A stretch of 64,000 nucleotides of DNA, taken from positions 1 to 64,000 of the forward strand of contig CAIMUX010000131.1 of NCBI GenBank assembly GCA_903844735.1. Reading direction: 5' to 3'. The notes under the pieces are model-generated. The model was not told the DNA's origin and made no database searches. It saw nothing but the letters and a program-made list of their open reading frames with translations. The stretch comes from Candidatus Eiseniibacteriota bacterium (GTDB taxonomy: Bacteria > Eisenbacteria > RBG-16-71-46 > CAIMUX01). Positions 1-64,000 of the stretch are shown one piece after another. Position 1 is the first letter of the stretch, and each line of letters starts with the position of its first letter. The position numbers and the translations under genes are program-made.

Positions 1-1106
1 CCCGTGCAGTCCGCCAGCTTCGTCACCGCGCAGGTACCGAGCGGATCGCAGCAGGACCCGTCCGGCTGGATGCAGGTGTTGGGCTCGCAGATGCCGTTCT
101 CGGTCCAGGTCACGGTGCAATTCGCTGCCGTCGTCACCGTGCACGTGCCGTCCAGCGCGCAGCAGGAACCGATCGGCGCAGCGCACGTAGTCGGCTCGCA
201 GACGCCGCCCTCGGTCCAAGCACCGGCGCAGTCCGCCTGAAGGACAAACGTGCAGACGCCGCTGATGCAGCAGGTACCGAGCTGCGGGCACGGATTGACG
301 GCGCAGGTCGTGCCGTCACCCTGGTACACGCCACCGGCCAAGAGGCAGTCGGCCTGCAGCACCACGGAGCAGGTTCCGTCGGCGGCGCAGCACGCGCCGG
401 TGACGGGGGCCGAACAGATGACCTCTTCCCATGACGTGCCGATGCGGAGTCCGTCGATGAGCAGGTTCTGTGTGGCAAGATACTGCCGCACTGCGAAGCC
501 GATGGCGCTCTTGCCCGTGAGGGCGGTAAGGCTGGTCTGGACGGGAGCCGGCTCAACGCAGGGCGTAAGCGACGGATCCACCCACAGATAGGCCCAACCC
601 GTCGTGAAATCGTACTTGACCACGACGAGGTGCGTCGTGTTCAGGGCGTAGATTGCGGGGTACGACAAGGGCGCCGTCGACGTGTGGGAGATCCCGAGAT
701 ACATCCCCCCGGTAGCAGGAGCGACGTTCAACCGGGCCCAGAAATCCGTGGCGCTCCCGTTCAGCATGGCGAAGTATCCGGCAGTCGGAGTTACAACGTT
801 CAGCAAGAACGCGTAGTACACGGCGCCTGAAGACTGAACGTAGGGGCGATAGGCATCTTCCCCTGTGTTGTCCAGCCGGGCCGCTTGCCCGATGACCGAC
901 GACGTGGGGTATCCCGTGTAAGCGAGGCCCGGCGCATAGACATCGATCGCCGCCGTGCCGGTGCCGCTGTGGGCGATCCAGCCGTTGCTCGTCAGCAGCG
1001 CGCCGTCCCCATAATCGAAGGTGTCGATGAGCGGCGCAGCCGACGCTCCCGCGGTGAGGCCCATACATGCGCACAGGGCCACCATCACCCATAGCATTTT
1101 TCTCAT
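1..1106 (-). CDS. Secreted Cys-rich repeat protein, C-terminus cut by window edge
   Basis: An open frame runs from ATG at 1106 to the left edge with no stop, about 368 codons, so the C-terminus lies outside the window. AGGAG sits 8 nt before the ATG, and a strong promoter lies about 115 bp upstream. Residues 1-24 form a signal peptide (MRKM, a hydrophobic core, then AGASA). Residues about 25-235 start with an L-I-D-T-F-D-Y-G-D-G segment and look like a beta-sandwich (jelly-roll/LamG-like) domain seen in exported proteins; this is inference. From about residue 245 there are four tandem units of 36-40 residues with the pattern G-x-C-C-x-x-D-G-T-C-x-V-x(3)-A-x-C followed by two more Cys near the unit end, probably disulfide-bonded extracellular modules. 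The function is unknown; a surface or adhesive role is the likeliest guess. Confidence 0.8.
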   Translation of the reverse strand, partial: MRKMLWVMVALCACMGLTAGASAAPLIDTFDYGDGALLTSNGWIAHSGTGTAAIDVYAPGLAYTGYPTSSVIGQAARLDNTGEDAYRPYVQSSGAVYYAFLLNVVTPTAGYFAMLNGSATDFWARLNVAPATGGMYLGISHTSTAPLSYPAIYALNTTHLVVVKYDFTTGWAYLWVDPSLTPCVEPAPVQTSLTALTGKSAIGFAVRQYLATQNLLIDGLRIGTSWEEVICSAPVTGACCAADGTCSVVLQADCLLAGGVYQGDGTTCAVNPCPQLGTCCISGVCTFVLQADCAGAWTEGGVCEPTTCAAPIGSCCALDGTCTVTTAANCTVTWTENGICEPNTCIQPDGSCCDPLGTCAVTKLADCT

Positions 1107-1218
1107 CTGCGGATCTCCTATGGTCAGGACTCCAAGCCCGCCCCAGACAAGGGACAAGGCAACATGGCCGGACGACCTCCTCAACGCGTGAGTCGCCAGC
1201 CGGAAACATCTACCACCT

Positions 1219-1247
1219 ATAGTACCGCAGGGCCACGGCGGTGTCAA
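1219..1247 (-). promoter_or_regulatory. Sigma70-type promoter for the Cys-rich protein gene
   Basis: On the minus strand, TTGACA (1242-1247) is followed by a 17-bp spacer and TACTAT (1219-1224). This is a full consensus -35 and a 5/6 -10. The predicted transcription start is near 1212, giving a 5' leader of about 105 nt before the ATG at 1106. Confidence 0.75.
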
Positions 1248-1310
1248 TTGCGCAAATTCATCGCACATAAAAGAATTCTTTCCGGAATCGGGGGAGGGAA
1301 GACGTGGAAA

Positions 1311-1476
1311 CGGCGTCGGGCTTCGGGCGTCGGACTCCAGGCTTCGGACTTCAGGCCGGAGGGCTTCCGGCCCCAAACGGGCCCAAAAGCTCCTGGTCTG
1401 CCCTCCTGAAACCTGACGTCTGAAGCCCGACGCCTGAAGCCTAGAGCCGATGTCTACATCGAATCTCAGATTCTCC
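1311..1476 (+). repeat. Dispersed intergenic element, copy 1
   Basis: This stretch holds degenerate 7-bp units (GGGCTTC, then its complement GAAGCCC) followed by the 10-mer CGAATCTCAG at 1460-1469. It lies directly upstream of the beta-CASP gene and points towards it. The left ATTCG half of the inverted repeat is degenerate in this copy. The same arrangement occurs at other loci in the window. Confidence 0.6.
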
Positions 1477-1591
1477 CCAGACCCGATACTTGCGCGGGAC
1501 CAGCCCCTCGGTCACGCTGTGCATCCCCGGCGCCGGTATCCGGGCAAGAAACGGCGCGCCGCGACCGACAATTATCTTGGGGAGACCACGG

Positions 1592-3178
1592 ATGCAGATC
1601 ACCTTTCACGGCGCGGCTCGGTCGGTGACCGGCACCCGCCACTTGATCGAGGCCAACGGCTACCGCGTCCTTCTCGATTGCGGGTTGGTGCAGGGAAAGC
1701 GAGACGAGGCCGACCGCGCCAACCGCGACTACCCATTTGACCCTTCTTCGATCAACGCTATAGTCCTGAGCCACGCCCACATCGACCACTCCGGCGCCCT
1801 CCCGGCCCTGGTCAAACACGGCTTCCGCGGGCAGATCCACGCGACGCTCGCCACGGCCGACCTCGCCTCCTACATGCTGCGCGATTCCGCCCACATCCAG
1901 GAGAAGGACGCCGAATTCGCCAACAAGCGGATGGCGAAACGCGGCAACCGCCGGCCCAAGCGCGAGCCGCTCTACACCTTAGCCGACGCCGAGGCAGCCC
2001 TCGCCCGCTTCGCCGGACACGACTACTATCGGTCGTTCCCGGTGGCTCCGGGAATCACCGCCACCTTCCACGACGCTGGACACATCCTCGGCTCCGCCAT
2101 CGTGCGCCTCGACATCACCGAGGACGGGCTGGAGCGCTCGGTCGTATTCAGCGGCGACCTCGGACGGCCGCACCTGCCGATCATCCGCGACCCTGACCGG
2201 GTCGAAGCGGATGACATCCTGATCATGGAGAGCACCTACGGCGACCGCACCCACGACCTGATCGCGAACGCCGCCGACCGGCTGGCGTCTCTGGTGCACA
2301 TCCTCGTGCAGCGCCAGGGTAAGCTCATCATCCCGGCCTTCGCCGTGGGGCGGACCCAGGACATCGTCTATGAGCTGATGCAGCTCTTCCGCGAACGGAA
2401 GATCCCGGACGTCCCCGTCTACGTGGACAGCCCGCTCGCCGTCAACGTCACCGAGGTCTTCTCAAGGCACCCCGAGTGCTACGACGCCGACATCCGCGAG
2501 GTCCTCGCCGGGCCCGGCGATCCGTTCGGACTGCACAGGATGCACTACATTCGCGACGTGCGGGAGTCGATGGCCCTTAACGCCGCACCGGGACCCTGCA
2601 TTGTTATTTCAGCGTCGGGGATGATGGAAGCGGGCCGCATTCTCCACCACCTGCGCAACAGCGTCGAGGATCCGCGCAACGCCATCCTCGTCGTCGGCTT
2701 TCAGGCCGAGAACACCCTCGGCCGCCGCCTCCTGCGCGGTGACAAGGTCGTGAACATCTTCGGCGAGCCGCACCCGGTGCGGGCCGATGTCTTCGTCATG
2801 AACGAGTACTCGGCCCACGCCGACCGTGACGAGCTGCTGGCCTGGTTTCACGCCAATCACGGCACGCCGCGCGAGGTGTTCGTGGTGCATGGGGAGGAGG
2901 AACAGGCGAAGGCCTTCGCCGAACGCCTCACGAAGGAAACGCCCGCACGCGTCCACGTGCCGCTGCTGCACGAGTTCTTCGGACTCGGCGGGCGACATCG
3001 GGAGCAACAAGGCCCGGCTCCGGCGGAGGCGTCGAGCCCTCCGGCGGCGATCCGTGAGAATCCGGCCCGTGAAAAGGCGAGGCGGGGAGGTCTGCGCGCG
3101 GCGCGGGCGCGGCGCATCCCGGCCGAGAAGCCGCGGCAGCCGCGGCGCCACGGTGGGCGAGGCACGCGCCGACGGTAG
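1592..3178 (+). CDS. Beta-CASP MBL-fold RNA exonuclease
   Basis: This is a cytoplasmic metallo-beta-lactamase-fold ribonuclease of the beta-CASP/CPSF-like family, about 528 aa. ATG 1592 is chosen because homology begins at once (MQITFHGAARSVTG); the frame is open further upstream but that part is not family-like. The zinc motif HAHIDH is at residues 61-66, a second His is in HDAGHILGS, an Asp is in FSGDLG, and SGMMEAGR and SAHAD are the typical beta-CASP motifs near the end of the catalytic core. The last 60 residues are Arg/Pro/Ala-rich (AARARRIPAEKPRQPRRHGG), a basic tail that probably binds RNA. Known relatives degrade or process mRNA. The gene stands alone between a dispersed repeat and a convergent tRNA. 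Confidence 0.9.
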   Translation: MQITFHGAARSVTGTRHLIEANGYRVLLDCGLVQGKRDEADRANRDYPFDPSSINAIVLSHAHIDHSGALPALVKHGFRGQIHATLATADLASYMLRDSAHIQEKDAEFANKRMAKRGNRRPKREPLYTLADAEAALARFAGHDYYRSFPVAPGITATFHDAGHILGSAIVRLDITEDGLERSVVFSGDLGRPHLPIIRDPDRVEADDILIMESTYGDRTHDLIANAADRLASLVHILVQRQGKLIIPAFAVGRTQDIVYELMQLFRERKIPDVPVYVDSPLAVNVTEVFSRHPECYDADIREVLAGPGDPFGLHRMHYIRDVRESMALNAAPGPCIVISASGMMEAGRILHHLRNSVEDPRNAILVVGFQAENTLGRRLLRGDKVVNIFGEPHPVRADVFVMNEYSAHADRDELLAWFHANHGTPREVFVVHGEEEQAKAFAERLTKETPARVHVPLLHEFFGLGGRHREQQGPAPAEASSPPAAIRENPAREKARRGGLRAARARRIPAEKPRQPRRHGGRGTRRR

Positions 3179-3235
3179 TGGATAACGGAAGGTACTGAGT
3201 AGCTACTAAGCTAGCCGGTAGGTAGTGAAAGGTAT

Positions 3236-3310
3236 TGGTAGCGCTACGGGGAATCGAACCCCGGTTTGATGGCTGAGAACCATCCGTCCTGACCCCTAGA
3301 CGATAGCGCC
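3236..3310 (-). tRNA. tRNA-Glu (anticodon CTC), CCA encoded
   Basis: The acceptor stem GGCGCTA/TAGCGCT is closed by a G-U pair. The anticodon stem GATGG/CCATC has loop TTCTCAG, giving anticodon CTC for GAG codons. The T-arm carries GTTCGAT. The discriminator is A, followed by a genomically encoded CCA (3236-3238). Confidence 0.95.
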
Positions 3311-3344
3311 ACATAGTGACCCAAAGCTCGGCCCCAGTACAGGC

Positions 3345-3374
3345 ATTCTAGGAGAGACTCGCCGGACTTGGCAA
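3345..3374 (-). promoter_or_regulatory. Promoter of tRNA-Glu, inside the 3' end of the neighbouring gene
   Basis: TTGCCA (3369-3374), an 18-bp spacer and TAGAAT (3345-3350) read on the minus strand. Initiation is expected near 3338, some 28 nt before the tRNA 5' end. The element overlaps the last codons and stop of the unknown gene that ends at 3348. Confidence 0.6.
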
Positions 3375-4817
3375 GCCCCCTTCTTCGTTATCCCGCGGCC
3401 AAATGGTTAGGGCCACAGAAGCCGCCCAGAGATGCACCCACCGAAACGGAGAGCGCGAGGCGCCATAGGCCTCGGAAAGGGTCCGCACCAGCCGGATCGA
3501 CTGCCCCCCCACCCGCTCCAGTCCGCAAGCCAGCGGGACCAGCACCCCATCGAGCGCCCCGGCCTGCTTCCCCGTTTCCAGCCAGGCGGAGAGGGCCGGA
3601 AGGAGCCCGTTGGGCCGGCCGGAGACCACCATCGCCGCCCACTCAGGCGGGGGCGTCCCGTCCGTTCCCTCGGAGGAGGCGGCGAGCGATTCGCGCAGGC
3701 GCGACGCGGGCGACAGCCACCACGCGGCGTCCGGATCGCGAGACTCCAAGCGCAGGTCGCGCGCCGGTTCGACCCAGGCCGCCAGGAGGAGTCCGAGGAT
3801 CCGCTGTCCGGGTGTGCCGAGACGCACCAGACGGCAGAGGGCGTTCACGCCGATGACCACGCGCACCGCGCGATCGAACGCCTCCACCCCTGCCTTCGGC
3901 TCCCGACGGCGGAGTATCTCCTGCAGGACCAGCAGCGTGGCGGCCGTGGAAACAACATCAGCCGCGTCCTCCAGCGGCAGACCGGCCGCCAGCGCGGTGC
4001 CGATGCGTTCCGTTCGATCCTCCGGACCCGCCTCCGCCCAATCCCTTGCTTCGGCGAGGAAACCCTCCGCGTCGCGCTCGCCGAGGGCGGACTGCCCCGG
4101 TGGCCGGCGGCGCGCCAGCCGGTGGAGGTCGCGAATCTCCGTCAGGTCGCGGCAACGTTGGTAGTCGGAGCGATTCCAATTGCCCGCAGCCTGGTGCCGC
4201 ACCGCGGGCCGCAGGAGGACCGGCGCGTGCTCCCAGCCTAGTGCTTGCAACAGGGAAACCGCCTCGACAACGCCGGCCACGCGTTCGGCGCTCACGGCCA
4301 CGCCCTCCAGACCGGAAGAGAGCAGCAGGTCGATGACCTGTTCCTTTTCCATGTTCTGCACCAGCCAGGCGAAACGATGGTCGGCCCAGTCGGCCTCGCC
4401 GGCGCGCACCGCCTCTAGGAACGAGAATAGCGTCCCCTCGCGCCCCTCGCCCGGCACCCCGCTGCAGCGAAGGAGTCGAAAGGGACCGAACCCGGGATCG
4501 TGAATCTCGCGGTTCACCAGACGGAGCGCATAGGAAAGCAGCGCCCTCCCTTCGTCGGGCGAGCGACCCTGCTGAAGAGCACGGGCGGCCGCCAGCACGG
4601 GGATCCCGCGCGGCATCCGACGGACACCGTCGTGTCGCGTGGAGCGGGCGGCAGCGAGAGCACCGACGCGAATCCAACCGTCCCACGCCCCGGGGGCGAC
4701 TTTCGACAGCCTGCGGGCCAGTTCCCGGGGGAAATCCTCTGGGAGCGTCTGTTCGATCCAGCGAACGGTCTTCTCGTGCGGTCCAAAATCGAGATCCTGC
4801 GATCGGGCTGCGCTCAT
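3348..4817 (-). CDS. Conserved-looking hypothetical protein, helical
   Basis: A 489-residue protein with no signal peptide, no membrane segment and no motif that I recognise. It is rich in Leu, Ala and Arg and reads as stacked amphipathic helices, for example LARRLSKVAPGAWDGW and LSYALRLVNREIHDPGFG, so a helical-repeat scaffold is possible. ATG 4817 is preferred; the frame could also open at TTG 4838, but that codon lies in the T-tract of the tRNA-Gln terminator. The gene sits between two tRNAs on the same strand. GC3 is high and the frame is clean, so it is a real gene. I cannot assign a function. Confidence 0.75.
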   Translation of the reverse strand: MSAARSQDLDFGPHEKTVRWIEQTLPEDFPRELARRLSKVAPGAWDGWIRVGALAAARSTRHDGVRRMPRGIPVLAAARALQQGRSPDEGRALLSYALRLVNREIHDPGFGPFRLLRCSGVPGEGREGTLFSFLEAVRAGEADWADHRFAWLVQNMEKEQVIDLLLSSGLEGVAVSAERVAGVVEAVSLLQALGWEHAPVLLRPAVRHQAAGNWNRSDYQRCRDLTEIRDLHRLARRRPPGQSALGERDAEGFLAEARDWAEAGPEDRTERIGTALAAGLPLEDAADVVSTAATLLVLQEILRRREPKAGVEAFDRAVRVVIGVNALCRLVRLGTPGQRILGLLLAAWVEPARDLRLESRDPDAAWWLSPASRLRESLAASSEGTDGTPPPEWAAMVVSGRPNGLLPALSAWLETGKQAGALDGVLVPLACGLERVGGQSIRLVRTLSEAYGASRSPFRWVHLWAASVALTIWPRDNEEGGLPSPASLS

Positions 4818-4836
4818 CCACCCCACCCTTCGCGAC

Positions 4837-4867
4837 AAGAAAAGCCCCCGGGCGAGCGCCCAGGGGC
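4837..4867 (-). terminator. Intrinsic terminator of tRNA-Gln
   Basis: On the minus strand GCCCCTGGGC, loop GCTC, then GCCCGGGGGC forms a 10-bp stem with one wobble, followed by TTTTCTT. It starts 11 nt after the encoded CCA of tRNA-Gln and ends 20 nt before the next ATG. Confidence 0.8.
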
Positions 4868-4877
4868 CGGAATTTCA

Positions 4878-4951
4878 TGGCTGGGGAGCAGGGACTCGAA
4901 CCCCGGTTCCATGATCCAGAGTCATGTGTCCTACCGCTGGACGACTCCCCA
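4878..4951 (-). tRNA. tRNA-Gln (anticodon CTG), CCA encoded
   Basis: The acceptor stem is TGGGGAG/CTCCCCA. The anticodon stem CATGA/TCATG has loop CTCTGGA, giving anticodon CTG for CAG codons. The T-loop is GTTCGAG, the discriminator is G, and CCA is encoded at 4878-4880. Confidence 0.95.
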
Positions 4952-4970
4952 GCAACAACAAGGTATCAGT

Positions 4971-5000
4971 ACTCTACGAGGACCACCCCGACCAGTTCAA
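4971..5000 (-). promoter_or_regulatory. Promoter of tRNA-Gln
   Basis: TTGAAC (4995-5000), an 18-bp spacer and TAGAGT (4971-4976) on the minus strand, about 20 bp from the tRNA 5' end. Upstream of it (5015-5024) lies one copy of the dispersed 10-mer CGAATCTCAG, just after the stop of the C25 protease gene. Confidence 0.6.
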
Positions 5001-5035
5001 CCTGTTTTTCGGAACTGAGATTCGGAGTCGTTACT

Positions 5036-8000
5036 CTATTTCAACAAGACCACCTTCTGCACCGCAGGCCCTTGCCCCTCAGCCGCCGCCCGCACGAAGA
5101 ACACGCCCGAACCCACCGAGTGGCCGTCATCGTCGGTCCCATCCCAGATCGTTTCCACCGTTCCGGGACCCGCACCACCCTTCAGCAGCCGGCGAACGGT
5201 TCGCCCGGACGGATCTACCACCCGCAAGTCGCAGATGGCGGCGCGCGGCAGGTCGAGCCTGATCACGGTGTGCGGATTGAACGGGTTGGGACGGGGAGAA
5301 TGGAGACGAAACGTCAGCGGGGACCCCACCGTGACCACCGTCTCGCCGCTCTGCCGGACCTGGCCGGCGAAGTCGAGGGCATCAATCCGGTAGCGCCAGG
5401 TGCCCGAAGGCGGCTCGTCGGTCAACGTGAACGAGCCCGGCTCGCCCATCAACTCCTCCGCAGGCCGATCACTCAAGGTCATCCACTCGCCGCCCGGTTC
5501 AGCCGCCCGCAGAAGGACGAAGGAACGTACGTCGATATCGGTCCGCCAGCGCAGCGTGATCACGCCGGCGCTGACTTCGGCCTCGAGCGCCACGACCTGC
5601 ACCGGGGTCGGACCCGGCGGCAGCGCGACCGACCCGGTGTTTCGTGAGTCGTGGCGGAAGGCGGGCCAGGGGTTCGCCACTCGGTCCTCCGCGTCGAAGG
5701 GGCAGGTATTGAAGTCGAGGACCCGCATCTCCTGCACTTTCTCTGCCTGGATGACCAGGTTTTGGAAGCCGTTGCGGTCGACGTCCCAGGCGGCCAGTCC
5801 GATGCCGACCTTCCCGCCCGGCACGGTGAACGGGAAGCCGTTCATGCCCTTGCCACCCTTGCGGAGGGCATAGACTCTCCCGGTGTTGTCACCGATCACG
5901 ATCTCGGGAAGTCGCTTTCCGTAGGTGGGGTCGACGACGCCGTCAAGATCGGCAAGGATCGGGCAGCCAAGTCGAGCCGTCAACGGCGCCACCTGCTTGT
6001 ACCGATTGCTCGTGCTCTCGATGAAGCCTGGCAGAGCCTCGGCCGTGCGGCCGTCGACGACATACAGGGCCCCCCCGCCCCCGGCCACGGCGATGTCAAG
6101 ATCGCCGTCACCGTCGATATCACCGACCGCCGGCGACGAGGTGAGCGGCCCCTCCGGGAGCTGCGACACAAGCGCCATGGTCCAGACCAGCTTGTCCGCG
6201 AAACTCGTCCACGGGTCGAAGACCCACAGACGCGACTTGGTGGTGATGATGATGTCCGGCTTGCCGTCCGGCGGGCCGCCCGGCAGGGTGTGGTTGTCCA
6301 CCACCTTGGAGGTCACATCGGCGATGGCCGGCGAGGCGCTGCTGGACTGGCCCGTCGCTCCCCCCAGCGCAGTCTTGTACAAGAACGGGAAGCCGGGCAC
6401 GTTGGTGCCGTATTCGGGCGAACCCCCGGGACTGCTTTCCACCGCATTGATGACGTACAGCATGCAGTAGGCGTCGTCCTGCGAGTTCGTCGTGAAGACG
6501 ATTTCGTCGCGCCCATCGACGTCGAGATTGGCCAAGGCCACGCTGCAATACTGGTAGGCGTTCGCGCCGGTGTCCGGACCCGGGAGGGAGCGGAGCTTCC
6601 CGTCGGGTTTGTCCGCAAAGGGTGTGCCGTCGTGGTTGTACGCGAAGAGCACCTTCCCGCAGAGGAAGACGATCTCCATCTCCGGATCGTCGTCGATGTT
6701 CCCGATGGCAGGGGCGCCGATAGCAGGGCGATTGGTCACGACCTTCTGCCACAGCAGCCGCCCGAGGTGGTCATAGACGCAGAGCGCGGAGGGCGGATTG
6801 TTTCCCCCTTCCATGTTGTTCGACGCCAGGGCGATCACTTCCGGCAGACCGTCGCCGTTGATGTCGGCCACCGCGCACTTGCCGTTGAAATTCTGCCCGT
6901 CCGCCACCCTGGTCAAGACGCCGCGGGTCGAGGGAATCGCATCGCCGTCGTAGTAGTCGTCGCCCTTGGCGCCGAAACAGTAGACGGCGTTGGAGAGGAA
7001 CAGAACTTCGTTTTCCCCCCAGCCATTCAGGTTTTCGATGGTGGGACAGGCGTCCCGCGACTCATCCACCGCCACCGGCCAGCCGGCCAGGACCCCGGGC
7101 GAGGAACTGGCCTCCGCGGGCTCGGTGCGCGGCCCCTCGATCCCGGACTCATCGATCACCGCCACCTGGTACCAGTAGCGTTGCATGTCGGGCAGCCCCT
7201 CGTCCTTGACGTAACGGGTCGCCTTGACGAACCCCGGAGCGAGCCGCTGGAAATCCCCATCCAGGCTATCGGCCCGGTAGACCCGGTAGCCCCAGACGTA
7301 CGGAGTGTTGTTAGGCTTGACCCAGGAGAGGCTCACGGAATTCGGCTCGCCAAGGGACTGGAGCGCCAAGGGGACCGTGGTCGGAACCCGTGACAGCCGG
7401 AGCAGCCGCGTCCAAATGCGCTGAGGCTCGACCCCGGTCGTGTCCTCGATGATGAGATTCAACTGGAAACCTGACGACACCCGCACTCGAAACAGCATGG
7501 TATCGCTGAACGCGGAGGCACCCGGCTCCAGCGGTGGAAACCCCGCGACGGAGTCGATCATGACGGCCGATCCAGCCCCCGGTACCCCTTCGAGCCGCGC
7601 CCGAAGCCGGCCCCAACTACCGCTCCCCTGGTTGTAGAGCTCGACACACAGGGACATGGTTTCACCGATGTTCGGAATGCTGTCGGCATGGCCACCCGGA
7701 GGCAGCACTGTCTCCCACCGCACGGTGTGGATCAGCTCGAAATCGGGCCGGTCGACTTCCGGCACGATGCGCTGCGTGTGGATCACGCCGTCTGCCTGCC
7801 ACTCGATGACGAGCGGGAGCACCAAACGGTCCGCCGTCTCCAAAGGAGCGAGGCCGGATTCACTGACCGTCAGCAGGAAAGCGCGAGCGCTGTCCCCTGA
7901 AGCGCCCGCCGCCAGATTCCCGATCGTCTCCGTGCTGTCGGTGAGGACAACCCGGAACGCCGGCACCGCTTCCACACGGCGCAGTCGCGCCGTGACACCG

Positions 8001-10324
8001 GTGGCGGCGGCGGCACCCCGGTTCGCAAACGCGAGATTCAGCGCCACCGTCTCGCCGACCTCGATCCGGCCGTTCCCGTTCCCGCGGGTTCCGTCGTTGC
8101 CGTCATCAACGATCGTGTACCCAGTAGCCAAGATCCCGGAGGCGGCGGCAAGGCGGACGGTCCCCGAACCGAGAAACGTTTTCGCCAACGGATGCGTCAC
8201 CGTCACGCTGAAAGAGCCTGTGCTGGTAGGGGCGAAGGGAACATCGACCCGACCGTCAGCGCCGGTGGCCGCCACCCCAAGGGCATCGTCGTCCTTGAAG
8301 AAACAGACACGGGCGCCGGCCAGCGGATCACCGGCGGAGTTCAGCACAGTCACCGGCGCCCTGGCGGCACCGATCGCGAAATCGGCCGGGGCGGTCACCC
8401 GCATCGCCTCCGGTAGGGTTCGCCAGATATTCAGGTCGGGGTCGCCGAGAATGATGAGGCCATAGAGGAGAAAGCGAACCGTGCCCTCGCCATCTCCTTG
8501 CTCCGCGCCAAGACGATCCACAACATCCCGGTAGGCGCCTCCCATGGTCTGCTGGGGATCATTCAACCAGTCGGAGAAGATCGCGTCCTGAAACTTGCGC
8601 GCGGTCGCCGGAAAATCGAGGCTGGTGGAACCCACGTAGTTCACCCCACCCCCGTTGGGCGCCAATTGCCAGGCCTCGCCCACGCAGTCCGCGTCGACGG
8701 CAGCGGAGTTGCAGTTCACCGCATAGGCGAGTCCGCTGTAGCGCGGCCCGTTGGTCAACCCCGCCACGTCCGAAGTCAAAAGCCGGCCGGTCCCGATCGC
8801 CCAACGGTCGCGGTCCCCATGTCCCACCTGATGGACGATGTTCCGGCCGGCGTTGAGCGACGCTACGACGTTGGTCCGGTTCAACTGCTTGGCGTTGATC
8901 TCACGCCGCGGATTCCACCAGTATTCACGCTCGTACTGCTGATCAAACGTGAAAAACGACTTGAAGCTCGACTTCTTGATCGAGTCGATCAGGGCGAAGC
9001 ATTCGGCCGCCCCGTCGGAACGTACGCAGGGGGTCGGTCCACCGGCAAGGCATTCATCGGCGTTGCCGAGGCGCCAGTCAGGATCGAAGAGGACTTCGCC
9101 AAGGGTTAGCACGCTCTCAAGATAACCCGGAGTGAGATCAGGGTTCTTGACGTACTTCAGGTACTTCCGAACCCAGAAGCCCACCCGGGTGGTATCGAGG
9201 GCGGAGACCCGGCCTACGCGCAGCTCGGGCCTAAGGTCGACCTTGTCGCTCTCGTTGCTGGTCCCCTGAACAAGTGCCTCGCCCCAAAGGTTGTCGCCGT
9301 CGGCGTTCCAATTGCCGTCGAGGCATGCGTAATAGTAGTCGGTGGCGATACTCACCCCGATGGGCGCGTTGTACGCGTAGCTCCGCGCGTAACGAATCGG
9401 GACAAGGGAAGGATCACCGCCGATGATCACGGTGCGCGTGCCCCAAAGGGCGTAGGCATCGCGCAGGAAGAGGCGGATGCTCTCCGCCAGGTCGACCCCC
9501 TGTGGGTAGTCCCGCTCGACCGCCTCCACCGTGCGGATCGCGGCCGGGTACCCCTGACGGTTCTTCCAATCAATCAACGGTTGGAAGGCGGGAGCAAGCC
9601 CCTCGGTCGTGATCACGAGGAACTCCACCGGAACCGAATCGAGGCTGGGACGGGTCGTCGGCGCGAGTCCGCCGCGCAGGGCGTGGATGATCGTCCCTTG
9701 CGCCCCCTTGTCCGCGGTGTCGGCAGGGACCGCGTCGTCGGCCACGGTCCGCCGCGGGGTCGCCGCCTCACCCGCGCCGACCCCGGATGTCACCTGCACG
9801 GTAAGCGTGCCGCCCGGAAAGCGCTCCAGGTCACGGCTTCGGGGATCCCAGCGCAACGGGCACACGAGAAAGCCTGCCTCCGCAAGACCTGCATGGACCT
9901 GCACCCCGCGGTAGAGGACCTGCTCGGCAGGCCAGGGGACGGTACCGCCATAGGTCCCCGGGTCCGGATCCGGCAGAACCGGGCCGCCGGCCTCGGATGG
10001 GAGGTCGCGCCAAGCGGGCGTCGGCATAACGTCATGGGCCAGCAATACGCCCGGTTCCGGGTCGAATGACCAGCTTGTGATCCGCGCCGCCGCGTCCGCC
10101 AGCGGCACGCGCACCACCGCCCAGGGCAGATCGGGCTGCCCTGGCTCTGCAGCAGAGACGCCGCGGGCAAGACGAACGGACACCGTGCCCCCGGGGCCCG
10201 GGAGGATCCCATACTCCGCGCCGGCCCAGTGTAGGGTGACCCTGGTCGTGACCTCTCCGAGGGCGCTCGTCCCGAGGACGAAGAGCCCGACGAGCGCGAG
10301 TAGCGCGCCTGTCCGCATCCGCAT
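5036..10324 (-). CDS. Giant secreted C25 (gingipain-type) protease with VCBS repeats and FlgD tail
   Basis: A 1762-residue exported protein. ATG 10324 is preceded by AGGGGAGG and starts a signal peptide (MRMRTGALLALVGLFVLG). The longer upstream frame reads through GGGCTTC repeats and is an artefact. An N-terminal beta domain (about 25-230) precedes a C25 caspase-like domain (about 230-590); I read the catalytic dyad as His in HQVGHGD (near 501) and Cys in AVNCNSA (near 538). Next come Ig/CARDB-like domains, an FN3 domain near 1000-1100, VCBS/FG-GAP propeller repeats with DINGDGLPE (about 1155) and DIDGDGDLD (about 1403), and a FlgD-type tail starting PNPFNP near 1678 and ending VVLLK. Known relatives are surface or secreted Arg/Lys proteases; the substrate here is unknown. 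Confidence 0.9.
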   Translation of the reverse strand: MRMRTGALLALVGLFVLGTSALGEVTTRVTLHWAGAEYGILPGPGGTVSVRLARGVSAAEPGQPDLPWAVVRVPLADAAARITSWSFDPEPGVLLAHDVMPTPAWRDLPSEAGGPVLPDPDPGTYGGTVPWPAEQVLYRGVQVHAGLAEAGFLVCPLRWDPRSRDLERFPGGTLTVQVTSGVGAGEAATPRRTVADDAVPADTADKGAQGTIIHALRGGLAPTTRPSLDSVPVEFLVITTEGLAPAFQPLIDWKNRQGYPAAIRTVEAVERDYPQGVDLAESIRLFLRDAYALWGTRTVIIGGDPSLVPIRYARSYAYNAPIGVSIATDYYYACLDGNWNADGDNLWGEALVQGTSNESDKVDLRPELRVGRVSALDTTRVGFWVRKYLKYVKNPDLTPGYLESVLTLGEVLFDPDWRLGNADECLAGGPTPCVRSDGAAECFALIDSIKKSSFKSFFTFDQQYEREYWWNPRREINAKQLNRTNVVASLNAGRNIVHQVGHGDRDRWAIGTGRLLTSDVAGLTNGPRYSGLAYAVNCNSAAVDADCVGEAWQLAPNGGGVNYVGSTSLDFPATARKFQDAIFSDWLNDPQQTMGGAYRDVVDRLGAEQGDGEGTVRFLLYGLIILGDPDLNIWRTLPEAMRVTAPADFAIGAARAPVTVLNSAGDPLAGARVCFFKDDDALGVAATGADGRVDVPFAPTSTGSFSVTVTHPLAKTFLGSGTVRLAAASGILATGYTIVDDGNDGTRGNGNGRIEVGETVALNLAFANRGAAAATGVTARLRRVEAVPAFRVVLTDSTETIGNLAAGASGDSARAFLLTVSESGLAPLETADRLVLPLVIEWQADGVIHTQRIVPEVDRPDFELIHTVRWETVLPPGGHADSIPNIGETMSLCVELYNQGSGSWGRLRARLEGVPGAGSAVMIDSVAGFPPLEPGASAFSDTMLFRVRVSSGFQLNLIIEDTTGVEPQRIWTRLLRLSRVPTTVPLALQSLGEPNSVSLSWVKPNNTPYVWGYRVYRADSLDGDFQRLAPGFVKATRYVKDEGLPDMQRYWYQVAVIDESGIEGPRTEPAEASSSPGVLAGWPVAVDESRDACPTIENLNGWGENEVLFLSNAVYCFGAKGDDYYDGDAIPSTRGVLTRVADGQNFNGKCAVADINGDGLPEVIALASNNMEGGNNPPSALCVYDHLGRLLWQKVVTNRPAIGAPAIGNIDDDPEMEIVFLCGKVLFAYNHDGTPFADKPDGKLRSLPGPDTGANAYQYCSVALANLDVDGRDEIVFTTNSQDDAYCMLYVINAVESSPGGSPEYGTNVPGFPFLYKTALGGATGQSSSASPAIADVTSKVVDNHTLPGGPPDGKPDIIITTKSRLWVFDPWTSFADKLVWTMALVSQLPEGPLTSSPAVGDIDGDGDLDIAVAGGGGALYVVDGRTAEALPGFIESTSNRYKQVAPLTARLGCPILADLDGVVDPTYGKRLPEIVIGDNTGRVYALRKGGKGMNGFPFTVPGGKVGIGLAAWDVDRNGFQNLVIQAEKVQEMRVLDFNTCPFDAEDRVANPWPAFRHDSRNTGSVALPPGPTPVQVVALEAEVSAGVITLRWRTDIDVRSFVLLRAAEPGGEWMTLSDRPAEELMGEPGSFTLTDEPPSGTWRYRIDALDFAGQVRQSGETVVTVGSPLTFRLHSPRPNPFNPHTVIRLDLPRAAICDLRVVDPSGRTVRRLLKGGAGPGTVETIWDGTDDDGHSVGSGVFFVRAAAEGQGPAVQKVVLLK

Positions 10325-10438
10325 GAGAACCTCCCCTGGTTTCACAGCCCAACCCGGCCGACGGCTCCCGCCCCCCGGGTCCACCGCGACATCTTCGGCG
10401 AAACCCCCGTAAGATTCAACCTCGACTCCATCCTTCCC

Positions 10439-10545
10439 GAGATTCGGAGCACGGAGCGAATACGACGGGCTTCGGGCTTCGGGCTTCGGGCTTCGAGCTT
10501 CGGGCTTCGGGCTTCGGGCTTCGGCTGGCGGCGCCGCGGGCGCCG
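10439..10545 (-). repeat. Dispersed intergenic element, copy 2
   Basis: Eight 7-bp units GGGCTTC (10467-10522, one variant) adjoin ATTCG-N10-CGAAT (10442-10461). Read on the minus strand, the order is GAAGCCC repeats, inverted repeat, then CGAATCTCGG (one mismatch to the common 10-mer), pointing to the C25 protease gene about 115 bp further on. Confidence 0.75.
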
Positions 10546-10698
10546 CCGGCGGACACATCGGTTCGCCGGAACACGTGCCGCGCGCAAAAAACGAGGGAGT
10601 TCGTGAGATTCCTCTTGCCCCCCACGCTGTCCGGTGGTACCAAGGGAATCGTTTTCGGGCCTAACACAGCCACACTGGACCACGGAGGGTTACCTGCC

Positions 10699-11019
10699 AT
10701 GACCAAGACCCAGCTGATCGATGCGTTGATGAAGGAGGTCAAGGTCGTCGACAAGACCGTCGACCTGAGCAAGAAGGAAACGAAGGCGATTCTCGCGGGC
10801 CTGACATGCCTCGTCGAGAAGACCCTGAAGAAGGGTGACGACCTGCCCTTGTCGGGGCTCGGCAAATTCAAGGTGCAGAGCCGCAAGGCCCGCATCGGCC
10901 GGAACCCGCAAACCGGCGCCGAGATCAAGATCGCGGCAAAGAAGGTCGTGAAGTTCACGGTGGCGAAGAATCTGAAGGACACGGTTCTGACGAAGAAGGC
11001 CTCCGCGAAGAAGAAGTAA
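10699..11019 (+). CDS. hup: HU/IHF-family DNA-binding protein
   Basis: A 106-residue histone-like protein of the bacterial HU family that bends and compacts DNA as a dimer. The start MTKTQLIDAL is the usual HU N-terminus, and GGAGGG lies 8 nt upstream. The beta-arm signature region reads IGRNPQTGAEIKI, where HU carries GRNPxTG with the intercalating Pro. The C-terminus has a short Lys-rich extension (TKKASAKKK), making it about 15 residues longer than E. coli HU. The gene is monocistronic, with an unusual 16-bp tandem repeat and a terminator after it. A weak promoter (TTGCCC, 17 bp, TACCAA) may lie about 80 bp upstream. Confidence 0.95.
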   Translation: MTKTQLIDALMKEVKVVDKTVDLSKKETKAILAGLTCLVEKTLKKGDDLPLSGLGKFKVQSRKARIGRNPQTGAEIKIAAKKVVKFTVAKNLKDTVLTKKASAKKK

Positions 11020-11044
11020 CCAGCAACCGCCGGGCGGGGCTCTA

Positions 11045-11100
11045 CCAAGCCACAGTCCCGCCAAGCCGCAGTCTCGCCAGGCCACAGTCCCGCCAGGCCG
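11045..11100. repeat. 16-bp tandem repeat, 3.5 copies
   Basis: Units CCAAGCCACAGTCCCG, CCAAGCCGCAGTCTCG and CCAGGCCACAGTCCCG, then a half unit CCAGGCCG, lie between the HU stop and its terminator. The units differ by 2-4 bases. Confidence 0.85.
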
Positions 11101-11114
11101 AATCGCCTCGGAAG

Positions 11115-11138
11115 AACGCTTTCGGGGCGTTTTCTTAT
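11115..11138 (+). terminator. Weak intrinsic terminator after HU gene
   Basis: AACGC (11115-11119), loop TTTCGGG, GCGTT (11127-11131), followed by TTTCTTATT. The stem is short. It lies between convergent genes and overlaps the 3' end of the GT4 gene (stop at 11135). Confidence 0.5.
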
Positions 11139-12334
11139 TCTACGAGGAGGCTGTGGTAGAGCGCGGGAAATTTCCCATACGTTGCATCCAATCCATAGCG
11201 ATCGGCTGCGGCGGCACGTCCCGCGGCCCCGAGCGTGCGGGCCCGCTCACCATCCGCCAGCAGCTCGCGCGTGCGCACCGCCATCTCCTCCGCGGTGTGG
11301 ACGGTCACGATTCCCTCCCCCTGAGCGAGATCAAGCCCCTCCAGGGCTTCGGCATAGCCGACCACCGGCACTCCGAGCGCCAGCGCCTCCACGACTCGAC
11401 CGCGCTGGCCGCTGCCTGCGCGCAGCGTGAGAGCGAGCACGCGCGCACAAGCCAGCCACGGTCGCGGATCATCGACGAAGCCGGTGACCACGGCGCCCAC
11501 AGCCTCCGCCTCGCGACGTAAATCGTCACCCGGGTCCGCACCGAGCAGCATCGCTTCCACACCCGGCACCTGCCGCTTCCAGCCCGGCAGTAGGTCGCGT
11601 AGGAAACTCCGAGCCGCGGCGCGGTTTGATTCGCTCGACAGGTTCCCGTAGAAGACCGCACGCGGCGCCGGGGGAAGCGCCGGTTCGACGGCAGCCCGGC
11701 TCCAGCGTGTGAAATCGAGCCCCATGCCGATCACCTCGATCGGCGGCGCGTCTGCGGGCAGGTGCGCACGAAGCGTGTCGCGGTCCCGTCCCGTGATCGC
11801 GATCACCCGATCGTAACGGGCCAGCTCGCGCAGCTCGGCGGCGCGCTCGCGCGACGAATCGCGCCCCCACAACCGCACGTGCCGCTCGAACTGCACGTCG
11901 TGGGTATCCACCACCCAGACGGGTGGGCGCGGAAACACCGGCAGCCGCCGCAGGCCGTGCCAGTAGGCGGCATGCACCAACGCCGGTCTCTCGACGCGCA
12001 CGCACTGCTCGACGGCATGAGCAAAAGACGGCAGGCTCTGGAAGAAGGTCTCCGGGTGCAGCCCTTCCCGGCACGCGGCCAGCCGAGCCCGGAGATGCCA
12101 CGCGGCCCAAGGCAGGAAGCCACGACGATGATCCGCGAGGACCGGCACCCACCGACCGCAGCAGGCCACAGGCCCCGGATCGGCCAACCGCGCCACGTCG
12201 TGGACGAGGGTGACGATGGTCAGGTCAAACGACGTGGCGAGAGTCTCGATGATCGCGCGATTGCGGACCCGGCTCCCCATGTCGGCGGGATGGGGATGGT
12301 CCGGAAGCGCGACGATGAGGCGGGGCCTCGTCAT
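11135..12334 (-). CDS. GT4-family glycosyltransferase
   Basis: A 399-residue GT-B fold sugar transferase. The N-terminal acceptor domain starts PRLIVALPDHPHPADMGSR, resembling the PPDxGxxxR motif of GT4 enzymes. The C-terminal nucleotide-sugar domain has FYGNLSSESN and GSGQRGRVVEALALGVPVV, the usual E-rich donor-binding motif. It most resembles the subgroup found with exopolysaccharide/PEP-CTERM loci, but no such locus is visible here. The ATG overlaps the TGA of the upstream gene by 4 nt (ATGA), so translation is coupled and the gene closes the acpS operon. It is cytoplasmic, with no membrane segment. Donor and acceptor are unknown. Confidence 0.8.
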   Translation of the reverse strand: MTRPRLIVALPDHPHPADMGSRVRNRAIIETLATSFDLTIVTLVHDVARLADPGPVACCGRWVPVLADHRRGFLPWAAWHLRARLAACREGLHPETFFQSLPSFAHAVEQCVRVERPALVHAAYWHGLRRLPVFPRPPVWVVDTHDVQFERHVRLWGRDSSRERAAELRELARYDRVIAITGRDRDTLRAHLPADAPPIEVIGMGLDFTRWSRAAVEPALPPAPRAVFYGNLSSESNRAAARSFLRDLLPGWKRQVPGVEAMLLGADPGDDLRREAEAVGAVVTGFVDDPRPWLACARVLALTLRAGSGQRGRVVEALALGVPVVGYAEALEGLDLAQGEGIVTVHTAEEMAVRTRELLADGERARTLGAAGRAAAADRYGLDATYGKFPALYHSLLVE

Positions 12335-13323
12335 TCCGGCTTCTTAGTCCCCTCCTGGGTCTTCGGCTCCTTCGCGCGGCGGAAGACCTCCTTCTGCACG
12401 TCCTGGAACAGGGGCATGTCGAAGTACACGACCCGTTGGTCGCCGGGGCACTTCCGCGAGGCGATAGTGTACTCGTGGGCGAACTGTTCCTCCGGCGGAG
12501 TCTTCGTCGAGTCGACACCGACCTTTGCGACGTACATCTCCTTCATCGCCCAGACATCGGCACCCTTGTTGCCGCAGTTGTCCTCGAGCCGGACGAGGAT
12601 CCAGTCCTCCGTATTCAGGTGGCTTTCGTGGCGGGCAATGACATCGTCGTGCACCTGACGGTAGAGTTGCACCCAGTCCTGCAGGCTGCGCAGCACGCCG
12701 TCCTGCACGCCCGCAGCGTCGACGACATTCCCGAAGGTGAGGAGGGTGTCGGCCTGAGCCAAGGCGTAGCCGGCCAGCATGACAAGGTGGAAACCGAGCA
12801 GCCGACCCGGGGGGCCTATGATCCGTGCCATCCGGTCTTCGAAGGCGATGCGCCCGCCGGTCAACACTTCCTCGGGGTAGGCGTCTCCGTAGGCATCGAG
12901 TACCGGCTCCAGCCTCACCGCGAGCGAGTCGGCAGCCCGGTCCGTGATCACGAGCCACTCGAGCTGGTTCCGCGGATAGATCGTCGTCACGCGGTCGGCG
13001 AAGCGCGTGTTCATGCTGAAAAGGTCACGGACGGCAGCGAAGAGAACCGCGCGGTCCCGAGTCTTCGAAACCGCGGAGCGGGCCCAGGCCCGGAGCGAAT
13101 CACCCGCGAACGAGGTGAACTGGTTTGGAAGGACTTTCGGCATCCGGTATTTCGACGGCGAGGTCACCTGACTGCCCGGGCCGGCGTCGCCGGGCTGCGC
13201 GAGTGCCGGGGCCGACGTGCCCACCAACAGAAACAGAGCCCCCATGAAGACAAGAAAGTGCCGCCTGACGACACCTGCCGTCGGCGCCGCCCTGAACCAT
13301 CCTCTGATCCGCGTCATTCTCAT
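12331..13323 (-). CDS. Exported protein of unknown function
   Basis: A 330-residue protein. The start is ATG 13323, placed by AGGGGAG 7 nt upstream and by the signal peptide (basic MRMTRIRGWFR, hydrophobic FLVFMGALFLLVGTSAPALA). The longer open frame overlaps acpS out of frame. The mature part is soluble and mixed alpha/beta in style, with SMNTRFADRVTTIYPRN, HESHLNTEDWILVRLEDN and YFDMPLFQDVQKEVF as distinctive stretches and a Lys-rich end (KEPKTQEGTKKPE). I recognise no family. It overlaps acpS (ATGA) upstream and the GT4 gene downstream, so the three genes are translationally coupled, suggesting an envelope-related role. That is inference only. Confidence 0.7.
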   Translation of the reverse strand: MRMTRIRGWFRAAPTAGVVRRHFLVFMGALFLLVGTSAPALAQPGDAGPGSQVTSPSKYRMPKVLPNQFTSFAGDSLRAWARSAVSKTRDRAVLFAAVRDLFSMNTRFADRVTTIYPRNQLEWLVITDRAADSLAVRLEPVLDAYGDAYPEEVLTGGRIAFEDRMARIIGPPGRLLGFHLVMLAGYALAQADTLLTFGNVVDAAGVQDGVLRSLQDWVQLYRQVHDDVIARHESHLNTEDWILVRLEDNCGNKGADVWAMKEMYVAKVGVDSTKTPPEEQFAHEYTIASRKCPGDQRVVYFDMPLFQDVQKEVFRRAKEPKTQEGTKKPE

Positions 13324-13793
13324 CCGGTTTCTCCCCTGGTCGTGACCGTGTCGGGCGCACGCGCGTCTTCGATCCATCCATCGATCTCCGCGGGTCCGTC
13401 GGGCGGACCCTCGAACAGAACCTGGGCCATGGCGTGCCCGGCGGTGTGGCTGATCGTCACGTGGATGCGAGCCACTCCCATTGCGGCCGCCCGCACCTTC
13501 GCCGCTCCCGCAAGGGTCATCGCCGGCGCCCCGGAGGCAAGATTGTCGACCTCCACGTCCGTCCACTTCACTCCCCCGCCCCAGCCGGTGCCGAGAGCCT
13601 TGAAAGCCGCCTCTTTGGCAGCAAAGCGGGACGCGAGGTATTGGTCGTGATTGCCATGCGAACGGGCCACCTCAAGTGGGGTGAAAACGCGGCGAAGGAA
13701 CCGCTCGCCGTGGCGACGGGCCACCATGCCGACCCGCTCCACCTCGACGATGTCGATGCCTACACCGAGAACCACGCATCCCCTCCCGGACAT
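13320..13793 (-). CDS. acpS: Holo-ACP synthase
   Basis: Transfers 4'-phosphopantetheine from CoA to the acyl carrier protein, activating fatty acid synthesis. It is 157 residues from ATG 13793, though homology begins at VGIDIVEVERV (Mg-binding Asp), so a GTG at about 13776 is an alternative start. The second motif, RFAAKEAAFKALGTG, holds the catalytic Glu and Lys. Compared with about 125 residues for typical AcpS, it carries an acidic C-terminal extension (PDGPAEIDGWIEDARAPD). The stop overlaps the next ATG. A dispersed repeat copy lies just upstream, between this gene and the methyltransferase. Confidence 0.92.
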   Translation of the reverse strand: MSGRGCVVLGVGIDIVEVERVGMVARRHGERFLRRVFTPLEVARSHGNHDQYLASRFAAKEAAFKALGTGWGGGVKWTDVEVDNLASGAPAMTLAGAAKVRAAAMGVARIHVTISHTAGHAMAQVLFEGPPDGPAEIDGWIEDARAPDTVTTRGETG

Positions 13794-13874
13794 GTCGCCG
13801 ACCGGCCGATCAGCCCCCTCATTCCGGAACTCTAGGCGAAACACGCCGCGCTCCGCCAGCGGTGGAATGACAGC

Positions 13875-13925
13875 CTGAGATTCGAAGGCCTCTGCCCTCG
13901 GGCTTCGGACTTCGGGCTTTGGACT
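13875..13925 (-). repeat. Dispersed intergenic element, copy 3
   Basis: GGGCTTCGGACTTCGGGCTTTGG lies beside the exact 10-mer CGAATCTCAG (minus strand, 13875-13884). The order and orientation are as in the other copies, with the 10-mer facing acpS. The repeat begins immediately at the stop codon of the upstream methyltransferase. Confidence 0.65.
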
Positions 13926-14788
13926 CATCCCGGACGGCGCGCCACGAGCAGCCGTACCGAGCCGAGGATGCCGGGTCGGCTCTCGGTCTCGACGAAGCCC
14001 GCATCCCGCAACGCCGCCATGAGCACAGCCTCGGTCGGCAACGCCGCCACCGAGGCGACCATCATCTCGTAGGCGGCCCGGTCGCCCCCGAGGAACGAGG
14101 CGAGGCGCGGGAGCACGCGACGGAAGTAGAGCCTGTAGACCGCCTCGATGCCGCCACCGAGGGGAAGACGCATGTCGAGAAGCGCGACGCGCCCACCCGG
14201 CTTCACCACTCGGTGCAGCTCGCGAAAGAGCGCGTCGCACCCGCGGCTGTGACGCAGCGCAAACCCCTGAGCCACCGCGGCAAACGAATCATCGCGGAAC
14301 GGCAACCGGTCCATTTCGCCGACGATGGCGGGCGAACCTGGCGCCAGCCTCTCCTCCGCCCGACGCAAGAGAGCGGCGGATAGGTCCAGACGCACAACCG
14401 GGCGCTGCAGGCGTTGCACCAAAGGAGAAACCAGCGCGCCGGTGCCGGAAGCAAGATCGAGCACGGGCCCGGGGGGAAGCGGCTCCAGCGCGCGCGCCAA
14501 CCCCGCACGCCACCTGCGGTCGAGCCCGAGACTGAGCCGACTATTGAGCCGATCATAGTCGCCGGAGATCTCCTCAAACATCCGGCGCAGCGCGGGCGCG
14601 CGCCGCTCCCACGGCCGGCCCGCAAGCCCTTCAGCGTGGCGTCCGGCGCGTTGCCTCGTCGCTTCGTCCGGGTAGGCCCCGCCCTTCCTTTGGTCCACGC
14701 GGCGCCGTCTCCTTTCTGCGTCTCCCGTAGCCTGTTTCGGTGTCACGCTTCCCTTCGCGTCATCGGGGGGAGCGTTTCGGGTCTTCAT
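13925..14788 (-). CDS. ubiE: UbiE/MenG-type quinone methyltransferase
   Basis: A SAM-dependent class I methyltransferase of the UbiE/COQ5 family, which methylates demethylmenaquinone or a ubiquinone precursor. The family start is FEEISGDYDRLNSRLSLG. SAM motif I is VLDLASGTGAL, later motifs are GEMDRLPFRDDSFA and GFALRHSRG, and post-I is PGGRVALLDM. ATG 14788 gives 287 residues with a basic, low-complexity N-terminal 70 residues unlike the family, so the functional start could be further in. It lies 20 nt after hrpB. Menaquinone is the likelier substrate in this kind of organism, but no other men or ubi gene is nearby. Confidence 0.85.
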   Translation of the reverse strand: MKTRNAPPDDAKGSVTPKQATGDAERRRRRVDQRKGGAYPDEATRQRAGRHAEGLAGRPWERRAPALRRMFEEISGDYDRLNSRLSLGLDRRWRAGLARALEPLPPGPVLDLASGTGALVSPLVQRLQRPVVRLDLSAALLRRAEERLAPGSPAIVGEMDRLPFRDDSFAAVAQGFALRHSRGCDALFRELHRVVKPGGRVALLDMRLPLGGGIEAVYRLYFRRVLPRLASFLGGDRAAYEMMVASVAALPTEAVLMAALRDAGFVETESRPGILGSVRLLVARRPG

Positions 14789-14808
14789 GCGCGATTGCGG
14801 ACGACGAG

Positions 14809-17523
14809 CTATGCCCCTTCTTTGGTCTTCCGTCGGCGCGGCCCCGACTCCGGCGCCGCGGCCAGCGGATCGTCCGGCCAAGCGTGCCGTGGATAGCGCC
14901 GCCGCAGCTCGATACGGATCTTCGGATAGACAGTAGCCCAAAACGAGGCGAGGTCGGCGGTCACCTGCACCGGACGCAGGCTCGGGGCCAGCAGGTGCAG
15001 GAGAACCGACACGCGCCCGCCACCGACCCTCGGCGTCTCCCTGCTACCGAAGAACTCCTGCAGCCGCGCGGCCAGCACCGGCGGATCGGCGGGACGGTAC
15101 TCGAGCCGTGCCGCCCGGCCACTGGGCAGCGTCACCCGTTCGGGAGCCAGGTTCGCCAACGCCGCCGCCACTGAACCCGGCAACGACGCGCGCAGCGTCT
15201 CCGGGAGGGGCGCATCGCGCAGCTCCGCCAAACTCCGTCGGCCGGTACATAGAAGCCGCAAACGTTCCATAATCCACGGCAGGAGCGGTCCCGCAGCCTC
15301 GGCCACGGCGTCGTTCGGTGATGCCATCGGGGCGGCGGCCGCAAGGAACGCATCCGCCAGGTCGGGGCGGAGTCCGAGCAGCCACTGCACCCGGGCGAGC
15401 CACCGCGCCAGTTCCGGTTCCAGGGCGACCGCACGAGCCGGGGCTCGCACCGCAGCCGCGTGGAGCAACTCGGCCGCCCGCTCGGGGTCGACGTTGCCGG
15501 TCTCGCGTTCGTCCAGCGCGAGATCCAGAAAGAGGCGGCGATGGCGCCCGACGACTCGCCCTGTCGCCTCGTCAAAGCCGACCTCGCCCTCCTCCCGCAT
15601 CGAGCCGGGAAACAGCTCCTCCAGCCACTCGCGTCGAACCAACGAGGCGAGGCGCACGAGGACGAAGCGACCCGATCCGCCGGTGAGCGGCACCGCGTCC
15701 AGCGCTGCAAAGAGGTCGCCGTCCCGCACCACCGAAGCATCGTCCAGTCGCGCCCCGATGCCGCCGACCATGAGCCCGTCGCGGGCGCCCGCGTTCCGTC
15801 GCCGGACCACGCGATCCGGGTAGCCGGCGAGAAGACAGCGCAGCACGGTGTCCTCGGACACCGGACTGTCCTCATGCGTCCCGCGTCGGCGCAACTGGCT
15901 CGCCACCTGCCAGACGCGCCGAGCTGCCCGCGGATCCAGACCCCGGGCTCGCAACGCTACCGGGTCGAATCGCAGTCGGGCCGCCTCGTTGAGTTCGTCG
16001 CGTCGTTCCAGGAGATCCGAGGAGCCTCGCGTGACCGCTTCGGTCCGACCCCATCGCGTCTCGGTTTCCGTCCGGCCGCCCCGGTCAGGCCCGGCCCCGC
16101 CCCTGTCAGGCCCAGCCCCGCCCGGGTCAAGGCTCGCGCGTGATCCGAGCCGGATATCCCGCTCCGAAAGGAGGGCCACCAGTTGGGCCGCCTCACCTTC
16201 ACACGAGGAACGCTCGGCCTCGACTAAGATCCGGCCGAGCCGCGGGTGTACCGGCAACCGCAGCATGGCGCGGCCCGTGGGCGTGAGCATCGGCCGGTCG
16301 TCGGGCGACGCATCGTCGATCGCGCCCAATCGCCGCAGCAGCCGCAGCGCCCGACGCACCGCCGCCGGCTCCGGGGAGTCCAGCCAAGGGAAGGTCAAAG
16401 GATCGCGCGCGCCCCACGCCAACTGCGCCGGCAACACTTCGGCCAGGTCAATTCGTCGGATCTCCGGCTCGTCGAATTCCGGCCGGGCTGCGAACTCCTC
16501 CGCCGTATACAAACGCACACAGCGCCCCGGCGCGGTGCGTCCCGCGCGGCCGGCCCGCTGCACGGCGGAAGAGCGCGATATGCGGGCGATCGTCAGCCGA
16601 TTGAGCCCGCTGCGCGGATCACGTCGTAAGACCCGGGCCAACCCCGTGTCGACGACGCCCGTCACGCCCTCCACCGTAATGGAGGCCTCGGCGATGTTCG
16701 TCGAGACGATGAGGCGCGGCATCGGGCCGGCGCGCACCGCCCGATCCTGGTCCTCCGAGGGAAGATCACCGTGCAGTGGGCAGAGGTCGATCCCGCGAGC
16801 GAGCGCCATCGGTCCCGCCAACTGGATGGTCCGGCGGATCTCGGCCGCGCCGGGCATAAAGACCAGCACCGACCCGTGCGGATCGTCGTCGAGGAGCCGT
16901 GCGGCGGCAGCCACCGCGCGCATCTCCATTGGGCGGGTGTCAGAATCAGCGACGTGCTCGATCTGGACGCCGAAGACTCGCCCTTCGCTCTCCAGCACCG
17001 GACAGCCACCGAGGAATCGCGCGATCGGCGAAGGATCGAGGGTCGCCGACATGACTACCACGAGGAGGTCGGGCCGCACGGTCTCGCGTAGCTCACGAAG
17101 AAAGGAAAGCGCCAGGTCGGCCTCGGCGCTCCGCTCGTGGAACTCGTCTAAGACCACAGCTCCGGTGTCTTCGAGCAACGGGTCCGCGAGGAGACGGCGC
17201 ACCAGCACCCCTTCGGTGACGAAGGTGAGCCGCGTGAGCGCGGAAACCGCCGACTCGAAGCGCACCCGGTAGCCGACCTCATCCCCGAGCCGCCCGCCGC
17301 GCTCCGCGGCTACGCGCGTCGCCGCGGCCCGAGCGGCCAGGCGACGGGGTTCCAGCACCGTGATCCCCCGGCCCTCGGGAATGAGTCCCCGGTCGAGCAG
17401 CGCCGGCGGCACGCGCGTGGTCTTCCCCGCCCCCGGCGGCGCCTTCAACACCAGAGCCTGGTGAACCTTCAGCGACGCGACGAGAGCGTCGATCCGCTCG
17501 TCGATGGGAAGAGGCATCGGCAC
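14809..17523 (-). CDS. hrpB: ATP-dependent helicase HrpB
   Basis: A DExH-box RNA helicase-like ATPase, 904 residues from GTG 17523 (ATG 17517 is equally possible). Motif I is APPGAGKTT, motif II DEFHERS (the HrpB variant of DEAH), motif III SATL, motif VI QRAGRAGR. The helicase-associated region and a C-terminal HrpB domain (FGSRETPRVGGGRVSVLLHLLAPSLRPVQVT) follow, so the protein is complete. Around residues 470-500 there is a Gly/Arg/Pro insertion with repeated GGAGPDRGG, encoded by short direct repeats at about 16080-16140. Its exact biological role is unsettled in other bacteria. It is the first gene of the cluster running down to the GT4 gene. Confidence 0.92.
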   Translation of the reverse strand: MPMPLPIDERIDALVASLKVHQALVLKAPPGAGKTTRVPPALLDRGLIPEGRGITVLEPRRLAARAAATRVAAERGGRLGDEVGYRVRFESAVSALTRLTFVTEGVLVRRLLADPLLEDTGAVVLDEFHERSAEADLALSFLRELRETVRPDLLVVVMSATLDPSPIARFLGGCPVLESEGRVFGVQIEHVADSDTRPMEMRAVAAAARLLDDDPHGSVLVFMPGAAEIRRTIQLAGPMALARGIDLCPLHGDLPSEDQDRAVRAGPMPRLIVSTNIAEASITVEGVTGVVDTGLARVLRRDPRSGLNRLTIARISRSSAVQRAGRAGRTAPGRCVRLYTAEEFAARPEFDEPEIRRIDLAEVLPAQLAWGARDPLTFPWLDSPEPAAVRRALRLLRRLGAIDDASPDDRPMLTPTGRAMLRLPVHPRLGRILVEAERSSCEGEAAQLVALLSERDIRLGSRASLDPGGAGPDRGGAGPDRGGRTETETRWGRTEAVTRGSSDLLERRDELNEAARLRFDPVALRARGLDPRAARRVWQVASQLRRRGTHEDSPVSEDTVLRCLLAGYPDRVVRRRNAGARDGLMVGGIGARLDDASVVRDGDLFAALDAVPLTGGSGRFVLVRLASLVRREWLEELFPGSMREEGEVGFDEATGRVVGRHRRLFLDLALDERETGNVDPERAAELLHAAAVRAPARAVALEPELARWLARVQWLLGLRPDLADAFLAAAAPMASPNDAVAEAAGPLLPWIMERLRLLCTGRRSLAELRDAPLPETLRASLPGSVAAALANLAPERVTLPSGRAARLEYRPADPPVLAARLQEFFGSRETPRVGGGRVSVLLHLLAPSLRPVQVTADLASFWATVYPKIRIELRRRYPRHAWPDDPLAAAPESGPRRRKTKEGA

Positions 17524-17578
17524 GGGGACATCCTACCATGTAAGTACTGTAACTACTCAGGTAGCCAGACGCCGGAAT

Positions 17579-17779
17579 TCAGGAGTCAGAACGAGGACGC
17601 TCCTCGACGAGATTTGAGGACTTGGCCCGATTCACTTCCCTGTATTCCCGGTCTCGGCGCCGGACCGCCGGGACGATCCGGGCGAGCCGGTTGGCGAGAG
17701 CGACGGCAGCCACATAGTCGTACTTCAGCACGCCGCCCGACCTCTCTCGACAATGGCCGAGGTAGTGGGAGTGGGACAT
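17579..17779 (-). pseudogene. IS110-type transposase C-terminal remnant
   Basis: A 66-codon frame holds VAAVALANRLARIVPAVRRRDREYR, which resembles the C-terminal end of IS110/IS1111-group transposases (a V-A-L-A-N-K-x-A-R-I-x-W-A signature). No catalytic DEDD or serine motifs are nearby and the rest of the element is not recognisable, so this is a scar. The similarity is from memory of the family, not an alignment. Confidence 0.4.
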
Positions 17780-18049
17780 CGCGCTGACTCACTACGTCAG
17801 GAAGCGATGATCGACCGGGGGTTCGCGGAACTCGATCCTTTCGGCATGCTTGAGCGAGCGAGAGGTCTCCATCCCGGCGTGACGCCGGGTCGGCGTAGAC
17901 CGCTCGCGGCGTACGACTACCTGCCCGGGCGGCGGACTGCAAGAGCAGCCGGAGCGTGGAATTCGAACCGGGAATCGCGGTGGAAAGAGCTCGCCGAAGC
18001 CCGAAGTCTCCGGCCGAGAACGCGTCGGGGGCACGCGAGCAACCCGAGC

Positions 18050-18270
18050 CTAAGATTCGACCAACTCCTCCGCAGCCAGCGCTTGGGATGCTCGGACCAG
18101 ATCGGGAATGGACCCAACCCCGGCAGCCGTCCCGGCCAGATAGCTCGTGATGTCTCGAGGAAGTGAAGGCAAGTCGCCGTCCTCGAAATAGGCAAGGGCC
18201 TCAACCGGAGAACGCCTTCGGTCGATCCCGGCCAGGCAGCCTGGGTCGCTGACCGAGGTGCCCGGATCTC
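18050..18270 (-). pseudogene. Start-less coding remnant resembling an AbiEii/nucleotidyltransferase C-terminus
   Basis: A minus-strand frame ending TAG at 18050 has coding-like codon use and reads SPVEALAYFEDGDLPSLP, then DITSYLAGTAAGVGSIPDLV. The A-L-x-Y-F-x-D pattern is typical near the C-terminus of AbiEii/AbiGii-type nucleotidyltransferase toxins. There is no start codon or upstream domain, so if real it is a fragment. Together with the transposase scar it fills the gene-free stretch 17524-18496. Confidence 0.3.
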
Positions 18271-18496
18271 CGCGTGGCTCATGACGGGCGGGCGGTTGCC
18301 GCGGCAGGCTGAGGCCCTTTTTGATTCGCTGATTGCGGAGGGGGAACTGGTGGCGGCCTAGCCGTCCCAGTGACCGCAGGACCGTAGGTTTGGAGGTTGC
18401 CCCACAATCGAGATCCCGAAGATGCCCGGCAGACGCTCGGAAGGCACCCGGAATACGATGTGATTCCCGTCCACCCGGGCGGCACCACGACCGCGA

Positions 18497-19708
18497 CTAG
18501 TCCTGCGGCGGGCGATCCCGTCCGCCTGCCGCCCGGCCGCCCCGGACATAGGGCGCGCAGAGCGCATCGCCCACGACGACATCTTTCCACTTCACGAGCG
18601 GAGAGGCCGCGGCGAAGCTTTCCGCCAGAGTGTACCCGGCGGCATAGCGGTCGAAGAGGATGTCGGCCCGGCAGAGACTCGCGGTGGTCGGTTCCGAGAC
18701 GTACCCCTTCACTCCGGTGACGCCGCCGGTCACCAGGTCAGCCACGAGGCTCTGTCCGCCGGTGCATGAGCGGAACGTGCGACCGCTCGTGCTCACGGCC
18801 GTCTCCGCCAACGCCCCGGGCAAGAAGCGCAAGGCGCGGTAGGTCGCCGGATCGAATGATCCGTCGTTGCTTCCCCAAGAGAAATACCCGGCCAGCGGTC
18901 TCGTCCCGTGCGCGAAGGCCTTGGTGTCCTCCAGAACCACCCGCAGCCCACGCGCGCGCAGCATGGGGGCCGCGCGCCGGGCCGCGGCGTTCACTTCGGC
19001 GTAGCCAGGACTTTCGTAACGTGGGTCGAGATCGAGAAGGAACGGTCCGGACTCACTTCTTGCGGCAAGCGACCGGTCAACGAGGGCAAGGGCATCGGCG
19101 ACATCATACCCATCGAGTCTGGTCACGAGATAGATGCCGAACTCCCGGTGGCGGAAACGCTTTGTCTGCCCGTAATAGGGGTTGGCGAGGCGACGCAGAC
19201 CCGCGGCCTCGCGGTGCAGCGGCGGCTCCACCGGCACGTCCATGGCGCCGAGGAAGGCATCGACGGAGCAGCCGTTCTCGTGGATCCGCAGCGGTATGCC
19301 CCGGGTGAGAACGATGAAGTCGATCGAGTCACGCAGGGCAGCCCGGTCGAGGAAAGCCCGGACCGGCGCCTCGATGCGAGCCAGGTACTCCGCGAGCGAG
19401 ACCTCCTCCACCGGATCTGCCCGGATGGCCAAGCGATGATCCGCTCGGATCGACCGGCGGAGGCAGTAGTAATCGGCCACTTCGATCGAGCCGGGATCGA
19501 GCGCGTCGTGCACCACGAGGACTCGATCCTCAGCCCGCCCCGGCGGCGGAGGAGGGGCGTTGCCCGGAGACGACTCGCTCCGGCAGCCGGACGCCATCAT
19601 CAAGGTCGCGACCCCGATCGCGACGACGACCGCCGCCAATGCCGGCGCGGCGGTACCGGTCCGGGACGCAACCGGCGTGACGAGAAATCTGCGGTTCTGG
19701 ACAAGCAT
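18497..19708 (-). CDS. TIGR03790-family lipoprotein
   Basis: A 403-residue protein with an N-terminal hydrophobic segment ending in a lipobox (LMMASGC), so it is probably anchored to a membrane. The mature protein fits TIGR03790: VLVVHDALDPGSIEVADYYCLRR, then RIEAPVRAFLDR, YGQTKRF, and a later GYFSWGSNDGSFDP block. The family is widespread in Planctomycetes, Acidobacteria and related groups and has no known activity. The last 20 residues are Gly/Arg-rich and not family-like. It diverges from the THEP1-like gene. Confidence 0.75.
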   Translation of the reverse strand: MLVQNRRFLVTPVASRTGTAAPALAAVVVAIGVATLMMASGCRSESSPGNAPPPPPGRAEDRVLVVHDALDPGSIEVADYYCLRRSIRADHRLAIRADPVEEVSLAEYLARIEAPVRAFLDRAALRDSIDFIVLTRGIPLRIHENGCSVDAFLGAMDVPVEPPLHREAAGLRRLANPYYGQTKRFRHREFGIYLVTRLDGYDVADALALVDRSLAARSESGPFLLDLDPRYESPGYAEVNAAARRAAPMLRARGLRVVLEDTKAFAHGTRPLAGYFSWGSNDGSFDPATYRALRFLPGALAETAVSTSGRTFRSCTGGQSLVADLVTGGVTGVKGYVSEPTTASLCRADILFDRYAAGYTLAESFAAASPLVKWKDVVVGDALCAPYVRGGRAAGGRDRPPQD

Positions 19709-19767
19709 GTCTCGCCATTCTGCTCCCCTGACCGTGCCGAGGCCAGCAAGACAGCAGCCTTCGCGCT

Positions 19768-19824
19768 ACAATTCGGGCCATGAACACACCGCACCACTCG
19801 CTCACGGATCACGGATCGCCATGA
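19768..19824 (+). promoter_or_regulatory. Possible leaderless 14-codon leader ORF before the NTPase gene
   Basis: TACAAT (19768-19773) is a good -10 box with no clear -35. It sits 7 nt before an ATG (19781) opening a 14-codon frame (MNTPHHSLTDHGSP). Its TGA overlaps the NTPase ATG at 19821 as ATGA. The layout suggests a leaderless coupled leader peptide, but chance is possible. Confidence 0.3.
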
Positions 19825-20384
19825 GCGCATCCCCCGCCCCGCTCATCCTCCTCACCGGCGAACGCGGCAGCGGAAAGTCCACCGTTTGCTCCACCGTGCG
19901 CGATTTCGTCGCCAGGCGGGGCGTTCATTGTGGCGGCTTTCTCACGCACCGCAATCTTGACGACACCGGGACCACCTGTGGTCTCTCCCTCGAGGAGGTC
20001 GCCACCGGCGCGAGCCATCGGCTCGCCGCGACCCGCGAGAACCTCGGCGGCCCCCGGATCGGTCCGTTTTCCATGGACGCGGCCATGCTGGCCCTGGGGG
20101 TGCAACTGGCCCGATCGGCCTTCGAGGCGAATCTGGACCTCGTCTTCCTCGACGAGATCGGGCCGTTGGAACTGGCGCAAGGCCTGGGCTTCGCATCGGC
20201 GATCCCGCTCGTCGCCCGGCATCCACGCGTGGCTGTGATCCTCACGGTGCGGCCCACGCTGGTCGAAGTCGCGGCGGAGCAACTCGCACCGCGGATCGCC
20301 CATGTCGAGATCGTGACCCGAGAGAACCGTGACCTCCTGCCCCGACGCTTGGGAGAGGAGTTTCTCGGTGCGATTCCCGGCTGA
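19821..20384 (+). CDS. THEP1-like nucleoside-triphosphatase
   Basis: A 187-residue P-loop NTPase. Walker A is GERGSGKST (residues about 12-20) and Walker B is LVFLDEIGPLEL, the paired signature of the THEP1/YchF-unrelated family of small nucleotide triphosphatases found in archaea, thermophiles and some bacteria. These enzymes hydrolyse NTPs in vitro; the cellular role is not established. It is cytoplasmic and of usual length (about 180). There is no strong Shine-Dalgarno before ATG 19821, and an overlapping short leader frame may supply translation. It diverges from the TIGR03790 gene and is followed by its own 115-bp gap. Confidence 0.8.
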   Translation: MSASPAPLILLTGERGSGKSTVCSTVRDFVARRGVHCGGFLTHRNLDDTGTTCGLSLEEVATGASHRLAATRENLGGPRIGPFSMDAAMLALGVQLARSAFEANLDLVFLDEIGPLELAQGLGFASAIPLVARHPRVAVILTVRPTLVEVAAEQLAPRIAHVEIVTRENRDLLPRRLGEEFLGAIPG

Positions 20385-20450
20385 AACCGCAGCCGGCGTG
20401 GCTCGGCCTCGCCGGCACGGTACGTCGCCACCACCGGGCCGGGTCCGCTC

Positions 20451-20479
20451 TTTCCAGCCCGTCGCGGATCTGGCATGAT
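20451..20479 (+). promoter_or_regulatory. Possible promoter of the tldD operon
   Basis: TTTCCA (20451-20456), a 17-bp spacer and CATGAT (20474-20479). Transcription would start about 13 nt before ATG 20501, leaving just enough room for the GGGAGG ribosome binding site. Confidence 0.4.
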
Positions 20480-20500
20480 CGGCTCAGGGAGGACCTCGAC

Positions 20501-22054
20501 ATGCATCCCAAGCTCGACCGCCGCGCATTCCTGTCCCGCCTCGGCGCGGGCGCGGCCCTGTTCATGCTTCCCGCTTCCGCTCGCGGCGGTTGGGGACGCG
20601 CGGCCCTGGACGGCGGACGCGCCCTATCCGCCCTACCCTCGGGGGACGGCTTCGACCGCTTTGGCGTCGGCACGACACTCTTGCGGCGCACCCTCGATCG
20701 CGCTCTCGCGCGCGGCGGCGACTTCGCCGAGGTCTATCTCGAGCACGCCGTAGACCGCTCCCTCGGCCTGGAGGACGGTATCGTCAACCGCGCCTACGCT
20801 TCGGTCGCCCTCGGCGCCGGGATCCGCGTGCTGAAAGGCGACGCCACCGGCTACGCGTATACCGAGGACCTCTCTGAGCGGGCGCTGCTCGCGGCCGCGA
20901 CGACCGCAGCCGCGGTGGCCGACGCCGGGGTCGGCGCGGACATCGGCCCCTTCGTCGCGACTCCGTACGAGAGCCGCTACCCCGTGACGGTCCCCTGGTC
21001 CGCCATCGGGGTCGACCGCAAGGTTCCGCTCGTGCAGGCGGCCGACGCCGCCGCACGCGCCCACGACCCGCGGATCGCCAGGGTCAGCGTCAGCTTCTCT
21101 GATAGCAGTTCGAGCATACTCGTGGCCAACTCGGAAGGGATGCTCGCCGAGGACAACCGGCCGATGGGGCTCGTCTCCGTCACCTGCGTGGCCCGGACAG
21201 GCAATCGCTCGGAGACCGCCGTACGCTTCCTCTCGGGACGCGAGGAGTTCTCTTGGTTCACGCCAGAGCGCGTCACCACCGTAGCGCGTGAGGCGGCGAC
21301 CCGCGCCGTCCGGCTCTTCGACGCGGTCCCCGCCCCGGCCGGTGAGATGCCGGTCGTGCTGGCGGCCGGGAGCTCGGGGATTCTCCTGCACGAGGCGATC
21401 GGTCACGGCATGGAGGCTGACTTCAACCGCAAGGGGACCTCGGTCTACTCCGGACGCATCGGGCAGAAGATCGCGGCCCCCGAGGTCACCATCGTCGACG
21501 ACGGCACCATGGGACGAACGCGCGGCTCGCTCAACATCGACGATGAGGGAACGCCTGCCCAACGCACCCTTCTTGTGGAGAACGGCATCCTTCGCTCCTA
21601 CCTGCACGACCGGATCTCGGCCGCGTTCTATGGCGTGGCCCGCACCGGCTCGGGCAGACGCGAGTCGTTCCGCTTCCCGCCGGTACCGCGGATGCGGAAC
21701 ACGTACATGCCGGCCGGCTCACGCGACCCAGAGGAGATCATCGCCTCGGTCGCGCGCGGGCTCTACGCCGAGGAGTTCTCCAACGGCCAGGTCGACATCG
21801 GCGGCGGCGACTTCACCTTCTACCTGCGCAGCGGACGGCTCATCGAGAACGGGAAGCTGACCGCCGTTGTCAAGGACGCCAACCTTATCGGGAATGGCCC
21901 GCGGGTGCTTGAGCGGATCGATCTGGTCGGGTCCGACTTCGCCATGGCGGAGGGAGGCGGCTCGTGCGGCAAGGACGGGCAGAGCGTACCGGTGAGTTTC
22001 GGCCTGCCGACCGTGCGGGTCTCGGCCATCACCGTGGGGGGACGCGGAGCATGA
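20501..22054 (+). CDS. tldD: TldD-like zinc metalloprotease subunit, Tat-exported
   Basis: The catalytic half of the TldD/TldE heterodimeric protease, which degrades unfolded or modified peptides. It is 517 residues. The zinc motif HEAIGHGMEAD (HExxxH) is at about residue 297. The N-terminus, DRRAFLSRLGAGAALFMLP, is a twin-arginine signal, unlike the cytoplasmic E. coli TldD, so the enzyme probably works outside the cytoplasm. The start is ATG 20501 behind GGGAGG. The stop overlaps the start of tldE (ATGA), giving translational coupling that suits a 1:1 complex. An M24 peptidase follows in the same operon. Confidence 0.9.
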   Translation: MHPKLDRRAFLSRLGAGAALFMLPASARGGWGRAALDGGRALSALPSGDGFDRFGVGTTLLRRTLDRALARGGDFAEVYLEHAVDRSLGLEDGIVNRAYASVALGAGIRVLKGDATGYAYTEDLSERALLAAATTAAAVADAGVGADIGPFVATPYESRYPVTVPWSAIGVDRKVPLVQAADAAARAHDPRIARVSVSFSDSSSSILVANSEGMLAEDNRPMGLVSVTCVARTGNRSETAVRFLSGREEFSWFTPERVTTVAREAATRAVRLFDAVPAPAGEMPVVLAAGSSGILLHEAIGHGMEADFNRKGTSVYSGRIGQKIAAPEVTIVDDGTMGRTRGSLNIDDEGTPAQRTLLVENGILRSYLHDRISAAFYGVARTGSGRRESFRFPPVPRMRNTYMPAGSRDPEEIIASVARGLYAEEFSNGQVDIGGGDFTFYLRSGRLIENGKLTAVVKDANLIGNGPRVLERIDLVGSDFAMAEGGGSCGKDGQSVPVSFGLPTVRVSAITVGGRGA

Positions 22055-23379
22055 AGAACAGCGCGAGAGATTCAGCGTGGGCCGCGGTGCGCGGGGCGCT
22101 GGCCCGGGGGACGCAGGGGGCGCGGGCCGTACTCACCCGTGAGCGCGAAAGCAGCGTGGAATGGCGCGACGGAAAGCTTGACCGTCTGCGTGAATCGACC
22201 TCGGTGGGCCTCAATCTGTCGCTCTTCGTGGACGGCCGCTTCTCGACCCATGACACCAGCGATCTTAGACCCGAGGCGTTGGGGACGTTTCTCGACGAAG
22301 CGGTGGCGATGACGCGGCTCCTGGAGACCGACCCCTACCGCAGCCTCCCCGACCCGCGGCGCTACGAAGGACTCTTCACCGGCGATCTCGGGCTCTACGA
22401 CGGGCCGGGATCGGCGGCGGTCACAGCCCCCGATCGGCGCGCGCAGGCGCAGGCACTGGAGGATGCGGCCCGGTCGTCCCCCGGCGCCGACCGGATCATC
22501 AGCGTGACCACGAACTCTTCCGACAGCACGTGGGAGAGCGCCCTAGTCAATTCCAACGGAATGGAGGGCGAGACCCGCGGCACCTATTTTTCCCTCGGCT
22601 GCACCACGTCGGTTCGGGACGAGGAGAACCGCCGTCCGCGCGGCGGATGGTACGCCGCCGCCCACCGTCGCGACCGGCTTCCCGGGCCGGAACCGGTGGC
22701 TCGGGAGGCAACACGACGCGCGCTGCTTGCGGTCGGCGCCAAACCCGAGACGAGCGGACGGTATCCCTGCGTGGTGGAGAATATGACGGCGGGACGGCTC
22801 ATCCGTGATCTCACCGGACCACTCATGGGCAACGCGGTACAACAGCAGCGCTCCATCTTTGCCGGGAAGATCGGACAGGTGGTCACCTCCCCGGTCCTCA
22901 CTCTGCGCGACGAACCCCATCTTGCGGGGGGGTTCGGCTCCGGCGCCTACGACGACGAGGGGATGGCGACGCAGGCCCGGCCGGTGATCGAGCGCGGCGT
23001 GTTGCACAACTACTATCTCTCGGTCTACTACGGCGCGAAACTGAGAATGCCCGCGACCACCGCCGCTCCAAGCAACCTGGTCATCACCCTCGGCGAGCGA
23101 GATCTCGCGGGGCTACTGCAAGCCATGGGAACCGGCATCCTCATCACCGGCTTTGTGGGCGGCAACAGCAACACCGCCACCGGCGATTTCTCGTTGGGGA
23201 TCCGCGGGCAGTGGATTGAGAACGGCGTCCCGGTGCGCCCCCTGGCCGAGATGAACCTGGCCGGAAACCTTCTCGACACCTGGAGCCTCTTGGCCGAAAC
23301 CGGCAGCGATCCGCACCCATACTCATCGGTGCGCGTGCCGAGCCTCCGCTTCGACGCGCTGCAGTTTTCGGGGACCTGA
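22051..23379 (+). CDS. tldE: TldE/PmbA-like protease subunit
   Basis: The partner subunit of TldD, 442 residues from ATG 22051 inside the tldD stop. It lacks the HExxxH zinc site, as expected for TldE/PmbA. Family regions include ESSVEWRDGKLDRLRESTS at the N-terminus, VENMTAGRLIRDL in the middle, and GNSNTATGDFSLGIRG with GVPVRPLAEMNLAGNLLD near the end. It has no signal peptide, whereas the preceding tldD has a Tat signal. Either the pair is co-exported through TldD or the two sit in different compartments. Confidence 0.9.
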   Translation: MKNSARDSAWAAVRGALARGTQGARAVLTRERESSVEWRDGKLDRLRESTSVGLNLSLFVDGRFSTHDTSDLRPEALGTFLDEAVAMTRLLETDPYRSLPDPRRYEGLFTGDLGLYDGPGSAAVTAPDRRAQAQALEDAARSSPGADRIISVTTNSSDSTWESALVNSNGMEGETRGTYFSLGCTTSVRDEENRRPRGGWYAAAHRRDRLPGPEPVAREATRRALLAVGAKPETSGRYPCVVENMTAGRLIRDLTGPLMGNAVQQQRSIFAGKIGQVVTSPVLTLRDEPHLAGGFGSGAYDDEGMATQARPVIERGVLHNYYLSVYYGAKLRMPATTAAPSNLVITLGERDLAGLLQAMGTGILITGFVGGNSNTATGDFSLGIRGQWIENGVPVRPLAEMNLAGNLLDTWSLLAETGSDPHPYSSVRVPSLRFDALQFSGT

Positions 23380-23383
23380 GTCT

Positions 23384-24589
23384 GTGAGCGAGCTCACCGC
23401 GGCCAAGCTACGCCAGGCGGCCGGTCTCGTCGCCGCGTCCGGCGCCGACATCTGGCTGGTGTTTGTCCGCGAAACGGCTGAAGGAGGCGACCCGGTCCTC
23501 CCGCTCATCCTCGAGGGAGGACTGACCTGGCAGAGCGCGCTGATCGTCGCCGCTTCAGGCCGCAGGGTCGCGGTCGTCGGGAACTACGACGCTGACGCGC
23601 TGCGCGCCTCGGGCGATTGGGACGAGGTCGTGCCGTATGTACAGGGGATCCGAGCCGATGTAGGTCTGGCGCTCGACCGGCTCGTGCCCGATCTACCGCG
23701 CCCACCTCGGATCGCGGTCAACTTCTCGCTGGACGACCCCAAGGCCGACGGTCTCACCCACGGGATGTACCTGCTCTTGCAGGACATCCTCGAAGGGACG
23801 CGCTTCGAGGACTGTTGCGTGAGCGCCGAAACGATCACGAGCGGGCTGCGCGGCCGCAAGGTCCCGGAGGAGCTGCGCCGCTTGCGCCGCGCCGTTCGCG
23901 AAACGGAGGAGATCTTTCGCGAGGTCGGCGCCCACGCCGGCCTCGGCCAGAGCGAGCGTGAGATCTTCGCATTCGCACAAGACCGGATTCTGGCCCGCGG
24001 CCTCGGGTTCTCCTGGGAGCGTCAGGGCGATCCGATCGTCAACACCGGCCCCGACTCGATGGTAGGCCACGGCCTGCCCTCCGCGGCGATCCGGGTGGCC
24101 CCCGGGCATATCCTCCATCTCGACCTCGGCGTTCTCTTCGAGGGATACGCATCCGACCTGCAGCGTTGCTGGTTTGTACGCGAGCCGCACCACCCCGGAT
24201 TGCCGGGCGAAGTGGAACACGCCTTCGCCGCGGTGCACGGCGCCATCAGCGAAGGAGCGCGCGCGCTGCGCCCCGGCATCGAGGGATGGCGCGTCGACGA
24301 GGCGGCGCGGAGCTTCCTCGTAGCCGCCGGTTGGCCCGAATACCAGCACGCCCTCGGCCATCAGGTCGGCCGCATGGCGCATGACGGCGGGGGCGTTCTC
24401 GCTCCGCGGTGGGAGCGCTACGGTCGAAGCCCCTACCTCCCGGTGGAGCTCGACCAGGTCTACACGCTGGAACTCGGCGTTATGGTCGAGGGATGCGGCT
24501 ATCTCGGGCTCGAGGAGATGGTCCTCGTCACTGTCGACGGATGCACCTGGCTGAGCGAGCGACAGGACGCGCTTGCGGTCATCGGTTGA
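23384..24589 (+). CDS. M24-family metallopeptidase (Xaa-Pro aminopeptidase type)
   Basis: A 401-residue creatinase/aminopeptidase-P fold protein starting at GTG 23384, 4 nt after tldE. The N-terminal domain (about 1-165) is of the Creatinase_N type. The C-terminal pita-bread domain carries all five metal ligands: Asp in HLDLGV, Asp in YASDLQR, His in HALGHQVG, Glu in TLELGV and Glu in GLEEMV. It probably removes N-terminal residues before proline from peptides released by TldD/E, a sensible division of labour within one operon (inference). There is no signal peptide. Confidence 0.9.
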   Translation: MSELTAAKLRQAAGLVAASGADIWLVFVRETAEGGDPVLPLILEGGLTWQSALIVAASGRRVAVVGNYDADALRASGDWDEVVPYVQGIRADVGLALDRLVPDLPRPPRIAVNFSLDDPKADGLTHGMYLLLQDILEGTRFEDCCVSAETITSGLRGRKVPEELRRLRRAVRETEEIFREVGAHAGLGQSEREIFAFAQDRILARGLGFSWERQGDPIVNTGPDSMVGHGLPSAAIRVAPGHILHLDLGVLFEGYASDLQRCWFVREPHHPGLPGEVEHAFAAVHGAISEGARALRPGIEGWRVDEAARSFLVAAGWPEYQHALGHQVGRMAHDGGGVLAPRWERYGRSPYLPVELDQVYTLELGVMVEGCGYLGLEEMVLVTVDGCTWLSERQDALAVIG

Positions 24590-24595
24590 ACGCCT

Positions 24596-24673
24596 TCAGC
24601 GGTCGTACAGAATCGCAAAGGCCCGGTCGTCGCCGTCCTTGAACGCTCCCGCCACGTCCGCGTCGGTCCTCAT
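24596..24673 (-). pseudogene. ECF sigma factor N-terminal stub
   Basis: A complete 25-codon frame reads MRTDADVAGAFKDGDDRAFA, then ILYDR and a stop. This is the start of region 2 of ECF sigma factors (the common pattern is D-x-x-L-x-x-x-F-x-x-G-D-x-x-A-F-x-x-L-Y-x-R-Y), cut exactly where the frame meets the M24 gene tail. No continuation is visible in any frame, so it is a truncated relic. Confidence 0.5.
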
Positions 24674-24900
24674 CGTATGCCGGCTCCCGTCGCATCCCGG
24701 GTATGTGTCGAACTCCGCTTCAGGGCGAGGATGCCCTCCCTGTTCCTGAGACGCCAGTGCGAACGAAAAGTTGCCGGGGAAATGCGGGCTGGAGGCGCGT
24801 ACTCGACCCTGCCGAGAAGCTCGCGGCCGAGCGGCTTACCCTTCGCGGCCAGGCGACGGCGTCGATTGTCTGTGAGTCGCAAAGACCGGCCGTGGGCCAC
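24670..24900 (-). pseudogene. Integrase/transposase N-terminal relic
   Basis: The frame contains LTDNRRRRLAAKGKPLGRELL followed by a degraded HWRLRN. This resembles the N-terminal part of rve-type integrases, where LTDxxRRRLAxKxKxLG precedes a WHRRL motif. The catalytic DDE core is absent. Nothing else of the 24590-25159 gap is recognisable. Confidence 0.4.
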
Positions 24901-25159
24901 GAGTTACAAGCAGGACCAGCGCGCGCCACGACTCATGTGCACCCGGCCCCGAATGGGGATCCGCCCGCACCTTCGTCGTTGCCCTCGACCGGCCACCTCG
25001 GCATACTCCCGACATGCGCCTGCGGTGCCCGCTGCACGCGTCCGGCCTCGTCGGGGCCTTTCCGACTTCTCGCGACGAGCTTTGCGAATTGTTCGGGCTC
25101 TGGCTCAGTGGCACTATCACGGCCCTGGACGATCTCCAGGAAGAGACGGAGGGTGAGCA

Positions 25160-26023
25160 GTGGTTCAGATGGCGGTGCTGTCACTGGCGCTGGCAGCGGG
25201 AAGCGGGATGAGCGCCCCGGACCGCTCCGGAACGGAAGCGGCGACGACGAGAGGCGCTTCCTCGACGGAGAGTTCGGGCTTCTTCGCCGAAGTCCGGGGG
25301 CAGAGGCTATACTATCGGATCTCCGGCCAGGGCCCGAATCTACTGTTGCTCCACGGAGGCCTGAGCTCCGGAGAGGGTTTCCACAAGATCCTCCCGACCC
25401 TCTCGGAACGTTTTCGCGTCATCACCGTGGACCGCGGGGGTCACGGCCGCTCCTCCGATTCCGGGGAACCGTTCGTCTACGCCTCCATGGCGGAGGAGAC
25501 AAAAGCGCTTCTGGATCAGTTGGGGGTGTCCTCCACCTCGGTGCTGGGATGGAGCGACGGCGGCGTGGTCGGCTATCACCTGGCGAGCCGGTGTCCCGAG
25601 CTGGTCACCAAGCTCGTCGCGCTGGGGGCCAACGTGCGGGTCGACGGCATGGCAGCGGAGGCGGTGCAATGGCTCAAGGGAAGATCGGTGCCCGACAGCC
25701 TGCTCGCGGACCTTCCGGAGGCGGCCGCCGACTACCGGCGCCTCTCACCAAACCCGGAGCGCGTCCTCGATTTCCTCAAGCGCTCCAGGGACCTCTGGCT
25801 TCGCGATCCCTACATCACTCCCGACGAGTTGGAGCGGATCGAATCCCCGGTGCTGCTCATCGGGGGCGACAGAAACGACGTCCGCGTGGAGCACCTGCTG
25901 GAGCTCCGTGCGTCCTTGAAGAACGCCCGGCTCTGCATCATCCCCGGCGGGTCCCACTTCGTCATGGAGGAAAAGCCCCACCTGCTCCTGCCGATCGTCA
26001 TGGACTTTCTCACTTCCCCGTGA
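25160..26023 (+). CDS. Alpha/beta hydrolase
   Basis: A 287-residue alpha/beta-hydrolase-fold enzyme. GTG 25160 follows GGAGGG at good spacing; ATG 25169 is an alternative. The first 16 residues (MVQMAVLSLALAAGSG) may act as a weak signal peptide. The oxyanion-loop region is LLLLHGGLSSGEGF, the nucleophile elbow GWSDGG, the acid Asp lies in GGDRNDVRV and the His in GGSHFVMEE. The catalytic triad is therefore complete. Substrate class (ester, lactone or other) cannot be told. It stands alone between two decayed stretches. Confidence 0.85.
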   Translation: MVQMAVLSLALAAGSGMSAPDRSGTEAATTRGASSTESSGFFAEVRGQRLYYRISGQGPNLLLLHGGLSSGEGFHKILPTLSERFRVITVDRGGHGRSSDSGEPFVYASMAEETKALLDQLGVSSTSVLGWSDGGVVGYHLASRCPELVTKLVALGANVRVDGMAAEAVQWLKGRSVPDSLLADLPEAAADYRRLSPNPERVLDFLKRSRDLWLRDPYITPDELERIESPVLLIGGDRNDVRVEHLLELRASLKNARLCIIPGGSHFVMEEKPHLLLPIVMDFLTSP

Positions 26024-26189
26024 CCCGTACTCCGCGATTGCTCCATGGATGACGATGTCCTCCCAACATCAACGGAGATTGCGGTCCCCGACGGGCCGTT
26101 AGGCCGGGTGATCCCAGCGTCCGGATCGACTCGATGGTGTTCCCCACGAGCACGCCATACCAAGCGATAGGTCGTTCCGTCACCCCGTG

Positions 26190-26280
26190 ACGCCCTTCGC
26201 CCGACTCCGAGGCGCCAGATAGGGCTATAGCCGGCCTCCGGGGGCGAATGCAAGGTCGCTTACGGTCACTCGTGGACTGC
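26190..26280 (+). repeat. About 70-bp dispersed repeat, copy A
   Basis: The stretch from CTCCGAGG to TCACTCG, with the exact 14-mer GGCGAATGCAAGGT at 26243-26256, recurs at 54140-54230. Both copies lie in gene-poor DNA. Confidence 0.6.
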
Positions 26281-26427
26281 CACAAGCGCGAAATCACGCA
26301 GTGCTCCGCGAAAACCTCGCAGTCGACCTCCAGCTTCAACCTGCCGCACCCTGTCCGGGCGGAGAGACATCGCGATTCCAGCGCCGCTCCCATCTGTCCA
26401 AACAGACCGCCGCGTGGCACCAAGACC

Positions 26428-26925
26428 AGGCCAGCCCGCTTTCACGAATCTCACAGCCACCGATCCCGCTCCACTCCGCAGACGGGCGAGATAGGCCCCC
26501 GAGGGCACGGTCCGCCCGCAGGCGTCGGCGCATTGTTCCGGTGAATGACGACCGCACCCCCGCCTGCCCCGGGATAGCTCATGCCCAAGCCAACAGCCTT
26601 CAGTCGCGGACTGTTGCCGCGCGGGAACGTCGCGTCGATCTTCCAGACGACCGGTGCGGACGGGTCCCGAGGTGCCGCGCCCATCGCAACCTCGTTGACG
26701 ATCTGGTCGCAGGCGGGCACAGGGCTCGCCGGCGGCAGGGACATATCGCTAGACCATGCGGCAGGGCACGTGCCAGGAACTCGGCGAAATAGTCGCGGAA
26801 GTGCCTCGAGCTTCCCCCGAAGCTCCGCTTCACTACGTGCGGGCCCAGAGGTCTGGGCTTCACGCTCGCCCGCCCGCTCGGCGGGGGTTCGAGATAAATG
26901 TTGTTGTTTCGGGCTCGGGATCTCA
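26428..26925 (-). pseudogene. Frameshifted relic of a FlgD-tailed secreted protein
   Basis: A coding-like minus frame runs through AELRGKLEALPRLFRRVPG, CDQIVNEVAMGAAPRDPSAP, VVWKIDATFPRGNSP and IHRNNAPTPAGG. It then breaks near 26500. In another frame directly after comes SGAYLARLRSGAGSVAVRFVK, which is a standard FlgD-type tail end. No start codon precedes the first part. I read this as one decayed exported-protein gene with at least one frameshift. The rest of the gap 26024-26927 shows only the dispersed repeat. Confidence 0.4.
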
Positions 26926-26927
26926 TC

Positions 26928-28133
26928 TCAGTAACACGAATCTTCGGGATCCGCCGGCCCGGCCAGCACGTCCTCCAGCGCCTCCAGGAAGCTCTCGATA
27001 TCGGCCCGCCCGATCGTCAGGCTGGGATCACACCGCAGCACCGGAACTCCCGGACGCCGCCCGAGGATGAAGCCCCGCCGCACGAGCTCCCGGTGCGTGC
27101 GAATCGTGAGCGTAGTCTCGGCGTCGTCAACCATCTCGACCGCGATCATCAGCCCCCGCCCGCGGATCTCCCGGATCCCGCCGGTGCGTGCCCGTATCGC
27201 CTCCAGTCCGGCTGTGAGCGCGGCCCCGACCTCCCGGCCCCGCTCGATCAGCCCCTCTTCACGCAGAACCCGGAGAACCTCGAGCGCGACGGCCGCTCCC
27301 AACGGGTCATTCTGGTGGGACTGCGCATACTTCACCGGTTGGCCGCGCAGGCGACCGACCACGCCGGGCGCCACAGCCGTCACGCTGACCGGGTAACCGT
27401 TGCCGATCCCCTTGCCGATGGCGACGATGTCGGGCGCAATCCCGTAGTGCTGGAAGCCGAACCACAAGCCGGTCCGACCGACTCCCGTGGTCACCTCATT
27501 CACTAGAACCAGCCCGCCGCGCTCCTGCAAGGTACTGACGATGCTCGCGATCAGCTTCGCCGGGGGGAATCGCACCAGACCCGACGAACTGCCCGGCTCG
27601 AAGAGGAACCCGCCGATCCGATCGAAAGGGATGGTCGCCCAGCGCGGACAGCTCTGAGCACACTTCCGGGAAGCCGGGCAATCCGCGCATTTTGCCCAGT
27701 CGAAGCAGAACCACTCGTTCTCGTCCTTGCGACTGGCCGATCCGTAGGCACCGAAGTAGGAATCCTTCATCGTCAGCAGCAACGGTCGGTTACACACCGA
27801 TTGAGCCAGGCGGACCCCGTACTCCACGGCCTCGCTTCCCGAGCAGAGAAACACGACCTTGCCGCCGTCCAGCCCAAGCAGGGAGAGAAACGCGAGTGCC
27901 GCGTCTTCGACGAGCCCGGCCGTATAGCAAAACCCTGTGTGGCCGATCTTCGCGGGCTGCTCCGCGAGCAGACGGAGAATCCTCGGGTGCGCGTGTCCGA
28001 TCGATGTGCACCAGACGCCCGACTCCAGGTCGACGTAGCGCCGGCCCCGAGAATCGTACAGATGGCAATTCTCCGCCCTAACGATGTCATCCAAGATCAG
28101 CTCGTGGCCCGGGTACCAAAAGAGATGGGACAA
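26928..28133 (-). CDS. Class III PLP aminotransferase with a Cys cluster
   Basis: A 401-residue fold-type I aminotransferase of the ornithine/4-aminobutyrate type, moving an amino group using PLP. The PLP Lys lies in AIGKGIGNGYPVS. The usual Asp that contacts the PLP ring nitrogen (DExxTGxGRTG) is Asn here: VNEVTTGVGRTG. An unusual Cys-rich stretch, CADCPASRKCAQSCP, sits before RWATIPFDRIGG and could bind a metal or Fe-S cluster (inference). The upstream frame is open but not family-like; TTG 28133 has AAGGAGAGG 5 nt before it and starts at LSHLFWYPGHE, so it is the best start. The substrate is unknown. Confidence 0.8.
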   Translation of the reverse strand: MSHLFWYPGHELILDDIVRAENCHLYDSRGRRYVDLESGVWCTSIGHAHPRILRLLAEQPAKIGHTGFCYTAGLVEDAALAFLSLLGLDGGKVVFLCSGSEAVEYGVRLAQSVCNRPLLLTMKDSYFGAYGSASRKDENEWFCFDWAKCADCPASRKCAQSCPRWATIPFDRIGGFLFEPGSSSGLVRFPPAKLIASIVSTLQERGGLVLVNEVTTGVGRTGLWFGFQHYGIAPDIVAIGKGIGNGYPVSVTAVAPGVVGRLRGQPVKYAQSHQNDPLGAAVALEVLRVLREEGLIERGREVGAALTAGLEAIRARTGGIREIRGRGLMIAVEMVDDAETTLTIRTHRELVRRGFILGRRPGVPVLRCDPSLTIGRADIESFLEALEDVLAGPADPEDSCY

Positions 28134-28215
28134 GACATCCTCTCCTTGCCGACTACCACACCAAGAGCTGCATGCGGCGCCCATCCGGGCCATCCAGCCG
28201 CAACGCCGGCTCGAC

Positions 28216-28401
28216 TCACTCCGCCACCGGCCCCTCCGCCAGAGGCCCCACCACCGTCGTCCACTCGCGGACACGCCAGCCCTTGACCACCCCGTTGGTC
28301 ACATAGGGATCATCGACGGCAAACGCCTCGGCGACGAATGGCGAGTCTCCACCCATCTCCAACGAGCGATGAGTTCGCCATCCGTGATATTCCAGGTGCA
28401 C
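28216..28401 (-). pseudogene. YciI-like protein, N-terminally truncated
   Basis: The 61-codon frame ends with FVAEAFAVDDPYVTNGVVKG, then WRVREWTTVVG. This matches the second half of YciI/YCII-related domains (x-D-P-Y-x-x-x-G-L-V-x-x-W-x-V-x-x-W). The first half of the domain (about 45 residues) is missing, and the residues before MGGDSPF are unrelated. It sits 82 bp upstream of the aminotransferase start. Confidence 0.5.
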
Positions 28402-28519
28402 CCCGGTGTGGATTGGTTGACGACATGCGGCGGGTCAGATCGCGGACATCTCGGGGAACGGTGGGCGGCCCGGGTCTCCCGCGGCTGCTCAGCTTGGTCC
28501 AGTGCTCCCGGATCATAAG

Positions 28520-28643
28520 GTTCCCACCCACATCGCACATCAGTATCGCCAACCATTTCGATTCCCACCCACACCGCACAGCAGTATCGCGGCCCCTTTC
28601 GACCCGCACCCACACCGCACGGCACCAGCCCCACGGCGCCTCG
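28520..28643. repeat. 41-bp degenerate tandem repeat, three units
   Basis: Units at 28520-28560, 28561-28601 and 28602-28643 share TCCCACCCACACCGCACAGC-type starts and TTTCG ends; a partial fourth follows. Units 1 and 2 match at about four positions in five. There are no spacers of CRISPR type. The rest of 28402-28994 holds no recognisable gene. Confidence 0.65.
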
Positions 28644-28994
28644 ACCCAAACCCACAACACGCAGCGCGTCGCGGCCTGACCCGCCTCCAGCTTTCACACC
28701 GCCGAGATCCCGAAGTGTTGGCCTGTCCGAGGCGCACGTCGGCGCCCCGTCTGCCGAACCCGACTACCTTCCCAGCCGCGCCGGCCCGGCTCCCGCGTCT
28801 GCAACCTACCGAAATGGTCACTCCGGGAACCGTTCACTCGCCGGGAAGTGCGCCGTTCGCACATTCCCCCACAGGGGACACGGCGGAAAGGACACCCAGG
28901 ACGCCGTGGGATGTGAGACTCGCAGGGGTTGGAGTTTTCGGGAAGGACAGGCTTCACGACTCCACGGAGTCGCCGTGGAACGTGCACGGTTCAT

Positions 28995-30545
28995 TCAGAT
29001 GAACATCTTTGCGGCAGGCCACGCGTCGGAGAGCGCCACTTTCAGCCGGCGGCACACCCAGATCGGCACCCGGCGTTCGTAATTCATTTGCCAGCCGCTG
29101 CCTGTCCTCGTCCCCTCCTGGACGTCCCCGAACACCTGCTCCAGACCGGAGCGGGAGTTCCCCACCGCAACGTATACCTCGGCAGGCCGCCCGGGACCCC
29201 AGACCCAGTAGCTGTTGTGTCCGCTGATGACGCGCGGAAGCCCCCGGGCGCGCCCGTAGTACTCGAGCGCCCCGGCCTCACCGTAGTTCTCCCCGACCAG
29301 CACCGCGCTCCTTCGCTCCCGTTCCGGCAGCCGATCGTAGACCGCGGCGACCGAGTCGGAAAGTTCGCTCCAGCCGCATCGATCCGCGAGGGACTGGGGA
29401 AGCTCCGCGCGGATCCCTTTCTCGAAGGCCATCTCGATTCCGAGCCGCCGCATGGTCGCCGCCGTCGCCCCCGGTGTGAGGACCGGTATCACCAGCGGCG
29501 CGAGGAGCGCACCGGTCAGGGCGATCACGACCATCGCCGCGGTAAGGCCCGCCGGCAGTCCCCGCGCAACGAAGAACCGTTCCCAGGCCACGGCGCCGGC
29601 GGCGACCAGCACAGGAACGTACGAGGCAATCCGGTCGACGCGATTGGATTGCGCCGCAATCATCATGGCGAGCATGAGCAGATAGGCTATCCCCAGTGCG
29701 CGATAGGCGGGCCGGTCCCGGCCGCGCAGCAGCCACCACAATCCGGCTCCCCACACCAACACCGCGATCGGATTGCTGCCGAAGATCTGATCGATCACCA
29801 CCTTGCCGGGCAGTGTCGGGACGTTCTTCAACGCGGCCGCCCGGTCGTAAAACTCCAGCGAAAGAAACCGGTGGGTCGCCTGCCAGATCGCGTTGGGAAG
29901 AACGATGCACGCCGCGCAGGCCAGGCCGATCCAGAATTCCTTCCGGCGGAACTCCGACCGGGCCGGTACGAAGAGCAACCCCGCGAGCATCGCCAGGGCG
30001 AGCACGCCCAGCGGGTGCTTGTTCATGACGCCGATCCCCAGAACGATCCCGAAACAGATCCAGAGCCGCCGGTCTTCTCCCTGCAGAATCCTGACCAGAA
30101 GCCAGGCGAGCACAACCACGACCAGATACTCGATCACGTTCATCGAGAAGAAACCGCCAACGCCGAGTTGGACCGGCGCGAGCAGCGTGATGAGACACGC
30201 GAGAGCCTGTGCCTTTCTCGATCCACCGAGTTGCCGGGTCAAGAGACCGGCCACAAAGACGATTCCCGCACCGATCAGACCGCTGAGCAGACGGAGCGAG
30301 AAGAGCGAATCGCCCGCGACAGCCCGCCAGGCCGCGAGCACCCAGATGGAAAAGGGCGGGTGGTCGACGTACCCGAACGCGAGGCGATCCGCGCACGCTA
30401 GGTAGTAGAACTCGTCGCGAAACAACCCGAACTCGGGCCGCAGGAGGGACGCCAGAACGATCACCGGACGGGCGGCGGCGAAGGCTAGGAGAAACGCCAA
30501 AGACCTGCGGTCGTGCGCGGGTCGATAATCCATAGCAGGGTGCAT
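28995..30545 (-). CDS. GT39-type membrane glycosyltransferase (ArnT/PMT-like)
   Basis: A 516-residue integral membrane GT-C enzyme that uses a lipid-linked sugar donor on the outer face of the inner membrane. The catalytic Asp-Glu motif in the first loop is FRDEFYYL, followed by YVDHPPFSIWV, typical of the PMT_2/ArnT family. About ten hydrophobic helices follow, then a C-terminal soluble domain. ATG 30545 has GGAG 8 nt upstream; an ATG four codons in is also possible. A promoter is visible at 30596-30624. The acceptor (lipid A or protein) cannot be told. It is isolated from other glycan genes. Confidence 0.85.
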   Translation of the reverse strand: MHPAMDYRPAHDRRSLAFLLAFAAARPVIVLASLLRPEFGLFRDEFYYLACADRLAFGYVDHPPFSIWVLAAWRAVAGDSLFSLRLLSGLIGAGIVFVAGLLTRQLGGSRKAQALACLITLLAPVQLGVGGFFSMNVIEYLVVVVLAWLLVRILQGEDRRLWICFGIVLGIGVMNKHPLGVLALAMLAGLLFVPARSEFRRKEFWIGLACAACIVLPNAIWQATHRFLSLEFYDRAAALKNVPTLPGKVVIDQIFGSNPIAVLVWGAGLWWLLRGRDRPAYRALGIAYLLMLAMMIAAQSNRVDRIASYVPVLVAAGAVAWERFFVARGLPAGLTAAMVVIALTGALLAPLVIPVLTPGATAATMRRLGIEMAFEKGIRAELPQSLADRCGWSELSDSVAAVYDRLPERERRSAVLVGENYGEAGALEYYGRARGLPRVISGHNSYWVWGPGRPAEVYVAVGNSRSGLEQVFGDVQEGTRTGSGWQMNYERRVPIWVCRRLKVALSDAWPAAKMFI

Positions 30546-30595
30546 CGGGTGATCTCCACGTGGGGGACACGCGCGTCGTGCAATGCAACGCGCCA

Positions 30596-30624
30596 ACCCT
30601 AACGCGAACTTCCGGGGGTGTCAA
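30596..30624 (-). promoter_or_regulatory. Sigma70-type promoter of the GT39 gene
   Basis: TTGACA (30619-30624), 17-bp spacer, TAGGGT (30596-30601) on the minus strand; start of transcription near 30589, about 45 nt before ATG 30545. The -35 context TTGACACC equals that of two other promoters in the window. Confidence 0.6.
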
Positions 30625-30649
30625 CCGCGGCGCTGTGGGGAATCGAACC

Positions 30650-30758
30650 ATGGGCGGCAGGATCGAAAGGCGCACCAGGCTGGTCGAGTTGTGGGGCGCG
30701 ATTCGCTACTTCCACCCGTTCCTTGCATACCGCGGAATCGACTGGGACACCGGACACC
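30650..30758 (+). pseudogene. S41-type peptidase N-terminal remnant
   Basis: The frame contains TRLVELWGAIRYFHPFLAYR, then GIDWD. This is the characteristic N-terminal helix region of S41/C-terminal-processing-like peptidases (L-x-x-L-W-x-x-x-K-Y-F-H-P-x-x-x). Nothing of the PDZ or catalytic domain follows; the frame degrades after about 35 codons. It partly overlaps the GT39 promoter region on the other strand. Confidence 0.45.
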
Positions 30759-30960
30759 CCGATTCCCGGACGCCTGGCCCGATGCTACAGTCGTGGACGG
30801 GGAGTTCGTTTCTTTGCGCCCAACCCCCAACCAGGAGGAATGCGATGAACCTGTGCCACGGCTCGCCGCGACGGGAGCCGTCTGCCCGGTTGCGCCACCC
30901 TCCGTCCTTTGGCCGTGCGGAAGGGTCCTTGTCCCGGTCCCGTGGCTCCGTCGGGAGGTG

Positions 30961-31160
30961 ATGCCGTCTATGTCCGACTTCGCACTGCTCCCTCCGGCGC
31001 GCAGATCGTTGCTGCTTCTCTTGAGCGGATTCTGCGCCCTCTTGCTGATGGCTGGGTGTGCCTCGACCGGCGGGAGACCAGCGAAGGCTTCGATAACGAT
31101 CTGCTGCCGACCCAGGGGTTTCTGCAGATCATGGTGGAGCTGACCGTTCTGGGGCGCTGA
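30961..31160 (+). pseudogene. Small lipoprotein gene, probably frameshifted
   Basis: GGGAGGTG precedes ATG 30961. The product starts with a lipoprotein signal, RRSLLLLLSGFCALLLMAGC, but then reads a Cys/Arg-rich nonsense tail to a stop at 31143. In the adjacent frame the sequence continues as TSEGFDNDLLPTQGFLQIMVE, then LTVLGR to a stop at 31160, which looks like genuine protein. A single-base indel near 31080 would join them into a lipoprotein of about 66 residues. It could also be an intact 60-residue lipoprotein. The remaining DNA to 31288 shows nothing. Confidence 0.4.
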
Positions 31161-31288
31161 CGAGATGACTGCCTGGCGATTCGCGGAGCCTCGGCCCCGT
31201 TGTGCTAAGGGTGGAAGATATTCCTCACGGTGTTTTCGAGGATCACGGTGGGCTCCGGGACGGCCTCGGGAGGTCGTGGCCGACCGGG

Positions 31289-33454
31289 TCAGGCCGCCTG
31301 CTCGACGTCCGGCGGCGGATCGGCCGCCGTGGCGCCGATCGCACGCAGACTCGCCACCGAATTCGCACGGAGCAGCCCGTTCGCTTTGATGTGCTCCAGA
31401 TCCTCGAAGGGCACCACCCGAAACGCCTCTTCGAGGGTGGTCAGCCCCTCGACGGCCTTCTGCAGCGCGTCCTCCGCCATGTTGGGCATGCGCCGCAGCG
31501 CTTCCTTCCGAAGTTCCTCGCCGGAGGCTCGGCGGCTGATGAGCGTGGCTTCGTACGCCAAGGGGATCCACAGCTCCGACACCACGATCCGACCCGCGTA
31601 GCCCGCCCCGCCGCACGCGTCGCAACCGCGCCCCCGCGTCCACCGGACGTCGGACGGAGGCGTCCGAAACCACTGGAGCAGGAGTTCCCGATCCGGGGTG
31701 TACTCTTCCCGACACTCTACGCAGATCTTGCGCACGAGCCGCTGCGCCATCACGCCGATCAGGACCGACGCCAGGCCGTTCGAGTCATCGTAGAGGTCGA
31801 GCAGGCGTTGCACGGCGGCGGTGGCGTTGGTGGTGTGCAGGGTGCTCAGCAGAAGGTGGCCGGTCTGGGCGGCCCGCACTGCCATCTCCGCCGTCTCCGT
31901 GTCGCGGATTTCGCCGACCATGATCACGTCCGGGTCCTGCCTCAGGAAGGCGCGGAGGAATCGAGCAAACGTGTTCTCGATGGAGGCATTGACCTCCGTC
32001 TGCACGATGCCCGGGTGGGTGAACTCGATCGGATCCTCGACGGTTAGGATCTTGAGCTCCGGCCGATGGATCGTCCGCAGCGCGCCATAGAGGGTGGAGC
32101 TCTTGCCCGACCCGGTGGGTCCGGTGATGAGGATGATCCCCATGGATCGCTGGATGAGGGCCCGGAACGCCTCCTGCACATCAGGCGAAAGTCCGAGGCT
32201 CTCCAGGGCCCGCGGCGCCTTCAGTTCATCGAGGATCCGGATCACCATCCCCTCACCGAAGCGACCCGGCAGTGTGGCCAGCCGAAAGTCCACGGTGGAG
32301 ACCTTGCCGCTCCGGCGCGTCACCATGCGGAAACTGGCGTCTTGCGGGCGCCGCTTCTCCGCGATATCCATGTGGCCCAGGATCTTGATCCGGGAGATGA
32401 CGGAACGGTAGTTGGCCCGGAAGAGCTCGTCCTGCCGGCCTCCCAACGGATGCTCGCGCAGCAGGCCATCGACGCGAAACCGCAGCCGGGGCCCGGAGAC
32501 ATCCGCTTCCAGGTGGATATCGCTGGCGCCCAGTGTGAGCGCACGCGATATTACCGTCTGGACGAGGGTCTGCACGATAGGACTGTCCTCGACCTGCACG
32601 AGGTATTTCGATTTGGCGAAGTCGAGCTTTTCCTCCTCGATAACTTCCAGATCCACGGTCGGAGCGGCAAGAGGATCAAGAACTCCGCCCTGCGGTGCTC
32701 CTCCATCCACCGATCGATCGGCGATTTCGGCCGGCGTGGCCACGGATCCCGACGCCTCCGCCACCGCCCCCGCTCCCTTCTGCCGTGCCGAAAGGACATC
32801 CTCCAGAGTCTCTCCGTAGAGCGCCCCAAAGAACGCCCCGAGATCTGACGGCGAGGTCAGCAAGGGGATGATCTCCAGGTCGGTGGCCCGGCGAAGTTCC
32901 TCCGCGCAGCCGCGGAGACCCGGGTCCGACATCGCCACGGTGAGGCGCGGCCCGAGGAGTGAGACAGGGACCAGGCGGTTTTGGGCCGCGTACGTCTTTC
33001 CAACGAACCGCCGCAGCTGTGGGTCCGGGGTCGTTGCAGCGATCGAAATGAACGGCAGGTTGTACTGCGCGGCCATGAGCCCGTAGAGCAGCTCTTCGGT
33101 GACGAGGCCCAGCCGGAGGAGGATTTCCCCCACGCGTCCGCCTTCCCGCCGCTGCGTCATGAGCGCCCGGTGCAACTGGGCGTGACTGATGTGCCCGGCC
33201 TGGACCAGCATCTCACCGATCGGAAGACGCTTGCCGAAGCGCGTCAGCAGATGGTCGAGCTCTTCGCGGGAGAGGAACCCCAGGTCCACGCAGAGCTGGC
33301 CCAGCGTCGCTTCCGGCTTCTGTTTCTTTTCCGCGACCACCTGTTCAAGCTGCTCCGGCGTGAGATGGCCTCCCACGAGGAGCCATTCCCCCAGGCGCTT
33401 CTGACCACCGGGCTGCAGATCCCTTCTCGAACGCCTTCCGCCCACATCCGTCAT
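31289..33454 (-). CDS. GspE/PilB-type secretion or pilus assembly ATPase
   Basis: A 721-residue hexameric AAA-like ATPase powering type II secretion or type IV pilus extension. Two N-terminal GspE/MshE-N-like modules (LGEWLLVGGHLTPEQLEQVV and IGEMLVQAGHISHAQLHRAL) precede the T2SSE core. Walker A is GPTGSGKSST (about residue 447), the Asp box GASDIHLE, Walker B DVIMVGEIRDTETAEMA, the His box TGHLLLSTLHT. The zinc-type Cys pairs CVEC and CDACGGAGYAGR match the family. ATG 33454 has GAGGAG upstream; the longer frame is not family-like. No pilin, GspD, GspF or PilT gene lies nearby, so it is an orphan here. Confidence 0.9.
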   Translation of the reverse strand: MTDVGGRRSRRDLQPGGQKRLGEWLLVGGHLTPEQLEQVVAEKKQKPEATLGQLCVDLGFLSREELDHLLTRFGKRLPIGEMLVQAGHISHAQLHRALMTQRREGGRVGEILLRLGLVTEELLYGLMAAQYNLPFISIAATTPDPQLRRFVGKTYAAQNRLVPVSLLGPRLTVAMSDPGLRGCAEELRRATDLEIIPLLTSPSDLGAFFGALYGETLEDVLSARQKGAGAVAEASGSVATPAEIADRSVDGGAPQGGVLDPLAAPTVDLEVIEEEKLDFAKSKYLVQVEDSPIVQTLVQTVISRALTLGASDIHLEADVSGPRLRFRVDGLLREHPLGGRQDELFRANYRSVISRIKILGHMDIAEKRRPQDASFRMVTRRSGKVSTVDFRLATLPGRFGEGMVIRILDELKAPRALESLGLSPDVQEAFRALIQRSMGIILITGPTGSGKSSTLYGALRTIHRPELKILTVEDPIEFTHPGIVQTEVNASIENTFARFLRAFLRQDPDVIMVGEIRDTETAEMAVRAAQTGHLLLSTLHTTNATAAVQRLLDLYDDSNGLASVLIGVMAQRLVRKICVECREEYTPDRELLLQWFRTPPSDVRWTRGRGCDACGGAGYAGRIVVSELWIPLAYEATLISRRASGEELRKEALRRMPNMAEDALQKAVEGLTTLEEAFRVVPFEDLEHIKANGLLRANSVASLRAIGATAADPPPDVEQAA

Positions 33455-33777
33455 ACCGTGCTCCTCGTCGATGAACGCGCCCCGGCGGCCGTGTCCCGCC
33501 CGGGACCGGCCTGCCCCGGTACCGACCCCATACTTCGCCCCGGGGTAGGTATCGGCCGTTCGGGGCCGGATATGGAGTGGTGACGTCTCTCGCTTCCGGG
33601 GGACGCAGAGCACTGTGGGTGCCGCAGTGCCCCCGGCCGCGGAAATCTCCAGCATGGGCGGGCTGCGCTCGGCGTGGTTCTCGGCGGGGGATCCGGCGCG
33701 GATGTCCGCCTGAGCGAAGCCCAACTGACGCGCCCCGGCGGGATGGCCGCCGGAGCGCATGTACTGATCCGCCTGCG
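33455..33777. other. Intergenic stretch without recognised gene
   Basis: Between the ATPase start and the stop of the metallophosphoesterase gene. Short frames on both strands show no recognisable protein. I see no promoter consensus, tRNA or strong hairpin with a T-tract. Confidence 0.5.
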
Positions 33778-35550
33778 CTACCGGAGCCGGACAAGCCGCT
33801 GGGTGCGCGTGCCCCACGGCGTGATCAGACGGGCGAAGTAAAGCCCGGATCCCAGGCGTCTGCCGCGCTCAGTTCCGCCGTCGAAGTACCAGGCATGCGA
33901 TCCTGCCCCCATCTCCGCCTCGCGCCGCCACACGCGCCGCCCCGCCAGATCTACGATATCGAGCCGCACGGACCCCGCAGCAGGCAGCGAGAAGCGCAGC
34001 AGCGCGGACCCGAAACTCGGATTGGGAAACGGGCGGGCGAGTGCAAGATCGAGCGGCCCGGCGTCGCCCACGGCAGCGGCGGCGGGATCCACGATGCGGA
34101 AGACGCTGTCGCTTGTATCGCTTCCCGCGTTGCGGGCGTGATCGTAGGCGGTCACCCGCACGAGCGCGCTGTCGCTCGGCTGGCCGGGCAGCGTCCACGA
34201 GCAGGTGCCGCTGTTCGGCAGGCGATGCGCGACGGGCAGCCAGGGTCCGGCGGGACCGGCCAGCGAGTAATCCACGTTGACCGAGTCCACGCCTGCGCTG
34301 TCGGAGGCGGTCCAGGAGACCGCGTGGGTGCTCCCGATATCGTACTGCTCGCCGCCGTCCGGCGATGTGAGGGTCACCTCGGGCGGCGTCGCGTCGATAG
34401 AGCGATGGAGCGTCAAGGAGTCGATCACAGCGCCGGTCATGCTGTTGATGGCCTTGAACCGGAGGTTGCCGGCGTCGATAGCGATCTGGCAGTAGTGATA
34501 GGCCGAGGCGCCGGCCACCAGGTTCGACTGCCCCATGTCCGGAGTCGCCAAAGGCGCGCCGCCGCCGCCGGTAGTGATATGCTGTACGCCGTTCACCACG
34601 GCGCGAGCGTAGTAGTGGTTGTGACCGCCAAAGACGACCGCCACGCCGTAGCGCTCGCAGAGCGGCTCGATCTGGGTCTGCACCGTCGTGTTGTTCACGT
34701 GACCGCCGCCAGCCGACCAGCCCGGCTCGTGGAGCAGAACGAACTTCCAGGTCTTGTTCGAGGCGGCGAGATCGTTCTTGAACCACAGGCCCTGCGTGGA
34801 GAGCGAATCGAACGCCGTGTACTGATCCAGGACCGTGACATGGACCGGACCGTAGTCGTAGGAGTAGTAGTAGCGGCTCCCGGCGAACGGATAGGGAAAG
34901 TACTTCGGGAACAGGGTGGTGCCCGAGGGATAGGTCTCGTGATTCCCCATGCACCCGGCGTAGGCGAGATTGGCCGTCAGCGCGCGGATGTTCGCGCGGG
35001 AGGTGGTGAACCATTCGAATTGCCAGTAGGCGTCGGTGCACCCCTCGTAGACGTAGTCCCCCATGAACAGAGTGAAGGTCCGGTAGCCTGGGTCGGCATT
35101 GAGGGCGGCGCGGATGGCGCTGGCAACCTGATCGTGCTGTGCAGGGCTGGAACGTGTGTCGCCGTAGGCCAGGAACTTGAGCTGCGTGGCTCCGGCGGCC
35201 GGGGCCGAAAGGAAAGAGCCGGAGTAGATCGCGTCGTCGGTCGTGATCCGATAGTAGTACATCGTGGCCGGATCGAGCCCGGAGATCGTGTAGGCATGCT
35301 GGTGGTCGGTGCCGTACTCGAGGCTCGTCGAGCTGCCGGTCCCGTAGGAGGTGTCGGTGCCCCACGCAATCGTGGAGGTCGCGGTGGCGGACAACTGCCA
35401 CAGGACCTCCATCTGACCCAGGGTACCCGGATAGATCAGGTAGGGCGTCTTCTTCATCACGTCGACAGCCTGCGCCGGGACGGGGACCACGAGGTCGACC
35501 AGAATCACGAATATGGCTAGGAGGCCGGGAACCCACACACGCCGGTGCAT
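33778..35550 (-). CDS. Secreted metallophosphoesterase with FlgD tail
   Basis: A 590-residue exported protein. ATG 35550 starts a signal peptide (MHRRVWVPGLLAIFVILVDL). A purple-acid-phosphatase-like N-terminal FN3 domain (about 30-140, with YYRITTDDAIYSGSF) precedes a calcineurin-like phosphoesterase domain whose metal motifs are all present: YGDTRSSP, GDYVYEG, GNHE, LLHEPGW and FGGHNHYY. An Ig-like domain follows, then a FlgD-type tail starting RPFPNPSFGSALLRFSLP and ending QRLVRLR. It probably hydrolyses extracellular phosphoesters. A promoter lies 240 bp upstream, giving a long leader. Confidence 0.9.
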   Translation of the reverse strand: MHRRVWVPGLLAIFVILVDLVVPVPAQAVDVMKKTPYLIYPGTLGQMEVLWQLSATATSTIAWGTDTSYGTGSSTSLEYGTDHQHAYTISGLDPATMYYYRITTDDAIYSGSFLSAPAAGATQLKFLAYGDTRSSPAQHDQVASAIRAALNADPGYRTFTLFMGDYVYEGCTDAYWQFEWFTTSRANIRALTANLAYAGCMGNHETYPSGTTLFPKYFPYPFAGSRYYYSYDYGPVHVTVLDQYTAFDSLSTQGLWFKNDLAASNKTWKFVLLHEPGWSAGGGHVNNTTVQTQIEPLCERYGVAVVFGGHNHYYARAVVNGVQHITTGGGGAPLATPDMGQSNLVAGASAYHYCQIAIDAGNLRFKAINSMTGAVIDSLTLHRSIDATPPEVTLTSPDGGEQYDIGSTHAVSWTASDSAGVDSVNVDYSLAGPAGPWLPVAHRLPNSGTCSWTLPGQPSDSALVRVTAYDHARNAGSDTSDSVFRIVDPAAAAVGDAGPLDLALARPFPNPSFGSALLRFSLPAAGSVRLDIVDLAGRRVWRREAEMGAGSHAWYFDGGTERGRRLGSGLYFARLITPWGTRTQRLVRLR

Positions 35551-36180
35551 CTTCGCTCCTGTCGGTGAGCGGGCGCCGGTGCCCGGCTCCGCGGCGATTT
35601 CGAAACGTGACGAAGCCTTTCCCGCCACGCGAGAGGTCGGAGTCGGTTACGAGCCCTGCCGGTTCGCCGTGAACTGTAGCCCCGTTCACCGCATGCAGGG
35701 AGAGGACCGGAAGGATGGCCGTGGGCAGGAGAGACAGATCATCGTCCCCGGGCGCCCCTCGACTCACTGCGAGCGACCACAACCGTTAAGTCTAGCCGAG
35801 ATTCGGCGCGACTTCAAGGCCATCTCCGGGTCACCCGCTTCCGACCCTGCCACACGGATGCCGGGTGGACGGCCCGCGGGACCGTTGCCATCTCGACCGG
35901 TTGGCTGGAGGACGCAATGCAGATCGAGGGGTCACCGATCCTGTTCAGCGTACTCCCCGATTCTCACGGGTGTACTTGCGACGGGGAGGCAGCCCCGAAC
36001 ATCGGGAGCGTCGAGTCAGGGGTTGGCTGCGATCCAGGGTGCCCGGTCGACCGACGAAAAGTACATGGTCCGTCATTCGCTGAAGCTCGGCGAGAAGATC
36101 CGATCGCCCGGTCGAATCCCGGCAGCCGGCGGCCGCGTGCCGATGTTCATCTCGCGCCCCGTGAACTCACTGCAACACAT
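35551..36180. other. Long intergenic region / untranslated leader
   Basis: It holds the metallophosphoesterase promoter (35789-35817). Around 36045-36170 the plus strand reads coding-like (STDEKYMVRHSLKLGEKIRS) but has no start, no known family, and runs into the tRNA. Nothing else is identified. Confidence 0.4.
35789..35817 (-). promoter_or_regulatory. Promoter of the metallophosphoesterase gene
   Basis: TTGAAG (35812-35817), a 17-bp spacer, TAGACT (35789-35794) on the minus strand. The spacer contains CGAATCTCGG, one mismatch from the dispersed 10-mer CGAATCTCAG. Confidence 0.55.
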
Positions 36181-36265
36181 TGCCGAAGGTGGGAATCGAA
36201 CCCACACGAGCCGTAAGGCTCAGCGGATTTTAAGTCCGCGGCGTCTACCATTCCGCCACTCCGGC
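36181..36265 (-). tRNA. tRNA-Leu (anticodon TAA), CCA not encoded
   Basis: A class II tRNA. The acceptor stem is GCCGGAG/CTTCGGC with a G-U pair, the anticodon stem GCGGA/TCCGC with loop CTTAAAA (anticodon TAA, UUA codons), a long variable arm GAGCCTTACGGCTC, and T-loop GTTCGAT. The discriminator is A at 36181; the next bases are not CCA, unlike the other two tRNAs here. It lies 28 bp downstream of the MauE-thioredoxin gene on the same strand and may be co-transcribed. Confidence 0.95.
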
Positions 36266-36293
36266 GCGTCGAGGGGCGACAGCGCCCCCGCTC

Positions 36294-37244
36294 CTACGTC
36301 CCCGCCTTCATCACTTCATCGACCGTCGGCCGACGATGCCACCAGACCTTCCGCACGACACCCTCATCGAGCAGGATGAAGACCGGCAAGGTCCGGTAGT
36401 ACTGGCGCAGGGTCTTCTCGGACGCGTTGGCCAGCGGAAATGCGGGAAGCCGGTCCAGCGCCCAGGCCCGCTTGTGCGCGCGGTCGCCGGCAAAGATCCC
36501 GGTGACCTTCGGCCCGCCTTCGCGCTGTGTCAAATCCGCCATCATCGGCAGGGCATCGACGCACGGCCGGCAACTATCGCCGAGAAGCGCGACGAACACG
36601 CGGCCGTCACCCAGGGGCACCTTGAGGTCCTCGGCAGCCAGGGTCTCCATGTTGTAGCCGGAACGCAGCGGCGTCACCAGCGAATCGACCGGCAGGCGGG
36701 ACCCTACCCACGGCATCGCGAGGAACAGAGGCAGCGTGAGCCCATAGATCATCCAGCGTCCGCGCGATGGACTCACCCACGGCGCCTTCCAGAAAGCGAA
36801 TGCCGCCAGCACGACGTAGGCTAGATCCTCGAGAATCACATCCTTGGGCGCTCGGGAGGCCATGCGGCCGAAACAACCGCAGTCGGAGGCGTTCCCCTGG
36901 GACCACGCATAGGCGGTGACGACGACAAAGAAGAGCATGAGCCCCGCAAACCCGAGGAGCGACCAACGTGGCGCTACCCACAGAATGAGCATCCATCCGA
37001 GAATGAACTCCGCCCATAGGAAGACATACCCGCCGACCGGAGCCAGCGCTGGGAAGACCTTATAGCTGCGAATTTGTTCGATGAACAGAGACATGTCGGC
37101 GGACTTGATGACCGACGCGTAGAGGAGCATTCCGCCAAGGAAGACCCCAGCCAGGAGGCCGAGAGCCCCTAGAAACCGGTTGCTACCGCGCTTCCCCACC
37201 GTGCTGCCGCTCTTCTCCCGCGCGCCGCTGCGTTTCCCCACCAT
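36294..37244 (-). CDS. MauE/DoxX-like membrane protein fused to a thioredoxin-like domain
   Basis: A 316-residue protein. The N-terminal half has five or six membrane helices of the MauE/DoxX fold, with the typical DCGCFG motif after helix 4 (NASDCGCFGRMASRAPKD). The C-terminal half (about 200-316) is TlpA/thioredoxin-like, with the redox pair in GDSCRPCVDALP and a cis-Pro region near TLPVFILLDEG. Such fusions pass electrons across the membrane to periplasmic disulfides (inference from MauE and VKOR-like parallels). It starts 22 bp after the exported thioredoxin gene, in one operon. Confidence 0.85.
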   Translation of the reverse strand: MVGKRSGAREKSGSTVGKRGSNRFLGALGLLAGVFLGGMLLYASVIKSADMSLFIEQIRSYKVFPALAPVGGYVFLWAEFILGWMLILWVAPRWSLLGFAGLMLFFVVVTAYAWSQGNASDCGCFGRMASRAPKDVILEDLAYVVLAAFAFWKAPWVSPSRGRWMIYGLTLPLFLAMPWVGSRLPVDSLVTPLRSGYNMETLAAEDLKVPLGDGRVFVALLGDSCRPCVDALPMMADLTQREGGPKVTGIFAGDRAHKRAWALDRLPAFPLANASEKTLRQYYRTLPVFILLDEGVVRKVWWHRRPTVDEVMKAGT

Positions 37245-37266
37245 GCCCCCCGTCTCGCGCCCACGC

Positions 37267-38283
37267 CTACTTCGCGGCCAGGATCAACGCCAAGTCCTTC
37301 TCCATCGAGACGTCCGGCTTCTCCGTGATGCGGCCGATCTCCTTCCCGCCCCGGATGATGATGAACGTGGGCGTGGTCGAAATCGAGTATTTCGCGATCG
37401 GGTCTTTCGGTTCCCGGTGGTCCTCGGTAACACCGTAGAACTCCAACGCCAGGCCCGGGTTCTTGGCCGCCTCGACGGTCCTAAGGAGCCGCGGCACCTC
37501 TTTCTTGCAGAGGAGGCACCAACTCCCAAAGAAGACAACGATTCGCGCCTCCCGCGCCGACGCGATCGCCTTCACCGCCCCCGGGTCAGGCCTGTACTTG
37601 TCCGCCAGGCGCACATAATCGGGCTTGGTCTTGCGCAGGGCTTCCAGCGTGATCGGCCCTACCAGCGGCGGTGCGGGACGAACCGTCCAACTCCCGCCAC
37701 TCGCGTCGAACGTCACTTCGCCCGCAAGCTTGGCGAGCTTGCCCACGTCCTTTCCTTGTGCGACATCGGGCACCGCCTGCTCCTCGGCTGTCCAGGCCAC
37801 CGCCGCGCGAGGAAGCACCTTCACGACCTGATCCTTGAGCCCCAGGAGAAAGGCCTCGTCGCCGTCCCCCGGCAACAAAAGCTGTCGCTGGTAGTCCGGA
37901 CTGTCAAAGACGCGCGCCAGCGCATCGACCGAGTCACCGATCACCGCCTCAAGGCCCAGGGCCTCTTCCCAACCGTCAGCCGCGACGACAGCGGAGACGG
38001 TAGCAGAAGAAGGCGGCGCACCAAGGGTGATGGTCACCTCGTCGGCCCTGACCGGACCATGGAGCATCAGCAAGGCCAGGAATGCCGCACCCAGCACCGG
38101 CAGGGAGGCTTGGCCGCGCCGGGCAGCGTTCTTGCGGGCACGATCGACCCTGGCTCCAGCAGGGAAAGCTCCGCAAACGCGGCCGCCATCCACGCCGGCA
38201 CCCGCCCCGGCATCATCCGAACGCACATGATCGGCACGGGCGGTATCGTAGGCATCCTTGGACGAACCGAAGGTGCTCCTCAT
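37267..38283 (-). CDS. Exported thioredoxin-fold protein
   Basis: A 338-residue protein with a thioredoxin domain at the C-terminus: IVVFFGSWCLLCKKEVP carries the CxxC, and STTPTFIIIRGGKEIGR holds the cis-Pro. The signal-like hydrophobic segment (SLPVLGAAFLALLML, cut near VRA) begins only at about residue 60. AAAGGA lies before ATG 38283, so that start looks genuine and the N-region is unusually long; an internal start cannot be excluded. The region between (about 80-230) is of unknown fold. It forms an operon with the membrane redox fusion downstream and has its own promoter. Confidence 0.8.
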   Translation of the reverse strand: MRSTFGSSKDAYDTARADHVRSDDAGAGAGVDGGRVCGAFPAGARVDRARKNAARRGQASLPVLGAAFLALLMLHGPVRADEVTITLGAPPSSATVSAVVAADGWEEALGLEAVIGDSVDALARVFDSPDYQRQLLLPGDGDEAFLLGLKDQVVKVLPRAAVAWTAEEQAVPDVAQGKDVGKLAKLAGEVTFDASGGSWTVRPAPPLVGPITLEALRKTKPDYVRLADKYRPDPGAVKAIASAREARIVVFFGSWCLLCKKEVPRLLRTVEAAKNPGLALEFYGVTEDHREPKDPIAKYSISTTPTFIIIRGGKEIGRITEKPDVSMEKDLALILAAK

Positions 38284-38423
38284 GTATCATTCCTTTCCAA
38301 ATCCATCGAGTTCGATCCGCCGGCAGGCCGACGGAACGCCCACCGCACAGCCATCGCCGAGCCCAACCCCAAGTTGTACCATCCCCTGACCGCCCGGTTC
38401 CGCAACCCACAGCCCGATGGCGG

Positions 38424-38452
38424 AGTATAGCCCGCCGCGCCCGGTGAGTCAC
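38424..38452 (-). promoter_or_regulatory. Promoter of the thioredoxin operon
   Basis: GTGACT (38447-38452), 17-bp spacer, TATACT (38424-38429) on the minus strand; the leader to ATG 38283 is about 135 nt. Confidence 0.5.
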
Positions 38453-38604
38453 AGCCCCGTGCCGACGCCCGCCGCCCGCGCCCGGCGAGTCGCCATTCGG
38501 CTCGAACACGCCCGCGCACGCCCTGCTTGCGGTAGCGCCCGGCCGCGGGCAAACTCGGGACTCGACCGTCCGCCGGTAGGACGCGTCGGAAAAATGGAGG
38601 AATC

Positions 38605-39975
38605 ATGCCGCCTCGCAAGACCCCCGCCCGCCGTGCCCTCGAAGGGGGCTCTGCCCTCGAAAGGGGCCGGTCCGCGGCGAAAGGGCCGGCCCTGCGCTTC
38701 GCCCCCATCGACGCCATGAACCTGCCTGCCTATGTGGACATCGTTCGCGACGCCTACCCGCTCTTTGCCTCGGAGAAGGAGGCGATGGTGGATCACTTCC
38801 GCTCCGCCCTGATCGGCGGTTATCCGCAGCTCGTCGGGGCGTTCGAGCCGGACGGGCGCATGGCGGGGATCTACGCCCACTTCACCTTCGCCGCCACCAT
38901 CCTTGGCCGGGGCCTGCCCGCCACCGGGCTCGGGATGGTCGGCACCGCCCTCGACCGCAAGAAGGCCAAGGTGGCGCTTAGCATCGTCCGGGATTTCGTG
39001 CGGCGCACGCGGCGCAGCGGAGCGCCGCTCTCGTTTCTCTACCCGTTCCGCCATGATTTCTACGCCCGGATGGGCTGGGGACCGGTGGGGGAATCGCGTC
39101 AGCATACGCTGCCGCCGGTGGCCTTTCCGCTCTATCCCGAGCGCAACATGGTCCGCCAGGTCCGCGATCCCGGCTGGGAACAGCTCGACCGGATCCATCG
39201 CCAGGCGATCGGTCGGCGCGGCGCCCTCGGGCTCTCGCGCCACCCTCTGAGGTGGAAGGGACAGCTCAAGGGATCCCCGCTCACGTTCCTCGTCGACGGC
39301 CCCTCCACCGGAGGCACGGCCCCCCACGGGGGGACGCCCCCCTTCGAGGGCACGGCGGGCGAGTCCGAAGGCTACCTCCTCGCACACTTCACCAAGCGCG
39401 CCGACCTCCCCGACCTCTTCAAGTACGATCTGGAGGTCTCGGAGATGGAGTGGACCACGCCCCGAGCGCTGCGCGCCTTGCTTGGGTTTCTCTCCTCGCA
39501 GCGCGACCAGGTGGTGGAGATCATCCTCGACTGGCAGGTGGACGGGCACCTCGGCGCGGTGCTTCTCGATCCCGCCCGACGAAACGCCGTCGCGTTACGG
39601 AACCACCAGTCTCCCGGACCCCAGGTGGGCTTGGGCGTAATGATGCGGTTGGAAGATCCACCGACCGCTTTCGCGCTGCGGCCCTATGCGGGACGCGACG
39701 CCGTGCGCCTCGATGTGACCACGCGCGACCCTCTGCGAGACGGCGCGGCGATCCGGTTCCGTGCCGACCTGCGTGGAGCGGAGGCCTCCGGAGTCCGCCT
39801 CGCCCGCGCGGCGCTGGAAACCGATCTCGCTACTCTCTCGCGGCTGTGGGCCGGATCCCTGCGCGTGTCGGAGGCTTTAGAGTTCGGCATCGCCACGGTC
39901 GCGCCGCTCGTCGCCGTGGAAACACTGGAGCGGCTTCTTGCCGTACCCGCTCCCCGGATCGTCGAGCGTTTCTAG
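38605..39975 (+). CDS. Eis-like GNAT acetyltransferase
   Basis: A 456-residue protein of the Eis family: an N-terminal GNAT domain, a second GNAT-like domain and a C-terminal sterol-carrier-like domain. Visible features are the Eis acetyl-CoA-binding region TGLGMVGTALDRKKAKVALSI (positions about 38928-38990), LSFLYPFRHDFYARMGW, and a C-terminus ending in a hydrophobic helix and carboxylate (VPAPRIVERF), as in Eis. ATG 38605 has GGAGG 5 nt upstream. Family members acetylate amines, including aminoglycosides; the natural substrate here is unknown. The gene contains copies of a palindromic repeat at its start and near residue 245, adding low-complexity Gly/Pro peptides. Confidence 0.8.
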   Translation: MPPRKTPARRALEGGSALERGRSAAKGPALRFAPIDAMNLPAYVDIVRDAYPLFASEKEAMVDHFRSALIGGYPQLVGAFEPDGRMAGIYAHFTFAATILGRGLPATGLGMVGTALDRKKAKVALSIVRDFVRRTRRSGAPLSFLYPFRHDFYARMGWGPVGESRQHTLPPVAFPLYPERNMVRQVRDPGWEQLDRIHRQAIGRRGALGLSRHPLRWKGQLKGSPLTFLVDGPSTGGTAPHGGTPPFEGTAGESEGYLLAHFTKRADLPDLFKYDLEVSEMEWTTPRALRALLGFLSSQRDQVVEIILDWQVDGHLGAVLLDPARRNAVALRNHQSPGPQVGLGVMMRLEDPPTAFALRPYAGRDAVRLDVTTRDPLRDGAAIRFRADLRGAEASGVRLARAALETDLATLSRLWAGSLRVSEALEFGIATVAPLVAVETLERLLAVPAPRIVERF

Positions 39976-40041
39976 CGAGAGGTCGAGCGCTTCCGGGAAG
40001 AGACCGGCGCTTGTCTCTCGTCCAAGTAGACCAGGAGCTCC

Positions 40042-41928
40042 ATGCATACCCGAACCGATTTTCTGGGTCACCTCCGGGATTCCGTCCTTCTTTGCGACGG
40101 GGCGATGGGCACGATGCTGTACGCCCGCGGGGTCTTCATCAACCGCTGCTTCGATGAGCTGAATCTCTCTAGCCCCGCCCTCGTGGAGGAGGTCCACCGG
40201 GAGTACCTTCGGGCTGGTGCCGACATCATCGAAACGAACACCTTTGGCGCCAACCGCTACAAGTTAGTCCGCCACGGACTCGAGGACAAGGTGGCGGAGA
40301 TCAATCGGGTGGCAGTGGAGATTGCCCGTCGAGCCATCGAGACGGTTCGGCGAGATGCCTGGGTCGCCGGCTCCGTCGGACCGCTGGGCAACCCGAACCA
40401 AAGCCTCGATCCTCTCTCCCCGGCCGACGTGCGCGCCCTCTACGCCGAGCAGATCCAGGGCCTGGTGGATGGTGGGGTCGACGTCGTCATGATAGAAACG
40501 ATCGCGCGGCGCGAGGAGATGGAGGCGGCGATCAGGGCCGCACGCGAGATCGCCCCGGACATTCCGATCGTGGCTCAGATGAGCTTCAACGAGGACGGAC
40601 GCACCGTCCGCGGCGACGAAGCGGGAGATCTGGCCGGCTGGATGCGGGACCTCGGAGCCGATGTAGTCGGCGCCAACTGCGCCATCGGCCCCAAACCGAT
40701 GCTGGAGTGCCTGGAGGCGATGTCCCGACGAGGCGACTTCCTGCTCGCCGCCCAACCGAATGCCGGGACCCCCCAGTGGTTCGAGGGTCGCTACATCTAC
40801 TTTTCCTCGCCGGAGTACATGGCCGAGTACGCGCGCCGGTTTATCTTGTCCTGCGGCGTGCGCCTCATCGGCGGCTGCTGCGGCACGACCCCCGATCACA
40901 TCCGCGCCATGAGCGCCACCGTTCGCTCCCTTCATCCTTCCCGCCTCGATGTCTCAGCACCAGGCGGGGAGACCGGGCCGCCGCCGCCTGAGCCGATGCC
41001 GTTCGCCGATCGCAGCCGCTTCGCCCGAAAGCTGGCGGAGGGCCGCTTCGCGGTGAGCGTGGAGGTTTCGCCCCCGCGGGGCACGGAGACGGGGAAGGTC
41101 ATCGAGGGGGCACGCCTGCTGCATGCCGCAGGCGTGGACGCAGTGAACATCCCGGACGGCCCCCGCGCCAGCGCCCGGGTCGCCCCCATGGCGCTCGGAA
41201 TCCTCCTCGGCCGCGAGGTGGGCATCGAGGTGCTCCTTCACTACTGCTGCCGCGATCGCAACCTACTCGGCATGCAGTCGGATCTGCTCGGAGCACACGT
41301 ACTCGGCCTGCGCAACCTGATCATCATCACCGGCGACCCGCCGAAGCTGGGCGACTATCCCAATGCCACGGCGGTCTACGACGTCGACTCCATCGGGCTG
41401 ACCCGCATTGTGCGGAGGCTGAACCAGGGGCTGGACTTGGTGGGCAAGCCGCTCGGACCGCCTACCTCGTTCGTCATCGGAGTAGGTGTGAACCCGGCGG
41501 CGCCGAACCTCGACGAGGAAATCCGCCGGTTCCGGCTCAAGATCGAGGCGGGCGCAGAGTGCGCGTTCACCCAGCCGGTTTTCGACACCGACCGCCTGCA
41601 CGAATTCCTCGACCGTACGGACGATCTGCAGATCCCTATCCTCGTCGGCATCCTGCCTCTCATGAGCTTCCGCAACGCCGAGTTCTTTCACAACGAGGTT
41701 CCCGGCATGAATATCCCGGAGGAGATCCGCGAGCGGATGCGAAAAGCGACCGGCGGCGAAGACGCGCGCCGCACGGGAGTGGAGATCGCGCGCCAGGCGC
41801 TGACGGAATCGCGCGCTTTCTCGCGCATCCGCGGTGCTTATGTCATGCCTCCCCTCGGGCGCTATGAGCTGGCGCTGCAGGTGATCGAGGGTGTCCTGGA
41901 ACCTCCGGCGGGCGGAGCGGACAGGTAG
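40042..41928 (+). CDS. Bifunctional homocysteine S-methyltransferase / methylenetetrahydrofolate reductase
   Basis: A 628-residue fusion making methionine and methyl-THF. Residues about 1-300 are the zinc-dependent homocysteine methyltransferase: start LCDGAMGTMLYARG, zinc ligands Cys in GANCAIGP and Cys-Cys in GGCCGTTPDHIR. Residues about 325-620 are a MetF-type flavoprotein TIM barrel: FAVSVEVSPPRGTETGKV, LIIITGDPPKLGDYPNA and CAFTQPVFDTDRL. The architecture equals B. subtilis YitJ. CAGGAG lies before ATG 40042; it follows the Eis-like gene by 66 bp and may share its transcript. I see no S-box or cobalamin riboswitch upstream. Confidence 0.93.
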   Translation: MHTRTDFLGHLRDSVLLCDGAMGTMLYARGVFINRCFDELNLSSPALVEEVHREYLRAGADIIETNTFGANRYKLVRHGLEDKVAEINRVAVEIARRAIETVRRDAWVAGSVGPLGNPNQSLDPLSPADVRALYAEQIQGLVDGGVDVVMIETIARREEMEAAIRAAREIAPDIPIVAQMSFNEDGRTVRGDEAGDLAGWMRDLGADVVGANCAIGPKPMLECLEAMSRRGDFLLAAQPNAGTPQWFEGRYIYFSSPEYMAEYARRFILSCGVRLIGGCCGTTPDHIRAMSATVRSLHPSRLDVSAPGGETGPPPPEPMPFADRSRFARKLAEGRFAVSVEVSPPRGTETGKVIEGARLLHAAGVDAVNIPDGPRASARVAPMALGILLGREVGIEVLLHYCCRDRNLLGMQSDLLGAHVLGLRNLIIITGDPPKLGDYPNATAVYDVDSIGLTRIVRRLNQGLDLVGKPLGPPTSFVIGVGVNPAAPNLDEEIRRFRLKIEAGAECAFTQPVFDTDRLHEFLDRTDDLQIPILVGILPLMSFRNAEFFHNEVPGMNIPEEIRERMRKATGGEDARRTGVEIARQALTESRAFSRIRGAYVMPPLGRYELALQVIEGVLEPPAGGADR

Positions 41929-41949
41929 CCACGAGGGTTGGGACCCCGC

Positions 41950-41974
41950 GCGCCCGAGCGGATCGCTCGGGCGC
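41950..41974 (+). terminator. Strong GC hairpin after the methyltransferase/MTHFR gene
   Basis: GCGCCCGAGCG, GAT, CGCTCGGGCGC: a perfect 11-bp stem 21 bp after the stop. There is no T-tract, so it may be a factor-assisted terminator or an RNA-stabilising hairpin. Confidence 0.5.
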
Positions 41975-42206
41975 CCAAGATCGAACGAGGCTGGGGCTCA
42001 GACCGACAAGATCCTCTTGGACCAACGGTCTTCCGGATACCGGAGCCTCGCTGGTGTCTCTATGGGCTCGGCGGCTCGTGGCAGATCTTCGCTAGCCCCG
42101 ATTTCCGACTTGCAGAGACCGGCACGAAGGCGCCAGAATTCCATCGGAAAATCTTGCGACGCCCGTCTTGGGTCAGCGTGAACGTGATGTCCCTGCTTTC
42201 GCCAAT

Positions 42207-42235
42207 GCCCCTGACGTGGGGGACCGGTCAGGGGC
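42207..42235. promoter_or_regulatory. 9-bp perfect inverted repeat upstream of the GEVED gene
   Basis: GCCCCTGAC (42207-42215), 11-bp spacer, GTCAGGGGC (42227-42235). It lies in the 500-bp gap before the GEVED gene, where it could be an operator or a hairpin. The rest of 41975-42432 shows nothing else. Confidence 0.35.
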
Positions 42236-42432
42236 AGAACCGACCGATCGGACGCCGGAGCCCGGTCGATCAGGTGGCGCCTGGAGGACCGCCACGATCT
42301 CCCTGACCGAGAGCTTCCTGCGACCTTGTGTTTCATGCTTGCTGTTTCCCCCGGCTCCATGGTCCCGTGCCCCGGGGGATCAGGCCTTGACGGGATCGAG
42401 ACACTCCGGCTTCAAAGAAGGGGGTTATCGTC

Positions 42433-45400
42433 ATGAAACGAGTGAGTACGCTCGGGCCAGTAGTCCTTTTGATTCTGTGCTTTGCCACCATGGCGCCGTC
42501 TGGAGCGAATGCCCAAACCGGCGACTACGGTGACGCCCCGGAGGGAGTCCCGGCTTATCCGCCGGCGGCGATCGTGGGTCAGTTTCCGACCTGTCGGAAT
42601 CTCGGCCCCGCCGGCTTCATCTATCACGGGTTCGTGACGCTGGGAACCTGGTTCGGGCCGACGGTGGACATGGAGGCGGACGGGAACGCGGGAATGTGTA
42701 TGCCGCCGACCTGGGATCGGGATGAGTGCTCCCAGGGCACCGACGGTGACGCCGGGCTTCTGATTCCCGATCCGTACACGATCGTCGGCGGAGCGATCAC
42801 GCTCTGCGGGCAGGTCACGAATCCACGGGGGCTCGGAACGACCTGCTCTCAGGCCGTTTGGGGGACGAATGTCGACATCCTGGTGACCAACACCCAGACG
42901 AGCCCGGTCTATGTCAATGTGCTCATGGATTGGGACCAGAGCGGAACTTGGGGAAGCAGTTCGCTCTGTCCTCTAGCCGCCGCACCGGAACTGGTGCTGC
43001 AGAATTTCCCCGTGCCGGGCGGCTACAGCGGTCCGCTGTCGACGCTGATGGCCCTCGGCTCCGGCTTCCTGATCGGACCGAACCCTGGCTACGTGTGGAC
43101 GCGGTTCACCGTGACGCCGAACCAGCTCGGGGCGCTCTGGCCCGGCATCGGCAGCTTCGCCTACGGGGAGTCCGAAGACTACTTGCTCCGTGTCGACGAA
43201 ATGATCGACGAGTACCGGGATTTCGGCGATGCCCCCGAAGGCGCGACGGCCTATCCGATCCTCGGCACCCTCGGCCAGTTCCCGACCTGCATCAATCTCG
43301 GTCCGGCGGGATTCGTTTCTCATCGTTTCCCGACCAGTGCTTGGTTCGGCCCAACGGTCGACTCGGAGATAGACGGGAACGCGGGAACTTGCCCGCCGCC
43401 GCCGTACGATCAGGACGAGTGCTCCCAGTTCGCGGACAACGACGCGGGGCTCTTGTTGCCTGATCCGTACACGATCATCGCTGGGATCGAAACGCCCTGC
43501 ACTCAGATTGCAGTCCCGCAGGCGCTGGGAACGACCTGCACGTGGGCTGCCTGGGGTCCGAACGTCGACATCCGCGTCAACAACAACTCAACGTCGGATG
43601 TGTACGTCAATGTCCTCATGGACTGGGACCAGAGTGGCACGTGGGGAGGCGGCACCCAGTGTCCGCTCGGACCGGCACCGGAGTGGGTGTTGGTCAATCA
43701 GATCGTGCCCGCCGGTTATGTCGGGCCGCTGTCCATGTTGTTGCTCGCTCCCCACCCGTTCATGATCGGCCCGCGAAACGGGTATATCTGGAGCCGCTTC
43801 ACGGTCACCGGTGTGCCGATCCAGTCGGGCGACTGGGACGGGGGCGGCGCCTTCGACCTGGGCGAGTCGGAGGACTACCTGCTCCGCGTGGACGAGAAAA
43901 TCCTGGAGGGGGACTTCGGTGACGCCCCTGAAGGAGCGATCGCCTACCCGGGACCGGCGACCCCGGGTCAGTTCCCGACCTGCATCAATATCGGCCTGGT
44001 GGGTACCTATGTGTTCCATCCGATCCCAACCAGCCTTTGGTTCGGACCGACGGTGGACTCGGAGCTGGACGGCAACGCGGGCGCCTGTCCGCCGCCGCTC
44101 TACGATCAAGATGAATGCTCGCAGGGAACGGACATCGACGCCGGGTTACTCATGCCCGATGCGTACACGATCGTCGGGGGCCTGGTCACACTCTGCGGGC
44201 AGGTTACCAATCCTCGGCCGCTGGGGACGACGTGCACGCAGGCGACCTGGGGCGCAAACGTCGACATCATGGTGAACAACACTTCGACGCTGGATGCCTA
44301 CGTGAATGTCTTGATGGACTGGGATCAGAGCGGCACATGGGGAGGCAGTAGCCAATGTCCGATGGGAACAGCACCGGAATGGGTGCTGTCCAACCAGGTC
44401 GTGCCGGCGGGCTATGTCGGGCCGTTGTCGGGACTGTTCCTCACTCCCACGGCGTTCCTGATCGGACCCATGGCCGGCCACGTCTGGTCGCGGTTCACGA
44501 TCACGCCCGAGCAAGTGCTGTCCGAGACCTGGAACGGCAGCGGCACCTTCGGCGCCGGCGAATCCGAAGACTACCTCCTTCGGGTAGACATTCCAATGCC
44601 CGAGGGCGACTACGGCGATGCTCCCGAAGGGGCGGTGGCCTATCCGTCCCTGGGGATTCTCGGCCAGTTCCCGACCTGCACGAACGTGGGCCCGGCCGGA
44701 TTCGTGTTCCACTCCGCCTTCACGACCTCCTGGTTCGGCCTGACTGTGGACTCGGAGATGGACGGCAACGCCGGCATCTGCCCACCGCCGCCGTACGACC
44801 GGGATGAGTGCTCATCCGGGACCGACCCGGATGCGGGGCTCTTAGCGCCCGATCCGTACACCATCGTCGGCGGCGTTGTCAGTCTCTGCGGGCTGGTTAC
44901 CAATCCCCGGGCACTGGGAACGACCTGCGCCCAGGCGGTGTGGGGATCGAACGTGGACATTCTGGTGACGAACAACGCCACCACTCCGGTCTACGTCAAT
45001 GTGCTCGTGGACTGGGACCAAAACGGCGGATGGGGTGGCGTCAGCCAGTGCCCGTTGAACAACCCGGCGCCGGAATGGGTGCTCCAGGATCTCCAGGTGC
45101 CTGGGCCCTACAATGGGCCGTTGTCGGCGCTGCTGCCTCTCGGCTCCGGCTTCCTGATCGGCCCCCGGAGCGGGTACGTCTGGACCCGTTTCACGATCAG
45201 CCCGGTCCCGATCGGGCCGACCATGTGGGACGGCGGTGGAGTCTTCCCCGAAGGTGAATCTGAGGACTATCTCCTGCGCGTGGATGGGCCGGAGCATGGT
45301 GGGGACTTCGGTGATGCGCCTGAGGGGGCCCTAGCCTATCCGAGCACCGGAATGTCAGGCCAGTTCCCGACCTGCATCAATGTCCTCCCGACAGGCTTTG

Positions 45401-46293
45401 TGTCCCACGGGTTCCCGACCCTGGCCTGGTTCGGGACGACGTTTGACGCGGAGCCAGACGGAAACGCGGGAATCTGCCCGCCTCCGCCATACGATCAAGA
45501 TGAGTGCTCACCGGCGACGGACATGGACGCCGGGCTCTTGATGCCGGATCCCTACACCATCGTTGGTGGTGTGGTCACCGTCTGCAGCCAGGTTTCCATT
45601 CCTCGGACGCTGGGCGGGGCCTGCACGCCGGTGGTCTGGGGCCAGACGATCGACATTCTTGTGAACAACAACACGAACGCCGAGGTCTTCGTCAACGTCT
45701 TGATGGACTGGGACCAGAGCGGCACGTGGGGCGGCACCAGCATCTGTCTGCCGGGCTGGACTCCGGAGTGGGTGCTGATCAACTTCCCCGTGCCGCCTTT
45801 GTTCATTGGGCCGCTGTCGGCACTCGGGCCTCCGGGTTTCGTGAGCGGTCCGCGAGGGGACTACGTCTGGTCTCGGTTCACGATCACGACCCAGCCGGTA
45901 CTGCCCGCGGACTGGGACGGTAGCGGCTCGTTCGACGACGGGGAGAGCGAGGACTATCTGATCCTCGTCGACTCGCCGACGAGCGGCACCCACGAGGTGG
46001 ACGGGCCGGGCGTCCGGGAGCTGGTGCTCGAAGCGGCCCAGCCAAACCCATTCAACCCGTCAACGACAATCGCTTGGGCGATGCCGGTCGCCATGCCAGT
46101 TCAGGTCATGGTGCACGATTCCGGCGGTCGGGTGGTTCGCCGGCTGATCGATAGGGCTCTGAACGCCGGCCACCACACGGTGGTGTGGGACGGCGAGGAC
46201 GACGCCGGACGGCCGGTCGGTTCCGGGGTGTACTTCGTCAAGGTGGTAGCGGGGAACGAGGCCCGCACAACGAAGGTCATGCTCGCGAGATAA
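42433..46293 (+). CDS. Secreted protein with five GEVED repeats and FlgD tail
   Basis: A 1286-residue exported protein. ATG 42433 follows AAGAAGGGGG; the signal peptide ends GANAQ. Five tandem units of 231-232 residues each begin D-Y/F-G-D-A-P-E-G (codons at 42523, 43219, 43912, 44608, 45304) and end G-E-S-E-D-Y-L-L-R-V, the GEVED module signature. Each unit also holds a Cys-rich WFGPTVDSE-type block, a DQDEC Asp-rich patch that may bind calcium, and VNVLMDWDQSGTWG. The tail begins AQPNPFNPSTTIAWAMP and ends TTKVMLAR. The units are very similar at DNA level, implying recent duplication. It is probably a surface adhesin or matrix protein; the ligand is unknown. Confidence 0.88.
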   Translation: MKRVSTLGPVVLLILCFATMAPSGANAQTGDYGDAPEGVPAYPPAAIVGQFPTCRNLGPAGFIYHGFVTLGTWFGPTVDMEADGNAGMCMPPTWDRDECSQGTDGDAGLLIPDPYTIVGGAITLCGQVTNPRGLGTTCSQAVWGTNVDILVTNTQTSPVYVNVLMDWDQSGTWGSSSLCPLAAAPELVLQNFPVPGGYSGPLSTLMALGSGFLIGPNPGYVWTRFTVTPNQLGALWPGIGSFAYGESEDYLLRVDEMIDEYRDFGDAPEGATAYPILGTLGQFPTCINLGPAGFVSHRFPTSAWFGPTVDSEIDGNAGTCPPPPYDQDECSQFADNDAGLLLPDPYTIIAGIETPCTQIAVPQALGTTCTWAAWGPNVDIRVNNNSTSDVYVNVLMDWDQSGTWGGGTQCPLGPAPEWVLVNQIVPAGYVGPLSMLLLAPHPFMIGPRNGYIWSRFTVTGVPIQSGDWDGGGAFDLGESEDYLLRVDEKILEGDFGDAPEGAIAYPGPATPGQFPTCINIGLVGTYVFHPIPTSLWFGPTVDSELDGNAGACPPPLYDQDECSQGTDIDAGLLMPDAYTIVGGLVTLCGQVTNPRPLGTTCTQATWGANVDIMVNNTSTLDAYVNVLMDWDQSGTWGGSSQCPMGTAPEWVLSNQVVPAGYVGPLSGLFLTPTAFLIGPMAGHVWSRFTITPEQVLSETWNGSGTFGAGESEDYLLRVDIPMPEGDYGDAPEGAVAYPSLGILGQFPTCTNVGPAGFVFHSAFTTSWFGLTVDSEMDGNAGICPPPPYDRDECSSGTDPDAGLLAPDPYTIVGGVVSLCGLVTNPRALGTTCAQAVWGSNVDILVTNNATTPVYVNVLVDWDQNGGWGGVSQCPLNNPAPEWVLQDLQVPGPYNGPLSALLPLGSGFLIGPRSGYVWTRFTISPVPIGPTMWDGGGVFPEGESEDYLLRVDGPEHGGDFGDAPEGALAYPSTGMSGQFPTCINVLPTGFVSHGFPTLAWFGTTFDAEPDGNAGICPPPPYDQDECSPATDMDAGLLMPDPYTIVGGVVTVCSQVSIPRTLGGACTPVVWGQTIDILVNNNTNAEVFVNVLMDWDQSGTWGGTSICLPGWTPEWVLINFPVPPLFIGPLSALGPPGFVSGPRGDYVWSRFTITTQPVLPADWDGSGSFDDGESEDYLILVDSPTSGTHEVDGPGVRELVLEAAQPNPFNPSTTIAWAMPVAMPVQVMVHDSGGRVVRRLIDRALNAGHHTVVWDGEDDAGRPVGSGVYFVKVVAGNEARTTKVMLAR

Positions 46294-46316
46294 TCGCCGG
46301 CCCGATGAACTGAGAA

Positions 46317-46346
46317 GGGCCCGGGGCGAGTGATCGCCCCGGGCCC
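46317..46346 (+). terminator. Perfect 13-bp hairpin with GTGA tetraloop
   Basis: GGGCCCGGGGCGA, GTGA, TCGCCCCGGGCCC lies 23 bp after the GEVED stop. The loop fits the GNRA class. There is no T-tract; it is probably a terminator or 3' stabilising element. Confidence 0.55.
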
Positions 46347-46610
46347 CGTACTTCCCGAAAGCTGCACTCCGGTTCGGCCGTTCCGTCAATCAGGGACTGC
46401 GGCCAGATCCCCACCGATCCGGCGGGTTCACCCGGCCCGAATGGGGCCTGCCCATCGGAAACCACCGTGGTGCTGCTGATGGCCAGGGCCAACGCTTGCG
46501 CCAATCCGATCTGGACCGCCGAGACGTCTCCCAGGCTGTGCGTCCGAGTTGCTGGGTTGAAACCGCCGCGCATCGTCACGTGGTCCGGAGTGGTCGGTGA
46601 CTCCGTGTGG

Positions 46611-46660
46611 GAGTCCTCGGAGACGAGCCAGTCGTATTCGTTCCCTAATCCGAATCTCAG
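46611..46660 (+). repeat. Dispersed intergenic element, copy 4
   Basis: ATTCG-N10-CGAAT (46636-46655) runs into the exact 10-mer CGAATCTCAG (46651-46660). The preceding GAGCCAGTCGT matches the flank of the copy at 47881 (GAGCCAGTCAT on the minus strand). This copy lacks the GAAGCCC array. The surrounding gap 46347-46700 has no gene. Confidence 0.7.
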
Positions 46661-46700
46661 TCCGTCCCCACATAACCCACAGCCGCCAATCGCGCGGGAC

Positions 46701-47867
46701 TTAGGGAATCGTGGACGGCGGCTGAACGACGGGTGGCGAAACGGTGAGCGGCAGGGGCACCGTGAGGGAATCGGGCAACTCGGGAGCAAGCGCGTTCAGG
46801 ATCCCCGCCGCTTCCAGCACGGCAAGGCCGTCGGTCCCGATCCTGACGTAGTCTCGGAAAACACGGGCGGCATCGATCCGCCGTCCCGCGCGCAGCAATT
46901 CAGTCCCCAGCTCGAAGTAGGTCGGCTCGTAGGAAGGTCGCAGACGGATCACCTCGCGGAATTGGCGCGCAGCGCCGTCGTGGTCCATCTCCCCCGCCAG
47001 CACCAGACCGAGGTTGTAGCGGGCCTCGGGATGGTCGGGGTCGAGGGCGACGGCCGCTTCATAGGCCGGGCGCGCCGCCGCCGGCTCGCCCAGGCAGTGC
47101 GAGAGATAGCCGCGCTGGAACTGGTCCTCACCCTCGGCTCGCCCCGTGGCGCACAGGAGCTCGAAAAGCCGCCGAGCCTGCGCCAAATACCCCCAATCCT
47201 TCCACGCAAAGCCGGCGGCCCGGAGGAAGCTCGGCTCCCGGCTTGAGCGCTCCACAGCACGCATGTCTGCGGCCATCGCCTCGGTGAAGCGCCGGTCTCG
47301 CCGAAGAAGAATGGCCAGGTCGTGCGAGACCCCAGCCGGGGCATCGTGCCTGCAAGCTAAGACCTCGAGCGCCACGATAGCGTCCCACACCCGGTCGAGC
47401 CGCACCAGAAGCCGGGCGTTCAGGACGGCGGCACGGAGCGAATCGGGTCCCGAGGACGCCTCTGCCAGGTAGATGGCCAGGTGATGGCGCGCCGCGAGAT
47501 CATTCCCCATATGGAAATAGAGCTCGCCCAGACCGAGATGCGGTTCGAGGCGCGACGGATAGCGCCGGAGGATTCCCTGCAGACGACGGAACTCTCGATC
47601 CAAGTCGGCGGGAGATGGCGCCCTTTCCGGCGGGTCGACCCGCACCGACCCGGTCTCGATCGGCTCGGTCGGATTCCCCTGCCGTGGCAGTCCGCGTCCT
47701 GCGGGTGCTGAGGTCGCGGGTTTCGCCGGAATCCACGTGGCACGGGCAGGCATCACCGGCACGCCGCCAAGCACGAGAAGGGCAATCCCGACGAACAATC
47801 GCCGGAACGCACCGCAAGTAGCGAGTAGCGGAGCCGGAAGACGAGGCCGCCAGACACCCTCCTGCAT
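46701..47867 (-). CDS. Exported TPR protein
   Basis: A 388-residue protein with an N-terminal signal or anchor (FRRLFVGIALLVLGGVPVMP) and a Pro/Thr-rich linker to about residue 90. Then come about seven tetratricopeptide repeats, clearest in LGLGELYFHMGNDLAARHHL, YEAAVALDPDHPEARYNLG and FREVIRLRPSYEPTYFELG. The C-terminus is Pro-rich (PLPLTVSPPVVQPPSTIP). TPR domains mediate protein-protein contacts, so an envelope assembly scaffold is plausible. A perfect AGGAGG sits 4 nt before ATG 47867, immediately next to the dispersed inverted repeat, which thus forms its leader. Confidence 0.85.
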   Translation of the reverse strand: MQEGVWRPRLPAPLLATCGAFRRLFVGIALLVLGGVPVMPARATWIPAKPATSAPAGRGLPRQGNPTEPIETGSVRVDPPERAPSPADLDREFRRLQGILRRYPSRLEPHLGLGELYFHMGNDLAARHHLAIYLAEASSGPDSLRAAVLNARLLVRLDRVWDAIVALEVLACRHDAPAGVSHDLAILLRRDRRFTEAMAADMRAVERSSREPSFLRAAGFAWKDWGYLAQARRLFELLCATGRAEGEDQFQRGYLSHCLGEPAAARPAYEAAVALDPDHPEARYNLGLVLAGEMDHDGAARQFREVIRLRPSYEPTYFELGTELLRAGRRIDAARVFRDYVRIGTDGLAVLEAAGILNALAPELPDSLTVPLPLTVSPPVVQPPSTIP

Positions 47868-47873
47868 CGGTCC

Positions 47874-48180
47874 TCCTGAAATTCGGAGTAGAGAACGAAT
47901 ATGACTGGCTCCCGGCTCCGGGCTTCAGGCCTCGGGTTTCGGGCAGGTGGACGCAGAGCAGTCTCTGGATGGCACGAATCGGCTCGCCGTTCCGGGCCAC
48001 GAGTCCGGCGTGATCCTCCCTGCAATGGTCTGCCATCCTGAAGCCTAAAGCCCGAAGCCCGATTCCCGACAGATCCCTGCCCATGGTCTGCCATCCTGAG
48101 GCCTGAGGCCCAAAGCCCGAAGCCCGGTTTTCGACAGGTCCCTGCCCATGGTCTGCCGTCCCGAAGTCTACTCCGAATCT
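47874..48180. repeat. Dispersed intergenic element, divergent pair (copies 5 and 6)
   Basis: Minus-oriented copy: ATTCG-N10-CGAAT at 47881-47900 with GAAGCCC-type units to about 47945, facing the TPR gene. Plus-oriented copy: GAAGCCC-type units at about 48040-48165 ending in ACTCCGAATCTTGG, facing the gene at 48324. A phrase, CAGRTCCCTGCCCATGGTCTGCC, occurs twice (about 48070-48090 and 48139-48161). Nothing else is seen in 47868-48323. Confidence 0.7.
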
Positions 48181-48323
48181 TGGGCGGTGACCGCCGGCGT
48201 TGACAGCCATGTCCCGGGAGCAGGAGAATCGCGTCCTCATGAAAGATGATGGCACGGTCAGCACCTACCGCCACCCTCGAGGGATCCTCCGAGAGGCTTG
48301 GCTCACTCACTGGATGTAACGCC

Positions 48324-48707
48324 ATGCCGCATGTCGAAGTCCGCGGCCCCGTCCGTCTCTCCGGTTTTCACGCCGGGTTCGCCCCCCGATCGCTTCGGGA
48401 AGGGGAAACGATCACTAAGGCCGTGGGAGCGTTTCTCGCTCACGACGAACGGACGCTCCTCATCGACCTGCTGATCGTGGAGGGATTCCTGCGACAGTCG
48501 TTCTTCCTCGTGCTGACGGAACGGGAGGACGGGGCGATGGTGCGGCTGTTGCCTCGAACTTCGCCCGAAAAGACCGCGGGGGTGAAGCGAGCGGTAGCGT
48601 GGGTGGCCGCGTGGCTCCAGGCAGCGTCCCCCTCCTCGGCGATGGGAACAACCAACCTCGAAACATTCCTGGCTTACCCCTTCCCTTCTGATTCCGTGAT
48701 TCCGTAA
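48324..48707 (+). CDS. Conserved-looking hypothetical protein
   Basis: A 127-residue soluble protein from ATG 48324. It has no signal peptide or membrane helix. The pattern is a beta strand start (MPHVEVRGPVRLSGF), a helix KAVGAFLAHDERTLLIDLLIVEG, two strands (SFFLVLTERE, AMVRLLPRTSP) and a helix VKRAVAWVAAWLQAA, so a compact alpha/beta fold. I know no family for it. Codon use is typical of the window. It is divergent from the TPR gene across the repeat pair and precedes the small FlgD-tailed protein. Confidence 0.65.
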   Translation: MPHVEVRGPVRLSGFHAGFAPRSLREGETITKAVGAFLAHDERTLLIDLLIVEGFLRQSFFLVLTEREDGAMVRLLPRTSPEKTAGVKRAVAWVAAWLQAASPSSAMGTTNLETFLAYPFPSDSVIP

Positions 48708-48755
48708 TCGCGTACGCGCCGAGGCAAGACACCCAACCCGATGACCCATGAGAGC

Positions 48756-48785
48756 TTGACTCTCGCGCGCTCGTTGTGGTATTCT
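48756..48785 (+). promoter_or_regulatory. Promoter of the small FlgD-tailed protein
   Basis: TTGACT (48756-48761), 18-bp spacer, TATTCT (48780-48785). Transcription start near 48792, leader about 80 nt. Confidence 0.6.
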
Positions 48786-48871
48786 GATCCAACATGATCG
48801 AAATCCGCGGGAATTCCGGACATCGCCCGCCGACCGATCCAAACCAACGACCGCTCAGATCGGAGGCGTCC

Positions 48872-49966
48872 ATGGGTCGGCGTGCCTTGCTCGTTTCGCT
48901 GTTCATTCTGCTCGGATTTGTCGCGACGCCCGGGAGCCTGCTCGCCGGCAACTTCACCTTTGAATGCCCGTCCAATCGGTACGTTGCCGTACCTCTCGGG
49001 CAGGAGAAACACGAGTTTCAGACGCCGCTCTCCGCCGTGCCTCCCGGGGATGATTATGTTGATGTGTCCTTCGAGACGCACCTCCCTGACTACTGGTCAG
49101 CCAGTTGGTGCCACAGCGGTTCGTGCTATTTCTCGGATCAGCGGATCCGCCTCGTGTCCGGCGTGGTCGGTCGCCTCGACGTTGACATTTTCCCATCCAC
49201 CGACACCCCTGGGATGGGTTGGGTCGATATCACGATCCGCTCCGTTGCCGATCCTCTCGACGTGACCCGCTGCACGTACACGCTCTATTCCGGGATGCCG
49301 GTTCCCTCGGCCTTCTACACCGTCGACAGCTCGGACAACACGCGGTGGCTGGCTTCAGGCGACTACGCCGAGTTCTTCTCGCCCATCCGGGACAACTTGT
49401 CCGTCGCAGACACCCTCCTCGTCCACATGATCCCAAGCCTACCGGCGGACTGGGGTGCCCAGTTCTGCCGGCTGCCGGGCGGGAGCTGCTTCTTCGACCG
49501 TGGAGAGTTTCCGCTCTGGCCCGGTCGGACCGACAGCCTCTGGATAGAGGTATTCCTCGGAGCCGCGCCGAACACCGGTGGCCTTGACTTCGTCATCCAG
49601 TCGAAGCGGAACCCAAGTATCGCTCAGTACGCTTACTATCAGGTCTTCCTCGGCGACTGGTCCGCCGGAGCGCCACCCGCAACGGTGGATGCCGCGGCGC
49701 GGACCTTCATCGTACCCAATCCCTCGGCCGGGCCGACCTCGATCGTGCTCCAGAGCCCAGCCGGTGGACCGGGCGAGCTGGCGATCTTCAGCGCGGACGG
49801 ACGGGTCGTGCGCTCATTCCCACGACTGAGCCTTGCGGGCGGCATCGTTTCGGTCCGGTGGGACGGCGGGGACGATCGCGGCGAGTCCGTTCCCCCGGGA
49901 ATCTACTATTATCGGCTCCTGGCGGGCGGCGCCTCGCATCGCGGTACCATCGTGCGTACACGCTGA
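48872..49966 (+). CDS. Small secreted protein with FlgD tail
   Basis: A 364-residue exported protein. ATG 48872 has CGGAGG 6 nt upstream and opens a signal peptide (MGRRALLVSLFILLGFVATPGSLLAG). Two similar beta-sandwich modules follow, each with a paired Cys block (ASWCHSGSCYF and AQFCRLPGGSCFF) before a strand of the form R-L-x-S-G/P-L-W-P-G-R. This suggests an internal duplication. From about residue 285 there is a FlgD-type tail: FIVPNPSAGPTSIVLQSP, then GRVVRSFPRL, VPPGIYYYRLLAGG and the end GTIVRTR. Catalytic motifs are absent; a structural or adhesive surface protein is likely. Confidence 0.8.
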   Translation: MGRRALLVSLFILLGFVATPGSLLAGNFTFECPSNRYVAVPLGQEKHEFQTPLSAVPPGDDYVDVSFETHLPDYWSASWCHSGSCYFSDQRIRLVSGVVGRLDVDIFPSTDTPGMGWVDITIRSVADPLDVTRCTYTLYSGMPVPSAFYTVDSSDNTRWLASGDYAEFFSPIRDNLSVADTLLVHMIPSLPADWGAQFCRLPGGSCFFDRGEFPLWPGRTDSLWIEVFLGAAPNTGGLDFVIQSKRNPSIAQYAYYQVFLGDWSAGAPPATVDAAARTFIVPNPSAGPTSIVLQSPAGGPGELAIFSADGRVVRSFPRLSLAGGIVSVRWDGGDDRGESVPPGIYYYRLLAGGASHRGTIVRTR

Positions 49967-50063
49967 GCCGGCTGCTTCGACCCCACGTACAGGGACCCCG
50001 GCCCGCAGCGACGCGCGATGCCGGGCACCGGGCGGGTGATCCGGCGTGCGCCATTGTCGAGCG

Positions 50064-50100
50064 AGTGCCCGCCGCCTTTCGGCCGCGGGCACTTCCTTTA
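50064..50100 (+). terminator. Intrinsic terminator after the FlgD-tailed protein gene
   Basis: AGTGCCCGC-c-GCC, loop TTTC, GGC-c-GCGGGCACT, then TTCCTTTATC. A 12-bp stem with one mismatch, 98 bp after the stop, in the gap before the convergent slipin gene. Confidence 0.7.
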
Positions 50101-50168
50101 TCTTCGCGTCACGAAGGATGGAGAGTAGGGCTCAGAGTCCCCTTCTCTCCCGATTCGGACGGGCTGGG

Positions 50169-50948
50169 CTAGCCTTTCGCCGGCGCTCCCCGATCGGTCC
50201 ACATCTTCAGAATGTCGATCGGGACCGGGAAGATCGTCGTCGAGTTGTTCTCCGTCGCGATCTCGGCCAGGGTCTGCAGGTAACGCAACTGCAGAGCGAT
50301 CGGGTGGACCTCGATGACCTGGGCCGCGTCGGAAAGCTTCTGCGAGGCCTGGAACTCGCCGTCGGCGGCGATGATCTTGGCGCGCCGCTCCCGCTCGGCT
50401 TCCGCTTGTTTCGCCATGGCCCGGCGCATCTCCTCGGGCAGACCGACGTCCTTGACCTGCACGGTGCTCACCTTGATCCCCCACGGATCGGTCTGGCGGT
50501 CGATGATCGTCTGAAGCTGCTGGTTTAGGTGCTCCCTCTCGGAGAGAAGCTGGTCCAGCTCCGCCTCGCCGAGGACGCTGCGCAGCGTGGTCTGCGAAAG
50601 CTGCGAGGTCGCGAACAGGTAGTCTTCGACATCCGTCACCGCCCGGTTCGGATCGACGACGCGGAAGTTGATCACCGCGTTCACCTTCACGCTCACATTG
50701 TCACGGGTGATAATGTCCTGCGGCGGCACATCCATGACATGGGTGCGCAGGCTCACCTTCACCATCTTGTCGATCCCGGGGATGAGGATGATGAGCCCCG
50801 GCCCCTTCAGGCCGATGAGACGGCCAAGGCGGAAGATCACCCCCCGCTCGTATTCCCGCAGCACGCGCAGGGCGCTGGCGAGAAACAGGAAAACAATGAT
50901 AACGATGAAGACAGCGCCGGGAGGAATCCCGGGAATCGCGGACGGCAT
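50169..50948 (-). CDS. Slipin (SPFH/stomatin-like membrane protein)
   Basis: A 259-residue SPFH-domain protein that forms oligomeric membrane microdomain scaffolds. ATG 50948 has AAGGAGG 6 nt upstream. One N-terminal membrane segment ([19 protein letters not shown]) precedes the SPFH core: [60 protein letters not shown] and a C-terminal [18 protein letters not shown]. It lies 34 bp after an nfeD gene; NfeD-slipin pairs are a well known operon in bacteria and archaea and act together in membrane quality control. Confidence 0.93.
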
Positions 50949-50982
50949 GCAGACCTCCTTGTCGTGTCCCGGAAGACCGGGA

Positions 50983-51366
50983 CTACTCGCGGCCCGGCGG
51001 CACCGGCTCGACCTCGAGCAGAAGCCCCCGGGCACGGACGATGCGTACGCGGCTTCCCCGGGGAACGGGGACCCGCGCGACGGCATTCCAGTATTCGCCG
51101 CGGATATCGACGCGGCCTTCCGGCTGCAGGGCGGTCACAGCCTCGCCAACCTCACCGACCATGCCGTCCAGCCCGCCGAGCGGCGGGCGACCGTGGGCGC
51201 GGACGGCAAGCCAAACCACCACCACAATCAGCGCGACAAACACGACGATGGCCGGAAACGCGATGGCGAGGGAAACCCGGCAGGTCGGGCCGCATCCGAA
51301 CAGGCAGACCGAGCCCAGCACCAGGCTCGTCACGCCGCCGACGGAGAGTATCCCGCAACTCGTCAC
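50983..51366 (-). CDS. nfeD: Short NfeD-like membrane protein
   Basis: A 127-residue NfeD of the short type. Two hydrophobic segments ([20 protein letters not shown] and [20 protein letters not shown]) precede the OB-fold NfeD domain, with [39 protein letters not shown] and [18 protein letters not shown] 51366 has GGAGG 6 nt before it. The serine protease domain and extra helices of long NfeDs are missing; homology starts mid-way through the family, so this is either the short form or a truncated gene. First gene of the nfeD-slipin operon. Confidence 0.8.
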
Positions 51367-51513
51367 CTCAACCTCCAACGAGAAGACGCCTGCGGCGCCG
51401 ACCGCGCGGCGAGCTACCCAATCAACCGAACATCTCGGCTGCCAACAGCCTGTGCCGACGAACGGCCGGGCGAATGATTGACGTTCGCGGCCGGTCGCAC
51501 GAGAGACGGTCCA

Positions 51514-51542
51514 ATCATACCGAGCACGGTGCATACTGTCGA
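51514..51542 (-). promoter_or_regulatory. Promoter of the nfeD-slipin operon
   Basis: TCGACA (51537-51542), 17-bp spacer, TATGAT (51514-51519) on the minus strand. The leader to GTG 51366 is about 140 nt. Confidence 0.6.
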
Positions 51543-51790
51543 AGAGGAACGAACGGATCCGGGACGACCCTGCCGGGGCCGAGACCTGACCGGGAGCTGA
51601 GACCTTCGTAGGCCAAGCACTCTGGAAACCAACATCGCAGCCTTCCCGCGCAGAACCGGGGACACCATGGCCCGGAACAGCCTCTGGCACCGTAGTCCTG
51701 ACGGCGATATGCTAGCACGCCTTCGGGAAGACCGGCAACGAACTCCGGGCCGGTTTCGAGAACAGGCCCCGAACCCGGGAGGAGACGGAG

Positions 51791-52546
51791 ATGGAGATTA
51801 ACCTCGATGGGAAGGTGGCGCTGGTCACTGGCGGTTCCCGGGGAATCGGCCGAGCCATCGCCAAGCGTCTGGCCGAGGCCGGGGCGGCCGTGGCCATCAA
51901 CTACGTTCGGCAGGCGACCCGTGCCAATGAGGTCGCGACCGCCATCCGCGAAGCCGGCGGTCGGGCCCTGACCATCCGGGCCAATGTCGCCGATCCCGCG
52001 GACCTGGAGGCAATGTTTTCCGTCCTGCGCGCCGAGTTTGGACGCCTCGACATCCTCATCAGCAATGCGGCCTCCGGCGTCTTGCGTCCAGCCATGGAGC
52101 TGACCCACCGCCACTGGCAGTGGACCATGGACATTAACGCGGGGACCCTGATCCCCCTGTCCCAGCAGGCGGTGGCCATGATGCCGGACGGGGGCTCCAT
52201 CGTCGCCGTCTCCAGCCTGGGCGCCATCCGCGCCATCCCGAACTACACGGCGGTCGGCGCCAGCAAGGCAGCCCTCGAATCGATCGTCCGTCACTTAGCG
52301 CTGGAGTTGGGCCCGCGCGGCATCCGGGTCAACGCCATCTCCGCCGGGGTGGTCGACACCGATGCCCTCAAGCACTTCCCGAATCGTCAGGATCTGATCG
52401 ACGCGGCGGGGCGGCGCACTCCGGCGGGTCGGCTCGTCGAGCCGACGGACGTAGCCGACGCCGTGCTCTTCCTGGTGAGCCCGCTGGCGCTGATGGTCAT
52501 GGGGCACACGCTGCTGGTAGACGGCGGCTACTCCATCATGGGCTGA
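51791..52546 (+). CDS. fabL: Enoyl-ACP reductase III (FabL-type SDR)
   Basis: A 251-residue short-chain dehydrogenase, NADPH-dependent, performing the last reduction step of fatty acid elongation. The Rossmann motif is TGGSRGIGRA. FabL-specific stretches are NAASGVLRPAMELTHRHWQW, NYTAVGASKAALES (catalytic Tyr and Lys) and GVVDTDALKHFPNRQDLIDA with TPAGRLVEP. The ending HTLLVDGGYSIMG is the usual SDR end. The match to Bacillus FabL features is close enough to separate it from other SDRs. Start ATG 51791 behind GGAGACGGAG. A weak promoter (CTGGCA, 18 bp, TATGCT) may lie near 51684-51713. Confidence 0.88.
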   Translation: MEINLDGKVALVTGGSRGIGRAIAKRLAEAGAAVAINYVRQATRANEVATAIREAGGRALTIRANVADPADLEAMFSVLRAEFGRLDILISNAASGVLRPAMELTHRHWQWTMDINAGTLIPLSQQAVAMMPDGGSIVAVSSLGAIRAIPNYTAVGASKAALESIVRHLALELGPRGIRVNAISAGVVDTDALKHFPNRQDLIDAAGRRTPAGRLVEPTDVADAVLFLVSPLALMVMGHTLLVDGGYSIMG

Positions 52547-52702
52547 GTCCGGCAGCGGCATTCGGCCGCATCTGCTTGAGATCGCACCCAATGGAGAAAG
52601 CGACCGGAGATCGGGGCGGTCGAAAAGGCCGGACACTGCCGGTCGCTCCCGGTGAGTCGCATCCACCCGGCGCCTCCCGGTCATATCGAGGTGTCGAGTT
52701 GC

Positions 52703-53908
52703 TCACGACCGAATGTGCAGGATGCGTTTGACCCTCTCGATCTTGTCTCGGTTCAACGCGAACCGGAACGCGCCGCCGATCCGGAGCCGGGCCCAGCGGG
52801 AAAGGGCGGCCGAGTGATCCGACAGGGTGCCGCGACCGATCACCAGGTCGACCCCCCGGCGCTCCGCGTGCGTCAACCGATACTTGTATTCGCCCGAACC
52901 GCGGAGCATGTCCATCTCTTTGAGTCCGTTTTCGATGGCGTGGCGGATTGCAGACATGACCATGAGGGCGCCGGGACCGTATGCACGCAGGCTCGGGTCG
53001 TATCCGAACTGGTATCCCTCGGCGGCGTCGTGCCGGTGGAATCCGAGCGCCGTGGCGAGTTCCGTTGTGCCCGCCCACAGGGCGATCAACATGAGCCTCC
53101 GCGCACGGAAGGCGCGTCGCGAGTGGATCCGATGGAAGCGGCGGAACGCAGGTTCTACGAAAACACCGGCTCTGCCGCGCCTGTTCCAGCTCTGCGCGTG
53201 AAGGTCTTCGAGGCGATCCATGAAGGCGTCGACCTCTCCGATCGACTGCGGCTCTCTAACACACACCTCGCCCAACTGCCGTTCGACCCGGCGAAACCGA
53301 TAGTTGACCTGCTTGCGATCCTCCTTGTCCATGCCGGCCAGATAGGCGTCCCACGATTCGGGGAGCCGCATGAAGGGACAGCGCGTCCGGTGGCGCCATG
53401 ACGGCAGGTACCCGGCAGCCTGTGCCGCTGCCTCCACGTGCTTCCAAGCGGGATGATCTTCAAGCAGATCGCGGAGTTCCACGCGGTCCCAACCGGCCTC
53501 GCGCCGACGCAACTCCTCGACCAGGAGCCTGGCCAGGGCACCCTCGTACCCCGCGGCCACCGGCAAGACAAGGTGGTCCGGGCAAAGCGAGCCATCACCG
53601 AGGAACCGAACGCTGCGAAGGACCGGACCGATGGGCGTTACCTTTTCGTAGGCGATGTGCAACGGCACCAAGCCGACCACAGTGTCGCACGAACGCAGCA
53701 AACCGACCATGAGCCGACTGCCCCGGCCGTAGACACGAAGCCAGGTGCGGATCCAATCCCATCGGAGGAAGGTGCAGTCGACTCCCCACGACGAAAGCAT
53801 CCGGTCCCAGGTCGGGCCCAGACGAAGCATCCCGGGTACCGTGTCGATCCACTCCCAGTGGAGATCAGGCGTGTCGAACCCGGTCGTAGCGCTGGGATGT
53901 CGCTGCAT
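52703..53908 (-). CDS. FemAB/CelD-like GNAT acyltransferase
   Basis: A 401-residue protein with the double-GNAT fold of the Acetyltransf_6 (BcsL/CelD) family. The N-terminal part has a PTWDRMLSSWGVDCTFLRWDW motif; the second domain has YLAGMDKEDRKQVNYRFRR, then SWNRRGRAGVF, AEGYQFGYDPSLRAYGPGAL and EMDMLRGSGEYKYRLT, the conserved LY-G-x-E-x-Y-K end. Homologues act on polysaccharide or peptide acceptors near the envelope. ATG 53908 has GGAG 8 nt upstream; the open frame further upstream is the 70-bp dispersed repeat read through. No neighbours suggest the substrate. Confidence 0.8.
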   Translation of the reverse strand: MQRHPSATTGFDTPDLHWEWIDTVPGMLRLGPTWDRMLSSWGVDCTFLRWDWIRTWLRVYGRGSRLMVGLLRSCDTVVGLVPLHIAYEKVTPIGPVLRSVRFLGDGSLCPDHLVLPVAAGYEGALARLLVEELRRREAGWDRVELRDLLEDHPAWKHVEAAAQAAGYLPSWRHRTRCPFMRLPESWDAYLAGMDKEDRKQVNYRFRRVERQLGEVCVREPQSIGEVDAFMDRLEDLHAQSWNRRGRAGVFVEPAFRRFHRIHSRRAFRARRLMLIALWAGTTELATALGFHRHDAAEGYQFGYDPSLRAYGPGALMVMSAIRHAIENGLKEMDMLRGSGEYKYRLTHAERRGVDLVIGRGTLSDHSAALSRWARLRIGGAFRFALNRDKIERVKRILHIRS

Positions 53909-54139
53909 TCGGGTCTCCGATGGTTGTTTCCGTGTTGCGTTGAAACCTGGTCCCGCACACGGCACGCGCGGGGTAAGAAAGATACGCGCCGGTCCCCTGG
54001 AAAACATGACCAGCCGTCCCAGCGGCAAGGCCCCCCGGTCGGAAAAGTCGGACTCGGCGGAACCCCCCGTACCCCCCCGCCCCTGCGGATCTACAGCCCA
54101 CTCATGATACGCGCGGCGGAAGGAAGGATCAACGCCGCC

Positions 54140-54230
54140 GAGGCATCTTCGACCGGCTCCGAGCGGCCGAATGGCACTATGACCGACCTCGGGAGGCGAA
54201 TGCAAGGTGCTCTCGGGTCACTCGCGGGGT
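54140..54230 (+). repeat. About 70-bp dispersed repeat, copy B
   Basis: Second copy of the repeat at 26190-26280, with the identical 14-mer GGCGAATGCAAGGT at 54195-54208 and a shared TCACTCG end. It lies in the 930-bp gene-free gap 53909-54839. That gap also holds a small hairpin (GGGCGC-TTC-GCGCCC near 54457) and a minus-strand CGAATCTCAG at 54598-54607. No gene is recognised there. Confidence 0.6.
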
Positions 54231-54839
54231 CCGCCGTGCGGGGAAGAGCGAACGCCGTGGCGATCTGGGATGCGTCTCACGGAGGCGGTTCCCCACCCGG
54301 GGAACGACCGATCGGTGGATGGTGCGCATTCCGATCGGTGAATCGGTTGATCGAAGACGGTGAGGATGTCGGACGCACTACCGGTCCGTTTCAGCACCGG
54401 AAGCGTTTCCGCGGCATGTTGCGATCCATGGCTGCGTCACCGTCTCGGACGACCGGGCGCTTCGCGCCCGCAGGTAAGGCGGAGCGTCCGCCAAATCGAG
54501 AAGGAACGTTTGCGGCCACGGACCTGAACAGCTCCGAAGTCAAGGCACTCATAGGCCTCACAAGAGACAGATTCCGTCTGCGAAAGAACGTCCGGCCCTG
54601 AGATTCGCGGTGAGCTTCGGGAGCACAGATCGTGAGCCAAGGGTTCGTCTGCGGCCGGCGTGGTGGCCGCCCTCCTCGCTACCGAAGCGAGGGCGGGGGT
54701 GTTGGGGCGCAACAAACCGGCGGCGCCGCAGTTTCGCGTCTCGGAGGGCGGAGCAGATGGATCGTGCGGGTCCGACGGGATTGGGTCGTGCTAGATTCGC
54801 CTTGGACATCGGAGACGAACCGCACCAAGGAGGATCGGG

Positions 54840-57800
54840 TTGGCCTTGCAGGGATGGCCCAGAGCGAATCGACGCGAAAACCGAACGGGCGACCGTCCAC
54901 CGACGGCGGCGATCCGGCCATTCCTGTGGCTGGCCCTTTCCATCCTTACCGCAAGCCCGGCCCGCGCGTTCTACGGGGACGAAATCATCTCGGGAGAGGT
55001 GGCGCCGCCACCCGCGCCGGCGGCCCGCAGTCTTCGTACACTCTCCCCTGCGTTTCCACAGGGCGGACCGGCGTCGGGGCAGCTTTCGGCCGACCCCGGC
55101 GGGCGGCTCTTTCTCGACCGGAATGTCGCGTCGCACCCGCTGGCCGCCGGCACCCTCTCCCTTCTGGCGACAGAGACGGACAAGACGTGGAGGTCCTCTC
55201 CGCAGTTCGAGATCGTAGTGGTGGCCGAAACCCCGCGTGTGACGTTCACCCGCGGACGCCAGGTCGTGCGCGGACGCCCCGTGCTCGGCTCTTTCCTCAC
55301 GGTGGCCTGGCATGCGTCAGGACGGCCGGCACTTTTGCGCACCGACGCTTTTCCGGGCGCGGACGCGATCTGGCCGGCGGCCGCCTGGCGCTCCGACGAA
55401 GCCGGAGGTACCGCTTTACGCGGTCTCCCCTTCACCGCGGTCGAATGGGAATCAAGCGAAGAAGCGTGGCTGCCGGTCGCCGGTGACGACGGGGAGACTT
55501 CCCTGCTCCCAACCTGGAACCTGCGGTTCCGCACCGAGGGCCCGCCAGGCCGTTGGGAGGCCCGCGTGCACGCCCGCACCGGCGCTCTGGTCTCCCGGCA
55601 CAACCTTCTCGCCTTCGAGTCGGTCGAGGGAACCGTGGAGGCCATGGTCGAGCCGGGCATGCCGGGTGACCCACCGGTCGTCGTCCCCGTGGAAGCCGCG
55701 GCGGTCACGGCCGTGTCAGGGCAGTTCTTCGCCGCGGACACCACGGGGCCCGGCGGCGACTACTCGCTCGTGCTTCCCGGCAATGGGAAGGCACGGGTCA
55801 CCGCGGAGCTGCGTGGCCGGCGTGCCTGGGTACGCAATGCCTCCCAGGGCCTCAGAACGCCGTTGGACACCGCCACAGTGTCGGTACCTGGAAGCGCCAC
55901 TTTCAGTTTTGACGACGGCAATTCCACGCCGGCCCTGCGTGACGCCTACTTTCACCTCGTGCGTGCTCACCGCTTCACCCGGGCGCTCGACCCGGGCCCG
56001 GCACTCGCGCGGCTCGACCGGCCGATGGAGGCGCGCGTGGACGACCCAAGCGGGGGCTGCAACGCCTACTGGAACGGAGCCCGCCTCAACTTCTACGCCG
56101 CGGGCGGAGGTTGTGTCTCGACCGCCCGCATCGCCGATGTCGTCTTTCACGAGTACGGACACGCTGTGACGCAGAACTGCTATGAACCTTGGGATCCGCC
56201 GGGCGACATGAACGAGGCATTCAGCGATTACTTCGCGGCCACACTGACCGATCAACCGCGCATCGGGAACGGCTTCTTCGGACCCGGCTCGTTCCTGCGC
56301 GACGTCGACCGAGACCGGGTTTGGCCGCGCGACGCCAGTCCGAGCATCCACCTGCAGGGGTTGATCCTGGCCGGTGCGCTCTGGGATCTGCGCCGGGATG
56401 CCGGCGCGGCTGTGGCCGACCCGCTCTTTCACTACGCTCGCTATGGGGCCGCCGACTCCTTTGACGACTACCTGCTCGACATCCTGGCTGTGGACGACGA
56501 CGACGACGACATCGGCAACGGCACCCCGCACTTCGACGCTATCGTCCGCGCCTTTCGCGCGCACGGCATCGGCGACTACGCTGTGCACATCACCCACGCC
56601 GCGCTCCCTGATCTGGAGGATCCCGCGCCGGTGATCGAGGCCCGCGCCGTCATCCGGTCGCTCCTGGGGCTCGCCCCTGACTCACTGACGTTCTTCTACG
56701 CCACCGGGGGCACATTCACGCGTGTGGTACCACGGGCCACCGAGGCCTCCCGCGAGTTTATCGCCGAGATCCCGACTCCCGCTCCCGGAACGTCGATCCG
56801 GTATTACTGGACGGCCGCCGACACCGCCGGACACGCCGCGCGACTTCCCGCGCAGGCGCCGGATTCTTGCTTCGTCTTTTTCGTCGGCACTGACACGATA
56901 CCGCCGTCCCTCATTCACGAGCCGCTGGAGGCAGTGACTCGGGACCTGGCTCGCCTCACGCTGCACGCGTCGCTCGCCGACAATTCGCACCGAGTGGGCC
57001 AGGCGTTCGCCGAGGTGCGCTATCACGCGGACGCCACCGTAGTCGGGCCGTTCACCTGGCTGGGCGGAGGCGAATACCGGGCCGAGGTCCCGTTGCCGCC
57101 GTCCGGGGGCGACACCCTCACCTATCGTCTCACGGTCATGGACACGGCGAACAAACCCAATCTCGCGAACTGGCCGACGGCGGGAGAGCACACGGTCCCG
57201 ATCCGCCCGGGACAAACGCTGACGTTTGAGGATGGCCCGAGCGATCTCACCCCCGACGCCGGCTGGGAGTGGGGCGTCCCCGCTTCGCCGATTCTCGCCT
57301 GGAGTGGCACGCGGGCTTGGGCCACTGGATTGGCCGGCGCCTACGCGGACAACGCATCCTGGTCGCTCGCCTGGGGGCCGCTGGACCTGGGCGGCTGGGA
57401 CCGGGGGCGCCTCGAGTTCATGCATCGCTACCGCTCCGAGGATGGATACGACGGCGGTTGCGTAGAATACGCCACGCATCCGGAAGGACCCTGGTTTCCG
57501 CTCGTGCCCACGGGAGGGTATCCCTCGGCCCTGGTGCGGGCTCTCGACGCACCCGGATTCAGCGGCGACTCCGAAGGGTGGAGACGGGAGCGTTTCGCCC
57601 TCGATCGGCTCCTCGGACAGACGGTCTGGATCCGCTTTCGTTTCGAGAGCGATGCCCGGGTGCATGACATGGGGTGGGTGATCGACGATGTCTCGATCAT
57701 CGCGGCGCAGTCCCGGGCCATCCCCGCCTTCCTGCGCGCGGAGGAGTGCGGGCCGGATTGCGTGCAACTACGGTGGTTGCCCCCCCCTGAGGTCGACACC

Positions 57801-59447
57801 ACCTCGGCCCGCTTCATCGGCTACGAGATCCGGCGCGCCGAGAGTGACGGACCGTACGGGGACATTCCGATCCACCCGCTCCCACTGCGAAGCGTGAGCT
57901 ACCTGGACACGGGCCTCACCACCGACACCGTGTACCATTACCGACTGGTCGCGCTCTACGACGAAGGGCCGAGCGACCCCCGTCTCGCCGCGGCGACGCC
58001 CGCAGCCCCCGCCCTCGGACTCGATCTTGCGCAGATCATCTACGAGCTGCGCGGAACGGCACGCAGCGATACGAGCTTCCTGGCGCTGAATCGCACCGGT
58101 GGAGTGCTTCACATCAACACCTATCTCGGGGAGGCCGGCCAGCCCATCGACTCGGTCCGCCTCGTCCACGTCTGTCCCGGCGGTGACACTCCCTGGAAGG
58201 CGATGTGGGAGGACGCGATGGATGACCGCGTCCCCGCGGACCTTGCCGGGATCGACCTGCGGGAACGCATGGACCCGGAAATCGGCCCGGTGCTGGAGAT
58301 CCGCCTGCGTGGGCATGCTCCCTGGGGCGATCCTTCAACCTGGGGCGGACTCGTACTCATCGACACCGACGACAACGTCTCCACGGGCCTCGCCGAGATC
58401 AACCTCGGCGCCGATTTCCTGATCGCCTTCGGCGCGCTGGCGCGCGAGGCGGGACACGACGGGCCGGCGGTATTGCTCGACTCCTCTTTCCACCCGATCA
58501 GCCAACTCACCGGTGGAAGCATCGCTGCGGGGGTTCAGCCGGTGCTGTTGGCGGTCCCGCACGATCTCCTCGGCGCACCCGCGTCGGTGCGGGCGGCGGT
58601 CCGGCTGGCGACCGCGCTGGGCGCCGAACCTTACGACCGGGCGCCGGAGACGCCCCGCCTTCCCTGGCTCTCGCGAGAACCGCGCTACGGGCGGGCCAGT
58701 CCCGGCCACCCGCAACCGATCGCCGTGGACTTCGACGCCTCCGCCGTCGGCAACGGCACCTATGGCGCCAGGCTGTTCCTGGAAACCAACGACCGGACGG
58801 ACCCGCTGCGCGTCATCCCGGTGACGCTCCGCGTGAGCGGCCTGGTGCCCGACGAGGTCCGGAACCTCCGATTTGAAGCTTTCGACAACGGACGCTTTGA
58901 CCGAGGACTCTCGATGTCCTTCCGTCTGCCCACGGACATGCCCGTGAGCGGTGTGGCTGCGGAACGGTCGGACTCCGAACCGCCCCGATGGAGCGTGCGA
59001 ACGCCGGTGCCGATCCATCCCGATTCATCCGGCACCGTGGTGTTTCGTGACGCCAACGTCGAGCCGGGCAAATACGCTTATCGATTCCGGGTGGTGTACG
59101 AAACGACTGAACTGGTGCTCTACGGTCCTTACACCGCCACCTACGCTCCCACGATCCCGTCCGCACCGTGGCTGTCCCCGCCGGGCCCGAACCCATTGCA
59201 CGCGCCCGGAACCGGAGTGAAACTTCGGCTCGACCTGCCCACGGACGGTCCGGTGCGATTGGAAGCCTTCGATCCCGCGGGACGCCGAGTGCGCCTGCTT
59301 GTCGATGACGCGCTCCGGGCAGGCACGCACGTCGTTTCCTGGAATGGTCGCGACGAGGATGGGCACCCGCTCTCTTCGGGGGTTTACTGGATCCGCCTCG
59401 CCACCGCCCGCGGCGAGCGAAGCACGCGCCTCGTGGTCGTGCGATGA
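54840..59447 (+). CDS. Giant secreted zinc metalloprotease with FlgD tail
   Basis: A 1535-residue exported protein. The start is TTG 54840, supported by AAGGAGG 6 nt upstream and a long-n-region signal peptide (FLWLALSILTASPARAF). A pro-region-like domain comes first, then the zinc site HEYGHAVTQ (about 437-441) and NEAFSDYF (about 457-464, third ligand Glu). This is the HExxH...E pattern of thermolysin/fungalysin-like (gluzincin) peptidases. Later parts are a bridging Ig domain, a MAM/jelly-roll module (GRLEFMHRYRSEDGYDGGCV to GWVIDDVSII), an FN3 domain and a FlgD-type tail (GPNPLHAPGTGVKLRLDLP to STRLVVVR). It is likely an extracellular protein-degrading enzyme. Confidence 0.88.
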   Translation: MALQGWPRANRRENRTGDRPPTAAIRPFLWLALSILTASPARAFYGDEIISGEVAPPPAPAARSLRTLSPAFPQGGPASGQLSADPGGRLFLDRNVASHPLAAGTLSLLATETDKTWRSSPQFEIVVVAETPRVTFTRGRQVVRGRPVLGSFLTVAWHASGRPALLRTDAFPGADAIWPAAAWRSDEAGGTALRGLPFTAVEWESSEEAWLPVAGDDGETSLLPTWNLRFRTEGPPGRWEARVHARTGALVSRHNLLAFESVEGTVEAMVEPGMPGDPPVVVPVEAAAVTAVSGQFFAADTTGPGGDYSLVLPGNGKARVTAELRGRRAWVRNASQGLRTPLDTATVSVPGSATFSFDDGNSTPALRDAYFHLVRAHRFTRALDPGPALARLDRPMEARVDDPSGGCNAYWNGARLNFYAAGGGCVSTARIADVVFHEYGHAVTQNCYEPWDPPGDMNEAFSDYFAATLTDQPRIGNGFFGPGSFLRDVDRDRVWPRDASPSIHLQGLILAGALWDLRRDAGAAVADPLFHYARYGAADSFDDYLLDILAVDDDDDDIGNGTPHFDAIVRAFRAHGIGDYAVHITHAALPDLEDPAPVIEARAVIRSLLGLAPDSLTFFYATGGTFTRVVPRATEASREFIAEIPTPAPGTSIRYYWTAADTAGHAARLPAQAPDSCFVFFVGTDTIPPSLIHEPLEAVTRDLARLTLHASLADNSHRVGQAFAEVRYHADATVVGPFTWLGGGEYRAEVPLPPSGGDTLTYRLTVMDTANKPNLANWPTAGEHTVPIRPGQTLTFEDGPSDLTPDAGWEWGVPASPILAWSGTRAWATGLAGAYADNASWSLAWGPLDLGGWDRGRLEFMHRYRSEDGYDGGCVEYATHPEGPWFPLVPTGGYPSALVRALDAPGFSGDSEGWRRERFALDRLLGQTVWIRFRFESDARVHDMGWVIDDVSIIAAQSRAIPAFLRAEECGPDCVQLRWLPPPEVDTTSARFIGYEIRRAESDGPYGDIPIHPLPLRSVSYLDTGLTTDTVYHYRLVALYDEGPSDPRLAAATPAAPALGLDLAQIIYELRGTARSDTSFLALNRTGGVLHINTYLGEAGQPIDSVRLVHVCPGGDTPWKAMWEDAMDDRVPADLAGIDLRERMDPEIGPVLEIRLRGHAPWGDPSTWGGLVLIDTDDNVSTGLAEINLGADFLIAFGALAREAGHDGPAVLLDSSFHPISQLTGGSIAAGVQPVLLAVPHDLLGAPASVRAAVRLATALGAEPYDRAPETPRLPWLSREPRYGRASPGHPQPIAVDFDASAVGNGTYGARLFLETNDRTDPLRVIPVTLRVSGLVPDEVRNLRFEAFDNGRFDRGLSMSFRLPTDMPVSGVAAERSDSEPPRWSVRTPVPIHPDSSGTVVFRDANVEPGKYAYRFRVVYETTELVLYGPYTATYAPTIPSAPWLSPPGPNPLHAPGTGVKLRLDLPTDGPVRLEAFDPAGRRVRLLVDDALRAGTHVVSWNGRDEDGHPLSSGVYWIRLATARGERSTRLVVVR

Positions 59448-59521
59448 ACGCGGGCCGGACCGCGCCGGGCCGAAACGCCCGGCACTGCTGCCGCCGTCCA
59501 GGCGGCGAAGGGAGAACGACC

Positions 59522-59917
59522 ATGCCGAATCACCGTCGTCGCGCCCTCCTGCTGACCGGCGCCATTCTCAGTGCCGTGATCTGCTTCCTCCTCCCGGGAA
59601 CGCCCGAACCACGTCCCGCCCGCGCCCAGGCTTCGCAGCCTCAGGAGATCCTGCGAGCCTTCGCCGTGGGCGGAGTCCTGACCGCCGACGGCACACTCTG
59701 GCAGTACCTGCCCGAGAAGAAGCGCTGGTTCACCATTGATGAGGCGTTCCGGGCTCAGGGAAAGGAGACCCGGATCCTCCCGTTGCCGGTCAGGACCGAG
59801 GAGATCGCCGATCTTTCCACGTGGGGCTTCCTCGTCACCTCCGCCAGCGTCTGCTGGCTCTATGACATTGAACAGAAGCGGTGGGTGGAGCTGCCTCCGC
59901 CGGTTTCCCCCCGCTAG
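59522..59917 (+). CDS. Small exported protein of unknown function
   Basis: A 131-residue protein from ATG 59522 (AAGGGAGAACG before it). The N-terminal HRRRALLLTGAILSAVICFLLPG is a signal or anchor. The mature part has two matching modules, GGVLTADGTLWQYLPEKKRW and LVTSASVCWLYDIEQKRWVE, resembling Kelch/beta-propeller blades, so the protein may be one or two blades of a repeat. It starts 74 nt after the giant protease on the same strand and may be its operon partner. No enzyme motifs are visible. Confidence 0.65.
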   Translation: MPNHRRRALLLTGAILSAVICFLLPGTPEPRPARAQASQPQEILRAFAVGGVLTADGTLWQYLPEKKRWFTIDEAFRAQGKETRILPLPVRTEEIADLSTWGFLVTSASVCWLYDIEQKRWVELPPPVSPR

Positions 59918-59951
59918 GAGCCGAGGCGCTGGATCCCGTGCCCGACGATGG

Positions 59952-60467
59952 TCATCGCGCGGCCTCGATCACCGCATCGAGCGCCGCCTCGTAGTCGGGG
60001 TGGTGCGAGATCTCCGGCACGATCTCCCGGTAGATGATGTTTCCCGCTGCATCAACCACCAGGATCGCCCGCGTCAGGAGGCGGAGCTCCTTGATACCCA
60101 ACCCGAGTGCGGGACCGAAGGAGAAATCGCGATAGTCGGAAAGGAGGCGGTGCAGAATTCCCTCGGTCGCCGCGAATCGCGCCTGGGCAAACGGCAGATC
60201 GGCACTCACCGTAACGACCTCCACGTTCGTGGGTAAGCGCGCCAGCTCTTGATTGAAACGCCTGGTCTGCGCTGAGCAGACGCCCGTGTCCAACGACGGG
60301 ACGACATTCAGGAGCAAGACCTTGCCGATGAGGTTCGCGCGGCCCACCGCCACGAACTCGGTCGTCGAGAGCGTGAAGTCCGGCAGTACGCATCCCTCCC
60401 CGAGGTCCGGGCCCAACAGTGTCAACGGCCGTCCCCCGAAGGTCACGACCCCGGATCTTTCCTCCAT
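59952..60467 (-). CDS. tpx: Thiol peroxidase Tpx lacking the resolving Cys
   Basis: A 171-residue atypical peroxiredoxin reducing lipid and organic peroxides. ATG 60467 has GGAAGGAG upstream. The peroxidatic Cys is in PSLDTGVCSAQTRRFNQ. The position of the E. coli resolving Cys95 (DLPFAQxRFC) is Ala here: DLPFAQARFAATEG. The remaining Cys in LGEGCVLPDF is near the N-terminus and is not known to resolve. The enzyme would need an external thiol, or works as 1-Cys. The rest of the Tpx signature is intact. Confidence 0.92.
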   Translation of the reverse strand: MEERSGVVTFGGRPLTLLGPDLGEGCVLPDFTLSTTEFVAVGRANLIGKVLLLNVVPSLDTGVCSAQTRRFNQELARLPTNVEVVTVSADLPFAQARFAATEGILHRLLSDYRDFSFGPALGLGIKELRLLTRAILVVDAAGNIIYREIVPEISHHPDYEAALDAVIEAAR

Positions 60468-60551
60468 GTATGCGCTCCTTCCGCGCCCCATGGGGCGCCT
60501 CACTTCCACGGCCGGCCCGGCCCCCGGCCGGACCCGACCAGCGCCGTGGAT

Positions 60552-61877
60552 CTATGGCAGCAGGCGACAATCGAGGAAGGCGAAACCTGCTTCCGGGACG
60601 ATCGCCTCCGCCGTTATCGACCGGCCGGTGGTCGGGAACACCACTTCGACCTCCACTGGCCCGGGAGCTACTTCGATCACGGCGAGGCCGATCCGTCCGG
60701 GCAGCGTACACCAGGACCTCGTGTCCGCCCGTTCTGTGGCCACGCCGAGCAGATTGGCCAACTCGCCGGCCAGCTCCCCGGAGTGCCGGGCTGTGGCCCG
60801 TGACGCCAGAGCCTTGAGGATGGCACGTGCCGCCGCACGGGCCGCGATGGCAGAGAACCTGCGGTCGAGCTCGATCCGCGCCAGCCCATCGACATCCTCG
60901 GCCGGCGCCGCCACGGTGGGCGGGTATCCCGCGACCTCCACTCTCGGCGGAGCCGCGCTCTGATCAGACCGCGGTGGGTAGACCGGCACGGCGACGTCGA
61001 CAAAATAGGCGATCTCACGCCGGCGGTAGCCCCCCCGGCCGTGATGCAGGTCGGAGGCTCGACGCCCCACGATGTCACTCCACGGGCCGAGACGATCCTG
61101 GCCCCAGTCCTCCTCCTCGCGAAGAATCGGTACGCGAAGGTGAAAGTCCTGGAGCGAACTGACCAGCCTTTCTTCCACAATCACGACCAGTCGCGAGCGT
61201 GCCGGCCCGACCTCCCCCGCCTCGATCCCTGCGCGCACCGCCGTGCGCCTCACCGCGTCATCGAGCAGCCTGCGCAGTTCCGGTGGCGGCGCGCCGCCTC
61301 GTGCCTCGTAGGCCGCGCCGGCCGCCCGATAGGCGATCCACGCGTCGTTCCAGTCACCACCTGACTCGAGGATCAGCCCCGCCAGAAGCCGGCCGAATCC
61401 CCAATCGCCCGGTCCTCCCTCATCACCCGGCCGGACCCGTTCCTGGAGCAGACCCGTGAGGGCACGCGCCTCCACAAGGGCGCCTTCCTGATCACCGAGG
61501 TCGAAATAGTTGAGCGCCGCGTAGACATGCAGGAACGGCAGCTCGTGATCGGGGGTTCGGTACGGCCTGACCGCATCGCTGACCGCCAACGCCACCGTCT
61601 CGTTGGAGATACTGCGCGTGTACAACTCGTCGTGCAGCTGAAGCGCGACCGCCAGGGCATCGTTGCTCTCGCGGAAGCGTCCCGCGACGCGCAGCAACAG
61701 TCCGCGCTCCATCTGCCAGAGAGCGCTACCGGGATCCGGATCCCGATCGACCAATGCCACGGCTCGCCCCGCCTCGCCCTGGCGCAGCGCCTTGAGCGCC
61801 GGGGCCATCCGGGAGCCGTACGCGGCACAACCAGCCACCGCCAGAATCACGGGCCACGCCGCCCACCACGATCGCAT
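60552..61877 (-). CDS. COG3014-type lipoprotein
   Basis: A 441-residue protein with a lipobox (WPVILAVAGCAAYGS). The first half is TPR-like helical (GSALWQMERGLLLRVAGRFRESNDAL; ELPFLHVYAALNYFDLGDQEGALVEAR), the second half is beta-rich with VDVAVPVYPPRSD and RIELDRRFSAIAARAAARAI. Such proteins are usually encoded beside lpoB, which precedes it here by 5 nt. They are thought to help regulate penicillin-binding proteins from the outer membrane; this role is inferred from the gene pairing. The start has a poor ribosome site and probably depends on coupling to lpoB. Confidence 0.8.
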   Translation of the reverse strand: MRSWWAAWPVILAVAGCAAYGSRMAPALKALRQGEAGRAVALVDRDPDPGSALWQMERGLLLRVAGRFRESNDALAVALQLHDELYTRSISNETVALAVSDAVRPYRTPDHELPFLHVYAALNYFDLGDQEGALVEARALTGLLQERVRPGDEGGPGDWGFGRLLAGLILESGGDWNDAWIAYRAAGAAYEARGGAPPPELRRLLDDAVRRTAVRAGIEAGEVGPARSRLVVIVEERLVSSLQDFHLRVPILREEEDWGQDRLGPWSDIVGRRASDLHHGRGGYRRREIAYFVDVAVPVYPPRSDQSAAPPRVEVAGYPPTVAAPAEDVDGLARIELDRRFSAIAARAAARAILKALASRATARHSGELAGELANLLGVATERADTRSWCTLPGRIGLAVIEVAPGPVEVEVVFPTTGRSITAEAIVPEAGFAFLDCRLLP

Positions 61878-61882
61878 GTGGA

Positions 61883-62512
61883 TTACGGAGTGAACCGGCC
61901 CTTCTGCACGACCTTCTTGATCTTATGCTGACCGATCCAGGACTTTTCATTCGATTCGATGTTCTGCAGCGTGAGATCCACCTGGTAGTAAAGCGCCGCC
62001 TGCCCTTCCTGCCGGTCGGTGATCGACTCAATGGAGCCCGAGAGCATGAAGTCCGCACCCAGCTCACGTCCCATTTTCTTGGCCGTCTCCTCGGTGGCGT
62101 TCTGCCACTGGTCGGCGCGCTCGCTGCGAAGGTCCTGCCGCTCGGCGGCGGTGGCCACCACGCTCATCTGCCCGGAGTTTACGAAAGCGCGCTCGATGTC
62201 GCCCACAAAGGTGCCGACCGGGATATGCTCGGCCGTCCTATTCCGGATCACCCCGACGATGACCGTCGGCTTGCGGCCCGTTTTCTGAATCCATTGCGTC
62301 ACCCAAGGAGCGTTGAGCGCGTCCTGGATCATGGCCGAGGAAACCTCCCGGCTATCGGCATCGTTCCATCGTCCAGAGAGGTCCACGACCGTGTCGGGGG
62401 TGATCCGCGTGACCGTCCGTTTGGCACAACCGAGGCCCCCCGCTCCTGCCGCGGCGGCCAGGACGAGGACAGATAGCGCGAGGCGGCGAACCGCGACCGG
62501 CAAAGAGCGCAT
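61883..62512 (-). CDS. lpoB: LpoB-like penicillin-binding protein activator
   Basis: A 209-residue outer-membrane lipoprotein that activates a bifunctional PBP (PBP1b in E. coli). The lipobox region is AAGAGGLGCAKR. The LpoB core shows VDLSGRWNDADSREVSSAMI, then GRKPTVIVGVIRNRTAEHIP, DIERAFVNSGQMSVVATAAE, and GRELGADFMLSGSIESI. ATG 62512 has AGGAG upstream and a consensus promoter follows. First gene of a two-gene operon with the COG3014 lipoprotein. Confidence 0.92.
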   Translation of the reverse strand: MRSLPVAVRRLALSVLVLAAAAGAGGLGCAKRTVTRITPDTVVDLSGRWNDADSREVSSAMIQDALNAPWVTQWIQKTGRKPTVIVGVIRNRTAEHIPVGTFVGDIERAFVNSGQMSVVATAAERQDLRSERADQWQNATEETAKKMGRELGADFMLSGSIESITDRQEGQAALYYQVDLTLQNIESNEKSWIGQHKIKKVVQKGRFTP

Positions 62513-62560
62513 CTTGATCTCCTCTCTGGGTGCATCCCACCCGCGCGGGTGGATGTGTTG

Positions 62561-62590
62561 AGGTTAGGATCGGCTCCGGTCGGGTGTCAA
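62561..62590 (-). promoter_or_regulatory. Sigma70-type promoter of lpoB
   Basis: TTGACA (62585-62590), 18-bp spacer, TAACCT (62561-62566) on the minus strand; leader about 45 nt. The -35 context is TTGACACC. Confidence 0.65.
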
Positions 62591-62617
62591 TGTCCACGCT
62601 CCGCTTCTGAGACAGTA

Positions 62618-62690
62618 AACAGAAGCCTGAAGCCCGAAGTCTGAAGCCCGAAGCCATTGTATTCGTTCTCGGCTCCGAATCTCAGGTCCT
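62618..62690 (+). repeat. Dispersed intergenic element, copy 7
   Basis: Four GAAGCCC-type units (AAGCCTGAAGCCCGAAGTCT onwards) followed by ATTCG-N10-CGAAT (62661-62680) and the exact 10-mer CGAATCTCAG (62676-62685). It is oriented towards the GT-A gene at 62924. This is the cleanest copy in the window. Confidence 0.8.
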
Positions 62691-62923
62691 TGCGTGGCCC
62701 TTGACCTAATCATCGGCAAGAGCTAAACTTCGCCCGGTTGTCGAGAAGTCAGGGAAGGGGGGCGCGTGCGAGAGAATCAGGGTCTCCAGGTCTCCTCCAG
62801 CTTCCGGTGCTTCACCGGCCTGTGGACGTTTCTCGGGATGCACCGGCCTTTCACCGGGCTGCCCTCGCTCATGGACGAACGTTGCGGCGCACATCATGCA
62901 AGCAAACAGGGAGGGTGGGCGGA

Positions 62924-63859
62924 ATGGCGCGTGTCACGGTTGTAGCGGCTACGGTAAACGCTCGGGATGCTCTCTTGGCCACAGCCGAGACCATTCTGCG
63001 GCAAAGCTTCCGCGACTTCGATTTCTTCATCGCCGACGACGGGTCCACTGACGGAACCGGGCTCGCCGCCCTTTCTCGCTTCGGCCCCGACGCCACCCGG
63101 GCCGAGCGAGTCTGGGGGGAATGCCTTCGGGAGGACACGGGTACCCGTTGCGTCCGGATGATTCGCGACGGCATCGGCATCCACTACCTGCACCAGGTGA
63201 CCGCGCGGGGCCCCGGCGCGGCCCGCAATCGCGCCATGCTCATGGCCACCGGTGAGATGTTCGCCTTCGCGGAGCCGGGCGACCTCTGGCACCCGGACAA
63301 GCTGGCCCAGCAGGTGCGCCTTCTGGACGAACACGCCGACCTCGGGGCCGTCCTCTCCTGCCACCCCGGCCGCAAGCGCCGCACCGCCGCCTGCCGCGCG
63401 TCGAAACTGCAAGTCGTCAGCTTTGAATCGATCCTCGAAGCCGTCACCGAGCCCCTCGGGGGATCTCTCGTGCGTCGGGCCTGCCTGAACGGTGAAGTTC
63501 CGTTTGACGAGAACCTCCCGATCGGGGAGGAGTTCGATTTCTGGCTCCGACTTACGACCCGCCACCTCGTAGCCCGGTGGGAGGATCGGCTCCAAGTCGC
63601 CGCGCCCACGGCTTGCGTCGCCGACTGGGGCCTCGAGCGCTTCCGCGTCTACACCCTGGAGAAGGCCTACCAAGGCGGTCACCTTGGGGCACTGCTGCGC
63701 CACCGCGTGGCAGAGGAGCTGGTGCGCCAGTGCGAGCATCTCGTCGACGGCTACCGCCAGCGGGAGAACCACGAGCGAGCGAACTTCTACGACCGGAAAC
63801 GCAAACGCTTTACACAGGAGATCGTCAAGCTCGACGTGGGCGATCCTCTCTTCAGCTGA
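62924..63859 (+). CDS. GT-A family glycosyltransferase
   Basis: A 311-residue family 2-like enzyme. The nucleotide-binding start is VTVVAATVNARDALLATAET, and the donor motif ADDGSTDGT follows at about residues 36-44. The acceptor half has GPGAARNRAMLMATGEMFAF and EPGDLWHPDKLAQQ (substitute DxD region), then EEFDFWLRL. ATG 62924 follows GGGAGGGTGGGC. It has no membrane helix. The C-terminal 70 residues are helical and charged. Sugar donor and acceptor are unknown. A dispersed repeat copy lies 235 bp upstream, with no gene between. Confidence 0.85.
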   Translation: MARVTVVAATVNARDALLATAETILRQSFRDFDFFIADDGSTDGTGLAALSRFGPDATRAERVWGECLREDTGTRCVRMIRDGIGIHYLHQVTARGPGAARNRAMLMATGEMFAFAEPGDLWHPDKLAQQVRLLDEHADLGAVLSCHPGRKRRTAACRASKLQVVSFESILEAVTEPLGGSLVRRACLNGEVPFDENLPIGEEFDFWLRLTTRHLVARWEDRLQVAAPTACVADWGLERFRVYTLEKAYQGGHLGALLRHRVAEELVRQCEHLVDGYRQRENHERANFYDRKRKRFTQEIVKLDVGDPLFS

Positions 63860-64000
63860 ATTCAGGTAGGTTGACCGATGTCAGCGTCGGGCTGACGCCG
63901 GAGGCACAGCAGCCGGAGAGGCCGGGCTGACGCCGGGGGCGCCACCTCTGGAGCATCGAGGCACTGGCCCCTGCCCACGCATCGAGCAAGGGCCGGGAGG
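63860..64000. repeat. Short direct repeat at right edge
   Basis: CGGGCTGACGCCGG occurs at 63888-63901 and again at 63923-63936. No gene is seen between the GT-A stop and the window edge. Confidence 0.5.

Follow-up and report, generated by a model that had tools for sequence, protein, structure and literature searches.

Introduction

PMC10952558 defines the GEVED domain beside the adhesive NR2 domain of CshA and classes it as a stalk domain; the term is also used in PMC10178186. The window studied here, a 64,000-nucleotide stretch of contig CAIMUX010000131.1 (assembly GCA_903844735.1), encodes a protein with five tandem modules of this type, which belongs to an already known kind of protein. 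As expected for Pfam's GEVED family (PF20009), the C-terminal ~95 residues of each unit match the model; unlike the described domain, the motif reads GESED in all five units, each unit is ~230 aa long with N-terminal ~130 residues that Pfam leaves uncovered, and no NR2 partner was returned. Where a CshA-type fibrillar adhesin has its C-terminal surface anchor, the protein has a T9SS type A-like tail, which scores over the TIGR04183 cut-off and under that of PF18962.

Among the homologous arrays, the S8-peptidase proteins of loci L056, L048 and L109 carry the same module in two to five copies together with a FlgD_ig tail, but they open with a subtilase domain, whereas in the window protein the modules come first. 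Two Bacteroidota proteins, L060 and L070, have four modules each; the former, which our Pfam scan covered, contains no enzyme domain and shows a hydrophobic start (by eye) and a FlgD_ig/Por_Secre_tail end. The units of these two proteins cluster by position with each other and not with those of the window. Longer GDAPEG...GETEDY repeats occur in L114, L115 and L117, from the same class, and in L104, from a Chloroflexi-labelled bin. By eye they share the FPTC, QDEC, DxNxDGDW and GETEDY motifs with the module, but their units are longer and their profile scores weak, mostly below 50 bits, and they apparently form a separate subfamily.

Layout of the gene and probable export of its product

The array lies in a single open reading frame on the forward strand (42433..46293), which encodes the T9SS-type five-module GEVED protein of 1286 aa. 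The translation begins with what reads by eye as a signal peptide (42433..42522; MKR..., a hydrophobic core and an end near ANAQ), followed in tandem by unit 1 (42523..43218, 232 aa), unit 2 (43219..43911, 231 aa), unit 3 (43912..44607, 232 aa), unit 4 (44608..45303, 232 aa) and unit 5 (45304..45972, 223 aa), all on the forward strand. The unit starts at 42523, 43219, 43912, 44608 and 45304 give the spacing of 696, 693, 696 and 696 bp that the earlier note had described, and the five-unit repeat is real. Aligned with each other, the units share 105 invariant columns, far beyond chance and many of them in the N-terminal region that the GEVED match leaves out, and each contains the D-x-D-E-C patch. 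No domain was seen ahead of the units in the translation or in the Pfam scan. Behind them lies a C-terminal FlgD_ig/T9SS type A sorting-like domain (46042..46281, forward strand; residues 1204-1283).

This tail matched PF13860 (FlgD_ig) with 40.9 bits against a cut-off of 27 (residues 1222-1275) and narrowly passed TIGR04183 (T9SS type A sorting) with 24.6 bits against 23, but missed PF18962 (Por_Secre_tail; 13 bits against 27). Tails of the FlgD_ig type occur also in organisms without a type IX secretion system. The two components of the system that our search covered were both found in the genome from which the window comes: SprA with 467 bits (cut-off 200; the sum of three stretches in a single frame) and PorU with 495.9 bits (cut-off 420). 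Neither component rose over its cut-off in 14 control genomes. When the protein was searched against its own genome we obtained 112 matches besides itself, all within query residues 1100-1286; these matches are thus due to the tail, which makes the protein one of many probable T9SS cargoes and leaves the five-unit array unique in the genome. Taken with the putative signal peptide, the tail, SprA and PorU support the proposal of the earlier note that this is a surface protein with a GEVED repeat, and the product of this Eisenbacteria bacterium is probably secreted and located at the surface.

The GEVED model covers part of a larger module

Next, we examined the repeated unit itself. The assignment to GEVED made in the earlier note agrees with the Pfam result, in which the whole protein scored 39.0 bits against a gathering cut-off of 24.4 over three stretches (unit 3 alone reached 16.6). 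A PF20009 search at the genome level was set aside, since it gave no hit in the window's own genome despite the passing score of the protein itself; it gave none in 14 control genomes either. In a set of 98 units, PF20009 was matched at E<=1 by 95 and every other family by at most two, from which it follows that the N-terminal ~130 residues of the unit have no Pfam model. Units that scored under 100 bits or matched the profile at fewer than 195 positions were left out of this set, as were units identical to or contained in a listed one, including the second unit of L066, an exact copy. Cysteines and acidic loops are conserved. Numbered along the 233-residue model sequence of unit 3, Cys25 and Cys60 are present in all 98 units, and Cys109, Cys150, Cys96 and Cys70 in 94, 92, 84 and 83, respectively; Asp68, in the D-x-D-E-C patch, and Asp137, in a DW(N/D)xxGxW loop, are likewise found in all 98. 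Within the GEVED motif, E218 is kept in 97 units, E220 in 92 and D221 in 97. From this pattern, the acidic loops may bind calcium and the conserved cysteines could pair as disulfides.

AlphaFold2 modelled unit 3, with one extra residue in front, as a beta structure at high confidence (pLDDT 91.6, pTM 0.90). A two-unit model reached a pTM of 0.55 and a mean pLDDT of 78.6 on a shallow alignment of 28 sequences; it gives no support to a fixed packing of neighbouring units, an outcome that modules strung like beads would give, but that so shallow an alignment could also produce. Comparison with solved structures returned no clear relative, only sandwich matches at background level: the best Foldseek match had an E value of 1.3e-3 and a TM of 0.27, and the best VIA-align match had a Z of 7.0, within the range that the tool's own note calls common. 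Carbohydrate-binding modules are among the weak VIA-align matches (8wae, Z 6.3; 6o14, Z 6.2). CshA NR2 structures are absent from the best 50 Foldseek and VIA-align matches listed, which decides nothing. Used as a profile against solved structures, the 98-unit alignment gave no match up to E 10, and the whole protein retrieved FlgD structures only, via its tail. No viral contig matched a single unit used as query, and in the open-licence literature, searched with terms other than the module's motifs, we found no description of the extended module.

According to these results, the Pfam GEVED model describes only the C-terminal portion of a conserved module that is larger and is present in one to five copies per gene in the loci seen. 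Such a module, widespread and lacking a family model, is the part of this analysis worth keeping: it recurs on secreted-looking proteins and on proteases of many uncultured lineages and could be used to build a new family model and in tests of binding. A bolder proposal, which we put forward tentatively and hold to be possible though not probable, is that the unit of ~230 aa represents a distinct extracellular module, so far undescribed and spread across many uncultured phyla, and that each array position has kept its own ligand, so that the whole would act as a heterovalent binder. In outline, the module combines six cysteines, the D-x-D-E-C and DW(N/D)xxGxW loops and a GEVED-type C-terminal part, and it sits on enzyme-free surface proteins as well as on S8 and C10 peptidases.

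The five copies are old and diverged

Tandem units that stay in frame and are even in length could mean a young, unstable array in which unequal crossing-over expands and contracts the units and thereby changes a surface antigen, and the earlier note had taken the five units to be near-identical, with high DNA similarity, and the array to be young. The copies are instead old and diverged. Over the ten unit pairs, whole-unit DNA identity is 65.4-71.6% and amino-acid identity 60.8-68.8%, identity at shared fourfold sites is 0.403-0.556, and the longest identical DNA run per pair measures 14-24 bp. Synonymous divergence is high, with an NG86 dS of 0.80-1.30 against a dN of 0.22-0.32 (dN/dS about 0.20-0.35); YN00, as a second estimator, gave dS values for only two of the ten pairs, 2.46 and 1.44. 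A mechanical repeat finder reported 67-73% identity to its reference over a 300-nt stretch, and Tandem Repeats Finder did not report the array, but the periods it covers end at 500 bp, below the 696 bp of a unit.

At positions where two units have the same residue, the fraction of identical codons was 0.51-0.63, whereas the codon usage of the array itself predicts 0.46-0.48. The excess over random expectation was significant (p<0.05) in seven of the ten pairs, indicating that silent sites are near saturation but not wholly at it. No gene-conversion tracts were detected by a run test over 172 variable third positions (smallest of ten permutation p values, 0.07). The array is thus old, since the protein has been under purifying selection while its silent sites drifted far, and the case illustrates that regular spacing and a shared motif are no proof of a young array. 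Nor is a present change in copy number, as the earlier note had suggested, supported, because the longest identical run, 24 bp, leaves no long stretches for slippage or unequal crossing-over.

Unit number in homologous genes

We searched 59 genomes, the window's own included, and found a match to the array in ten; none of the other genomes belongs to the same genus, and among the three of the same family (own included), the match was confined to the window's own, one of the other two being only 68% complete. Species genomes were also scanned with the five-unit alignment, which yielded 59 loci, labelled Eisenbacteria, Bacteroidota, Cloacimonadota, Planctomycetota, Gemmatimonadetes, Verrucomicrobia, Thermoanaerobaculia, Chloroflexi, KSB1 and CSSED10-310, among others, and in one case as an archaeon; all are metagenome-derived, the taxon labels of single contigs may be wrong, and three pairs of loci share a bin (L051/L072, L068/L081 and L079/L089). 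Strong units (thresholds of 180 positions and 100 bits) were present in 60 genes, comprising 55 of the 59 loci, the window gene and four further genes. There is one unit in 35 of these genes, two in 18, three in 2, four in 2 and five in 3; for the 44 genes whose frame ends inside the locus, the corresponding figures are 24, 15, 1, 2 and 2.

In a tree of the 98 units, built by a quick method with SH-aLRT support only (95 inner branches, 22 starred and 38 open), the five window units form one side of a branch with an SH-aLRT of 87, below the tool's mark of 95. This suggests that they multiplied within their own lineage. Other genes share this pattern: the units of L048, L049 and L050 are also explained by a single change (among 15 groups listed), and the 23 multi-unit groups together need 39 changes, compared with a minimum of 22 and with 51 in shuffles; multiplication within lineages has therefore been repeated over long times.

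The range of one to five units among these distantly related genes and the grouping of the window units by gene fit the expectation of an array that expands and contracts, as does a homologous gene, that of L066, with an exact repeat of 1313 bp at a distance of 1758 bp, which is a really young duplication unless it is an assembly error. Against it stand the 65-72% DNA identity, the dS near 1 and the short identical runs of the window units, the lack of conversion tracts, and the positional orthology seen in several homologous arrays. The units of L060 and L070 are 91-93% identical at the same position and 50-68% otherwise, and units likewise correspond by position in L057/L058, in L069/L080 and in L065/L073/L078/L091. 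On this evidence we rejected a young array with recent copy-number change as very improbable. Copy number in the family has changed over long times and not recently in the window array; once multiplied, arrays can stay stable, and the unit number of the window array may be constant within its species. Of the two observations that the earlier note had named as contrary to its view, high synonymous divergence is found in the window itself, and a fixed copy number is found only in homologous arrays elsewhere.

Possible role of the protein

The explanation that we favour overall, and consider probable, is a T9SS-exported binding or stalk protein of five modules whose old copies diverged under purifying selection. 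The signal peptide would take the protein through the inner membrane, and the type IX system would then recognise its FlgD-Ig-like C-terminal domain and move it across the outer membrane. Outside the cell, whether on the surface or released into the medium, it would form a string of five cysteine-rich beta-sandwich modules, probably stabilised by calcium and by disulfides, and may bind at several sites or serve as a stalk. The copies would stem from ancient duplication within the lineage followed by divergence under purifying selection, so that each array position would now be a distinct module. A role as an adhesin can be suggested by analogy only.

Alternatively, the modules could be accessory domains that bind the substrate of a secreted degradative system; the window protein would then be a stand-alone or one-time protease partner, comparable to the S8-linked arrays of related Eisenbacteria. 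An S8 domain does precede the units in L056 (five units), L048 (three) and L109 (two), all from the same order or class, and C10 peptidase domains accompany them in L052 and L102, both Cloacimonadota; altogether, five of the 12 homologous proteins scanned with Pfam, out of the 60 genes, have a peptidase domain, and the carbohydrate-binding modules 8wae and 6o14 among the weak fold matches would suit such a function. The remaining seven of the 12, including L058 (Eisenbacteria label, two units), have no enzyme domain, however, no peptidase domain was found in the window protein or in nine nearby frames scanned, and the window units stand apart from the S8-linked units in the tree. We regard this alternative as somewhat unlikely.

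A purely structural stalk, in which the five units would do no more than keep another component at a distance from the cell, as has been proposed for GEVED in fibrillar adhesins, appears unlikely. It agrees with the listing of GEVED among stalk domains together with CshA NR2 in PMC10952558, and with a two-unit model that shows no confident common orientation, but no other domain is seen ahead of the units, and 105 columns are kept invariant across the five units, many of them N-terminal to the GEVED match. Pfam, which we take to hold an NR2 model, returned no NR2-like tip domain for the protein (E up to 10) or for the 98 units (E up to 1).

Genomic context

The array gene is flanked upstream by a gene for a homocysteine S-methyltransferase + MTHFR protein (40042..41928, forward strand) and downstream by one for a TPR protein (46701..47867, reverse strand). 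In another genome of the same family (G002, 97% complete), homologues of both flanking genes (62-63% identity for the methyltransferase/MTHFR protein and 39-41% over part of the TPR protein) lie on one contig ~50 bp apart. The array is absent from this interval, and the search matched it nowhere else in that genome. The locus therefore differs by a whole gene, either gained in the lineage of the window or lost in G002, and no variation other than this presence or absence was seen close to the lineage of the window.

A recent foreign origin was considered, and composition gives no sign of one: the gene has a GC content of 0.647 and a GC3 of 0.803, both inside the ranges of eight frames of the window taken for comparison (0.639-0.699 and 0.761-0.865, respectively). 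A scan for promoters and terminators found nothing beyond chance. Two peptidase-like proteins are also encoded in the window, 30 kb upstream and 9 kb downstream of the array gene.

GEVED modules shared across phylum labels

We compared the extended GEVED module of about 230 residues among the homologous loci that carry it. Modules in the same position are 75-89% alike between L065 and L078 and between L057 and L058, two pairs of loci from bins labelled as different phyla. Similarly, the module protein of L096 comes from a bin labelled Thermoplasmatales, while its nearest unit in the tree of 98 module units belongs to a Planctomycetota bin. Likeness of this kind reflects either transfer between phyla or misbinning. 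In the Bacteroidales homologue L066 (7998-11068), a single long reading frame contains a 1313-bp exact duplication at a distance of 1758 bp, which is either a young duplication of the GEVED module or an assembly error.

Type IX secretion and other FlgD_ig proteins

Across the whole genome to which the window belongs, which is of the same order as a Candidatus Eisenbacteria bin, the type IX system components SprA and PorU pass the cut-off. Our search of an open-licence library found no paper joining "Eisenbacteria" with "type IX secretion". FlgD_ig also passes its cut-off in a 1535-aa protein on the forward strand (54840-59447), where a metallopeptidase-like HEYGH motif was recognized by eye and the matches to fn3 and InhA-like MAM fall below their cut-offs. 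On the reverse strand lies a Peptidase_C25 protein of 1840 aa with FG-GAP repeats and a FlgD_ig tail (5036-10558).

Short arrays of a 7-bp repeat

The window also holds short arrays of a 7-bp unit, GAAGCCC/CGGGCTT and variants, at 1311-1435, 10466-10524, 13900-13920, 47913-48125 and 62622-62656. A two-unit pattern, with up to two mismatches allowed, gave 28 matches against 1.3 expected. An exact 20-base pattern of the repeat had 23 matches in the genome, overlapping ones included; its backward control gave 18 and is not a valid one, since reversing the unit yields this same repeat again, only shifted in phase. One array falls within the start of the listed Peptidase_C25 reading frame, where it is translated as PEARSPK repeats, and the true start of this protein is therefore probably downstream of the listed one.
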